44,883 nucleotides of DNA from Terriglobales bacterium (GTDB lineage Bacteria > Acidobacteriota > Terriglobia > Terriglobales > Acidobacteriaceae): the NCBI GenBank assembly GCA_025934735.1, contig JAICWP010000031.1, positions 1 through 44,883 on the forward strand, in the 5' to 3' direction. A model generated the notes under the pieces. The model was not told the origin of the DNA and searched no databases. It saw nothing but the letters and a program-made list of their open reading frames with translations. The stretch's first letter is position 1, and each line of letters opens with the position of its first letter. Made by a program: the position numbers and the translations under genes. Shown here in pieces: positions 1 through 44,883 of this stretch.

Positions 1-1
1 C

Positions 2-115
2 GCCCCTACGGGGCTCGCGTTCCTGGCTATTCGGTTGCCCAGGACTTCCGTCCTGGGCTTTACTATGTCGCGCCTGTGGCGCTGGCCCGGTGATGCATAA
101 TGCGGCGCTGCGCGA
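2..115 (+). repeat. Three-hairpin dispersed repeat, family A copy 1
   Basis: Three consecutive small stem-loops: GCCCC-TAC-GGGGC (2-14), CCCAGGAC-TTCC-GTCCTGGG (38-57) and GCGCC-TGT-GGCGC (70-82). Hairpins 2 and 3 are joined by a conserved CTTTACTATGTC-like linker. A further 30 nt or so (TGATGCATAATGCGGCGC and neighbours) is shared only with copy 2. The paired positions co-vary with the copies at 3855 and 24760, so the structure appears to be maintained. What the element does is unknown; it could be a REP-like mobile unit or a structured RNA. Confidence 0.75.
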
Positions 116-159
116 ATAATGCTGGAGGGTAGCTCACACGCCAATTCACCTGATTCGAC

Positions 160-196
160 CATGCTGAGGGGGTTCAGCGCCGAAGCATCTCGCTGC
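160..196 (-). repeat. Dispersed repeat family B, copy 1
   Basis: On the minus strand this reads as a diverged copy of the element at 12874-12918, sharing GCGAGATGCTTCG, a GGCTGAA-like centre and CTCAGCATG. Similarity is by eye, about 30 of 37 positions. The centre of the better copies is a small palindrome of the GGGCTAAAGCCC type. Confidence 0.55.
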
Positions 197-232
197 GACT
201 CTCTGATTAGCGCGCTGGACGGTTCGTATCAG

Positions 233-252
233 GGCACGCCTTCAGGCGTGCC
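233..252. repeat. Perfect 8-bp inverted repeat
   Basis: Arms GGCACGCC and GGCGTGCC are separated by TTCA. There is no T-run on either side, so this is not a classical intrinsic terminator. It lies between two family A copies and is probably another small dispersed hairpin. Confidence 0.5.
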
Positions 253-296
253 GTAGAGAGCCGGAGAGGAATACGGCTTTAGCCGCTGTGGGTGCC

Positions 297-395
297 GCCC
301 CTACGGGGCTCGCATTCATTGCCATCCGGTTACCCAGGACTTCCGTCCTGGGCTTTACTATGCCGCGCCTGCGGCGCTGGTCGATGATGCATTAT
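297..395 (+). repeat. Three-hairpin dispersed repeat, family A copy 2
   Basis: Same layout as copy 1: GCCCC-TAC-GGGGC (297-309), the CCCAGGAC/GTCCTGGG hairpin, then GCGCC-TGC-GGCGC (365-377), followed by the extra TGATGCATTATGCGGCGC tail seen only in copies 1 and 2. The two copies are near-identical and about 295 bp apart, which suggests recent local duplication. Confidence 0.75.
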
Positions 396-490
396 GCGGC
401 GCGTTGCGAAAATGTAAGGACCTGAGACATAAGGAATGGAGAACCGTGGTCGCAGCAAGGTTTTGCCCGGAATCGTGGCGAACCATTTGA

Positions 491-2224
491 CTAGGAGCGG
501 CGGACAAGATGGAGCTTGCGAGGGAGCCCGTATTCATCGTCAGCGGCATCGTTCTGGGAAGAGCCAGAATGGGAGTTCCCCTGAGCCAGGGCGGGGATAG
601 GCTGGCCCGGCGTGGGCGCGGTGAGGAAGAAGGACCAGGCGGCGGCCAGCAGGAAGAAGATGACAATAAAGGGTCGGTTAGAGGCGATGAAGCCGAGCAG
701 CAAATCGCTCCAGCTGACGTAAGAGGGCGGAAGCTCGGTGCTGCCCGCGGGCGGCAGCACGCTTACGGAACGCAGGCTGGAATCAAGCGCGGCCGCGGAC
801 TGAGACGGAGAAGCCACGCCGCTCAAGCCATTGATGTAGGCGGCAATTCCATCATAAAGAGCCTGAGCAATGCGCTGGCGATAGTCGGAATTTTTGAGAT
901 TGTCCTCGTCATTGGGATTGCTCATGAACGAGATCTCGGTAAGGATGGCGGGCATGGCAGCGCCGGTGAGCACGATGAAAGGCGCTTCGCGGACGCCGCG
1001 GTTGCGCTCACCGGGAAGGTCGTGGGCGAGAGCAGACTGGACGTCGTCGGCAAACTCGTGGGATTCGGCAGTACGATTCTGCTGGGCGATTTTCTGCACC
1101 AAGTCGCGCAATTCGCTGACGGGACGGCGGGATACGGTGTTCTCGCGGGCGGCTACTTCCAGGGATTCGGGCGAGGTGGTGAAGTTCAGGAAGTAAGTTT
1201 CGACGCCGCGCGCATCGCGATCGGGACTGGAATTGGCGTGGATGGAGACAAACAGGTCCGCGCCCTCGCGATTAGCAATGGAGGTGCGGGCTTCCAGGGG
1301 AAGGTAGCGGTCGGTAGCGCGAGTATAGATAACTTCAGCGCCCAAACCCTGCAGCAACTTGCCCAGGCGCAGGCCCACGTCCAGCACAAGGTCTTTTTCA
1401 AAAAGGCCGCTGGCGCTCATGGTGCCGTGATCGTCGCCGCCGTGGCCGGGGTCAATGACAATTTTGCCGATCTTGAGCCCCAGCGCCCGAATCAAAGACC
1501 GCTCGCCGTTGCTGTTGGGTCTGGCCTCATGAATGTTGGCGAGATTGGGCTTGGCAGCCTCCTCGGAGGGCGCAACCTGCACCAGTTCCACTCCGGGACT
1601 ATTACTACTGCCCACCACCTTGGGCGGATCCACGCTGGCGATGACAGGAGCAAGCACCTGGGGACTGGGGGCCTTCTCTTTTCTTGCCTGAGCAGTGGCG
1701 CCGTGGAAAGTGATTTCCAGGCGATAAGGATCCGGAACCAGGTTCACTGAATACTCGACAGGCCGGTCCAAGCCCAAGGTAATCCGGGTGGTCCCCCCTT
1801 CGGTGTCAGCAACGTCCATGCTGGTGAGGAAACCATCCTGGTCAATAAGTTGGTCCTCAAGCACGCCGCGGGCAAGGGTGACATTCTCTAAGTCGAAGTA
1901 AACACGTTCGGGGTCGATGAGATGAGCGAACTTGTAGCCCACCGGCCCATCCAGATCAATGGCCACGTGCGTAACTTCGGCGCTGGACCAATGGCGGATG
2001 TCCTTAATCTTGACCGGCTTGTCGCTGAGCTGAGCGGCAGATTGGGGGTTGCGTGAGCCGGATTTGGCGTGTTTTGGCGCGGACTTTTGGCCAGGCGCAG
2101 CGATCGCCTGCAAGCCCAAGAAGGCCAGTATCAAAGCGGCGAAGACGAGCAGTTTTGCCCGCGAAAATGGAAGTGGCTTGCGCAAATGCTTCAAGGCCCA
2201 ACCGGTTACACCCAATGTTGGCAC
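491..2224 (-). CDS. N-acetylmuramoyl-L-alanine amidase (AMIN + Amidase_3)
   Basis: Zinc-dependent amidase that cuts the amide bond between N-acetylmuramic acid and L-alanine in periplasmic peptidoglycan (AmiA/B/C type). A hydrophobic export or anchor segment lies at about 22-43. An AMIN domain follows at about 71-172, which in this family localises the enzyme to peptidoglycan or septal sites. Amidase_3 begins with KIVIDPGHGG at 254-263. Visible zinc and catalytic residues are H261, E276 (LFEKD), H329 (SIHAN) and E430 (TEISFMSN). Unusually, a further hydrophobic segment sits at 518-534 after the catalytic domain, followed by a polar tail, so both ends could be membrane-associated. The start is GTG with no clear ribosome binding site, so the exact N-terminus is uncertain. 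It starts 26 bp after the acyl-CoA ligase stop and may be co-transcribed with it, although the functions look unrelated. Confidence 0.9.
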   Translation of the reverse strand: MPTLGVTGWALKHLRKPLPFSRAKLLVFAALILAFLGLQAIAAPGQKSAPKHAKSGSRNPQSAAQLSDKPVKIKDIRHWSSAEVTHVAIDLDGPVGYKFAHLIDPERVYFDLENVTLARGVLEDQLIDQDGFLTSMDVADTEGGTTRITLGLDRPVEYSVNLVPDPYRLEITFHGATAQARKEKAPSPQVLAPVIASVDPPKVVGSSNSPGVELVQVAPSEEAAKPNLANIHEARPNSNGERSLIRALGLKIGKIVIDPGHGGDDHGTMSASGLFEKDLVLDVGLRLGKLLQGLGAEVIYTRATDRYLPLEARTSIANREGADLFVSIHANSSPDRDARGVETYFLNFTTSPESLEVAARENTVSRRPVSELRDLVQKIAQQNRTAESHEFADDVQSALAHDLPGERNRGVREAPFIVLTGAAMPAILTEISFMSNPNDEDNLKNSDYRQRIAQALYDGIAAYINGLSGVASPSQSAAALDSSLRSVSVLPPAGSTELPPSYVSWSDLLLGFIASNRPFIVIFFLLAAAWSFFLTAPTPGQPIPALAQGNSHSGSSQNDAADDEYGLPRKLHLVRRS

Positions 2225-2250
2225 ACAGTTTATACCCGGAGGAGCTGAAT

Positions 2251-3849
2251 TTAAACGGCACGTTCGGGTGAGGCCGCTTGGACATGGCGCAATTTGAAGC
2301 GCTGGACCTTGCCGGTGGCGGTTTTGGGAAGCTCGGGGACAAATTCGACCCAGTGCGGCCGTTTGTGGGGGGCCAGCGTGGAGGAAACATGATCCTGCAG
2401 CTGGCGGGCGAGCTCTGGGGAGCCTAAACTGCCGTTGCTCAACACGATGTAGGCGGCGGGCTTGAGCAGTTGGTCGGGGTCCTGGCGGCCGATGACGGCG
2501 GCCTCTCGCACGATGGGGTTTTCGATAAGAGCGTTTTCGATCTCGATGGGGCTTACCCAGAGACCGTTGACCTTGAGCATATCGTCGGAGCGCCCGGCAT
2601 ACCAGAAGTACCCATCTTCATCCTGGTAATACTTATCCCCGGTGTAAAGCCAGTGGCCCTGGAAGGTGTCCTTGCTCTTCTCATGTTGATTCCAATAGCC
2701 GGCACAAACGGCGTCGCTCTTGATGAGCAGGTCGCCGATTTCGCCGGTGGCAACGGGGCAGCCATGCTCGTTCACCAGGCGGGCCTCGCAGCCGGGAATA
2801 ATCTGGCCGCTGGAGCCGAGGCGGACTGCGCGCGGGCGGTTAGCGATGAACATGTGCAGGGCTTCGGTAGAGCCAATGGCGTCGAGGATTTCAACTCCGA
2901 AGCGCTGCTGGAAGCGCTGAAAGATTGAGGCGGGCAGGGCCTCGCCGGCGGAAACCGCGTAACGCACGGAGGAGAGGTCAAATTCCGGGCCAGACTCGCG
3001 GTAGTGGGTGAGAAGGGCGGCGAAATTGGTGGGCACGGAATAGAACAGCGTGGGACGGTGGCGCTCGATGACGGCAAAGACGTCGGCGGGGCGAGGACGG
3101 TCGGGAAGCAGGATGCTGGTGCCGCCAACGGCCAGAGAAAAATAAAGTCCGTTGCCCAGGCCATAAGCGAAGAACAGCTTGGCGACGCTGAAGCAGCGGT
3201 CATCGGCGATCATGCCCAAGACACCCTTGGCGTAGAGTTCAGAGGTGACGACCATATCGTGCTGCAGGTGAATGCAGCCTTTCGGGAAGCCGGTGCTGCC
3301 GGAGGAGTAGAGCCAGAACGCAGGGTCATCCTTGCAGGTGTGGGCAGGATCCAGGTGAGGCGAGTTGTTAGCCAGCAGGGTAGCGAAAGAATGCATGCCG
3401 CCAGGAGCAGAGCCGACCACAATGATGTGCTGCAGGTAGCGCAGACGGTCGGCGGGAATGCGATGGATTTGGGGGAGCAACTGCTCATGGACAATGGCGA
3501 CACGGGCGCGGCAGTCATTCAGCAAGAAGGTGTAGTCGTCGGGCTTGAGGAGGGTGTTAACGGGGACGGCGACGGCGCCAATCTTGATGGTGCCAAAGAA
3601 GCTGTAGGCGAATTCGGGAGTGTCGAGCAGAAGCAGCAGAACGCGTTCTTCGGGGCGAACATCAAGCCCCAGGAGAGCGTTGCCTAGGCGGTTAACGCGC
3701 TCCTGCAGTTGGGCATAGGTGACGCATTCCTCACCACATTCGATGGCGATCTTGGTGGAGCGGCCTTCAGGGACGTGGCGGTCAACGAAATAGGCGGCGG
3801 CATTGAATTCCTGGGGCAGATCCGACGCGGGGTTGGGGGGATGAGACAT
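2251..3849 (-). CDS. Benzoate-CoA ligase family acyl-CoA synthetase
   Basis: ANL-superfamily enzyme that activates a carboxylic acid to its acyl-AMP and then to the CoA thioester. The ATP-binding loop is YSSGSTGFPKG at 181-191, motif A5 is GSTEA at 326-330, the TGD and YAGRSDDMLKVNG hinge region spans about 403-429, and the catalytic lysine of the C-terminal lobe is K514 in KTATGKVQR. The FFAYGLGNGLYF segment (226-237) and the length of 532 residues are typical of the benzoate/4-hydroxybenzoate-CoA ligase family, but the true acid substrate cannot be read from sequence. No ring-reducing or ring-opening genes are nearby. No signal peptide, so it is cytoplasmic. The 5' leader is unusual: a family A repeat begins only 5 bp upstream of the ATG and no Shine-Dalgarno is visible. 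Confidence 0.85.
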   Translation of the reverse strand: MSHPPNPASDLPQEFNAAAYFVDRHVPEGRSTKIAIECGEECVTYAQLQERVNRLGNALLGLDVRPEERVLLLLLDTPEFAYSFFGTIKIGAVAVPVNTLLKPDDYTFLLNDCRARVAIVHEQLLPQIHRIPADRLRYLQHIIVVGSAPGGMHSFATLLANNSPHLDPAHTCKDDPAFWLYSSGSTGFPKGCIHLQHDMVVTSELYAKGVLGMIADDRCFSVAKLFFAYGLGNGLYFSLAVGGTSILLPDRPRPADVFAVIERHRPTLFYSVPTNFAALLTHYRESGPEFDLSSVRYAVSAGEALPASIFQRFQQRFGVEILDAIGSTEALHMFIANRPRAVRLGSSGQIIPGCEARLVNEHGCPVATGEIGDLLIKSDAVCAGYWNQHEKSKDTFQGHWLYTGDKYYQDEDGYFWYAGRSDDMLKVNGLWVSPIEIENALIENPIVREAAVIGRQDPDQLLKPAAYIVLSNGSLGSPELARQLQDHVSSTLAPHKRPHWVEFVPELPKTATGKVQRFKLRHVQAASPERAV

Positions 3850-3854
3850 GTGTC

Positions 3855-3935
3855 GTCCCTACGGGACTCGGCTCTCTCTTTTTTGCCGTTACCCAGGACT
3901 TCCTCCTGGGCTCTACTATAGCGTCCCTGCGGGAC
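3855..3935 (+). repeat. Three-hairpin dispersed repeat, family A copy 3
   Basis: Hairpin 1 is GTCCC-TAC-GGGAC, hairpin 2 is CCCAGGA with TCCTGGG (one base shorter than in copy 1), and hairpin 3 is GTCCC-TGC-GGGAC. Relative to copy 1, both sides of stems 1 and 3 changed together. It forms the immediate upstream leader, in antisense orientation, of the acyl-CoA ligase gene. Confidence 0.75.
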
Positions 3936-3988
3936 TGATTTTAACGAACCAACGAGCGGCTCGATGCGGCGGGAGTTGGGTGAGTGCC

Positions 3989-4030
3989 GTCCCTACGGGA
4001 TTTTGCGCACCCACCCAGGACGCGCCCCAG
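3989..4030 (+). repeat. Truncated family A repeat
   Basis: Contains GTCCC-TAC-GGGA and then only the left arm of hairpin 2 (CCCAGGACG), after a shortened spacer. It looks like a broken copy next to copy 3. Confidence 0.5.
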
Positions 4031-4177
4031 AAGCAAATCCATAGGTCCTTCGTTCGCGCTCGCTGCGCAAGCGCGGCTCGCTCTTACTCAGGATGACGCT
4101 GGTACAGTATCGCAAGATTAGTCGCAAGGCAAAACGCGTTTAGACCAACGACGCTGATACGAACTCACCACAAAAAC

Positions 4178-5032
4178 TCATTTCCGTTTGGAGGAGAGGG
4201 CCTCCTGCAGCGCGCGCCGCGTGTAGACCTGCGCCAAGTGGCGGCGGTAGTCCCCTGAGGCGTAATTGTCGCCCAGCGCTTCGACTTTGTCGGCTGCGTG
4301 TTTCGCCGCCTCGGCAATGGCGCTGGCCGGCTTGCCGCGCAGGGCATCTTCCACCGCGGTGGCGCGATAAGCAACTTCGGCCACGCCGGTGATGCCAATG
4401 GCGACGTCATCAATTTTGCCGGTCGCGCCGCGCACCACGGCGGCAACGCCCACTACGGCGTAACCGGAAGCGGGATGATGGAACTTCTTGTAAACCGTTC
4501 CCGAGCCGGCGGTCTTGGGCACGCGAATTTCGGTGATGATCTCGTCGGGGCGCAGGGCAGTGGTGAACATGCCGGTAAAGAAGCTGTGCGCGGGAATCAC
4601 ACGTTCGCCAGACTGGCTGGTGGCGACAATGTTGGCGTCGAGCGCAAGAATAGCCGCTGGGTAGTCGGCGGAAGGATGGGCCTGGGCGAGGCTGCCGCCG
4701 ATGGTGCCGCGGTTGCGTACCTGGATGTCTCCGATGTTACAGGCAGCCTGGGCGAGCAGCGGCGAGGACGCAAGCAGCAGGCGGGAAGCGGCCACGGCGG
4801 CATGGGTGGCCAGTGCGCCGATGCTGATGGTTTCGCCGGAATCACGGATGTAGTCGAGTCCGCCGATGCGGCCCAGATCAATCAGCAGCGCGGGGCTGGC
4901 GAGGCGCAACTTCATGGCGGGCAGCAGGCTATGGCCGCCGGCCAGCAGTTTGGCGTCTTCGCGGGAAGCGAGCAAGGTGATGGCTTCGTTCAGGGTTTTG
5001 GGCGATTCGTAGTCGAACGATGCCGGAATCAT
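4178..5032 (-). CDS. Molybdenum hydroxylase FAD-binding (medium) subunit, CoxM-like
   Basis: FAD subunit of a xanthine-dehydrogenase/CO-dehydrogenase-type heterotrimer; it passes electrons from the 2Fe-2S subunit to the acceptor. The two FAD pyrophosphate-binding motifs are AGGHS (31-35) and TIGGSLAQAHPSAD (110-123), followed by the CO_deh_flav_C region from about 178. At 284 residues it is the usual CoxM length. It lacks the roughly 40-residue 4Fe-4S insertion of the HcrB subunit of 4-hydroxybenzoyl-CoA reductase; the only cysteine is C98. The ATG overlaps the end of the large-subunit gene by 4 bp, implying translational coupling. Last gene of the S-L-M operon. Confidence 0.9.
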   Translation of the reverse strand: MIPASFDYESPKTLNEAITLLASREDAKLLAGGHSLLPAMKLRLASPALLIDLGRIGGLDYIRDSGETISIGALATHAAVAASRLLLASSPLLAQAACNIGDIQVRNRGTIGGSLAQAHPSADYPAAILALDANIVATSQSGERVIPAHSFFTGMFTTALRPDEIITEIRVPKTAGSGTVYKKFHHPASGYAVVGVAAVVRGATGKIDDVAIGITGVAEVAYRATAVEDALRGKPASAIAEAAKHAADKVEALGDNYASGDYRRHLAQVYTRRALQEALSSKRK

Positions 5033-7446
5033 GCGGTCCTCCTGGCAGTGCGGGCGGATTTGGCTGTGGTTGCGGCCGGTGGGGGAACTGCGGCCTGGGC
5101 GGCGGCGATGGCGCGCCAGACGCGCTCGGGCTTGAGCGGCATATCAATGTTGGTGATGCCGAGGGGTGACAGCGCGTCACACACCGCGTTGACCATGCAG
5201 GGGGTGGAGGCGATGGTGCCGGCTTCGCCCACTCCCTTCACGCCCATGGGATTCACCGGAGTGGGCGTTACGGTGCGATCGAGGATGAACTCAGGAATGT
5301 GGGCCGCTTTAGGAACGGCGTAATCCATGAGCGAGCCGGTGATGGGCTGGCCGTCCTCGTTGTAGACCATTTCCTCATACAGGGCCTGGCTCAAGCCCTG
5401 GGCGATGCCGCCCTGCACCTGGCCATCCACCAGCATGGGGTTGATGACATTGCCGCAATCATCCACGGCGACGTACTTCTCGATCTTGATTTCGCCGGTT
5501 TCGGGGTCCACCTCCACCGCGCAGATGTGGGTGCCGAAGGGGAAAGTGAAGTTGGAAGGCTCGAAGAAGTGGGTAGCTTCCATGCCGGGCTCGAAGCCGG
5601 CAGGAATGCTGCGGGCCGTGTAGGCGGCGAGGATAATCTCGCCCCAGGGCATGGACTTCTTAGCATTGCCCTTTACGCCAACGCGCCCGTGAGCGATCAC
5701 GATATCGGCGGGCTTGGCGCCGAGCAGGTGCGCGGCGAGGGCGGCGATTTTTATTTTCAGTTTTTCAACAGCGTAATAGACCGCGGTGCCGCCGACTGCA
5801 GTGCCGCGGCTGCCGAAGGTGCCGATGCCATAGGGCACAGCCAGCGTGTCGCCATGAATGATGGTGATGTCATCGGGATTGATGCCGAGCTGATCGGCGA
5901 CCAACTGGGCGAAGGTGGTTTCCTGTCCCTGGCCGTGCGGGGAAGCGCCCGTGAGCACGGTGACTTTGCCGGTGGGCTCGATGCGGACGGTGGCGCTTTC
6001 CCATCCGCCCGCCGGGGTGGCAGCGGAAGGGCCGATGGCGCAGATTTCGACGTAAGTGGAGACGCCGACGCCGTAATACTTGCCCTGCTTCCAACCGGCC
6101 TTTTGGCGGGCACGCAGCTTGTCATAGCCAGCAAGCTGCAGGGCGCGCTTGAGGCTCTGCTGATAATTGGCGGAGTCATAGAGCAGGCCGGCGGCGGTGG
6201 TGAAGGGGAACTCCCTGGGCTGGGGGAAATTCTTGCTGCGGAACTTAGCGGCATCCAGGTTAAGTTCGCGAGCGGCGCAGTCCATGATGCGCTCGATGTC
6301 GTAGGCGGCCTCGGGACGGCCGGCGCCGCGATAGGCGTCAGTGGACATCTTGTTAGTGAACACCCCGACGATTTCGCAGTCGAAGGCAGGAATCTTGTAG
6401 CACCCGGGGAGCATAAGGGCCGTCAGTTGCGGGATGAGAGGCGTGAGCAGCTGGTGGTAAGCGCCCATATCAGCCAGGACCTTGGCGCGCAGGCCGAGGA
6501 TGGTGCCGTCCTTCTTGAGCGCGAGTTCAAGGTAGTTGATGGTGTCGCGGCCATGAATGGTGACCATCAGGCTTTCGCGGCGGGTTTCCGTCCACTTAAC
6601 GGGACGGGCGAGCTTCATTGATAGCCAGGGAACCACGCCATCCTCAGCGTAAACGTTGAGCTTGCTGCCAAAGCCGCCACCGACTTCGGGTGCGATGACG
6701 CGCACGGCAGGTTCTGGCAGGCCCACCATAATGGCTACCTGAGTTCGGAGCAGGTGAGGGATCTGGGTGGAGGCCCAGATGGTGAGGCGGTTCTCACCGG
6801 GCAAATATTCGGCCACGACGGAACGGGGCTCCATGGCGGTGGGGGCCACACGCTGATTGATCAGGCGAACCTTCACGACGCGATCGGCCTTTTTGTAGGC
6901 GGCCTCAATGTCGCCGCTCTTCATGGCGTGAGTGAAAGCCTTGTTGGTGCCGAAGTCCTGGTAAATAAGGGCGCTTTCCTTTTGGAGAGCTTTTTCTATA
7001 TCCAGAACAACGGGGAGAGGCTCGTAATCCACGGCCACCATTTCAGCGGCGTCGCGGGCGGTGTAGGCGTCCTCGGCGACGACGACGGCCACGGGCTCGC
7101 CGACATAGCGCACGCGTCCCTTGGCGAGGGCGGGGTGGGCAGGAATTTTGAGGTCGGGCATCTGCATGGCGCAGGGGATCATGCCCAAGCCTTCAATGTC
7201 GGCGGAGGTGATCACCGTCAGCACGCCGGGTTGGGAGCGGGCCGCCTCAGTATTGATGGAAGCAATGCGGGCGTGAGCGTGGGGCGAGCGGACGAAGACG
7301 CAGTGGACCAGGCGGGGCAGTTTGATGTCGTCGGTGTAATGGCTGATGCCGCGAACCAGTCGCGGATCCTCTTTGCGTTTGAAGCGCTTGCCCACCCACT
7401 GCCCGTTGGCTTTAGCTTTGCCGTTGTTTTTTCCGTTGCTGGCCAT
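5029..7446 (-). CDS. Molybdenum hydroxylase large (Moco) subunit, CoxL form II-like
   Basis: Catalytic subunit binding the molybdopterin-cytosine-dinucleotide cofactor. It has the a/b hammerhead fold at about 27-145, GGGFGSK at 256-262, the active-site loop AYRGAGR at 371-377, and the conserved catalytic Glu in GVGEAG (E741). AYRGAGR marks the form II or generic aldehyde/aromatic hydroxylase group. True form I CO dehydrogenases carry a Cys-containing AYXCSFR loop, so CO oxidation should not be assumed. Length (805 aa) is normal; the tail after about 780 is Ala/Thr/Arg-rich. A GAGGTGATCC ribosome binding site precedes the ATG. It follows the small-subunit gene by 12 bp. No XdhC/CoxD/CoxF/MobA maturation gene is present in this window. 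Confidence 0.92.
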   Translation of the reverse strand: MASNGKNNGKAKANGQWVGKRFKRKEDPRLVRGISHYTDDIKLPRLVHCVFVRSPHAHARIASINTEAARSQPGVLTVITSADIEGLGMIPCAMQMPDLKIPAHPALAKGRVRYVGEPVAVVVAEDAYTARDAAEMVAVDYEPLPVVLDIEKALQKESALIYQDFGTNKAFTHAMKSGDIEAAYKKADRVVKVRLINQRVAPTAMEPRSVVAEYLPGENRLTIWASTQIPHLLRTQVAIMVGLPEPAVRVIAPEVGGGFGSKLNVYAEDGVVPWLSMKLARPVKWTETRRESLMVTIHGRDTINYLELALKKDGTILGLRAKVLADMGAYHQLLTPLIPQLTALMLPGCYKIPAFDCEIVGVFTNKMSTDAYRGAGRPEAAYDIERIMDCAARELNLDAAKFRSKNFPQPREFPFTTAAGLLYDSANYQQSLKRALQLAGYDKLRARQKAGWKQGKYYGVGVSTYVEICAIGPSAATPAGGWESATVRIEPTGKVTVLTGASPHGQGQETTFAQLVADQLGINPDDITIIHGDTLAVPYGIGTFGSRGTAVGGTAVYYAVEKLKIKIAALAAHLLGAKPADIVIAHGRVGVKGNAKKSMPWGEIILAAYTARSIPAGFEPGMEATHFFEPSNFTFPFGTHICAVEVDPETGEIKIEKYVAVDDCGNVINPMLVDGQVQGGIAQGLSQALYEEMVYNEDGQPITGSLMDYAVPKAAHIPEFILDRTVTPTPVNPMGVKGVGEAGTIASTPCMVNAVCDALSPLGITNIDMPLKPERVWRAIAAAQAAVPPPAATTAKSARTARRTA

Positions 7447-7458
7447 GGATCACCTCGA

Positions 7459-7959
7459 TCAATCGGCGGCGCGCGCCGCGGCGCGCTGGCGCTGGTTCAT
7501 TTTGCGAGAGGCTGCTTTGACGGCGTTGACGATGTGCTGGTAGCCGGTGCAGCGGCAGAGATTGCCGCCAATGCCATCGCGGATTTCCTGTTCGCTGGGG
7601 GAAGCGTTCTGCTGCAGCAGGTCATGGGCGCACAGGATCATGCCCGGGGTGCAGTAGCCGCACTGCAGGCCGTGTTCCTCCCAGAAAGCTTCCTGGATGG
7701 GGTGCAGGTTCTCGCTGGCCGCCAATCCCTCAATGGTGGTGATGGAGCGTCCGTCAGCTTGAACCGCCAGCACGGTGCAGGACTTGACCGCCATGCCATC
7801 GAGCAGGACGGTACAGGCGCCGCAGAGGGAAGTTTCGCAGCCGATGTGAGTTCCGGTGAGCCCGGCGACCTCGCGCAGGAAATGGACCAGCAGCAGGCGG
7901 GGTTCGACTTCAGCGCGATGCTCGGCGCCGTTAATGACGATGCGGACGTTCTTCTTCAT
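7459..7959 (-). CDS. Molybdenum hydroxylase 2Fe-2S (small) subunit, CoxS-like
   Basis: Iron-sulfur subunit that relays electrons from Moco to FAD. The N-terminal plant-type ferredoxin domain carries cluster ligands C41, C46, C49 and C61 ([10 protein letters not shown]). The C-terminal helical domain carries C100, C103, C135 and C137 (CGYC and CRC). All eight cluster cysteines are present and the length of 166 residues is standard. It is the first gene of the operon, so the promoter should lie between it and the mechanosensitive-channel gene. That gap also contains the stump of a TonB-dependent receptor read in the opposite direction. Confidence 0.93.
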
Positions 7960-8066
7960 ATGGCCCCCAGGAGTGAGAAGGTGAGGCAGGGGTGCAGACC
8001 AACGGGGGGCAACGATAGCAAAAGGGGAGGCCTATTTACAAGTGGAGCGGATGCACCGAGGGTGGG

Positions 8067-8243
8067 CTGAACCTCGCGAGTTTTCAGCAGAACGCGGTGG
8101 AGAACGTGCAATACACCACTGCGGAGATCGGCTCCACTAATAACTGGATTGCCACCCCGAACCCGCAATTTGGAGCGGGCCTGGCCATGGCGCCGCGCTA
8201 CGGGTCGCGAGCATTTCAGTTCTCGACGAGGTTCAGCTTCTAA
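8067..8243 (+). pseudogene. 3' stump of a TonB-dependent receptor
   Basis: Conceptual translation gives about 58 residues ending in APRYGSRAFQFSTRFSF and then TAA. This is the form of the last beta-strand of Oar-like TonB receptors: basic residue, alternating hydrophobics, terminal Phe. The intact receptor that ends at 37202 finishes with ...MRQIEFALRFQF. The frame is open back to about 8019 but has no start, no signal peptide and no barrel. It is best read as the leftover 3' end of a deleted receptor. A chance match is possible, since only the last 20 or so residues are diagnostic. Confidence 0.55.
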
Positions 8244-8352
8244 GAGAACGCTATGCCCTAATGTGTTTCCCAACATGGGGCCTGACTCTTCGCAATGGAC
8301 AGTTCCGGGCCCCGAGGCTGGTTCGGGCATACTACAATGACCTAAACCGCCC

Positions 8353-10245
8353 ATGGGAAAATCTCACCAAAAAACTATTCTGGGAGCACTGCTGGCGCTG
8401 CTGCTGCTGGCTATTGTCGGCCTGGTGCTGACGAGGGAAGGCCGGACGCCAGCCGTGGTGGTGAACCACCGTCACGAAAACGAGAACGAACCGCCGCTCG
8501 TGGACCAGCGTCCTTTGCAGATGGCGCGCGGGCTGGCCACGGTGGCAGCCACACCGGCGGAGCGTGAACTGGCGCAGGAGGCGGCACGGCTCGCCGACCA
8601 TGAAGTGGACCTTGCCTTTGCCAGCGCTTTACGCGAAGCCACCCAGCACCCGGCTCCGGTTTCGCCGGAGGGGCGCCAACTGGAGGCACGGGTCAAGAAG
8701 CTGACGGCGAAGGTGGCGGCGGAACAGGATTCGGTCAACAAGCTGGGCCAGTTGGCGGCCAAGGCGCCGGAAACGGACAAAGCCCGGCTGCAGCAGGAGC
8801 AACAGCTGGTAACGGCCCAGTTGGAACTGGACAAGGACGAACTGGACGACGCGCAGAACGACCTGATGCGTGCCGGGGGCAATCCCGCGGGCAAGGTCGA
8901 GCGCATGCGGGAGGAGCACGAGGCGGCCATCCACGCGCCCGCCAACACGCCGCTGGCCAACAGCGTGGCGGCGAGCTCCGCGGCTGCGGCGAGCGCGGCG
9001 GCCAGCAACACGGGCAGTCTGATAGCGGAGGTGCAGGCCTGGAGTTCGGTGCGCAACTCGCTGGCACAGGTAAAGCAGGCGCAGCAGGAGGCGGCAGGCG
9101 CGGCGACGGCCCTTGCCCATGGTCATGAAGCTCTGGAACAGGAAACACAACAGGAGCAGTCCCAAGCCGGTGCTCCTGAAGCATCGCCTGGGGGTGCGAG
9201 TGGTTCTGGAGGACCCGGGACGCAATCCGCCACGACGAGCGCGGCCAATGATGGGGGAATGGCCGCTTCGGCCCAGCTCGCGACGTTGAAACATCTGGCC
9301 GGGGATCAGAAAACGCTGGCGGAATTCGACCAGCGGGCGCAGGACGAGCAGGAACTGGCCGATGTGTACAGCTCCTGGGTGGGGGTGCTGCAGGGGCGGG
9401 AGCGGGAGGCCGCACACGCCATTCTCCAGTCCATCTTATGGGTGCTGCTGGTGGCCTTGGCGGTGCTGATTGCCGATCAATTGATTGATCGCTTCGTCAG
9501 GAAGCTGGGCACGGATCGCAGACGCTTCCTGGACTTGCGAGTGGTGATGCGGTTTACGGCGCAGGCGCTGGGCGTGCTGGCGGTAGTCTTTATTGTTTTT
9601 GGCAAGCCGGCACAGATGCCGACGATTCTGGGATTGGCCGGCGCAGGGCTCACGGTGGCGCTGAAGGACTTCATCGTCGGTTTCTTTGGCTGGTTCGTGC
9701 TTATGGGTCGCAACGGAATCCGGGTGGGAGACTGGGTGGAGATTGAAGGCGTGGGCGGCGAAGTGGTGGAAGTAGGGCTGCTGCGCACGGTGCTGTTGGA
9801 GACGGGCAACTGGACCGAAGCGGGGCACCCTACGGGGCGCAAGGTGGCGTTCGTGAACAGCTTCGCCATCGAGGGTCATTATTTCAATTTCTCCACTTCT
9901 GGGCAGTGGCTGTGGGACGAGTTGCGCCTGGCCATTCCGGCGGAGCGCGATCCCTATCCGCTGATCCAGAACATCCGTGACATCGTAGCCAAAGAGACCG
10001 AACCCAGCTACCGGCAAGCAGAAGACGAGTGGCAACGGGTAACGCGCCAGTATGGGGTAAAGTCTTTTTCCGCCGCGCCCGCCATTGATGTGCAGCCCAC
10101 CAATTCCGGCGTGCAGGTGGTGGTGCGCTACATCGCGCAGGCCCATGAGCGGCATGAAATGCGCGCCCGCTTGAACCATGCGCTGGTGGAGCTGCTGCAT
10201 GGAAAGAAGAAGAGCAGCGAGTACCAAGTCGCGAGTACCGAGTAG
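8353..10245 (+). CDS. MscS-family mechanosensitive channel with long helical N-terminus
   Basis: Inner-membrane channel expected to open under membrane tension and release solutes on hypo-osmotic shock. An N-terminal membrane segment or signal lies at about 8-27. A long Ala/Glu/Gln-rich region rich in predicted coiled coil follows (about 50-345) and is probably periplasmic. Three membrane helices lie at about 355-376, 396-418 and 424-452; the last is the Gly/Ala-rich pore helix (LGLAGAGLTVALKDF). The MscS beta domain begins at IRVGDWVEIEGVGGEV, with the soluble vestibule to the end. Small-conductance E. coli MscS has 286 residues, so the N-terminal half is an added sensing or anchoring module. 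The gene is followed by a PhoU-like gene in the same direction. Confidence 0.85.
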   Translation: MGKSHQKTILGALLALLLLAIVGLVLTREGRTPAVVVNHRHENENEPPLVDQRPLQMARGLATVAATPAERELAQEAARLADHEVDLAFASALREATQHPAPVSPEGRQLEARVKKLTAKVAAEQDSVNKLGQLAAKAPETDKARLQQEQQLVTAQLELDKDELDDAQNDLMRAGGNPAGKVERMREEHEAAIHAPANTPLANSVAASSAAAASAAASNTGSLIAEVQAWSSVRNSLAQVKQAQQEAAGAATALAHGHEALEQETQQEQSQAGAPEASPGGASGSGGPGTQSATTSAANDGGMAASAQLATLKHLAGDQKTLAEFDQRAQDEQELADVYSSWVGVLQGREREAAHAILQSILWVLLVALAVLIADQLIDRFVRKLGTDRRRFLDLRVVMRFTAQALGVLAVVFIVFGKPAQMPTILGLAGAGLTVALKDFIVGFFGWFVLMGRNGIRVGDWVEIEGVGGEVVEVGLLRTVLLETGNWTEAGHPTGRKVAFVNSFAIEGHYFNFSTSGQWLWDELRLAIPAERDPYPLIQNIRDIVAKETEPSYRQAEDEWQRVTRQYGVKSFSAAPAIDVQPTNSGVQVVVRYIAQAHERHEMRARLNHALVELLHGKKKSSEYQVASTE

Positions 10246-10496
10246 CCGGACATCAGTACTCAGTAGTTGGTAATTGTGCGCCGATTGCCGCGGCCCTTCG
10301 CCCAAGCCTCCCTTTCCTTTGATCAGCGTCGAGAAGTTCGCCATGGCTGGCGAGCTGCCATAGGAGCTGAAAACCGGAAACTGCTTCGCGTCCTTGCCAA
10401 AGGAAGAGGGACGGGTGTATGCAGGACGATAGCGGCTGCGGGCCGGCGTGCTGAATCGTGAGCCGCGGGTCAGCCGGATGCGGGAGCGTAGAGCCC

Positions 10497-11222
10497 ATGA
10501 GCACTGCTGAACTGAACAACCCTTCGCCGGACAATTCCTACGAGCAACTGGTGCGTTCGAGCTTGCGCGGATTCGAAGCCGCGAAGGAGGCTGCCGCGGC
10601 CCTGGCCCAAGGCGTCGGTTCGGCCGATAGGGCGCTGGCAGAGAAGGTGCACCAGTTTGAGGAAGAGCTGGACAAACTGGACCATGACATCAATGACGGA
10701 GTGACGGCAGCTATCAGTCAGGTGCCGGCGAAGCGGGCTCGCGAGCTGCTGGCCTGCCTGAAATTCATCATTGAACTGGAGAGGATTGGGGATCTTTTGG
10801 AGAACGTGACCAACCGTGCGGTGGCGGTGGGCTCGCGGCTGGAGCCCCAGGAGGTGAAGGAGATTTCCACCATGGCGGGCATCCTGGCCCGCATGCTGGC
10901 GGAGACGCAGGAAGCGTTCGCGCAGCGCGACCTGAAGCGGGCGGTAGATGTGCTGAAAGCAGACGCGGAAATGGACCGGCTGCGCAACCTAGTGTTCGTG
11001 CGTCACATTGAGAATCCGGAGCACCAGCCGCACAGGGAGAGCTTCCATGTGGTGTTCATGATCCAGAGCCTGGAGCGGGCCGGGGACCATGCCAAGAACC
11101 TGGCGGAAGAGGTGGTGCACCTGGTGAGCGGGCGAAGCGTGCGCCACGTTCTGCGGCAGTACGACAAGCCGGACGAAGTGATGTTTGTGGAACGGCTGCG
11201 GCGGCAGACAGGAAAGAGATAG
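10497..11222 (+). CDS. PhoU-like phosphate-signalling protein
   Basis: Two helical-bundle PhoU repeats, each with the metal-coordinating E-R-x-G-D signature: LERIGDLLENVTNRA and LERAGDHAKNLAEEV. PhoU proteins damp the PhoR/PhoB response and restrain phosphate uptake through Pst or Na/Pi transporters, acting on the cytoplasmic face of the membrane. The chosen ATG (MSTAELNN) has GGGAG about 10 bases upstream; a GTG at 10458 is possible but lacks this. No pstSCAB, phoBR or NptA-type transporter is present in the window, so its partner lies elsewhere or it acts independently. Confidence 0.82.
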   Translation: MSTAELNNPSPDNSYEQLVRSSLRGFEAAKEAAAALAQGVGSADRALAEKVHQFEEELDKLDHDINDGVTAAISQVPAKRARELLACLKFIIELERIGDLLENVTNRAVAVGSRLEPQEVKEISTMAGILARMLAETQEAFAQRDLKRAVDVLKADAEMDRLRNLVFVRHIENPEHQPHRESFHVVFMIQSLERAGDHAKNLAEEVVHLVSGRSVRHVLRQYDKPDEVMFVERLRRQTGKR

Positions 11223-11410
11223 CGGACCTCCAGCCGTGGCCGGATAGAAGGAAATCCACAAATTTTTATGATTCGAGCCCGGGTACTTTGCAACCGGCAA
11301 ATTTGCTGAGGCGTCTAAGTCGGACGGGCCGACCTGGAGCAGCAAGTCCAGGAGCGTAATGGCGGACACGAGACGCGGAACTTGGTTGCGCGGGTAAGCG
11401 GGAGAGCGAC

Positions 11411-11779
11411 ATGGAGCGGGAAAGGCTGGCGAAGTTCAGGAGCATGCTGCAGGAGCGGCAACGGGAGCTGGCACGGATTGTGAGCGTGAGCCAGGAGCAC
11501 GGGCGTTCGGCGGTGGAAGACTACCCCCAGGACGCTGCCGAGCGAGCCAGTGTTTTTGCCAGCAAGGAGTTCTTTTTTGCGCATAGCACGCAAGAGCGGC
11601 GGCTGCTGAAGATGGTGACGGAGGCGATGGAGAGGATTGAGGAGGGTAGCTACGGGCAATGCGTAGCCTGCGAAAGCGAAATCAATCCCAAGCGGCTGGA
11701 GGCTGTGCCGTGGGCGCGTTATTGCCTGCAATGCCAGGAGCACCTGGAGCGGCAAATGGCAGAACAGCGCGCAGCGTAA
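11411..11779 (+). CDS. DksA/TraR-family C4 zinc-finger protein
   Basis: Small (122 aa) protein of the DksA/TraR family, which binds the secondary channel of RNA polymerase and, usually with ppGpp, adjusts transcription at starvation-sensitive promoters. An N-terminal coiled coil (about 1-75) is followed by a zinc finger with C84, C87, C105 and C108. The coiled-coil tip reads DAAERA at 41-46, so the D-x-x-D-x-A tip motif of canonical DksA has Glu in place of the second Asp. GGGAGAG lies just upstream of the ATG. It sits among other stress-type genes. Confidence 0.88.
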   Translation: MERERLAKFRSMLQERQRELARIVSVSQEHGRSAVEDYPQDAAERASVFASKEFFFAHSTQERRLLKMVTEAMERIEEGSYGQCVACESEINPKRLEAVPWARYCLQCQEHLERQMAEQRAA

Positions 11780-11897
11780 CCGACGAGACAGGTTCACCGC
11801 AGATGTAAAAACCCGCCGAATGTAAGTTGTTTTAACACCCCACAATTTTTTTTGTTTTCCGCAAATCCAAAAATGCGCACGCACGCTGGGTTCGGTA

Positions 11898-11916
11898 TAT
11901 ACTTTTGCAACTTGCA
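11898..11916 (+). promoter_or_regulatory. Putative -10 element with adjoining TGCAA-C-TTGCA palindrome
   Basis: A TATACT -10-like hexamer (11898-11903) is followed by a perfect 5-bp inverted repeat, TGCAA C TTGCA (11906-11916), in an unusually AT-rich gap upstream of the small XRE regulator. The palindrome would overlap the transcription start and could be its own operator. No convincing -35 is seen. Confidence 0.35.
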
Positions 11917-11991
11917 GCTTGGGGCTGTCTCAATACAACAGTTACGGAAACCGGCACAATGACTAATCGAACAAAAAGGAAGAGTGCTGAT

Positions 11992-12204
11992 ATGGGCTTG
12001 AGACAAAAATTTGCTCGGAACCTGCGTAAAAAACGAGAAGACCGTGAATGGTCGTTGCGCCAGATGGCGCAGCAGAGTGGGATTTCGTTGACTCGCCTTT
12101 GGAACTACGAACAAGGCAATCATAGTCCCAACCTGACGGCCTTATCGAAAGTGGCGCGGGCGTTTGAAACTCCTCTGTGGAAGTTCATCAAGGAGCTGAG
12201 CTAG
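11992..12204 (+). CDS. Small XRE-family HTH regulator
   Basis: A 70-residue protein made of a single Cro/CI-type helix-turn-helix: ARNLRKKREDREWSLRQMAQ, then SGISLTRLWNYEQGNHSP, then LTALSKVARAFETPLWKF. It is a DNA-binding repressor or activator with no sensor domain. I chose the ATG that follows AGGAAGAG by six bases; an upstream in-frame ATG at 11959 would add 11 residues but has a poorer site. The gene and its upstream gap have lower GC than their surroundings, which may indicate acquisition by transfer. Confidence 0.82.
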   Translation: MGLRQKFARNLRKKREDREWSLRQMAQQSGISLTRLWNYEQGNHSPNLTALSKVARAFETPLWKFIKELS

Positions 12205-12286
12205 GCCTAGACACCAGGCCCGGGGATGCACGCAGGCGGCTGGGCAGAGCTCCCGCGATATAACACGTCGCGAAGGAGGCCGAGCC

Positions 12287-12772
12287 ATGCTCGAACTGAC
12301 CAGTGTGCGCCTGGCGTTCCCGGCGGACGCCAACATCATTGTCGGCCAATCGCATTTCATCAAGACAGTAGAAGACTTGTATGAGGCGATGGTGACAACG
12401 GTGCCGCAAGCCCGGTTCGGTCTAGCCTTCAACGAGAGCTCCGGCCCTTGCCTGACGCGGGTCGAGGGCAACGACGAAGAGCTGCGGGCAGCGGCGGTGA
12501 AGAATGCCCAGGCTCTGGCGGCAGGACACGTGTTTGTGCTGCTGCTGCGCAACGCCTATCCCATCAACGTGCTGCACGTGGTGCGCAACGCGCCCGAAGT
12601 GTGTTCGATCTACTGTGCCACCGCGAACCCGGTGGAGGTGATCGTGGCGCACAGCGAGCAGGGAGGAGGCGTGCTCGGGGTGATTGACGGGAGCGCGCCG
12701 AAGGGCGTGGAGGGCCCGCCGGAAGTGGCCGCGAGGCACGAGTTCCTGCGGAAGATCGGGTACAAGAGGTAG
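12287..12772 (+). CDS. Adenosine-specific kinase (DUF355 / PF04008)
   Basis: 161-residue protein matching the adenosine-specific kinase family throughout. Recognisable segments are NIIVGQSHFIKTVEDLYEA near the N-terminus, ARFGLAFNESSGPCLTRVEG in the middle, and GVLGVIDGSAPKGVE near the C-terminus. The family was named from archaeal and thermophilic members proposed to phosphorylate adenosine; the physiological role in bacteria is poorly established. A strong GAAGGAGG ribosome binding site precedes the ATG. It follows the small XRE gene by 82 bp and may be transcribed with it. Confidence 0.85.
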   Translation: MLELTSVRLAFPADANIIVGQSHFIKTVEDLYEAMVTTVPQARFGLAFNESSGPCLTRVEGNDEELRAAAVKNAQALAAGHVFVLLLRNAYPINVLHVVRNAPEVCSIYCATANPVEVIVAHSEQGGGVLGVIDGSAPKGVEGPPEVAARHEFLRKIGYKR

Positions 12773-12873
12773 GCTGCAGCCAGCCGCAGAAGTCGAATTC
12801 CCCGTCCAAACCAAGGCAGCGCGAGAGCATGCCGAGAAGGCCTAAAGGGCGCCCGCGCGGAAGTTCGTGGAGC

Positions 12874-12918
12874 TGCACGCGAGATGCTTCGGGGCTAAAG
12901 CCCGCTCAGCATGACGCC
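12874..12918 (+). repeat. Dispersed repeat family B, copy 2
   Basis: Contains TGCACGCGAGATGCTTCG, the palindromic centre GGGCTAAAGCCC and then CTCAGCATGACGCC. It matches the copy at 29576-29619 closely, and the minus-strand copy at 160-196 more loosely. Confidence 0.6.
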
Positions 12919-13164
12919 ATCTCTACGCTCAGCATCACGCGGTTGCGCGCTCATGCATAACGCCGGTTTGCGGGCAGCATGACTCCATCTGACCGGTTAA
13001 TTCAGGTGGTCAGGGGCGAAGTCCGGCCTTGAGCTACTCCTGGCGCACGGGTGCTTGTAAGAATTTTTGACTATTATTTCTCTTGAAAATCCAAATGGAG
13101 GTTAGAGCGGGAAAACGGCGGGAAAAATTAAAAGGGCCGTGACATTGGTTATGCTCTAGCTGCC

Positions 13165-13254
13165 AACTCCTGCGAGGGAGTTAACAGCGTGGATACATGC
13201 ACCGTCACAGCCCCTGATGCGATCACTGCTTTCGCAGTTCCAAGCCCCGGCATC
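13165..13254 (+). other. Possible structured RNA or DNA element
   Basis: Hairpin AACTCC-TGCGAG-GGAGTT (13165-13182) is followed by a second structure: an outer GATGC/GCATC pairing (13216-13220 with 13250-13254) encloses ACTGC-TTTC-GCAGT (13225-13238). I cannot match it to a known RNA family, and no clear terminator or promoter frames it. Confidence 0.25.
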
Positions 13255-13554
13255 TTCTCGCAAAGTCCGCCGGTTTTTTCGGGCCTGGTCGCCTAACGGC
13301 TCACACCGCTAAGCGGATCACCCAGCCTACTTCGGATCGGCCATATTGTGTACGCCAACCCTTTCAGCCGTCGACGGAAGCTAAAGTACAAGTGCTATGG
13401 AGTGGAGTCAATGCCCGTTTTCAGTGCAACTGTGGAAGAAATTGTGGAAATTGCGGCAGAAATCACGAAAACGAAGGCCGCGCCGCATTTTCGTGCAGCG
13501 AAAACGTGTTGAAAAAGCCGCACGGTGCGGCAGAGCCCTTTGCAGCATGGAAAA

Positions 13555-14013
13555 TCAGCGGCGGGAACGGCGGGCGGCGGGCTGGGGAAGGGAAGTGCCG
13601 CGAGCCGGCTTGCGAAGAGGCTGCTGGCGCGGGTTGGCTTCAGCCACACTGCGGATCTCAATGCGGAACAATTCTTTCTGCTCGGGCGTGAGCATGTCCC
13701 ACCAGGGGGCAAGCAGCGAGAGTTCGGGATGATTGCCGGCCAACTCGTGGGGAATGCCTCCGTATTTTTTTTCTATGCGGTCGGCGATAGCCAAGCTCTC
13801 CATGCGGCCGGGATCGAGCTGCAGCACGCGGCAGAGTTCCTGCAGGGCCAGGCGGGAGGGATGAGCTTCTCCCTTGGCCAGCTTGCGAATGTGCTCGTAG
13901 GTGAGGCCGGCGCGCTGGGCCAATTGGCGGATGGTGAAGTCCAGCTGGTTCATGCGCTCGACGAGAGCACGCGCCAGGCGGCCTTCAGGGTGGAGATCGA
14001 CAGCGAGAGCCAT
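13555..14013 (-). CDS. XRE-family HTH regulator with basic C-terminal tail
   Basis: 152 residues. The Cro/CI-type helix-turn-helix lies at about 20-75 (FTIRQLAQRAGLTYEHIRKL and SRLALQELCRVLQLD). An unassigned linker with LAPWWDMLTPEQKELFRIEIRS follows, and then an Arg/Pro-rich tail. Likely a DNA-binding regulator. It is divergent from the RNase H gene, with 122 bp between the two starts. A 9-bp-arm palindrome lies in the RNase H promoter within that gap and is a natural candidate for its operator. No clear ribosome binding site is visible at the chosen ATG; a second ATG at residue 21 is possible. Confidence 0.8.
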   Translation of the reverse strand: MALAVDLHPEGRLARALVERMNQLDFTIRQLAQRAGLTYEHIRKLAKGEAHPSRLALQELCRVLQLDPGRMESLAIADRIEKKYGGIPHELAGNHPELSLLAPWWDMLTPEQKELFRIEIRSVAEANPRQQPLRKPARGTSLPQPAARRSRR

Positions 14014-14099
14014 TTTGTTTGCCGGCCTGCCATCCCGGGCAGGTGGAAGAGAATCCTAAAGTTTTTGCGTCCAGTTTGCAAGAAGCTGGCTAGGTACTA

Positions 14100-14126
14100 T
14101 TGATACACAAATTTTTTGTGTATACT
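14100..14126 (+). promoter_or_regulatory. Promoter with palindromic operator candidate upstream of RNase H
   Basis: TTGATA (14100-14105) and TATACT (14121-14126) are separated by 15 bp. Overlapping them is a perfect inverted repeat with arms ATACACAAA (14103-14111) and TTTGTGTAT (14115-14123) around TTT. A repressor bound here would block polymerase. The expected start near 14133 leaves only a few bases before the ATG at 14136. The 15-bp spacer is short, so this is a tentative promoter, but the palindrome is exact. Confidence 0.5.
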
Positions 14127-14135
14127 CATTTTATC

Positions 14136-14594
14136 ATGTCGTCGCCGTGGGTGGCATATGTAGACGGGGGGTCGCGGGGCAGCCGCGGTCCGGCGGGCAT
14201 TGGCGTAGTGATCGAGCATCCCGGCGGGCGGCGGGTGGAACTCAGCGAAACCATCGAAAGCGGCGACAACAATTACGCGGAGTATTCGGCTCTGCTGGCC
14301 GCCCTGGAATATGCCGCCGAGAACCAGTGCTCGCGGCTGTGCGTGTTCAGCGATTCGGAAGTGGTAGTGAAACAGATGACCGGGCACTACACCTGCCAGA
14401 GCGCGGGCTTACGCGACATTCACGAAAGCTGCAAGGCGCTGATCCAGTCACTGGAAGAGTTCAGCATCCGGCATATCCGGCGGCACGCCAACGCGGAAGC
14501 CGACCGGCTGGCCAACGCGGCCATGGACCGGGCCTACAAAGTGAAATCGCAGGTGGGCAGCGTGGGCATGTTGCCGGCGGCGGCAGAAATCTAG
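14136..14594 (+). CDS. Ribonuclease HI-type protein
   Basis: RNase H fold enzyme that would cut the RNA strand of RNA-DNA hybrids such as R-loops and primers. The metal-binding carboxylates appear as D10 (YVDGG), E49 (NNYAEY), D73 (FSDSE) and D123 (HANAEADRLAN). The NNxAEY and HxxNxxAD style is that of the compact RNase HI group found in many bacteria and archaea. 152 residues from the chosen ATG. A TTG 36 bases upstream would add 12 residues but would place the start inside the promoter palindrome. There is no Shine-Dalgarno, consistent with a leaderless or near-leaderless transcript. Confidence 0.88.
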   Translation: MSSPWVAYVDGGSRGSRGPAGIGVVIEHPGGRRVELSETIESGDNNYAEYSALLAALEYAAENQCSRLCVFSDSEVVVKQMTGHYTCQSAGLRDIHESCKALIQSLEEFSIRHIRRHANAEADRLANAAMDRAYKVKSQVGSVGMLPAAAEI

Positions 14595-14645
14595 AGGCGG
14601 TGGTCAGTGGCTAACAAAAGGTTCTCTCAGCTGTAGAGCCGGTGT

Positions 14646-15257
14646 TTACTTCCCTTTTCGCAATTCTTCCAGCTCAGCTTTAAAAAATTTCTCATAACAT
14701 TCGGGGCAGATGCCATGGGTGAAAGTGGCCTGGGAGTGCTCGCTCATATAGGTTTCCACCTGCTGCCAGTAATCATGGTCGTCGCGGATGCGCTTGCAGT
14801 AGGAACAGATAGGCAGCAATCCCTGTAATTGCTTGACCCGGGAAAGCGCTTGCTGGAGCTGGGCGACGCGGCTGGCGAGAGCGGCCTGAAGTTCCAAGAC
14901 GCGGTTGCCAACGCGCAGGCGGGCGCGCAGTTCCTGGGCATGGAAGGGCTTGGTGATGTAGTCGTTGGCGCCAGCTTCAAAGCCGGCGAGCACGTCGTCC
15001 AGGCTCTGGCGCACGGTGGCGATGACCAGATAGAAGCCGTCCATGGCGGGATGGGCGCGCACCTTGCGGCAGACTTCCAGCCCATCCATGCCGGGCATTT
15101 GCCAATCCAGCAAGGCAAGGCGAGGCGCGCTTGGGGCCTGCAGGATCGCCCAAGCACGGCTGCCATCCTCGGCAATTACCACCTCGTACTCCTCACGAAG
15201 CATGCCCTGCAGGATGCGGCGGTAGAACGCGTCATCCTCGGCGACCAGCACCTTCAT
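14646..15257 (-). CDS. Response regulator with C-terminal four-Cys module
   Basis: 203 residues. The REC domain (1-120) has acidic pocket D8/D9, phospho-acceptor D51 (LLDWQMPGMDG), T81 and K103. A coiled coil (about 122-146) follows, then a module with C151-x2-C154 (LPICSYCKRIRDD) and C184-x2-C187 (HGICPECYEKF). This module is seen at the C-terminus of many sensor and regulator proteins and is probably zinc-binding; it is not a DNA-binding or GGDEF output. The start overlaps the upstream sensor gene by 26 bp, indicating coupling. It is the last gene of the TonB receptor / YfiR / sensor operon and is the likely phospho-acceptor of that system. Confidence 0.85.
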   Translation of the reverse strand: MKVLVAEDDAFYRRILQGMLREEYEVVIAEDGSRAWAILQAPSAPRLALLDWQMPGMDGLEVCRKVRAHPAMDGFYLVIATVRQSLDDVLAGFEAGANDYITKPFHAQELRARLRVGNRVLELQAALASRVAQLQQALSRVKQLQGLLPICSYCKRIRDDHDYWQQVETYMSEHSQATFTHGICPECYEKFFKAELEELRKGK

Positions 15258-16386
15258 GTTGCACCTCGAGAAGCTGGAGCAAGCGGGGGCGGGCACTATC
15301 CAGTTCGTCTTGCAGGCGCTGCAGGGAAGGGCCAGCGGCCTGCGGGTCGCCCTCATGCACTTTTTGCTGCAACAGCCGTAGCTGCGCCATAGCCGGCTCC
15401 AGAGCGAAATAAGAAAGCTCCCCCTGCAGCATGTGAATGAGCTCGCGCATGGCTTGGAGATCGGTCTGCTGCAGGGCGGCGCGCAGGTGCTGCATGGTGT
15501 TGGGATATTCGTCCAGAAACACGGAAGTGACTTTGCGCAGCAGGTCGAGATCGCCGTCCACGCGGGCCAAAGCTTTCTCAGGAGTCCAGGAGGAGGTAGA
15601 GAGAGGAGCGGGAGCGCCACAGAGTCGTTCGATTTCCTGCTGCACGAGTTCGAATTTCACCGGCTTGGAAATGTAGCCGTCCATGCCGGCGGCGAGGCAG
15701 CGCTCGCGGTCGCCCTTGAGAGCATGGGCGGTCATGGCCACGATGGGGAGATGGTCGCCCGCAGGCTGCTCGCGGCGGCGAATTTCAGCGGTGGCGGCAA
15801 AGCCGTCCAGTTCGGGCATCTGCACGTCCATGAAGAGGAGGTCGAATTTTTGCGTCTGCCACAGGGCCAGGGCTTCGCGGCCGTTGCCGGCGAGGACGGC
15901 GGCCACGATCGCCAGGTAGCGGTTGCGGCGGCTAGCGAGTTCCTGCAGGTCGGAGTCGATAAAAACCAGGCCCAGAGACTCGCCGGCCAGAGAGATGGTG
16001 TGAAACTGCAATAGCCGATCAGAGGTGAAATAACTGCCCTCGGGCCGAAGCAGCGGGCAAAGATCAGGATCGCTGGGCAAGCGAGCGTAGCGAGCAAATT
16101 GGCGGCCATCGCGAGTGAAGATACAGGCCGACCGGACGTGAGGTTCGGAGCGAAGAGCGGAGAGAACGTCGCGAGCCGCATTGGCATCATTGAAGGTGAG
16201 GGCGGCGGTGCTGTTTTCGCCGACAATGGCGGCGATAACGTGTAAATCGCTGGCCATACTACGCCTGAGATCGAGCATGTCGTAGGCGCCCACGGCCAGG
16301 CAGGCCAGTAGCAAGGCGCTGCTGCTGGTGGCCATGATGAGGAAGGTGAGCTTGCTCCCGATAGAACTATCGCGGAAGCTGCGCAT
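15232..16386 (-). CDS. CHASE8-like sensor fused to partial REC and HPt; kinase core missing
   Basis: 384 residues. A membrane helix (about 12-34) and a CHASE8-type sensor region follow (about 35-152; IAAIVGENSTAALTFNDA, VRSACIFTRDGRQFARY). At 157-165 comes what looks like the start of a second membrane helix (YLAIVAAVL). Without any HAMP, HisKA or HATPase domain, the chain then enters the middle of a receiver domain at about 166 (GNGREALALWQ) with phospho-acceptor D187 and K241 but no acidic pocket. An HPt-like domain (about 275-345) follows, with H318 in LIHMLQG. The usual family layout is CHASE8-TM-HAMP-HisKA-HATPase-REC-HPt, so an in-frame internal deletion near 15886-15895 is the simplest reading. 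It starts on the last base of the YfiR-like stop codon. Confidence 0.75.
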   Translation of the reverse strand: MRSFRDSSIGSKLTFLIMATSSSALLLACLAVGAYDMLDLRRSMASDLHVIAAIVGENSTAALTFNDANAARDVLSALRSEPHVRSACIFTRDGRQFARYARLPSDPDLCPLLRPEGSYFTSDRLLQFHTISLAGESLGLVFIDSDLQELASRRNRYLAIVAAVLAGNGREALALWQTQKFDLLFMDVQMPELDGFAATAEIRRREQPAGDHLPIVAMTAHALKGDRERCLAAGMDGYISKPVKFELVQQEIERLCGAPAPLSTSSWTPEKALARVDGDLDLLRKVTSVFLDEYPNTMQHLRAALQQTDLQAMRELIHMLQGELSYFALEPAMAQLRLLQQKVHEGDPQAAGPSLQRLQDELDSARPRLLQLLEVQHEGAGRRG

Positions 16387-16925
16387 CAGTTTGCTCCTCC
16401 CCCAACGTTGACCACGCGCGCGACCGCCAGCAGCTTGGAACTGAGCTTAAGATGGTGGCGTTCGGCGGATTCGAGGTTGATTTCGAAACGCACCCGGTCC
16501 TGTTCCAGAACAAAGTTGATCGAGCCGCCGAGGCGCAGAAAATCAGCGCTCTCGCCCACCGTGAGCACGGGAAGGCCGCGTGTTCGCTCCAGCACCTGCT
16601 TCAAAGCCTCCGGATCAGACTGGCTGATGAAGAGGACGTGGCAGAGGCGCACCTCGGCGGGGGACTGCAGTTGCACCCTGACGATGGGACGCCCGGAGAT
16701 GGACTTGCTCTGGACGATGTTGCTCAAGGCGACGCCGAATGGATCGCGGCCCAGCACGCAGATGCGGAAGGAGGGAGCCAACGAGGCAGACGGCCACTCG
16801 ACAAATTTGGCGAAGTTGTAAAGGAAAGCGGCCTTGACCTCGTATTCGGGGGCGCGGGCGGACTGCGCCGCCGCGGTCATCGCGATAGCGAGGAAACAGG
16901 CGATAGTGGGAAGTCGGCGCATCAC
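16386..16925 (-). CDS. YfiR/HmsC-like periplasmic protein (DUF4154)
   Basis: 179 residues with an N-terminal signal peptide (about 1-24). The family opening follows (YEVKAAFLYNFAKFVEWP), then the ICVLGRDPFG strand, SGRPIVRVQL, LCHVLFIS, LTVGESADFLRLGGSINFVLEQDRVRFEIN and the C-terminal SSKLLAVARVV. In Pseudomonas, YfiR is a periplasmic repressor of a membrane diguanylate cyclase; here the partner is presumably the adjacent sensor protein or the TonB receptor. It lies 3 bp after the receptor stop and overlaps the next gene by 1 bp, so the genes are surely co-transcribed. Confidence 0.88.
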   Translation of the reverse strand: MMRRLPTIACFLAIAMTAAAQSARAPEYEVKAAFLYNFAKFVEWPSASLAPSFRICVLGRDPFGVALSNIVQSKSISGRPIVRVQLQSPAEVRLCHVLFISQSDPEALKQVLERTRGLPVLTVGESADFLRLGGSINFVLEQDRVRFEINLESAERHHLKLSSKLLAVARVVNVGGGAN

Positions 16926-16928
16926 GCA

Positions 16929-18995
16929 CTAAAAGCGAAACGTAAGCTTCACGCGGAAATTGCGGCCGTCCTGGCGCAGCGCATCCTGGATGTGCTCTTC
17001 GGCGCCGGGGTCGGCGTAAGCCTTGTCGAAGGCGTTGTACAAGCTGGCGGACAAATCCACGTGCTCTCCCAAGTTTCGGCTCAGCAAGGTGAAATTGAAT
17101 ACCGGAAAGCCGCCGACCGATGACCCAGCCAGAGTGCTGCGGCGGCTCATGTACCAGGAATCCATGGAGGCGAACAGGTGCTTGCCGGGCAGCGGCGCGA
17201 TGATGCCCAGCTTGGCCAGGTGCAGGGGGGAATTCGTAAGCACCTGTGCGGTGGAGCGATCGATGGTGCGCTGCAGGTTGTAGCTGGCACGGGCTTCCAA
17301 TCCGCTCAACCACTTCGAGCTCAGCTCAAACTCCAAGCCTTTGGAAGAGACCTTATCCAGGTTGCGATATAGCCTGCGCCCGGCAACCGGATCGGTGTAC
17401 TCGCTGATCAGGTTGTTAATGCGGTTGTAATACCCCGAACCAGCCAAATGCAGGTGATGCGTCAGGCCCTGTTCCACAACGACCTCGGTGGTGGAAATTG
17501 TTTCTGACTGCAGCGTGGGATTGGAGCCCGGGGTAATAGACCGGGTTTCAAATGCGTTTGGCGCCCTGAAAGCGCTGCCGTAGAGAAACTTCAGGGTGGT
17601 CGCTTCGCGCGCTTGGTAAATCAGGGCCAGACGCGGATTGGTGGTGCCTCCAAAACTGGAGTAGCGGTCGTGCCGAATGCCGAGGTTGAGCAAGAACTTG
17701 CGGCTGAGCGAAAACTCATCCTGGGCGTAGACTGCGCCTAGCAAGGAACTACGCCGGTCATCCCAATACATGAAGAATGGCTGAACGTCATAAGCTTGCT
17801 GCTCTTGACGCAGGTTCTGGCGGAATTCAGTGCCCGCGGTAATTTTGTGCTGCTCGAAAAACTGATGAATGACCCTGGCTTCTCCACCCCACCATTCTCC
17901 GCGCGCGAGATCCAGGTTAAGAATGGGCTGAGGAATGTTCGGGTCCTTCCACAGATATCTGCCGTTGTAGGTGTAGACATCATGAGAGCCGCGCAGGGAA
18001 AGGCTCCAGTCACGGGAAAAGGTGGTCTGGTATTGCACGTCGAAGGAGCGGAACCCGTCGAAGGTGCGGCTCGTGGGATCATTGAATAGGTCGCCAAAGG
18101 ACGCCGTGGGAATGCCTTTTTCGCGAATGCTGTAGGCCGCGAACAGCTTTAGCTTGCCGGTCTCAATCTGGGCTAACAAGCTGCGGGAGCGGTCATCATC
18201 GCCGTGGACAGCGACCCCAAAATTGTCTGTCGGGGTGTTGAACTCCGGGAAAAAGAGGTTCTGACCGGCGCTTGTGTAGTAGGAGCCGGAGAGCAGAACT
18301 TGAAACGGTCGAAATTGCTTGCCATAGGTTACCCGGCCCTTATAGCTGCCGAAGCTGCCCAACTCGGTGGAGAATTCCGCGCCGTCGACCTGAGCTCCGC
18401 TTTTGGTGATGACATTGATAACGGCGAAGAAGGCATTCGTGCCATATAGGGAGGAACTGGGGCCCCGTATGACCTCCACACGATCAATAAGGTCCACATC
18501 CAGCAGGAACTCGGTGCCGACATACGCAAGTTCGTACACGGCATCGTTCATGCGGTGCCCATTCACCAATAGCAGGATACGAGTGTTGTAATCGCCAGCG
18601 CGGTTGAACCCGCGTACACCGACGTGGCTGTAGTTGCGATCGTAGGTGACGTAGAACCCCCCTACGCTGCGCAATATATCCGCGAGGGTGCGATAGCCAT
18701 ACTTCTGGATTTCATTGGCGGTCACAACTGTAACCAGCGAAGGTGCGACTTCCGCGCACTGCAGATACCTGGAGGCGGTGGTGACCTTGATGTTCAGCAG
18801 TTCCTCCAGACTAGCCTGGGACAGGTCGGTGGTCTGTGCCAGCAGAGTAACTGTGTCTAAGAGCAGGCCAGCGATGCTGATTGCAAAGCAACAGAGGAAA
18901 ACGCGCACAACGTACGCGGCGCGCACGACCGACCGTATGAAGCCGAGCAAACAGGCGTGAAGCAAGCCACACGAGAATATCTTGCGAAGTCGCAT
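16929..18995 (-). CDS. TonB-dependent receptor (plug + barrel) of a signalling operon
   Basis: Outer-membrane receptor of 688 residues. A long hydrophobic N-terminus (about 1-54) precedes the DLSQASLEELLNIKVTTASR motif, typical of receptors paired with DUF4154 proteins and hybrid kinases. The plug domain follows (about 60-170; TLADILRSVGGFYV, VGVRGFNRAGDYNTRILLLV, VIRGPSSSLYGTNAFFAVIN), then a 22-strand-type barrel ending in NFRVKLTFRF with terminal Phe. There is no carboxypeptidase-regulatory domain, unlike the receptor at 33.6 kb. It is the first gene of a four-gene operon and may report ligand occupancy to the YfiR-like protein rather than only import. No Shine-Dalgarno is obvious at the ATG. 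Confidence 0.9.
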   Translation of the reverse strand: MRLRKIFSCGLLHACLLGFIRSVVRAAYVVRVFLCCFAISIAGLLLDTVTLLAQTTDLSQASLEELLNIKVTTASRYLQCAEVAPSLVTVVTANEIQKYGYRTLADILRSVGGFYVTYDRNYSHVGVRGFNRAGDYNTRILLLVNGHRMNDAVYELAYVGTEFLLDVDLIDRVEVIRGPSSSLYGTNAFFAVINVITKSGAQVDGAEFSTELGSFGSYKGRVTYGKQFRPFQVLLSGSYYTSAGQNLFFPEFNTPTDNFGVAVHGDDDRSRSLLAQIETGKLKLFAAYSIREKGIPTASFGDLFNDPTSRTFDGFRSFDVQYQTTFSRDWSLSLRGSHDVYTYNGRYLWKDPNIPQPILNLDLARGEWWGGEARVIHQFFEQHKITAGTEFRQNLRQEQQAYDVQPFFMYWDDRRSSLLGAVYAQDEFSLSRKFLLNLGIRHDRYSSFGGTTNPRLALIYQAREATTLKFLYGSAFRAPNAFETRSITPGSNPTLQSETISTTEVVVEQGLTHHLHLAGSGYYNRINNLISEYTDPVAGRRLYRNLDKVSSKGLEFELSSKWLSGLEARASYNLQRTIDRSTAQVLTNSPLHLAKLGIIAPLPGKHLFASMDSWYMSRRSTLAGSSVGGFPVFNFTLLSRNLGEHVDLSASLYNAFDKAYADPGAEEHIQDALRQDGRNFRVKLTFRF

Positions 18996-19210
18996 ACGTC
19001 AGCGCTGGAGCAGCGGCTCATTTCATGCTAACCACCGAGGCTGCGGGTTCGACGCGACGCAGGAATCACCAAAGGGCTGTGGGTTCCCGAAACGAAACCG
19101 ATGCAAAGATGAACGGAGTAGTGGACTGTCCGTATCAGCGTTCTCAGTTTTAGGGCCTAAACAGGAGGGTACGAAGGCAGGTGTGGAGGGCCAGCGGTGG
19201 CCGGTGAAGT

Positions 19211-21106
19211 TCAGGGTGAAGGAGCATTTTGTCCCGACAGCGGTTGAGTAACTACTTCCGGCTTGTCGGCGGTGAACTCAAGCTGTTTTTTCAATGTCTG
19301 GCAGACGCGTTTGCCTTCCTGGGTGTCGGCCAGGTTGTCAAATTCAGGCGCGTTGGAGCAGCAGGGGAAAAGCTCTTCACCGGCCTTGCCGCCGGCGATG
19401 TAGTGCCATCGGGGTGTAGTGATGGAAGTCAAGGGTGCGTAGTAATTGGGAAAGAGCGGGGTCAGTTTTGCCTGTATCAGTTCGGAAATGACCGGCATTA
19501 CCGGCACATTTTGTCCGGGATTGGTCCACAGCTGCGATAGGGAGATGCCGGGCAAAGGGGAGTGATCGCCGTTGTGCACCATGCTGAGCAGAGTGGCGGG
19601 CAGGCTCACGAGGGATACGGGAGTGGGGATGCGGATGCCGGCCGGCACCTTGCCCGGCTGCCAAAAGATCAGTGGGACATGGATGAGTTCCCGGTAGAGG
19701 GCGTTCAGATGATCCATGAAACCGTGCTCATTGAACTCCTCCCCGTGGTCGGAGGTGATCACCACCAAGGTGCTCTTGTCCAGTCCACGCTGGTGCAACT
19801 GGCGGAGAAAATCGCCCAGTTCCGTATCGGTGTACTGAATGGCACCGTCGTAAGCGTCCATTTCTGCCTGGCGCTGCTCGGGCGTGAGGGGAGCGAACCA
19901 GTCCCAGGCTTGCGGGATGGGAGCAGAGGGATGGGCCACGGTGGTAAAGCGATGGAGATAAGGCTCGGGCGGCAAGTAAGGATCGTGGACATCGTAATAG
20001 TTCAAAAATACAAAGAAAGGGTGGTGCTGGCTGGAGGCCATGAAGCGCAGAGCGTGCTGGTTGATCTGATGCGCGTTGCGGCGGCCGATGCGGTCCTTGG
20101 CGATATGCAGGCGATAGAGCAATTGCTCCAGGCGCTCGCCATAGTAGGTCTGGGGGAAGGCGCTGGCCGGGGATTCGAAATCATCCTCGAAGTGAATGAA
20201 GCCGCGTCCCATGCCTGTACGGCGAGAGAAGAAATAGGTGCTGGCGGAGAAACCGGCGGTACGGTAACCGAGGCGCTGGAATGCCTCCCCCACGGTGGGA
20301 ATATGAGGCAGGAGGCTGGAGCCCATGTAGGTGGTGCCATGCTCGTGGGGATAGAGGCCCGTGAGCATGGAGGCGTGCGAGGGCAAGGTCCAGGAGGAGG
20401 GCGCCATCGCATTCTGGAAGACCACGCCCTGAGCAGCGATTCGGCTCAGGTTGGGACTGGTGGCACGGGAATAACCATAGGTGGAGAGATGGTCGGCGCG
20501 CAGCGTGTCAACAACAATGACGAGTACATTTGGCGACCCGGGGGCGGCAGCGGGAAGATGGGCTATTTGCCGCGCTTCATGGAGATGCTGCCACACGGGT
20601 AATCCGACGACGAGGGCGGCGCTCACAGCCAGGAGCCAAGGCAAACTGCGGCGATGGAGACGGCGCACGAAAGGGCGGGCGAGGAGCAGAGCCGTTCCCA
20701 GCGCCAGCAACAGTGCCAGGAGCATAAGGCCAACCGTCTCCGCCAGGGGGTGGGCGGCGACGGCGGCGGACCAATGGGGCGGCAAAGCGGCTTCCCACAC
20801 GGAGGAAGTTACGCGCAGCCAGTCAAAAAACATGAGCCAGGCAAACAGGCATACCGCGCGAAGAAAGAGTGAAGGACGGCCGATGAGGAACTTGCGCAGC
20901 GCCAGGAGGGGCAAGGCCACAAGCACTGCCAGTACCAGGTCAACCGGAATCGGAACCCAGGTGAGGTCGAGGATACGAAGGTGGCGGACGTGGAAGAACA
21001 GAAGTCCTTCGACGAGGCCGGTGATCAGGCCGAACCAGACGGCGACGACCAGTATGTCTTTAAGCGAAGTATCGTCCTGGGGAGTACGGTGGAGAGCCTG
21101 ATGCAT
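19211..21106 (-). CDS. Membrane-anchored alkaline-phosphatase-superfamily hydrolase/transferase (sulfatase-like)
   Basis: 631 residues. About five membrane helices in the N-terminal 175 residues (17-38, 54-72, 83-100, 121-143, 156-171) are followed by a periplasmic sulfatase-fold domain. It starts at NVLVIVVDTLRADHLSTYGY, where D200 is a metal ligand, and has TLPSHASMLTG at 240-250 and SDHGEEFNEHG near 450. The position normally occupied by the formylglycine Cys/Ser is T240. That is the arrangement of Thr-nucleophile enzymes such as LtaS and phosphoethanolamine transferases, so sulfate-ester hydrolysis is doubtful. It is divergent from an O-antigen ligase-like gene, which supports an envelope-decorating role. 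Substrate unknown. Confidence 0.82.
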   Translation of the reverse strand: MHQALHRTPQDDTSLKDILVVAVWFGLITGLVEGLLFFHVRHLRILDLTWVPIPVDLVLAVLVALPLLALRKFLIGRPSLFLRAVCLFAWLMFFDWLRVTSSVWEAALPPHWSAAVAAHPLAETVGLMLLALLLALGTALLLARPFVRRLHRRSLPWLLAVSAALVVGLPVWQHLHEARQIAHLPAAAPGSPNVLVIVVDTLRADHLSTYGYSRATSPNLSRIAAQGVVFQNAMAPSSWTLPSHASMLTGLYPHEHGTTYMGSSLLPHIPTVGEAFQRLGYRTAGFSASTYFFSRRTGMGRGFIHFEDDFESPASAFPQTYYGERLEQLLYRLHIAKDRIGRRNAHQINQHALRFMASSQHHPFFVFLNYYDVHDPYLPPEPYLHRFTTVAHPSAPIPQAWDWFAPLTPEQRQAEMDAYDGAIQYTDTELGDFLRQLHQRGLDKSTLVVITSDHGEEFNEHGFMDHLNALYRELIHVPLIFWQPGKVPAGIRIPTPVSLVSLPATLLSMVHNGDHSPLPGISLSQLWTNPGQNVPVMPVISELIQAKLTPLFPNYYAPLTSITTPRWHYIAGGKAGEELFPCCSNAPEFDNLADTQEGKRVCQTLKKQLEFTADKPEVVTQPLSGQNAPSP

Positions 21107-21251
21107 ATGGAGAGCGGATCGAGGGCTCTAAAGAGAGAGTCCAATTAGGAACATGCAACTGCGGATGGAAACCTCAACCCGTATGGCGAAAGCATATCAC
21201 GAGCGGCATTGGCGGGTTGGCACACTCGGAAACAGGCCGCAGCGCGCGTAG

Positions 21252-21257
21252 TATAAT
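21252..21257 (+). promoter_or_regulatory. Perfect TATAAT -10 element
   Basis: An exact TATAAT lies 38 bp upstream of the TTG start of the O-antigen ligase-like gene. No good -35 is seen at the right distance; TTGGCA at 21217 is too far upstream. Confidence 0.4.
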
Positions 21258-21295
21258 TTCGCAACTTCAGCGAAATCAAAACGCGGACATTCAGT

Positions 21296-22876
21296 TTGAG
21301 TATTCCTGCCACTCAACCCACGGCGTCCTCCAGCGGTTTGGGGGAGGCCGCAACTCACGTATCGGGTTGGCGAGCGTTTCACGACAAGCAATTCTGGATT
21401 GTATGGCTGGAGCACGCGATTTATTTCGCGCTGCTGATGATGGTACTGGCGGAGCCGTTCTCCACGTGGACGGTGCTTTTCGTCTTCCGGCTTGCGACCG
21501 GGTTGTGGGTGCTGAAGCTGGCATTGACGGGCTTCAGGCTGCGGCGGGATCCGCTAGCGTTGCCGCTGCTGCTGTTCTTTGTTGGAGTCTCGGCTTCAAC
21601 CGTGTTCAGCTATGCGCCGCTGCTGAGTTGGTCGCGTTTGGCCTGGTACAGCGTGGGGCTGATTTTTTTTCTAGTAAGCCAAAATATAAAGACCGGGGCG
21701 CAGCTGAAGTGGCTGGTGGCGACGCTGCTGCTTTCCACTTTCATAACCGCGGTGCAGACCGGCTGGCAGTTCACGGCGGGGATGGGGACCAAGCTGCTCT
21801 ATATATCGCCCGGGCCCATGCGCGAGGCGGGACTGCGTCCGCGGGACGTGGTGCGCGAGATCAACGGGCACTCGGTACGCGAGCTATGGCTATGGCGGCG
21901 CGCCTTACGGCTGACGCAGCGAGATCCGATGCTGTACATGCGGGTGGCACGGCCATTTGCCGGCGGATTTCATTACTACTACACCACAGTGCCCCGAGCG
22001 GCGGTTGACGAATGGCTGCGAACTCCCGGTGAACTGGTAACCAATGGGTATCCGCTGCGAGCACAGGGACACTTCTATCACGCTATTCCATATGCCGGCA
22101 TGCTGATGGAAGCTGCCGCCCTGTGCTGGGGACTGCTGCTGACCAGCAGCTGCGCTAACACAAGGAAGCGGGTGCTGCTGATGGTGATCTTTACGGCGCT
22201 GGCGGCGAGTTTGTGGGCGACGGTGACGCGCTCCTACGTGCTGGCTCTGTTGGCGGCTTGTCTGGTGACGTTGTGGATGACAGCGCGGCCGAAGGTGCGG
22301 ATTGTTGCCACCTTGGCGGCGGTTGGCATCGTGCTGGCCGGGTCGTTCTGGATACGTGATCAACGGCGCCTTTCATGGTTCAACAGCAAGGAGCCCGGCA
22401 CCGAGTTCCGCATGATGATGTGGAAGGCGAGCCCCCGACTGATCCGGGAGCATCCCCTGCTCGGCATTGGATTGGACAGCGTGCAGCAGCCGGGAAACCG
22501 CTTTGATATAGCAGCCTACAAAGTTTTCCCTGTGCATGGCGGCCACTTTCATTCCACCTACATCGAACTGGCAGTGGACTGCGGGCTGCCAGTTCTGGGA
22601 CTGTGGCTGTGGCTGATGGTGGCCTACTTCCGGCACCTCTGGCGTTTACTGCGAGCCAGCGCGCACGCAAAGTGGTTCTATCGTGGGCTGGCGCTGGGAA
22701 TTTTTGCCAGCGCGCTCGCGTTCTATTTGGGCTGCCTGGTGCAATACACGCTGGGAGATGGCGAGGTCATGCCGCTGGTATGGATGTTCATGGGCTGCTC
22801 GGTGGTGCTCTACCGGTTGCTGCAAGAGCGAGAAATGGAAAACACAGTGCCAACCAGGGCTGACGCACTGGGCTAG
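21296..22876 (+). CDS. O-antigen ligase/polymerase (Wzy/WaaL-like) with PDZ-like insertion
   Basis: 526-residue polytopic membrane protein with helices across about 36-165 and again from about 265 to 510. The Wzy_C-type signatures follow: RAQGHFYHAIPYAGML at about 255-270, REHPLLGIGLDS, then HFHSTYIELAVDCGLPVLGL in the C-terminal half. Enzymes of this group join or polymerise lipid-linked glycans on the periplasmic side. Between the two halves (about 168-220) lies SPGPMREAGLRPRDVVREIN-GHSV, which looks like a PDZ domain core (AGLxPxDVVxxINGxxV). The start is a TTG, the only ordinary start codon between an upstream stop and the first helix, without a clear Shine-Dalgarno. Confidence 0.8.
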   Translation: MSIPATQPTASSSGLGEAATHVSGWRAFHDKQFWIVWLEHAIYFALLMMVLAEPFSTWTVLFVFRLATGLWVLKLALTGFRLRRDPLALPLLLFFVGVSASTVFSYAPLLSWSRLAWYSVGLIFFLVSQNIKTGAQLKWLVATLLLSTFITAVQTGWQFTAGMGTKLLYISPGPMREAGLRPRDVVREINGHSVRELWLWRRALRLTQRDPMLYMRVARPFAGGFHYYYTTVPRAAVDEWLRTPGELVTNGYPLRAQGHFYHAIPYAGMLMEAAALCWGLLLTSSCANTRKRVLLMVIFTALAASLWATVTRSYVLALLAACLVTLWMTARPKVRIVATLAAVGIVLAGSFWIRDQRRLSWFNSKEPGTEFRMMMWKASPRLIREHPLLGIGLDSVQQPGNRFDIAAYKVFPVHGGHFHSTYIELAVDCGLPVLGLWLWLMVAYFRHLWRLLRASAHAKWFYRGLALGIFASALAFYLGCLVQYTLGDGEVMPLVWMFMGCSVVLYRLLQEREMENTVPTRADALG

Positions 22877-23009
22877 GACGATGCCACGTCAATTGTTGGG
22901 GGCGCGCGCTCGCGCAATAAGGCGTGAGTGGTACGCGCGAGACCCCTCGGGACTAGAGCTCCACGGCATCGCGCCATTCTCAGGCAGGGCGGGCACAAAC
23001 CGGCAAACA

Positions 23010-24719
23010 TTACTTGGCTGCGGTGGACACCTCGCCGATGAAAACTCCGAAGGGCTGAAGTTCGGTCTGCACGGTTTTCGAATCCGATAACAATTTGGCG
23101 GAGGTGGCCAGCAGAGTGCTCACCCGCGGGCGGGCGAAGCCTTGCGCCGCCAGATTGAAGCTGGGCTTCTGCGCGCTATCTGACATGTTGAGAACCACCA
23201 GCACCGCTTTGCCCTGGTAGGAGCGCAAGTACGAGAGCACGTTGTTGTCGCTCTCGTTCAGCGGCACATAGCGGCCTTCGCGGAGCTGCAGGTTGGTGTG
23301 GCGCAGAGCCAGCACGTGCCTATAGAAGTTGAGGATGGAATTAGGGTCTTTGAGTTCGCTGGCCACGTTGTGAGTGTGATAGCTGTCGGGCACGGGCAGC
23401 CAGGGCTTGCCGGTGGTGAAACCGGCGTTGGCGGTGTCATTCCATTGCATGGGGGTGCGCTCGCCGTCGCGGCCCTTTTCTTTGGGCCAGCCGCGGCGGC
23501 CAATGGGATCCTTCACGTCCTCGCGGCGCGTGGGGTCGTTGTTCTGCATGCCGATTTCCTCGCCGTAATACATGATGGGCGTGCCGCGAAGGGTGAGATA
23601 GAAACCCGCGAGCAGTTTGGCGATCTGGTCGTTGTGCTGGCCGTCGCCGTAGCGGTTGTAGGCGCGCCGGATGTCGTGGTTGCTGAACACATAAACGGGC
23701 CAGCCGCCGGCGGAGTCCACGGCGGCAATCTGCTTGCGGAATTCAGGTGGGGAGAGTTTGTTCACCTGTGTGAATAGGAAGTCCATGGGCATCTGCAGCT
23801 CATTGCCGTGGCCGCCGTAATACTGCTGGAGTTCGGAAATGTCTCTGGTCCAGGTTTCGCCGATCAGCACCGCGTCATTCTGGTCGGCCACCTGGCGGAG
23901 TTGCCGGAGCACATCATGCAGTTCGGGCAGCTTGGTGTTGTACTTGTTGACCATGTTGGGCAGGCCGAAGGCGTTGGTGCCGGGCAGGGTGGAATTGTCG
24001 CGCAGCTTGGGATCTTCGAAGAGAGTGTCCACAGCGTCCAGGCGGAAGCCGGCAACCCCCCGCTTGAACCAGAAGCGGGGCACATCGAACATGGCTTTCT
24101 CCACCTCGGGATTGCGCCAGTTGAGGTCGGGTTGCTGGACGTAGAAGAAATGGTAGTAGAACTGCCTGGTCTTCGAGTCCCACTGCCAGGCGGAGCCGCC
24201 GAACGTTGACTCCCAGTTGTTGGGCGGCTGTCCGGGAGCGCGGCCGTCGCGCCAGACGTACCAGTCGCGCTTGGGTGCGGTGCGAGAAGAACGCGAGTTG
24301 ATGAACCAGGGATGCTGGTCAGAGGTGTGGTTCATCACAAAATCCATAATGATGCGGACGCCGCGCTGCTTGGCCTGGCGCTCCATGCGGTCAAAGTCGG
24401 CGAGGGTGCCGTACATGGGATCAATGTTGTCGTAATCGGAAACGTCGTAGCCGAAATCCACCTGCGGCGAGGGGTAGCAGGGGGTGATCCAGATGGCGTC
24501 CACGCCGAGATCGCGCAGGTAGGCGAGCTTGGAAGTGATGCCGGGCAGGTCGCCAATGCCGTCATTGTTATTGTCGGCAAAGCTGCGCGGGTAAATCTCG
24601 TAGAAGACGGCGTGCTGCCACCACTGGTGGCCTTCGGCATCGCGCGTTCGCTGCTGGGCCTGGGCAGAAGAGAAACACAGGAGAGATACGAGAAAGACCA
24701 GAACGGATGATTTAAGCAT
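23010..24719 (-). CDS. Secreted GH13 alpha-glucosidase / oligo-1,6-glucosidase-like enzyme
   Basis: Retaining alpha-glucosidase-type enzyme with a clear signal peptide (first 22 or so residues, ending SAQA). The GH13 barrel starts at WWQHAVFYEIYPRSF. Numbering from the chosen ATG, the catalytic nucleophile is D228 (GFRLDAVD), the acid/base is E288 (LIGETW) and the stabiliser is D349 (SNHD). The oligo-1,6-glucosidase/trehalose-synthase-like subfamily is the closest by eye (GIGDLPGI, DFVMNHTSDQHPWF). The chosen ATG follows GAGGAAA; an ATG five codons earlier lies on that ribosome binding site and is less likely. It sits downstream of the debranching-enzyme-like gene in the same direction, separated by a family A repeat. 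Likely substrate: periplasmic malto- or isomalto-oligosaccharides. Confidence 0.88.
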   Translation of the reverse strand: MLKSSVLVFLVSLLCFSSAQAQQRTRDAEGHQWWQHAVFYEIYPRSFADNNNDGIGDLPGITSKLAYLRDLGVDAIWITPCYPSPQVDFGYDVSDYDNIDPMYGTLADFDRMERQAKQRGVRIIMDFVMNHTSDQHPWFINSRSSRTAPKRDWYVWRDGRAPGQPPNNWESTFGGSAWQWDSKTRQFYYHFFYVQQPDLNWRNPEVEKAMFDVPRFWFKRGVAGFRLDAVDTLFEDPKLRDNSTLPGTNAFGLPNMVNKYNTKLPELHDVLRQLRQVADQNDAVLIGETWTRDISELQQYYGGHGNELQMPMDFLFTQVNKLSPPEFRKQIAAVDSAGGWPVYVFSNHDIRRAYNRYGDGQHNDQIAKLLAGFYLTLRGTPIMYYGEEIGMQNNDPTRREDVKDPIGRRGWPKEKGRDGERTPMQWNDTANAGFTTGKPWLPVPDSYHTHNVASELKDPNSILNFYRHVLALRHTNLQLREGRYVPLNESDNNVLSYLRSYQGKAVLVVLNMSDSAQKPSFNLAAQGFARPRVSTLLATSAKLLSDSKTVQTELQPFGVFIGEVSTAAK

Positions 24720-24759
24720 TGTGAATTTCCTCATCGCGAGGCGGCGGATTTCCCGTGCC

Positions 24760-24839
24760 GTCCCTCCGGGACTCTAATTTCGGGTTCACGGCTACCCAGG
24801 GCTTCCGCCCTGGGCTTTATTATGTCGCCCCTTTGGGGC
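24760..24839 (+). repeat. Three-hairpin dispersed repeat, family A copy 4
   Basis: Hairpin 1 is GTCCC-TCC-GGGAC, hairpin 2 is CCCAGGGC-TTCC-GCCCTGGG, and hairpin 3 is GCCCC-TTT-GGGGC. Stem 2 differs from copy 1 by a matched A-T to G-C exchange, and stem 3 by two matched exchanges. It lies in the 200-bp gap between two glycosidase genes. Confidence 0.75.
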
Positions 24840-24936
24840 TGAGACTCGGCCCTTTGTGGCTGACCTCTGGTGGAATCGCAGTAACACCACGCTATCCATC
24901 GAAAGCCGGTAATGTATACCGCAGCCATTTTTGTGA

Positions 24937-27636
24937 TTACCGCCGGGTTCTTGCCGTTGCGCTCGAAATGAAGTGAACGATCACGACGGCGTTCTCATAT
25001 TCGGAGCGGCCGGGCCGGGGCGGAAAAGCGACGCGCAGGGCGGCCGACCCGTCCGGCAACTTTATCACCTTCCCACCATCCACCGAGGCGACCTGTCCGG
25101 GATTGCGTATGGACAAATCATAGTTATGGGCTGCGAGTCCGGCCAATTGCAGAGTTAGCGCGGTACGATCCGCATTCCAAGACTGGGAGATGAACTTGAG
25201 GGCGCGGGAGCGGGCGCCCAGCGGAGGCAAGGAATTGGCAAAATCGAGGTCAAAATCTTGGCGCAGGTGGATGCGCACAATGTTGTTGCCATCAAAGACG
25301 GCGAAGCGCACGCGCACGTGCTGGTCTTCGGGGTTACGCTCGGCACGGAAAGATGCGGGACGGCCGTTGACTTCAACGCCGGTCACCTGGGCGCGCAGGC
25401 TGATGGCAGGTGAGAATTCCAGGGTGCAGTCGCCGCGGCCACTGCGCCGGATCTGAAGCGTGATTTCGTCGTCCGTGCGCTCATAAGCGAGGTCGAGAGT
25501 GACCGGTCCTACGTGTTCGTTGCTTATATGAAACGAATTCCACTCTGCAGGTACATGGGGAGCAAACACCATCGTGTGGTGGAGTACATCAGCCTGCAAT
25601 CCCATCATGCCCAGCAGCAGCGGGCTGATGACCATGGCGGCAGACCAGATCTGGTGCGGCGATGCGGTGGAGAGACCCTGGTAGTAATCGCCCGACAAGA
25701 CCTCAGTGACATGGCCGAGGGAGCCGTCGAGAGCCAGCAGGGCATTGGCGCGCAGGTTGGCATAAGCGGGCAACGCGCGATGGTAGCGGTATTCGCCGAC
25801 GCTGGCCCAGCCGGTGAACAGCGGCCAGACGCTGCCATAGTGATAGCCTCCGGGATTGTAGCGGGGGTCGTGGTCAGAGATGATGCGAGCTCCCCAGTCA
25901 GCTTCGAAATCGGGAGCGGCGAGGCGGCTGATCATCAGCTCGGATTTGTGCGTATCCAGCAGATCAAACCACATGGGCACCGTGGCGAGAATGCTGGCGA
26001 CGTCAATCTGGTGGCCGTTCGGGTCCAGGCCGAAGGCATAGATTTTGTTTTGCGCATCCCAGAAGGACTGATTGAGCAAGGGGACCTGGAGTTGCGCGGC
26101 TTGTTCCATTTCGCCAACCACCGCAGTGTGCCCACTGAGACGAGCCAGATCGGCGAGGGCGAACAGGGCATCGATGCCGAGGCCGCTCTGGTAGAGTTCG
26201 GTCTTGATTGCTTGCGGAGCAGGACCGGCAGTGGAAGCCGAAGCGGTATCGGGCTTTTCCGGTGGACGCAGCGGGCCGCCTTCGACCCAGCCGTGGCCCA
26301 CGCCTAGGTTCTGCGCAAATCCATGCGCATCCCAGGTGGAATGCAGGAACTGATAGGCCTTCCAGAGGTTACCCCACTTCTCCGTGGCGAAGGCGACATC
26401 GCCGCTTTGCCGCACGTAATCACGCACCGCGATGATGAACAGGGGAGTAGCGTCGGCTGACGCCCAGGGATAAGGAAACTTGTTAAACCAGTCCACGAAG
26501 GTGGCAGTCTGGGAAATCTCGTGGGGGATTTTGCCATCCGCGCGCTGGTAGCGGGAAATGAAGTCGAGGGCCTGGCGGGCGTGAGCAAAGTCGCCCTCGG
26601 CATCGAGCGCGAAGGAACTCCACTCGGAGTCTCGTCCGAAGTACCAGGCGAAACCGGGGCGCTGGCTGTCACCCGACGTGCGGTAGCCGGCAACCAGGCC
26701 AGTGCCCAGGTAAGGGTTGGCCACCACGCCCTGGAGCAGGCTGACGCGGGCCCAATCGTAAGCCTGCTGAAGTTGCGGGTCAGGAAGTTGCAGGCTGACG
26801 GTCTGAGCCAGTTCGCGGCGGTAGTACTCGGCGGAATCGTGGAGAAGAGCGGCGTAGCCGGCGGCGAGATGCTTGTAGGTGGTTTCAGCAGCGGCGGGCC
26901 CGGTTACGGAACCGGCAATGACGATCATCTGGGTGGAGTTGCCTTTGCTGACCGGCGCGAGCGTAAACGAGCTTTCAGTAGAGGCGGAGTAGTTGGTGGC
27001 GTACTCCTGGCGGAAGGCGACCGCGTCCGGCGAGCCTACCAGGGCGGAAAACTTTTTCGATTCCTCGCCCAGGGAGAAGGCGTGCAGGGCCGGGTCCCAG
27101 CTCATATAAGTCGCGCCCAGGGCGGCCGGCCACTCCAAGGAGAAGTCGCGCACGAAAGAAGCTTGCACCTGGAGCGGTTCAACGGTGTGGATATCAAGAA
27201 TGATAACGGCGCCCTGTTCTGCAACGGGAACGAAGAGTGTCTCCTGCACCTGAAACGTATCGGAGGCGTAGAGGACAGTTGCAGATTCCGGACGCACGGT
27301 AATGGTGCGGGCCAGCGACTCGGCGGGGATGGCTTCGCCGCCCGCGTGAATGGTGAGATGAAACTCGCGAAACAGCTTTAGTGGATAGACCCAGGCTTCC
27401 AGTTGTCCAGCCTCGTTGCCGAATAGAGCGGCACGCTGGCCCACAGCGGGCAAGAACTCCCAGGGACGCGCGGGGCGGGAGAGTTCGAGGGCAGAAGCGC
27501 TGGGATTCGGAACGGCCAAAACAGCCGGAACCGCAGAAACCAGGAGAAGCGCGACCAGCGCTACTTCCAATCGGAACGTTGCCAACAGAGGTTGCAGCGG
27601 AGACAAAACCGGGAGCGGTTGCAAGGCGCGAGGCAT
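24937..27636 (-). CDS. Exported glycogen-debranching-enzyme-like (six-hairpin) glycosidase
   Basis: 899 residues. A hydrophobic export segment (about 24-42, ending VLAVP) precedes a beta-sandwich domain (to about 290). An (alpha/alpha)6 catalytic domain of the amylo-alpha-1,6-glucosidase type follows, with WYFGRDSEWSSFALDAEGD, YQRADGKIPHEIS, ASADATPLFIIAV and HYGSVWPLFTGWASVGEYRY, and then a C-terminal beta domain. Glycogen debranching enzymes of this fold remove alpha-1,6 branches, but related enzymes act on other glycosides, so the substrate is inferred mainly from the GH13 gene downstream. No Shine-Dalgarno is visible at the ATG. Divergent from the first CRTAC gene, with 58 bp between starts. 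Confidence 0.78.
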   Translation of the reverse strand: MPRALQPLPVLSPLQPLLATFRLEVALVALLLVSAVPAVLAVPNPSASALELSRPARPWEFLPAVGQRAALFGNEAGQLEAWVYPLKLFREFHLTIHAGGEAIPAESLARTITVRPESATVLYASDTFQVQETLFVPVAEQGAVIILDIHTVEPLQVQASFVRDFSLEWPAALGATYMSWDPALHAFSLGEESKKFSALVGSPDAVAFRQEYATNYSASTESSFTLAPVSKGNSTQMIVIAGSVTGPAAAETTYKHLAAGYAALLHDSAEYYRRELAQTVSLQLPDPQLQQAYDWARVSLLQGVVANPYLGTGLVAGYRTSGDSQRPGFAWYFGRDSEWSSFALDAEGDFAHARQALDFISRYQRADGKIPHEISQTATFVDWFNKFPYPWASADATPLFIIAVRDYVRQSGDVAFATEKWGNLWKAYQFLHSTWDAHGFAQNLGVGHGWVEGGPLRPPEKPDTASASTAGPAPQAIKTELYQSGLGIDALFALADLARLSGHTAVVGEMEQAAQLQVPLLNQSFWDAQNKIYAFGLDPNGHQIDVASILATVPMWFDLLDTHKSELMISRLAAPDFEADWGARIISDHDPRYNPGGYHYGSVWPLFTGWASVGEYRYHRALPAYANLRANALLALDGSLGHVTEVLSGDYYQGLSTASPHQIWSAAMVISPLLLGMMGLQADVLHHTMVFAPHVPAEWNSFHISNEHVGPVTLDLAYERTDDEITLQIRRSGRGDCTLEFSPAISLRAQVTGVEVNGRPASFRAERNPEDQHVRVRFAVFDGNNIVRIHLRQDFDLDFANSLPPLGARSRALKFISQSWNADRTALTLQLAGLAAHNYDLSIRNPGQVASVDGGKVIKLPDGSAALRVAFPPRPGRSEYENAVVIVHFISSATARTRR

Positions 27637-27694
27637 TTATGTAGAAATAAACGGCGAATTCTAACACGGGCCAATTCCCGTCAGGTACCTGCCT

Positions 27695-29539
27695 TTGCCT
27701 CTTTCGCGGCGCGCATTTCTCCGATCCTTGAGCCGGTCAGCGCTGGTGTTGCCTCTGGAAGGGGTGCTGGCCATGGCCGTGCCCCGGCAGTTGAGCGCGA
27801 TGCTGCGGCCGCAGAGTGCGGGTGTCCCACCTGCTGCTGTCCCTAAACCTGCGTCCAAATATCCTCCGCCGCCGAAATTCGCGGATCTCGACATCAGCTT
27901 TGTGGATGTGGCCAAGCAGGCGGGCCTGAATGCGAAAACTATTTTTGGCGGCGAACACAAGAACAAGTATCTGCTGGAGACCACCGGATGCGGGGTCGCC
28001 TTTTACGATTTCGATAGCGACGGCTGGCTGGATATATTTGTGGTCAACGGCTGGCGGTTAGAAGGATTCCCGGCGGGCAGCGAGCCGCATTGTCATCTCT
28101 TCAAGAACAATCGCGACGGCACATTCACTGATGTCACCGCCAAAGCGGGCCTGGCGCACACGGGCTGGGGGCAGGGTGTGTGCATTGGCGATTACGATAA
28201 TGATGGCTATGAAGACCTGTTCATCACTTACTTCGGCAAGAACGCTCTCTACCACAACAATGGGAATGGCACGTTTAGCGACGTAACCGACAAGGCGGGC
28301 GTGGGCGGAAACGGCAAGCGCTGGAGCACCGGCTGCGCTTTCATTGACTACGACCGCGATGGCCATCTCGACCTGTTCGTGGCCAACTACATTGATTTGG
28401 ATTTGAAAACGGCGCCCGTGCCAGAGTCTGGACCCTGCCTATATAAGGGAGTGATGGTGGCGTGCGGGCCGCCGGGCCTGAACGGCAGCAAGAACATCCT
28501 CTACCACAACAATGGGAATGGCACGTTCACGGATGTGTCCGAACCCTCCGGCATCTTGCAGGCGAACGGCACCTACGGGCTGGGAGTGCTGACCGCGGAC
28601 TTCGACAACGACGGCTGGCCGGACATCTACGTGGCCGACGACTCCAGTCCCAGCTTGCTATATCAGAACAAGAAGAACGGAAAGTTCGAGGACATTGGAA
28701 TTCTGGCCGGGTGCGCCTTCAGCCCGGATGGCAAGCCGCAGGCAGGCATGGGCGTTTCCGCCGGCGACTATGACCTGGACGGCAACCTGGATATTGTGAA
28801 GACCAACTTCGCAGGCGACACGCATTCGCTCTACCACAACGTGGGGAGCAGCAACTTTGAAGATACGACGTACTCCGCCGGGCTGGGGCTGAACACGCGC
28901 TTTCTGGGCTGGGGCTGCGGCTGGTTCGATATGGATAACGACGGCTGGCCTGACATCCTGATCTGCAATGGGCACGTGTATCCGGAAGTGGAACAGCTTA
29001 CGACAGAGGAGGGTTACGCACAACGCAAGCTAGTCTATCGCAACCTGCGCAATGGAAAATTCGAGGACGTTTCCCTGGTGGCGGGGCCAGGGATCACCAC
29101 CCCGGCGCCGGCGCGCGGCTGCGCTTTCGGTGACTTCGACAATGACGGCGATGTGGACATGGTGGTGAACACGGTTAATTCGTTTCCCCAGCTGCTGCGC
29201 TGCGATTCGCCGGGGAAATCGCACTGGATCAAGGTGCGGACTATTGGAGTGAAGTCCAATCGCAGCGGGATCGGAGCGCGGCTGCGCTGCGTAACCCAGC
29301 CGCAGGACGAATCCGGGCCCCACCAGCAGATTGACGAGGTGCGCAGCGGCGGAGGGTACCTCTCGCAAAGCGATCTGCGGGTCCACTTCGGGCTGGGCAA
29401 GGCGGAGAAGGTCGACGTGCTCGAGATCCGCTGGCCCAGCGGGCACGTGGATACGCTCAAGAATGTTCTGGCGGACCAAGTGATTTATGTCGAAGAGGGA
29501 AAGGGAATTGTGCGGACGATGAAGTTCGGGAAGAAGTGA
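27695..29539 (+). CDS. CRTAC-type ASPIC/UnbV beta-propeller protein, Tat signal
   Basis: 614 residues starting at TTG. A twin-arginine export signal, SRRAFLRSL, is at residues 4-12, followed by a hydrophobic stretch. Seven FG-GAP/VCBS-type calcium-loop repeats follow (for example DFDSDGWLDIF, DYDNDGYEDLF, DYDRDGHLDLF, DFDNDGWPDIY, DYDLDGNLDIV, DMDNDGWPDIL, DFDNDGDVDMV), predicted to fold as a beta-propeller. The C-terminal ASPIC/UnbV domain carries EVRSGGGYLSQSDLRVHFGL and IRWPSGHVDTL. A conserved Cys pair (CLYKGVMVACGPPG) is shared with the neighbour. Exported, calcium-binding; biochemical role unknown. The TTG is the first ordinary start after an in-frame stop and is supported by the Tat motif. 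Confidence 0.85.
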   Translation: MPLSRRAFLRSLSRSALVLPLEGVLAMAVPRQLSAMLRPQSAGVPPAAVPKPASKYPPPPKFADLDISFVDVAKQAGLNAKTIFGGEHKNKYLLETTGCGVAFYDFDSDGWLDIFVVNGWRLEGFPAGSEPHCHLFKNNRDGTFTDVTAKAGLAHTGWGQGVCIGDYDNDGYEDLFITYFGKNALYHNNGNGTFSDVTDKAGVGGNGKRWSTGCAFIDYDRDGHLDLFVANYIDLDLKTAPVPESGPCLYKGVMVACGPPGLNGSKNILYHNNGNGTFTDVSEPSGILQANGTYGLGVLTADFDNDGWPDIYVADDSSPSLLYQNKKNGKFEDIGILAGCAFSPDGKPQAGMGVSAGDYDLDGNLDIVKTNFAGDTHSLYHNVGSSNFEDTTYSAGLGLNTRFLGWGCGWFDMDNDGWPDILICNGHVYPEVEQLTTEEGYAQRKLVYRNLRNGKFEDVSLVAGPGITTPAPARGCAFGDFDNDGDVDMVVNTVNSFPQLLRCDSPGKSHWIKVRTIGVKSNRSGIGARLRCVTQPQDESGPHQQIDEVRSGGGYLSQSDLRVHFGLGKAEKVDVLEIRWPSGHVDTLKNVLADQVIYVEEGKGIVRTMKFGKK

Positions 29540-29561
29540 CTCGCGGGCGGGAGTACCCGCG
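29540..29561 (+). terminator. GC hairpin after CRTAC gene, no T-run
   Basis: Arms CGCGGG (29542-29547) and CCCGCG (29556-29561) directly follow the stop codon between two convergent genes. Without a U-tract it is at best a weak terminator or mRNA-protecting hairpin. Confidence 0.3.
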
Positions 29562-29575
29562 CGAGGTGCGACTAG

Positions 29576-29619
29576 TGCACGCGAGATGCTTTCGTGCCTG
29601 AAGGCCCTCAGATGACGCC
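29576..29619 (+). repeat. Dispersed repeat family B, copy 3
   Basis: Contains TGCACGCGAGATGCTTTCG, then TGCCTGAAGGC in place of the GGGCTAAAGCCC centre, then CTCAGATGACGCC. The palindromic centre is kept although its sequence differs from copy 2. It fills the gap between the convergent CRTAC genes. Confidence 0.6.
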
Positions 29620-29629
29620 TTGCAGAGGA

Positions 29630-31399
29630 CTATTTTGAGGTTCCCGAGCGTGGCGGGGGATCCGGCTGCTTAACCCCACTCCCTTCGTGAAGGGTGTGGA
29701 TAGAATCGACGGAGAGATTGGCAAAGCGCTCCGTCAGGCCGCTGGGCCAGCGAATCTGCAGGTCATCAATTTTGGCGGCGGTGCCCAGGCCGAAGTGAAC
29801 CCGCATGTCGCTGTTGGAATCGTAGCTGGAGCCGCTGCGCACTTCCTCCACCAGCGTTCGCTTGCCCAGTTTCACTGTGATGCGCGCGCCAATACCGTCG
29901 CGGTTGGAACTGGTGCCCACGCTTTTGATTTCCAGCCAATGATTTTTGTTGTGCACCTGGTTGACCAGCAGGCTGGGACGGGCGTTCATGTTGCTGATCA
30001 CAGCGGCGAGTTGGCCGTTGTTCCACAAATCGCCAATGGCTAGCCCGCGGCCTGACCAGCGCGCGGTGATGCCCGGACCTGCATTTTCCGAAATGTCGGT
30101 AAAAGTGCCGTTGCCATTGTTGTGGTAGAGGATTCGCGGTTCCTCGTAGTTGCTGCCCAGCTTGTACTTATCCACCTCGGGATAGACGTGCCCGTTCACC
30201 AGCAGCAGGTCGGGCCAGGTGTCGTTATCGAAATCCAAAAACATGGCTCCCCAGCCCAGGTACTGGGTGTGAAGGCCCAGGCCGGCGGGGAAGGTAGCAT
30301 CCGAGAAAGTTCCATCGCCGTTGTTGTGGTAGAGGGTGGAGGTGTCGTCGGAAAAATTGGTTTTGAAGATGTCAAGATTGCCGTCGCCGTCGTAGTCAGC
30401 GACCGTGGAACCCATGCCTGCCTGGGCGCGGCCATCCTCGTTGAAGGCGGCGCCGGCCACCACGGCCACATCGGTGAAAGTGCCGTCGTGATTGTTGCGG
30501 TAAAGGATGCTGGGCGTGCTGTCGCAGGCGACATAAATATCCGGCCAGCCGTCATTGTCGTAATCAACCGTGGTAATGCTGAGCGAGTAATACCCGGCTG
30601 ACTGGTCGATGTGCGACTTGGCGCTGACGTCTTCGAAAGTGCCGTCGCCGCGATTGTGATAGAGAATGTTCTTGGCCGCTTTCAGGCCGCGAGGGCCGCA
30701 CATTACAGGCACGCCCTTCCAGAGGCAGGTAGGACGTTCGCCGGGTTTGGGCGCGGTAGCCAGATCGAAATCCACGTAGTTGGCGACCATTAAATCGAGC
30801 TTGCCGTCGCGGTCATAATCCACAAAGGCGCAGCCCGACCCCCAGGCTTTGCCGGTGCCGGCCACGCCGGCTTTTTCGGCCACTTCGGTAAACGTGCCGT
30901 GGTTGTTGTGGTAGAGGCGGTTTTTGCCGTAATAAGTGACGTAAAGGTCTTCCCAGCCAGTGTTGTCGTAATCGCCAACGCACACGCCCTGCCCCCAGCC
31001 GGGAGCGCCGGCCAGTCCGGCCTGCATAGTCACGTCGGTAAAGGTGCCGTCGTGATTGTTGCGATAAAGATGGTTGGTGGGGCCCTTACCCGCAGGCGAG
31101 CCTTCGAGGGTAGTGCCGTTGACCAGGAAAATGTCGGGCCAGCCGTCGTTGTCATAATCAAAAATGGCGACCCCGGTGCCGGTGGTCTCGATGATGTATT
31201 GCTTGGTTTGCAGGCCCCCGAAAACCTCCTGCATGGTCAGGCCAGCCTTCTCAGCACCGTCGGTGAACCAGGCGATTCGGGATGGCTGGGAAGCGCTTGG
31301 AGTTTGGGCATTTTCGGCGAGCGCCGCAGGCAGCCACAACAGGGCCACGAGGAGGAACAGAGACAGCCAGTAGGGGCGGCGTTGCCGGGCCGAAGACAT
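29630..31399 (-). CDS. CRTAC-type ASPIC/UnbV beta-propeller protein, Sec signal
   Basis: 589-residue paralogue of the gene that converges on it, alignable end to end by eye (WGQGVC.GDYDN, GCAF.DYDRDG, CGP.GL, KNILYHN). It carries a Sec-type signal peptide (MSSARQRRPYWLSLFLLVAL..., cut near ALA) instead of the Tat signal of its partner. FG-GAP calcium loops are present, but two are degenerate: DYDNTGWEDLY and the final DLWNNGQLAAV. The C-terminal ASPIC/UnbV domain is complete (EVRSGSSYDSNSDMRVHFGL, IRWPSGLTERF). Exported calcium-binding beta-propeller of unknown function. The divergent gene on its left flank in transcription terms is the long TPR protein. Confidence 0.85.
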   Translation of the reverse strand: MSSARQRRPYWLSLFLLVALLWLPAALAENAQTPSASQPSRIAWFTDGAEKAGLTMQEVFGGLQTKQYIIETTGTGVAIFDYDNDGWPDIFLVNGTTLEGSPAGKGPTNHLYRNNHDGTFTDVTMQAGLAGAPGWGQGVCVGDYDNTGWEDLYVTYYGKNRLYHNNHGTFTEVAEKAGVAGTGKAWGSGCAFVDYDRDGKLDLMVANYVDFDLATAPKPGERPTCLWKGVPVMCGPRGLKAAKNILYHNRGDGTFEDVSAKSHIDQSAGYYSLSITTVDYDNDGWPDIYVACDSTPSILYRNNHDGTFTDVAVVAGAAFNEDGRAQAGMGSTVADYDGDGNLDIFKTNFSDDTSTLYHNNGDGTFSDATFPAGLGLHTQYLGWGAMFLDFDNDTWPDLLLVNGHVYPEVDKYKLGSNYEEPRILYHNNGNGTFTDISENAGPGITARWSGRGLAIGDLWNNGQLAAVISNMNARPSLLVNQVHNKNHWLEIKSVGTSSNRDGIGARITVKLGKRTLVEEVRSGSSYDSNSDMRVHFGLGTAAKIDDLQIRWPSGLTERFANLSVDSIHTLHEGSGVKQPDPPPRSGTSK

Positions 31400-31559
31400 C
31401 GTTCCGCCTACTATGGGGGCGAGTTCAGCGACTGGTCAAGGGCAGTGGAACAGACGCGGGGCTTGGCCGCAGGGTGGCCGAGAGTGGTGAGATTACGGGC
31501 AGGTCAGCTTTCTGATATCGTTTTTGCCTACCAACCCCGTCCCAGGAACTTATCCAGGC

Positions 31560-33338
31560 GTGTTTCTTGATTCCGCCCCAATCCGTTGGCAAAAACTGCT
31601 GCTGAGTGCCATCTGCGCCATGGCGCTGGCGCCGGGAGCGGCCCAGGCCCAAAACACCAGCACACCTGACCGGGTGCGGGCCGCTTACGAACGCGGTGTA
31701 GCGAGCGCACAAAAGGGCGACCTGGCGGGGGCGCGACGCGCCTTCGAACAAGCAATCCATCTGAGCCCGCGAACTGCGGAGCTGCACAGTTCCCTGGGGC
31801 AGGTGCTGTTACAGCAGGGGGAAGTGGACCGCGCAGTGGCGGAATTTCGCAAGGCCATCAGCTTGAAGCCGGCTCTGGCGCAGTCGCATACGTTCCTGGG
31901 GACGGCCCTTCTCCGTCGCGGGGAAGTGGAGGGCGGCATGGCGGAGTTGCGGCGTGGCGTCCAACTGGCGCCCACAGACGCGGAGGCTCGCCGTCAACTG
32001 GCCCAGGCGTTAAGCGCCCACGGCGAGGGCGGCATGGCGCTCGACGAAATGAGCCAGGCTTCACGGCTGGCGCCACAGCGCGCCGACCTGCACGACGCAG
32101 TGGGGGTGCTGCTGGCGCAAGAATCTCAGTATGCCCGCGCGCTCGAGGAGTTCCGCGAAGCCGTGCGCCTGCAGCCCGGCTACGAGCCGGCTCAGTTCCA
32201 CTTGGGGGTGGCGCTGGGAAAACTTCAGGAATGGGACAAGGCGGCGGCCAGCCTGGAAGAAGCGGTGCGGCTGAACCCGCAGGACGCGCCGGCCTACGCC
32301 TATTTGGGCCAGGTCTTAGAAGCTAAGGGCAATATCGCCGGCGCGCTGCAAGCTGTGAAGGAGTGCGTGCGGCTGAAGCCGGATTGGGCTCCGGGGCAGA
32401 CACAGCTGGGGTTGGTGGCGCAAAAGGCAGGCGAGCCCGAACAGGCGCTGGCGGCGTTTCAACAGGCGGTGAAGCTGACTCCGCAGGACGCGGACGCACA
32501 CAACAATCTGGGAATCGCCCTGCTACGGCGGGGGGATGCGGACAGCGCCATGCCGGAGTTCCGCGCCGCCATGCGCCTGCGGCCACAGAACAGCAGTTAT
32601 CGCAAGAACCTGGGCGCCGCCTACTTGCAGAAGTCTGATTTCACTGGGGCGGTGGAGCAATTCCAGGGAGCCCTGAACCTGGCGCCCGGCGACGCCCAAC
32701 TGCACTATGACCTGGGACTGGCCTACAAGCTGAGCGACCGCCTGCCGCAGGCGATTGGGGAGTGGCAAACGGCGCTGAAGCTGGATCCGAAGCTGCCCGA
32801 CTCTTATTACAGCCTGGGAGTGACCTACTGGCAGGAGGGAAAGTTTGGGGAGGCAGAGCAGGCGTTGCGGGGTGCGGTGCAGGCTAAACCCGACTACGCG
32901 GAGGCTTATTACACCCTGGGCACAGTATTAAAGCAGGAAAAGAAGCTGCCGGAGGCGGCGGCGGCCTTGCGGGAAGCCATCCGGCTGCAGCCTTCGTTTG
33001 CGGGGGCGCACGGCACCCTAGCGGCGGTGCTGCGGGAGCAGGGCGACGCGGCGGGGGCAGCGTCGGAGTCACAGGCGGCGCAGCAGTTGATGAAGCAACA
33101 GACCAGCCTGCAGGCGGCGGTGTTTGCCACTAATTCGGGTACGCGGCTGCTCAACGCCGGCGACCTCGACGGCGCCATCGGGCAGTTTGAACGTGCCATC
33201 CAGCTTTCGGCCGGCTACGCCCCGGCGCATTTCCAGTTAGCCCAGGCGCTGGCCCGAAAGGGGCAGCGGGCGCAGGCTGGGCAGGAATTTCAGAAGGCGA
33301 AGCAGTTAGATCCCCACCTCCAGGCACCTTCCCGATAA
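31560..33338 (+). CDS. Secreted protein of about 15 TPR repeats
   Basis: A signal peptide (WQKLLLSAICAMALAPGAAQA) is followed by back-to-back 34-residue tetratricopeptide repeats to the C-terminus (for example AELHSSLGQVLLQQGEVDRA, ADAHNNLGIALLRRGDADSA, PDSYYSLGVTYWQEGKFGEA). TPR arrays are protein-protein scaffolds; an exported one presumably organises envelope proteins. I favour the GTG start because the signal peptide is then of normal length and AGGA lies upstream; a TTG at 31524 would add 12 residues. It is divergent from the second CRTAC gene and followed by the Oar-like receptor. Confidence 0.85.
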   Translation: MFLDSAPIRWQKLLLSAICAMALAPGAAQAQNTSTPDRVRAAYERGVASAQKGDLAGARRAFEQAIHLSPRTAELHSSLGQVLLQQGEVDRAVAEFRKAISLKPALAQSHTFLGTALLRRGEVEGGMAELRRGVQLAPTDAEARRQLAQALSAHGEGGMALDEMSQASRLAPQRADLHDAVGVLLAQESQYARALEEFREAVRLQPGYEPAQFHLGVALGKLQEWDKAAASLEEAVRLNPQDAPAYAYLGQVLEAKGNIAGALQAVKECVRLKPDWAPGQTQLGLVAQKAGEPEQALAAFQQAVKLTPQDADAHNNLGIALLRRGDADSAMPEFRAAMRLRPQNSSYRKNLGAAYLQKSDFTGAVEQFQGALNLAPGDAQLHYDLGLAYKLSDRLPQAIGEWQTALKLDPKLPDSYYSLGVTYWQEGKFGEAEQALRGAVQAKPDYAEAYYTLGTVLKQEKKLPEAAAALREAIRLQPSFAGAHGTLAAVLREQGDAAGAASESQAAQQLMKQQTSLQAAVFATNSGTRLLNAGDLDGAIGQFERAIQLSAGYAPAHFQLAQALARKGQRAQAGQEFQKAKQLDPHLQAPSR

Positions 33339-33369
33339 TCGGCTCCCGCAAAATTTCCGCCCCCAGGTA

Positions 33370-33397
33370 TTGACACAAGTTTCTGTTGTGCTAGCGT
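33370..33397 (+). promoter_or_regulatory. Sigma-70-type promoter with extended -10
   Basis: Perfect TTGACA (33370-33375), 16-bp spacer, TGC plus TAGCGT (33389-33397) as an extended -10. It lies about 220 bp upstream of the receptor start codon, giving a long 5' leader. Confidence 0.5.
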
Positions 33398-33415
33398 GTT
33401 GCGCGCACACCGCAG

Positions 33416-33431
33416 TGTGACAAGTGTCACA
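33416..33431. promoter_or_regulatory. CRP/FNR-type palindrome TGTGA-N6-TCACA
   Basis: TGTGACAAGTGTCACA is a perfect match to the symmetric CRP half-site arrangement. It starts about 19 bp after the putative -10, near +12, so binding there would repress the promoter at 33370. Otherwise an unseen downstream promoter is used. Confidence 0.45.
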
Positions 33432-33614
33432 TGTTACTGTGATGCGCGTGATTCTCGCGCCCGCTCCCTAGTTGTTGAGGCGAGAGAAAAGCGCGCAAGT
33501 TGCGGTGGCGGACCCGTAAGTTGGTCCTTTTTGGCCCCTGAACTTCGAAAGCCCTTCCCGGGTGAAGTCCGGCCCGGGGTGACGAAGCGCAGTTGCAACA
33601 CTTTGGGGAGGCTC

Positions 33615-36600
33615 ATGATGAGGCGCTGTGCCCTGCTGTTTGCTGCGTTATTTTGTGTTGTTTCCTTTCTGCCCAGAACAGCATTGAGCCAAGCCGTCTA
33701 TGGCAATATTTTCGGCACCATTACCGATCCCAGCGGGGCGGCGGTGCCCAATGCCAAAGTGACCATCACCGATCTTGCCAAGGGCACGGTTGATACGGTC
33801 ACGACCAACGCCACCGGCAATTACACGGCTACCCACCTCATTCCTGACAACTACTCCGTCAAGGTGGAGGCTGCGGGTTTTAAGGCGGCTGAGCAGAAAC
33901 CGATCGTGGTGATGGCCGATACCGGCGCACGCGTGGATTTGGCCCTGCAGATTGGAGAGGTGACGCAGGCCGTGGAAGTGACCGGCCAGGCGCCGCAGCT
34001 CAAGACGGACCGCGCCGACGTGGCTGTCGAATTCAACCAGCGATACGTCGAGAACCTTCCGCTGCTGAACCGCAACTTCACCTCGCTGGAACTGGCTTCG
34101 CCGGGCACACAGAAGCTGGTGGGCTGGAGCCACGCCGCCACGGAGAACCCGCAGGGCAGCCAGCAGATTTTCGTGAACGGGCAGCACTTCAGCGGCACCG
34201 GGTACGAGTTGGACGGCACCGACAACCAGGACCCCATCCTGGGCATCATCGTGGTGAATCCCAACATTGACGCGGTGCAGGAAACCAAGTTCGCTCTGCA
34301 GAATTATGACGCCGAGTTCGGCAAGGCCGTAGCCGGCGTGGTGACCACGCAAACCAAGTCGGGCAGCAACGACCTGCACGGCAGCGGCTTCTGGTTCCGG
34401 CGCACGGATGCCACGGCCGCCCGCGATCCCTTCACTCAGTACGCACCCGATCCGGTAACCGGACGCATGATTCCTTCGGCGAAGTGGAACCAGTTCGGCG
34501 GCACGATCGGCGGCCCCATCCTGAAGGACAAACTGTTCTTCTTCGGCGATTACCAGGGGACGCGGCAGACCAACGGCATCAGCAACCAGTTGACGATCCC
34601 AACCTCGCGGGTGCTGAGCACCTGCCTGGCAGGATCAGGATTCTGCGATCTCAGCCAGTACCAGCCCTTCATTGGGAACGGCACAGCGGGTGACCCGACT
34701 AACTACATCTACGATCCGGCCAGCAGCGCAGCGCCGGATGGTTCGGGACGCGCGGCGTTTTGCGGCGCGACCGAAGTGCTGAACCCGACGCCGGCGACCT
34801 GCCCGACTCCATTCCTGATTCCGGTAGGTAAGCTTTCGCCCCAGGCGCTGAACATCCTGAAGCTCTTCCCGCAGCCCACCAATGGCAACGTGCAGAATAA
34901 TTTCGTGGGTGCCGGCTCGGGGCCGTTCAAGCAGAACAGCTTCGATACCCGCATTGATTACCAGGCTTCGCAAAGCGTGCACGTGTTCGGGCGCTTCAGC
35001 CTGGACTACTTCGATCTGTCGGGCAAGGGGGCACTGGGGGCGCTGGGCGGAATCGGTTTCGGTCCCGGCGGCTTGAACGGAACGGCGAGAACGCACAACT
35101 ACAGCCTGGCCACCGGCTTCGACAAGGTGATCAGCAGCACGCTGCTCACCGACTTCCGCTTCGGATATTTCAAGTACAATCCCATATCCCTGAAGGGCGA
35201 CCAGGGCACCAACCCGGCGACCGGTTTCGGCATTCCGGGCATGAACCTGGGCGATGTGACCACCTCGGGGCTGCCGGCGTTCTTCATGGATGGCATGATG
35301 TCGAGCTTCGGCGACGGCCTGAACATCACCCGCTGCAACTGTCCACTCACGGAGAGCGAGCAGCAGTTCCAGTTCGTGAACAACTGGACCAAGGTGAAAG
35401 GCAACCACCAGATCAAATTCGGGGCGGATATGCGCTATGCCATGAACCTGCGCATCCCCAGCGACTCCAACCGCACCGGACAGTTGAACTTCAACCACAA
35501 CGTCACGGGCAACAACGGCAATGGCGGCCTTGACCTGGCCACCTTCCTGCTGGGCGACGTCAGCTTCATGGACCGTTTCGTCAGCAGCAGCTTGAACGCT
35601 GCCGAGCGCCAGAAGCGGTTCTTCTATTACGGCCAGGATACTTGGCGCGTAACTCCGAAACTGACCGTCAACTACGGCCTGCGCTGGGAGATTTACTGGC
35701 CGGAGACGGTGAATGGGAAAGGGCAAGGCGGCTTCGCCAACCTGACGCAAGGCATCATCCGTGTTGCCGGCTATGGCCCGTACGGCACTAACGGGAACAT
35801 CAGCAATGACTGGCACGCCTTTGCGCCACGCCTGGGCGCGGCTTACGAACTGAATAACAAAACCGTGATCCGCATGGGTTACGGGCGCAGCTTCGACATC
35901 GGCGTGTTCGGCTCGAATTTCGGGCACACCGTAACCCAGAACCTGCCGGTGCTGGTGGACCAGAACGTTACGGCGACCAATTGCCCAACGTGCACTTTGA
36001 GCGGCACACAGGATCGCATTCCGGTGTTTACCCTGGCGCAAGGGCCGCCGGCGTTCGTGTTTCCGACTATCCCCAGCAATGGGGCGTTCCCGCTGGCAGG
36101 ACCGAACGGCGACACCCAGCCGAAGATTCGTCCGCCGTTCCAGCGCCTGCCCACAGTGGACGCGTGGAACCTGACGGTACAGCGGCAATTGAGCAACTCA
36201 ATGAGCGCGGAAATTGCCTACGTGGGCAGCAAGGGCACGCACATTTTCGCCGGCACGGGGCCGTCGTATAACGCGAACCAGCCATCGGAAGTCGGCTTCG
36301 CGCAGAATGTGCCGCAGGCGCAGCGCCGGCCGTTCTACAACCACTTCACCTATCCCGGGTTCATTGACCCCACAACCGGCACAACGCTGGTGTGCTGCTC
36401 CATTGACTTGGGCTACCTGGGGAACGACGCCAGCAATAACTACAACTCGCTGCAGGTGCGGTTCAATAAGCGTTTCTCCCAGGGATTGCAGTTCCAGGCA
36501 AACTACACTTGGTCGAAGTCGCTGAACTACGACAGCAACTACTACATTGATAACCCGTCAGTCGCTTATGGTCCGGACGACATGAACCGCAAACACGTGT

Positions 36601-37202
36601 TCATCTTCAATGCGGTTTATACTCTGCCGTTCGGCCGAGGAAAGGCCTATGCGGCCAACGCGGGGCGGGCTCTGGATGCCGTGATTGGCGGCTGGGAGCT
36701 GAGCACCACCACCAACTGGAGCAGCGGCTTGCCCTGGACGCCCAGTACGTCGGTGTGCGGGAACGAACAAGATGTGGGCGTCTGCCGGCCCGCTCGGGGG
36801 AGCGGCAGCTTCCCAGTAGGCGCGGGCTCGCTGGATGTGATCAACCACTGGGTTCCGTACTTCACACCGCAACCGCTGGGAGGCGCCTTTACCGATCCAG
36901 GCTTCGGCAGGCTGGGCACCGCGGGCCGCAACATCATGGTGGGGCCGCGCTCCTTTACATCCGACCTGTCGCTGATGAAGAATTTTAAGGTGACGGAACG
37001 GCTGAACGCGCAGTTCCGGATGGACGCTTTCAACGTATTTAACCATCCGGTGCTGGGCTTCAACGCCAACCAGGGGAACTTCTGTATTGACTGCTCGCCG
37101 ACCAGCAATGCGGGCAAGATTACAGACATCGAGGCCGACGCTTCGCCGGGTTCGACCACAGGCATGCGCCAGATCGAGTTTGCCTTGCGCTTCCAGTTCT
37201 AA
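33615..37202 (+). CDS. Oar-like TonB-dependent receptor with carboxypeptidase-regulatory domain
   Basis: 1195 residues from the chosen ATG, which follows GGGGAGG. A signal peptide (about 1-25) precedes the CarboxypepD_reg-like Ig fold (about 28-112; GTITDPSGAAVPNAKVTITD, NYSVKVEAAGFK). The plug follows (about 118-260; RYVENLPLLNRNFTSLELAS, VVTTQTKSGSNDLHGSGFWF), then a very long beta-barrel ending in IEFALRFQF. This family is heavily expanded in Acidobacteriota and resembles the Myxococcus Oar protein. Its cargo is usually unknown, and links to protein or oligosaccharide transport have been proposed. It has its own promoter region, a CRP-like palindrome and a strong terminator, so it is probably transcribed alone. 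Confidence 0.92.
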   Translation: MMRRCALLFAALFCVVSFLPRTALSQAVYGNIFGTITDPSGAAVPNAKVTITDLAKGTVDTVTTNATGNYTATHLIPDNYSVKVEAAGFKAAEQKPIVVMADTGARVDLALQIGEVTQAVEVTGQAPQLKTDRADVAVEFNQRYVENLPLLNRNFTSLELASPGTQKLVGWSHAATENPQGSQQIFVNGQHFSGTGYELDGTDNQDPILGIIVVNPNIDAVQETKFALQNYDAEFGKAVAGVVTTQTKSGSNDLHGSGFWFRRTDATAARDPFTQYAPDPVTGRMIPSAKWNQFGGTIGGPILKDKLFFFGDYQGTRQTNGISNQLTIPTSRVLSTCLAGSGFCDLSQYQPFIGNGTAGDPTNYIYDPASSAAPDGSGRAAFCGATEVLNPTPATCPTPFLIPVGKLSPQALNILKLFPQPTNGNVQNNFVGAGSGPFKQNSFDTRIDYQASQSVHVFGRFSLDYFDLSGKGALGALGGIGFGPGGLNGTARTHNYSLATGFDKVISSTLLTDFRFGYFKYNPISLKGDQGTNPATGFGIPGMNLGDVTTSGLPAFFMDGMMSSFGDGLNITRCNCPLTESEQQFQFVNNWTKVKGNHQIKFGADMRYAMNLRIPSDSNRTGQLNFNHNVTGNNGNGGLDLATFLLGDVSFMDRFVSSSLNAAERQKRFFYYGQDTWRVTPKLTVNYGLRWEIYWPETVNGKGQGGFANLTQGIIRVAGYGPYGTNGNISNDWHAFAPRLGAAYELNNKTVIRMGYGRSFDIGVFGSNFGHTVTQNLPVLVDQNVTATNCPTCTLSGTQDRIPVFTLAQGPPAFVFPTIPSNGAFPLAGPNGDTQPKIRPPFQRLPTVDAWNLTVQRQLSNSMSAEIAYVGSKGTHIFAGTGPSYNANQPSEVGFAQNVPQAQRRPFYNHFTYPGFIDPTTGTTLVCCSIDLGYLGNDASNNYNSLQVRFNKRFSQGLQFQANYTWSKSLNYDSNYYIDNPSVAYGPDDMNRKHVFIFNAVYTLPFGRGKAYAANAGRALDAVIGGWELSTTTNWSSGLPWTPSTSVCGNEQDVGVCRPARGSGSFPVGAGSLDVINHWVPYFTPQPLGGAFTDPGFGRLGTAGRNIMVGPRSFTSDLSLMKNFKVTERLNAQFRMDAFNVFNHPVLGFNANQGNFCIDCSPTSNAGKITDIEADASPGSTTGMRQIEFALRFQF

Positions 37203-37222
37203 GCTTCGATTACTCTCTTGCG

Positions 37223-37253
37223 GAGGGAGCCTGTATGGCTCCCTCTTTTTTTT
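37223..37253 (+). terminator. Rho-independent terminator of the Oar-like receptor
   Basis: A perfect 9-bp stem GAGGGAGCC / GGCTCCCTC with loop TGTAT is followed by eight T residues, 20 bp after the stop codon. Confidence 0.92.
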
Positions 37254-37354
37254 GGCCCAGGCTGCACGCCCCTGAAGGGGCTCAGAATCCCTGGGGGTAC
37301 GGTTGTCCCGGGGCTTACGACCTGGGAAGAGGATGCTCGGGCCGTGGGAGATTC

Positions 37355-39229
37355 TTACTGAGCCTTGGAGCCCTTCTGCACCCGAACCTGCTGCAGCAGA
37401 CGCAAGTTATCCTTAGCGATCTGGTTATCGGGATCGAGGCTGAGGGCTCGCCGCAGATGGGCCTCGGCAGCGGCGTATTCCTGCTGCGCGGCCAGGACCG
37501 ATCCCAGGCGCGCCTCGGCATCGGCGTCGTTGGGCCGGCGCTGCAGGACCTGCTCAAACTGCCGGGCGGATTCGGCGAACTGGCCGGTGAAGGCCAGCGC
37601 CGAGGCCAGGTTATAGCGCGCATCGAGATAGTCGGGGTCGGCTTGGACGGCCTGCTGCAGTCGCAGTACGGCATCCTGCTTGCGTCCAAGTTGCAGCAGG
37701 GCCGCTCCCAGGCTGTTGAGGGCGGTGGCGCTTCCGGGGCGCTGGGCAATGGCACGCTCAAACCTGGGGACGGCGTTGGCCGGCTGCTGGCGCGAGAGCA
37801 TTAGCGCGCCCAGATTGTAGTTAGCGGCGTAATCGTTGGGATCGTGCACCAGCTTGTGCCGCATCAGCGCTTCCTGCAGCACCGTACGTCCGTCTCCGCC
37901 GCCGGGAGCAGGGCTGGGCACCACCTGCAGGGAAAGATGCGCCATCTCGTCCATGGCCATGTTGCCGGCCATGACCCGCTGGGGGGGATGGTGGGGATTG
38001 TGCGGGTTCTGCTCCGAGTTGTCGTAGCTGTAGCGCATGGAAATCACGCTGCCGGCGGGGAGGAACACAGGCTGCTTATAGCGATAAATGCCCTGCCAGG
38101 CAGGGTCCCATCGGGGGATCAGCAACAGCCATTTGCGCGAGCCGTCCGGCAGGGTGGCGTAGGCTGCCAGGCGCTTGCCGAGATAATGGGCGTGGGGATA
38201 GACCGCGTAAGCCCGCACAGCCAGCGGCAGCTTGAAGTCGTCCCCCACCTGGAAATCGCGGGCCCCGGCTGGAATGTTGAGCTCGTCATCGCGGTCCAGT
38301 TGCAGCAGCATGGGGTTGAGCGTGGGCTTCTTGTCTGAGAAATAAAGCCCGATGGTGGGCTGGATGGGTACGGGAGTGCCTGAGGGCCGCAGGTGGATGT
38401 TGAGCACCAGGTCGGTGCCGGGCGAGAGGCGCCAGGTCATGTCCTCAGGCTCACGCCAGATGGGAATGCCGGGTTTCCAATAAATGAAGTGGCCCTCCGG
38501 TTCGAAGGCATCGCTCTCCATCTCCACATCCATGCCGTCAAACCCGGGGCCGGTGCCATGATGACGCGCTTCCATGCGCCGCGCCGAGTGGGTGCGATCA
38601 ATCAGCAGGTTGGCATGGTGAGTGACCTTGGGATTGCCGGGATGAATCTCCACCGCTCTTACATAGTGGGTGCTAGTAACCGGAACCTGGAAGATGAAGT
38701 TGTGGTAAACGTCCATGCCCTCGGCGGGCACCACATAGCCGGGCGGGGCTTGCAGGATGAGATCGGGCTTGCCGCCCTGCCAGCCAGAAGCCAGCTTCGG
38801 AGGTGGAGGCGCCTGGGCGAGATTGCCCGCCGGCGCTCCTTGGTCGGCCCAGCGGGCAAGGATGGTGATTTGTTGCTCAGTCAGGCGAAGCTGATCGGCG
38901 AAGGCCACCGCCGCGGGATCAGGCAGCCACGGGGGCATGATGCGGTTGCGGGTGACGAACGCAATTTGCCGCGCGTGCTGCCTGGCATCCTCATAGGTGA
39001 CCAGCGACATTGGGCCTGACCCGCCGGGCTGGTGGCACTGCACGCAGTTGGCATAGAGGATGGGAGCCACGTCGTGGCTGTAAGTGGGATGCTGAGGCGC
39101 TGATTTCGCAGGGGTAGAAGGCGATTGTGCCGCTCCGCCCAAGGCGATGGCCGCGCCCGCCAGCACTAAGGTCGGGAGTGCTAAACAGCGATTCACGCGG
39201 TCAACCCAATCACGCAGGGCACGGCACAT
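37355..39229 (-). CDS. Cytochrome c / PHM-like copper monooxygenase / TPR fusion
   Basis: 624 residues. An export segment lies at about 15-34. A c-type heme site CVQCH is at 62-66 with a likely distal Met at M98 (RIMPPW). A two-domain copper type II, ascorbate-dependent monooxygenase-like region follows (about 150-440), then four or five TPR repeats (about 455-615). All six copper ligands of peptidylglycine alpha-hydroxylating monooxygenase have counterparts: H204/H205 (VTHHANLL) and H279 (LNIHLRP) for CuH; H346/H348 (YPHAHYLGK) and M429 (DEMAHLSL) for CuM. The heme may supply electrons in place of ascorbate. The substrate is unknown. Divergent from another secreted TPR protein; convergent with the Oar-like receptor. 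Confidence 0.85.
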   Translation of the reverse strand: MCRALRDWVDRVNRCLALPTLVLAGAAIALGGAAQSPSTPAKSAPQHPTYSHDVAPILYANCVQCHQPGGSGPMSLVTYEDARQHARQIAFVTRNRIMPPWLPDPAAVAFADQLRLTEQQITILARWADQGAPAGNLAQAPPPPKLASGWQGGKPDLILQAPPGYVVPAEGMDVYHNFIFQVPVTSTHYVRAVEIHPGNPKVTHHANLLIDRTHSARRMEARHHGTGPGFDGMDVEMESDAFEPEGHFIYWKPGIPIWREPEDMTWRLSPGTDLVLNIHLRPSGTPVPIQPTIGLYFSDKKPTLNPMLLQLDRDDELNIPAGARDFQVGDDFKLPLAVRAYAVYPHAHYLGKRLAAYATLPDGSRKWLLLIPRWDPAWQGIYRYKQPVFLPAGSVISMRYSYDNSEQNPHNPHHPPQRVMAGNMAMDEMAHLSLQVVPSPAPGGGDGRTVLQEALMRHKLVHDPNDYAANYNLGALMLSRQQPANAVPRFERAIAQRPGSATALNSLGAALLQLGRKQDAVLRLQQAVQADPDYLDARYNLASALAFTGQFAESARQFEQVLQRRPNDADAEARLGSVLAAQQEYAAAEAHLRRALSLDPDNQIAKDNLRLLQQVRVQKGSKAQ

Positions 39230-39348
39230 GGGAAAGGCGTCGGCATTTTATCGCCTTTTGCCCCGGGGGAACAATCGCGCCATGCCGAAGAGGTGGCCCG
39301 GATCACAAAATGGCCGGGTGAGGTAGTATTTCGATTGCGGATACCACC

Positions 39349-40386
39349 ATGTTCTTAGGATTATTGCTTCTCTTCCCCCTGCTGGGCCAGGCCGCCAGCC
39401 CAGGACCGCCTGCAGCACCGAAAGCACCTGCCCAGGCCTCAACGGAGACTGCGACGGCTAATCCAGCGGCCACATTCGCCCAGGCGCAGGGTTTGGTTGA
39501 CCGCGGCCAATTCGACGAGGGCATCTCCCTTCTGCGGCAGTTGCAGGCGCGGGACCCGAAAACGAAGGGCCTGAATCGCGAGTTTGGCGTCGCCTACTAC
39601 AAGCACAGCGACTTCATGAGCGCGGCGGGGTACCTGCAACAGGAGCTGCAGGAGGATCCCAGCGACAGCGAGGCTACCCAGCTGCTCGGACTCTCTTACT
39701 ACTTCTCGGGCAAGCCGGCGCAGGCAGTTCCCTTATTGGAAAAGGTGAACTCTTGGTATCCCTCCGCCAACGTGGATGCCAGTTACGTGCTGGGCATCTG
39801 CTACATCCAGCTGCGCAACTATGACCAGGCGCGCAAGGCGTTCGCCGCCATGTATGGGGTAAAACCCGATTCGGCTCCAGCCTACCTGTTCGCGGCGCGC
39901 ATGCTGCTGCGGGAGGAATTTGACCCTATCGCGGAACATTATGCCAAGCAGGCCATCGCCATTGATCCCAAGCTGCCGCTGGCGCATTACTTTCTAGGCG
40001 AACTTTATCTTTACAAGTCGCGGATTCCGGAATCCATCGAGCAATTCCAGCAGGAGCTGGTGCTTGATCCGGCGCACGCGCCCACCTATTACAAGCTCGC
40101 CGACGCCTACACGCGGGTGATGAAATGGGATGATGCCGAACGGCTGCTGCAGCGTTCCATCTGGCTAGATTCCACCGCCAGCGGACCCTACATCCTGATG
40201 GGCAAGGTGCTGCTGAACAAGGGCGAACCGAACCTGGCCGTGCGCACTTTAAAGCACGCATTGCAGATGGATCCCAACAATTACATTACCCACCATTTGC
40301 TGGGGGAATCTTACCGGGCGCTCGGCGAGGCACAGCAGGCGTCAGATGAGCTGAAGCTGGCTGGGCAGTTGGAATCGAAACAATAG
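39349..40386 (+). CDS. Secreted TPR protein
   Basis: 345 residues with a signal peptide (MFLGLLLLFPLLGQA) and an Ala/Pro/Thr-rich linker (about 16-40). About eight TPR units follow, to the C-terminus (for example REFGVAYYKHSDFMSAAGYL, AHYFLGELYLYKSRIPESIE, ITHHLLGESYRALGEAQQAS). Likely an exported scaffold. It starts 119 bp from the start of the heme-copper-TPR gene on the other strand, so the two may share regulation and act together. Confidence 0.85.
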   Translation: MFLGLLLLFPLLGQAASPGPPAAPKAPAQASTETATANPAATFAQAQGLVDRGQFDEGISLLRQLQARDPKTKGLNREFGVAYYKHSDFMSAAGYLQQELQEDPSDSEATQLLGLSYYFSGKPAQAVPLLEKVNSWYPSANVDASYVLGICYIQLRNYDQARKAFAAMYGVKPDSAPAYLFAARMLLREEFDPIAEHYAKQAIAIDPKLPLAHYFLGELYLYKSRIPESIEQFQQELVLDPAHAPTYYKLADAYTRVMKWDDAERLLQRSIWLDSTASGPYILMGKVLLNKGEPNLAVRTLKHALQMDPNNYITHHLLGESYRALGEAQQASDELKLAGQLESKQ

Positions 40387-40426
40387 GATTGACGAGGCGG
40401 GCTACGCCCGCCCTGGCCGGGGCAGA

Positions 40427-40517
40427 GCCCCGGCCCCACACAGGGCGAGCAGAGCCCCGGAACCACACAGGCGCCCCGGCCCCACACAGGGCGAGCAGAG
40501 CCCCGGAACCACACAGG
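40427..40517 (+). repeat. Tandem 46-bp direct repeat, two copies
   Basis: The unit begins GCCCCGGCCCCACACAGGGC and recurs exactly 46 bp later (40427 and 40473). Each unit contains internal sub-repeats of the AGAGCCCCGG(A/C)(A/C)CCACACAGG kind. It lies between two convergent genes. Confidence 0.8.
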
Positions 40518-40545
40518 TTGGGTAGAGCGCCGCCCCCGGCACAAA

Positions 40546-41529
40546 TTAGTGCTGGTCTTCTGCTTTGGCTATACCCACGTATTTATCGGCGCCGCCGTAA
40601 TACAAGAGCCAGCGCTCGCCGCTGCGCACCAGGCCTTCGACGAAAACCACGTTGGGCACCTGGCCAATCTTCTCCCATTCTTCTTGGGGCTGGAAAATCG
40701 GAGTGTCCGAGCGCGCCCGCACCTTGGCAGGATCGTTTTTGTCGAACAACACCCAGCCGGTGCGGTAAACCAGGTGCTCATCGGCACCGTTATAGATGAG
40801 GAAGATGCCATCGCGGGTGATGACCGGGGGTGGTCCTGGTTCTACAACACGCGAGTCGAACTGCCCGGGGCGCCGCGCCAGCACAGGTTGAGGGAGCGCG
40901 TCGGTCCAGTGCAGCAGGTCGGTGGACCACGCTAGGCCCATCTGGTCGGTGTCGTCGGCCTTGGTGCCCAGGTAGTACATCCACCATTTCCCGGCAATCT
41001 GGCGCGGGACGATGGCGCCGGACTTGGTCCACTTCACATTCCACTTGCCTTTGTAAGCGGGCAGAAGAATGCCGCGGCGCTGCCAGTGAATAAGGTCTTG
41101 GGAGGTAGCCAGGCAAAGCTGAGCGTCGCGCTTGTTGTACCCGGTGTAAGTCAGATACCAGAGGCTGCCGATCTTGACGAGGCGAGGGTCCTCCACGCCG
41201 CCATCTTTTTCATAGTCCGCTTCCGGAACAAGAACGGGCTGCGTGCGGCGGGTGAAATGAACGCCATCGCGGCTGGTCGCGTAACCCAGCCGCGAAGTGC
41301 CGCTCTTATCCTGAGCGCGATAGAGCATGACGAAGCGGCCGCCATCCTTAACCACGGCTGGATTAAACACGCCGGCGGATTCAAAGCCGCTGCCCAGCGG
41401 GGTAAGGATGGGCTGGCGCGAGAGCCGCTTCCAGGGACCGAAAGGCGGGGTGAACTTCGAGCCGTTCGCGGACAATAAGACCGCGACAGCGGCGAGCAGC
41501 AAAAGGAATCTGGCCAGGCGCGAAGTCAT
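40546..41529 (-). CDS. Exported GH130-family mannoside hydrolase/phosphorylase
   Basis: 327 residues from the ATG that overlaps the trehalase stop by 4 bp. A signal peptide covers about 1-22. A five-bladed beta-propeller of the GH130 type follows: GVFNPAVV, MLYRAQD with SRLGYATSRDGVHF, the catalytic EDPR motif at 113-116 (D114 is the expected acid), LTYTGYN, VEPGPPPVITRDGIFLIYNG, and FVEGLV with LLYYGGADKYVGIA. Most characterised GH130 enzymes are cytoplasmic beta-mannoside phosphorylases; exported members tend to be hydrolases, so I infer hydrolysis of mannosides or related glycans in the periplasm. Translationally coupled to trehalase. Confidence 0.82.
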   Translation of the reverse strand: MTSRLARFLLLLAAVAVLLSANGSKFTPPFGPWKRLSRQPILTPLGSGFESAGVFNPAVVKDGGRFVMLYRAQDKSGTSRLGYATSRDGVHFTRRTQPVLVPEADYEKDGGVEDPRLVKIGSLWYLTYTGYNKRDAQLCLATSQDLIHWQRRGILLPAYKGKWNVKWTKSGAIVPRQIAGKWWMYYLGTKADDTDQMGLAWSTDLLHWTDALPQPVLARRPGQFDSRVVEPGPPPVITRDGIFLIYNGADEHLVYRTGWVLFDKNDPAKVRARSDTPIFQPQEEWEKIGQVPNVVFVEGLVRSGERWLLYYGGADKYVGIAKAEDQH

Positions 41530-43244
41530 TGGGCAGTTGCTGGTGGAGCCGGCAGCCTTTTGAGGCGTTCCACCCAATCCTGCGGCAGTTCGTGCAGCAA
41601 GGCCAGGAAAGCGGCATTGGTCCAGCCGAAGCCAATTACATTGGCCTCGTAGCCGACGGAAACCTTAGTTTCATCCGATCGGGTCACGACGTTGTATTTT
41701 TCGCGGATAGTGCCATCGCGGCGAAAATTCTCATCCACCATGGAGAGGAATTTGTAACTCAGCCGGTTGGCATCCTCATTGAAGCCGTAGCGGCGGAGCC
41801 CTTCGATGGCCAGCAGTTGCGTGGGCGCCCAGCCGTAGGGCAGGTCCCACTGCACACCGGTTTGCTGGTCGCTCATGGCCAGTCCGCCAGGGTGCTCCAA
41901 AATGCGCAAGTTGCGCTCCAAGGCACGCGCCTGCTCGGGGGTGGCCAGCCCGGCCCACAGCGGATAAAACGTGGTGATGTAATGGTAGGTTGAGCGGGCG
42001 CCCTGGCGGAAGTCGTAATCGAAAAACAGGCCGCGCTGCGGGTCCCAGAGATATTTGTCGATAGCTTCCCGCCGGGCCTGGGCGCGCTGGGCCCATTGGC
42101 GGGCTTCCGCGGGCTTACCCAGCAGGGTGGCCATCTGCTCCAGGTCTTTTTCGGTCTTGTATAGAAGACTGTTCAGGCAGACGGGCGCGTAGTACTGAGT
42201 GTCGCCGTCATAAGGGCCGAAGCGGAAGGAAGGATCGAAGCCGGACTCGCGCATGCTGCGGTCGGCCTTGTAGAACTCGGGAGTCAGTTGGAGATCCTTC
42301 ACATGGGTGCAGCCGGCGGATTGCTGGCTGGCAATCTCTTCTCCGGAGCAGACTTCCAGCGAGAACGGGGGACCCGCCTCTGCGGAGGCCGTTTTCTCCA
42401 GCAGAAGGTGACCGGTGGCCGCCGTGGGGTGGACCACGTAATAGCCGGCGACCGCCCGGTAATAGCCGGGATCATTGTGGAGTTCTTCGGGCGCCGGTCC
42501 AGTGCCGAAATCGAAATACCGGGAGAGACCGGTGGAGCCGGCCAAGTGCGGTTCGTGAACCCAGAGTTGATAATCCTTGCCGGCATCCTGATAGGCGCGT
42601 TGCAGCCAGGCTTGATCATTCTTGCCCGCCGCTTTATCGGCGTCATAAACCCCGAGGATCATGGAAGTGAGAAAGGGCGGCTGGGAGCGGCTGAGGTAAT
42701 AGGTTCGGTTGGCGTTGAGCACGCCGCCGTAGTGTTCGATCTCGAAGAAGAAGTTTTCCACCATGTCGCGGGCGAGGTCCACACGCCCATCGCGCAGCAG
42801 GCCGCGAATGATGAAGTAGCTGTCCCAGCCATACATCTCGTTGAAGCGGCCGCCGGGCACCACATAGGGATGATCGAGGAAGAGCAGGCCTTGAGTCTGG
42901 AGGGTGCGCGGATCAATTTCCCCCAGGCCATGCAGGACTTTGGGCAAGTGCTGCACGGAAACGTTGCATTCCTTGGAAAGCGCCGCCAGGCTGGACGGTT
43001 CGGGGAAGTCCGCCGGCAGATACACCACCGAAGAGGTCTTCAGCTTGGGATCGGTCACGCTGGCGCACTGATTCATGGAGCGGGTGAGCGTGTCCCAGGC
43101 GTTGGAAATGTAGTGCAGGATGGGCGCGAGGCCAGGCTCGGGAGCTGCCGGAGAGGGGGCGGGCTGCGGGGAAGTTGCCTGGGAAAGAGCAGGCAGGCTG
43201 AGAGCCAGGACAACGGGAATAAGACGAATCTTGTTTAAGAGCAT
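41526..43244 (-). CDS. Periplasmic trehalase (GH37)
   Basis: Inverting hydrolase that splits trehalose to two glucoses. A signal peptide covers about 1-23 (LIPVVLALSLPALSQA). Both family signatures are present: PGGRFNEMYGWDSYF (130-144) and QWDLPYGWAP (465-474). The catalytic acid is D337 (ESGFDPSFRF) and the base is E533, just before IGFGWTN. The PROSITE-like and catalytic blocks are intact and the length of 572 residues is normal. I chose the ATG giving a clean signal peptide; an ATG 27 codons upstream would add a Cys/Trp-rich extension. Its product and that of the GH130 gene are both exported. Confidence 0.92.
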   Translation of the reverse strand: MLLNKIRLIPVVLALSLPALSQATSPQPAPSPAAPEPGLAPILHYISNAWDTLTRSMNQCASVTDPKLKTSSVVYLPADFPEPSSLAALSKECNVSVQHLPKVLHGLGEIDPRTLQTQGLLFLDHPYVVPGGRFNEMYGWDSYFIIRGLLRDGRVDLARDMVENFFFEIEHYGGVLNANRTYYLSRSQPPFLTSMILGVYDADKAAGKNDQAWLQRAYQDAGKDYQLWVHEPHLAGSTGLSRYFDFGTGPAPEELHNDPGYYRAVAGYYVVHPTAATGHLLLEKTASAEAGPPFSLEVCSGEEIASQQSAGCTHVKDLQLTPEFYKADRSMRESGFDPSFRFGPYDGDTQYYAPVCLNSLLYKTEKDLEQMATLLGKPAEARQWAQRAQARREAIDKYLWDPQRGLFFDYDFRQGARSTYHYITTFYPLWAGLATPEQARALERNLRILEHPGGLAMSDQQTGVQWDLPYGWAPTQLLAIEGLRRYGFNEDANRLSYKFLSMVDENFRRDGTIREKYNVVTRSDETKVSVGYEANVIGFGWTNAAFLALLHELPQDWVERLKRLPAPPATAQ

Positions 43245-43406
43245 AAAGCGGTGCGGCGCTAGCCAGCGCGAAACACGCCAGCTTACACAAGCGGAGTGGA
43301 CCATGCAATGTGGGCAACGATGCAATGTAATGCCGAAGAAGGCGGCGGGAGGGAAGGCTCGGGAGGGCGGTGTCCCGTACGCCCCCCCTCCGGCCCGCAG
43401 AGTGCT

Positions 43407-44514
43407 TTAGAAGAAGCAGGTCATGTTGGGAGCCGAGCCCGCGGCGCCGGGATAGGAATATACGCCCAGGGCCTGTACCATGAGCCGCAGAGTGCTTTGG
43501 CTGGAACAGGGTGCCGCACTTGTATCCCCGTTTTGCCTTCGGGCTGACCACGACCATGGCAACATGGCCGCCTCCGTAAGCGGTGTCGCTGTCGAACGAC
43601 TCGTCAAACACGATGACCAGCAGCCCGCCATTCTGGAAGGTGGAGCTGGCGATCAGCGGGCCGATGTTCTGTTTCAGCCAGTAGTCGGCCTGAGCCAGCG
43701 TGCCATTGTGCGCGTCATCATTAACGTTCGGCACGATGAAGGAATACCGTGGCAGGGCATTGTTGCTCAGGTCGTGCGCGAACTGAGTGAAGGGGACCAG
43801 ATTCATTTTTTCCACACTGCTGTTGCGCACGTCGGAGAAGTAGGACAGCGGATTGTGCCGCTCGACATACGCTCCCGTGTTTCCTCCGGTGTAGCCGGCA
43901 TAAGGCAGGCTTTCAGCATAGGACTTCCAGGTTTTGCCAGCGGTGAGGAGGTGACGAACGATGTTATCGGCAGTGACCGTTCCGGTATAGGAATCATTGT
44001 TGGTGATCATTTGGCCCGCAGTCAGCATGAAGTAGTTGCCGATGGAAGGATGAGTGTTGGCATAGTAGCTGGTGGCCAGGCCGTAGTTCTGCGCCAGGCT
44101 GTTGAGGTAAGGCATGGAGGAGCTGCCGATGACGCTGCTGTAGCTGTGGTTTTCCTCAACTACGACGAACGAATGATTCACTACGGGAACGGCGGCTGTG
44201 CTGCTGCCGACGGTGACAGCCAGGGATGCGCTGCCGTTAGCGCCGGAAGTGTTCCAGGCCTTAACCACAACCTTGTGCGTTCCGGTGCTCATGCTGACTG
44301 CTTGCGTGATGCTGGTGGCGGAAGTGTTTTGCCGGAACACCAGGTTGGAGTCCACGTAAATGTCCCATCCGGTGATGGCGTAGCTGGAAGTGGCCGTGCC
44401 GTAAATGGTGATGGGGGAACTGGACCCCGTAGCCTTCGCGGTCACCGAAATGGATGCCAGACTAGGGGCGACTGCGAGCAGCAGCCACGCTGCGGCTGCA
44501 AATAATGGTTTCAT
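43407..44514 (-). CDS. Phosphoesterase-family (AcpA/phospholipase C-like) protein, frameshifted near the 3' end
   Basis: AGGAGA precedes the ATG. A signal peptide (about 1-20) is followed by an Ig-like domain (about 21-105). The phosphoesterase domain then runs from FVVVEENHSYSSVIG (116-130) through NTHPSIGNYFML (153-164), IVPNVNDDAHNG, LLVIVFDESFDSD and GGGHVAMVVVSPKAK. The original frame then loses family similarity and would read on into the trehalase gene. The expected ending (STLRLMVQALGVYSYPGAAG ... TCFF, then stop) is in the +1 frame, so one extra base, probably in the GG at 43499-43500 of the plus strand, breaks the gene. The active-site region is intact. Either a sequencing/assembly error or a recent inactivation. 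Confidence 0.75.
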
Positions 44515-44739
44515 CAACTGTTCTCCTGGTGAGGGATTCAGGAAGTAGCGTCGCGCGGGCTCGGGCGCAACGGAGCCCTGAGGCAGCCAGGCGCAAGGAC
44601 CGGCAGATGAATCAACCAATAACAGGACTGAGGAGGCAGTCCAATCGGCGGAACCTCTGAATTCTGAAGCGCCAGGATGGGCCTTTTTTAGGGTGACCGC
44701 TAAGGATTTCTTCGTAGCCCAGCGGCATGGAGGACGAAG

Positions 44740-44768
44740 TTGCGAAGTGGCGGGTGGTGAATTAACCT
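44740..44768 (+). promoter_or_regulatory. Putative tRNA promoter
   Basis: TTGCGA (44740-44745), 17-bp spacer, TAACCT (44763-44768). It lies 27 bp before the mature tRNA 5' end. Both hexamers are imperfect but the spacing is ideal. Confidence 0.4.
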
Positions 44769-44794
44769 AAGATTCTTACCGATCGTCCATCTCA

Positions 44795-44882
44795 GCCGGG
44801 ATGGCGGAACTGGCAGACGCAGCGGACTCAAAATCCGCCGGTGCTTAGCACCTTGGGGGTTCAACTCCCCCTCCCGGCACCA
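44795..44882 (+). tRNA. tRNA-Leu (anticodon CAA)
   Basis: The acceptor stem GCCGGGA pairs with TCCCGGC. The anticodon stem GCGGA/TCCGC encloses the loop CTCAAAA, with anticodon CAA reading UUG. A long class II variable arm carries a GGTGC-TTA-GCACC hairpin, the T stem is GGGGG/CCCCC with loop TTCAACT, and CCA is encoded. The long variable arm and A discriminator fit leucine. Confidence 0.95.
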
Positions 44883-44883
44883 G

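Follow-up and report, generated by a model that had tools for sequence, protein, structure and literature searches.

The window analysed here is the whole stretch of 44,883 nucleotides, and the gene of interest lies at 37355-39229 on its minus strand, where it forms a single open frame of 624 residues; on the plus strand of the same interval, stops interrupt the frame. The predicted product is an exported protein joining a c-type cytochrome, a dicopper monooxygenase unit of the PHM/DBH fold and a TPR array. The initial annotation had the interval right and lacked the strand, and its residue numbers (C62/C65/H66, H204, H205, H279, H346, H348 and M429) are all exact.

All features of the protein are given here with their coordinates on the minus strand. 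A signal peptide spans approximately residues 1-35 (39125-39229), judged by eye from the hydrophobic stretch LALPTLVLAGAAIALG, in keeping with the earlier claim of export. The c-type cytochrome domain (residues 45-150, 38780-39097) contains the heme attachment motif C62-V-Q-C65-H66 (39032-39046) and Met98, part of an MPPW motif (38936-38938) and probably the second ligand of the heme iron. Two jelly-roll domains follow, with approximate borders drawn from a profile alignment and a structural model: a CuH-type domain at about residues 153-300 (38330-38773) and a CuM-type domain at about residues 301-440 (37910-38329). By alignment, the CuH ligands would be H204-H205 (38615-38620) and H279 (38393-38395), and the CuM ligands H346-A-H348 (38186-38194) and M429 (37943-37945). 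The CuM-type domain also holds a family-specific loop, D403-N-S-x-x-N-x-x-N-P-x-x-P-P (37982-38023). The TPR array takes up approximately residues 447-612 (37394-37891).

An intergenic region of 119 bases (39230-39348) separates the oxygenase from a divergent gene for a TPR protein, exported as judged by eye (TPR39349; 39349-40386, plus strand). The region is common to both genes and is the likely place of the oxygenase promoter; no sigma-70-like site was found within it. On the other side lies an outer-membrane beta-barrel, OMP_b-brl_4 with CarboxypepD_reg (OMP33396; 33396-37202, plus). The same cluster includes another TPR protein (TPR31524; 31524-33338, plus), an FG-GAP/UnbV_ASPIC protein (27695-29539, plus) and a second one (29630-31399, minus), a GH13 alpha-amylase-family enzyme (23010-24734, minus), an MGH1-like/GDE-like glycoside hydrolase (24937-27636, minus) and a trehalase (PF01204; 41526-43325, minus), with a GH130 family protein flanking (40546-41577, minus).

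Fold, copper ligands and heme domain

Taken alone, the window protein scores below the cut-off of Pfam PF03712 (14.8 bits, E 0.021; cut-off 23 bits), and the Pfam scan gave no match to PF01082 in it. Across 48 relatives, PF03712 matches 40 at E<=0.1, the best at 2.3e-9, and PF01082 matches four; both copies from L001, a Planctomycetota record, exceed the PF03712 cut-off. An NCBIfam search returned just TPR plus stray weak matches. TPR matches also dominated the searches of PDB sequences made with the single protein and with a full-length profile, and a profile of the 48 relatives' cores was used instead. This core-only profile finds rat PHM at E 2e-7 and human DBH at E 6e-7. In the three rat PHM alignments that were printed, all six copper ligands are paired with those of the window protein, in the arrangement that the initial annotation had proposed. 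We take H204/H205 and H279 to be H107/H108 and H172 in rat PHM numbering, and H346/H348 and M429 to be H242/H244 and M314.

Structure prediction and superposition on PHM had been suggested as checks, and both were carried out. An AlphaFold2 model built from 47 sequences has a mean pLDDT of 91 and a pTM of 0.85. The top Foldseek rows for the model are PHM and DBH (3mll, E 2.4e-12; 4zel, E 1.1e-11). A VIA-align comparison with rat PHM (1phm) gives a Z of 20.3 and 3.2 A over 260 residues, spanning both copper domains; the match covers model residues 156-455, that is, the two tandem jelly-roll domains. Such a match over two domains argues against the case that the initial annotation had named as refuting, a fold whose listed His/Met residues do not gather at two sites. 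In PHM and DBH the copper sites are separated by approximately 11-14 A, or by 4-5 A in a closed state, as described in PMC4846438.

Conservation was examined in 76 distinct copies, the window's included, which are mostly the best-scoring ones from two groups of genomes rather than a random draw. CxxCH, Met98 and the five histidines (H204, H205 and H279 of the CuH site, and the HxH pair of the CuM site) are invariant in 76/76. M429 is present in 75, the exception (L047) being a copy truncated where its DNA sequence stops. Because they are conserved across the 76 copies, the heme residues and the six copper ligands are not a chance pattern. D403, N404, S405, N408, N411 and P415 of the loop are also found in all 76 copies, and P412 in 75; in the alignment, this loop partly faces an eight-residue gap in rat PHM. 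After the heme domain, 44/76 members have no cysteine and none has more than 4, and the cysteines behind the disulfides of animal PHM and DBH are mostly absent from the family. Given the fold and ligands that it has in common with PHM and DBH, the window protein can be placed among the dicopper monooxygenases, in so far as its sequence and model show, and it probably works like these enzymes.

The heme domain gives weaker matches. The Pfam Cytochrome_CBB3 profile matches 45/48 relatives at E<=0.1, all as weak matches. Folded alone, the domain has a pLDDT of 83; Foldseek with this isolated model returned no match at E<=0.001, and the best VIA match, itself weak, is PccH of Geobacter (4rlr; Z 6.4, 2.1 A over 75), a free-standing monoheme cytochrome c. 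Heme c proteins fill the first five VIA rows, and two of these are larger enzymes that include a cytochrome domain; PccH is also the best cytochrome in the profile search against the PDB (E 0.042). These weak structural rows were not taken as proof. The marks of a c-type cytochrome are present: CxxCH, a conserved distal Met, export (by eye), and cytochrome c assembly genes in the window's genome (PF01578, five matches). With CxxCH and Met98 kept in all 76 copies, the original assignment of a heme c domain is supported.

Compared with rat PHM (1phm, 1opm, 3mll), the window protein has the same two-domain fold and six copper ligands, and it adds a heme c in cis, the DNSxxNxxNPxxPP loop and a TPR tail. 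It differs further in having few or no cysteines, in changes at the R240/N316/Y318 positions and in having no PAL lyase domain within the protein. Human DBH (4zel, Foldseek E 1.1e-11) has the same catalytic core and, like the window protein, an extra N-terminal domain. According to PMC4846438, the N-terminal DOMON of DBH has the fold of a cytochrome domain, which makes it a fitting parallel and counts in favour of the heme reading given below. The DOMON is a beta-sandwich, whereas the extra domain of the window protein is a mostly helical c-type cytochrome; where DBH has a dimerisation domain, the window protein has TPRs. A likeness of design, homology aside, can be drawn to cellobiose dehydrogenase with LPMO, or to heme-LPMO fusions, in which a heme domain supplies a copper monooxygenase outside the cytoplasm, although LPMO carries a single copper and folds differently. 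New relative to PHM and DBH are the fused heme c, the TPR tail, the loop specific to the family and its redoxin partner, described below.

The three changed positions bear on the substrate. R240, N316 and Y318 of rat PHM are presumably the residues that bind the peptide carboxylate; R240 stands two positions ahead of the first CuM His, and N316 and Y318 stand two and four positions beyond Met314. A literature search on their roles found neither support nor denial among the matches listed. In the window protein they correspond to Y344, H431 and S433, and across the 76 copies the three columns are mixed, with Y (39), H (33) and W (39) the commonest. Since the presumed carboxylate-binding residues have been replaced, peptidylglycine is an unlikely substrate on this alignment, and the glycine-extended peptides that the initial annotation listed for testing, our own first candidate, were demoted. 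A bacterial peptidylglycine alpha-hydroxylase that initiates C-terminal amidation as animal PHM does would have the same fold and copper ligands, and its TPR tail could hold the peptide. Against it stand both the altered, variable carboxylate positions and the gene content, for a Pfam scan covering 27 window proteins found no NHL/PAL-like lyase. We therefore regard amidation as very improbable; as tested, the window protein would fall outside the peptide-amidating enzymes (PHM proper).

A widespread family with one TPR-bearing clade

The combination of domains might have been peculiar to the window. This was rejected, as the fusion belongs to a family that is widespread in two groups of genomes. 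In the window's class, which we take from its gene content to be acidobacterial, 116/250 genomes (46/95 genera) match the core at E<=1e-10, and in the phylum of L001, 43/119 genomes match at E<=1e-20. Up to nine copies were counted in one genome of the class. The numbers of first-look candidates scored per genome were 7 for the class, 15 for L001's phylum and 55 in the barrel search, so that a genome holds at least as many copies as were counted and all copy numbers are lower bounds. The window's own genome has two copies, the second (C38:146437-147609) without a TPR tail. With a family this common, the oxygenase chemistry may be widespread too.

Several literature searches were made on the family. 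Their scope excluded most subscription papers and all preprints, and no publication on the family appeared among the matches listed; nor did searches on bacterial PHM, the Pfam names and the PHM residue numbers bring up anything on it among the matches listed. In their available parts, PMC6107167 and PMC3494510 treat a subject other than this family.

In a tree of the copies, made by a quick method with SH-aLRT values and no bootstrap, all 37 TPR-bearing copies fall within one group of 40 rows (SH-aLRT 99). The other three members of the group (L047, L065 and L096) have no TPR match, and each reaches the end of the available DNA, so that their tails cannot be judged. The TPR tail marks one clade of the family. 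For the alignments, some of the 49 rows were dropped as fragments, edge rows or odd lengths (L013 and L038 from alignment A1; L010 from A2; L010, L020, L033 and L047 from A4), and two broken or split copies (L009, L011) were kept out altogether.

Neighbouring genes and the redoxin partner

The survey of gene neighbours that had been proposed was run, and it brought out a recurrent cluster around the oxygenase with the look of sugar utilisation. The window proteins were searched against the 36 other TPR-bearing loci with a threshold of at least 80 bits; some of these loci have short flanks (e.g. L046, L048, L059, L085, L108). Relatives of OMP33396 occur in 17/36 loci, in 8 of them at >900 bits. 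Relatives of the ASPIC proteins are found near 10/36, of TPR31524 near 8/36, of TPR39349 near 7/36, of GH13 near 5/36 and of the trehalase near 1/36. A heptaheme cytochrome (query from L077) lies near 4/36; it is directly upstream of a redoxin gene in L071, L077 and L078, and nearby in L052. L064, L066, L069 and L071 share one gene order, with barrel, redoxin, oxygenase and TPR following each other on one strand, the heptaheme cytochrome between barrel and redoxin in L071 and the barrel cut by the contig end in L069. In L061, a second oxygenase gene, lacking the TPR tail, separates the barrel from the redoxin. The window's oxygenase is inverted relative to the barrel and TPR genes on either side of it, and the redoxin is missing.

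Placement was also viewed genome-wide. In 8/12 genomes the best match to the window's barrel stands next to the oxygenase, and the same is true of the best TPR39349 match. Nine of these 12 genomes had been picked partly for their known neighbours, which biases the 8/12 figures; the 8/36 is plainer. Exceptions include G240, where the best TPR39349 match is approximately 95 kb from the oxygenase, and G286, where the best barrel match is on a different contig. An ASPIC gene lies within 9 kb of the oxygenase in 9/25 genomes, against 1.24 expected, or by genus in 5/13 against 1.13 expected (P 0.0014), the expectations assuming uniform placement and independent genomes. Several of the genomes are congeneric, so the cluster counts are not independent.

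Speaking against close coupling, the cluster also exists without the oxygenase, in G237 (L118), G034 (L119) and G009 (L120/L121). Barrel and TPR39349 relatives are adjacent in L118 and L119; in G009 the cluster sits at the ends of two contigs. Variously around these clusters are GH32, a PfkB kinase, trehalase, GH13 and a sugar porter. The oxygenase is therefore optional in this sugar-type cluster, and may serve it or merely ride in it.

These neighbours raise the possibility that a PHM fold was recruited to carbohydrate use, its target being a sugar, an oligosaccharide or a surface protein that belongs to the sugar-uptake machinery encoded around it, which it would oxidise. The genes around the window's copy (GH13, GDE-like, trehalase, GH130, barrel, TPR and ASPIC) fit this, as do the recurrence of the >900-bit barrel, TPR39349, TPR31524, GH13 and ASPIC near TPR-bearing copies elsewhere and the excess of ASPIC genes within 9 kb. 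However, the same cluster does without the oxygenase in L118, L119 and L120/L121, 28/36 TPR-bearing copies have no barrel relative above 900 bits (some with short flanks, and L069 with a piece at its contig end), and the counts come from partly congeneric genomes. We consider this role unlikely. Much the same holds for the wider scenario, a long shot, in which a large bacterial PHM/DBH branch would run on heme c plus redoxin, with its TPR clade recruited to sugar-uptake clusters and hydroxylating a glycoside or a surface protein.

A specific partner is the redoxin, a protein of about 200 residues that recurs in the neighbourhoods surveyed at 40 loci and is assigned by Pfam to Redoxin/AhpC-TSA (with that of L054 below the cut-off). 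Cys69-Pro70 and a C-terminal Gly-Cys196 are invariant in the 15/15 sequences aligned. By alignment to thioredoxin, our reading is that Cys69 would be the attacking cysteine; the second thioredoxin-type cysteine is replaced in the redoxins of the class, mostly by Ser, and the redoxin of L001 has CPIC. In a six-frame search, the redoxin is mostly directly upstream of the oxygenase on the same strand, except in L086, where it is 1.3 kb upstream (scored as absent), and in L088, where it lies downstream of a tandem pair of copies. Copies were judged where more than 900 upstream bases were available, and every copy scored as lacking the redoxin has 1,500 or more. The class set has 54 copies including the window's own, 52 of them judged, and 20/52 have a redoxin directly upstream: 17/34 of the TPR-bearing copies, leaving 17/34 without one, and 3/18 of the others. 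Among 22 copies from L001's phylum, the redoxin is fused N-terminally in 11, upstream in 3 and neither in 7, with 1 unjudged. Fusion in L001's phylum, together with side-by-side placement in the window's, a different phylum, is strong evidence that the two genes work as partners, and the redoxin becomes a specific partner open to testing.

No redoxin was found near the window's copy by six-frame search or tblastn. A remnant was considered and rejected, as both searches came up empty beside the gene; the stray best tblastn match (E 0.003, 40867-41040) lies inside the GH130 ORF and was taken as chance. The window's genome (G000) as a whole gives three partial redoxin matches, the best at 1.5e-10.

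Proposed electron supply, chemistry and docking

Animal PHM and DBH draw their electrons from ascorbate; PHM uses the fold for peptide hormones and DBH for noradrenaline. The reading that we prefer, at a probability of about 60%, is that the window protein is a periplasmic or exported dicopper monooxygenase whose electrons enter by way of the fused heme c and do not come from ascorbate. Counting against it are the window protein's sub-threshold Pfam score for the copper domain, the weak fold matches of the cytochrome domain, the scarcity of PHM/DBH disulfide cysteines, and the missing redoxin, which is lacking here and directly upstream of 17/34 judged TPR-bearing copies of the class. The initial annotation had already suggested that a fused heme takes the place of ascorbate, and we infer the same because all 76 copies keep the heme motif. 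Judged by the conserved residues, the jelly-roll sites would hold copper and the CxxCH motif heme. The heme c would be the point of electron entry in place of soluble ascorbate, and would be reduced in turn by cytochromes of the periplasm, a task that the heptaheme cytochrome of the cluster could perform in some relatives. CuM (H346, H348, M429) would activate O2, the second electron would pass to it from CuH (H204, H205, H279), and one oxygen atom would enter a C-H bond of the substrate. In this arrangement the redoxin probably keeps the enzyme's copper or thiols in the proper state, a service that the window's organism would do without.

The redoxin itself could instead be the physiological electron donor, passing electrons from a dithiol to heme or copper while the heme relays or senses only. 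The gene fusions and adjacency argue for such a role, as do Cys69 and Cys196, invariant in all 15 aligned redoxins, yet many copies have no redoxin beside them, and the window's genome has just its three partial matches while the heme motif is kept in 76/76. We judge a donor role to be unlikely. About equally improbable is that no hydroxylation takes place at all, and that a copper-handling, copper-sensing or oxygen-reducing protein has the PHM fold and sites. The redoxin partners are again what suggests it, for the thioredoxin fold is one that includes copper chaperones, Sco presumably among them. It is countered by the retention of both sites, including the CuM Met, in 75/76 copies, as catalysis needs, and by the gene content: the Pfam scan of 27 window proteins turned up neither a copper pump nor a copper regulator.

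If electrons do enter the oxygenase through its heme c, the family would be useful beyond its own biology. It is a long-standing question how electrons and oxygen are brought together when the two coppers lie far apart, and a fused heme c is a coloured, kinetically readable entry point for electrons on a PHM/DBH core. With that entry point, and with cysteines scarce or absent in the copper part, the question would become directly testable.

The C-terminal TPR tail recognised by the initial annotation is borne out by Pfam TPR families above their cut-offs (e.g. TPR_2, 64.6 bits against 27), by the helices of the model and by a VIA match to a designed TPR cage protein (Z 19.8). It could act as a docking platform for a partner, and recruitment of a protein is possible. 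One Asn per repeat, a pattern that we assume to be that of peptide-binding TPRs such as OGT, is seen at Asn472, Asn505 and Asn540, which are present in 23, 23 and 26 of 36 tails, respectively, one of the 37 having been omitted from this count for its length.

Cytochromes and gene order around relatives of the oxygenase

At four loci around relatives of the oxygenase, a further protein carries seven CxxCH motifs together with TPRs. In three of them the gene for this heptaheme cytochrome lies directly upstream of the redoxin gene (L071:6161-7837, L077:6417-8213 and L078:6416-8227); the fourth is at L052:15608-17209. The heptaheme cytochrome could serve the oxygenase as a redox partner. It is also a second heme-TPR fusion, besides the oxygenase itself.

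The cyt-PHM/redoxin module has a further arrangement at L088:7318-10100, where two cyt-PHM genes stand in tandem and the redoxin gene is downstream rather than upstream of them. At L061:8248-12976, a single redoxin gene is flanked by two cyt-PHM genes, one with a TPR tail and one without. A broken copy of a cyt-PHM-TPR gene in a draft genome (L009, G004:C155) was left out of the analysis, unrepaired.

The sugar-type cluster without the oxygenase

The sugar-type cluster of the window is present at L118, L119, L120 and L121, four loci from which the oxygenase is absent. The L118 version has extra genes for GH32 and a PfkB kinase, and the L121 version an extra sugar porter gene. At these loci the cluster is possibly a non-reducing disaccharide or fructan locus, and its OMP barrel, TPR and ASPIC/FG-GAP proteins might have a Sus-type-like role in uptake.

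Other features of the window

Two ASPIC/FG-GAP proteins are encoded by a tail-to-tail gene pair (27695-29539 and 29630-31399), which accounts for 2 of the 10 ASPIC matches counted in this genome. Just 3' of the OMP gene, before the point where the inverted oxygenase gene ends, is a strong terminator-like hairpin on the plus strand (37222-37246; 10 pairs, then a T run). In the minus-strand phosphoesterase ORF (42913-44619), the PF04185 match in the Pfam scan stops near residue 372, and the end of the ORF overlaps the trehalase ORF; possibly there is a frameshift, either in the gene or in the assembly.
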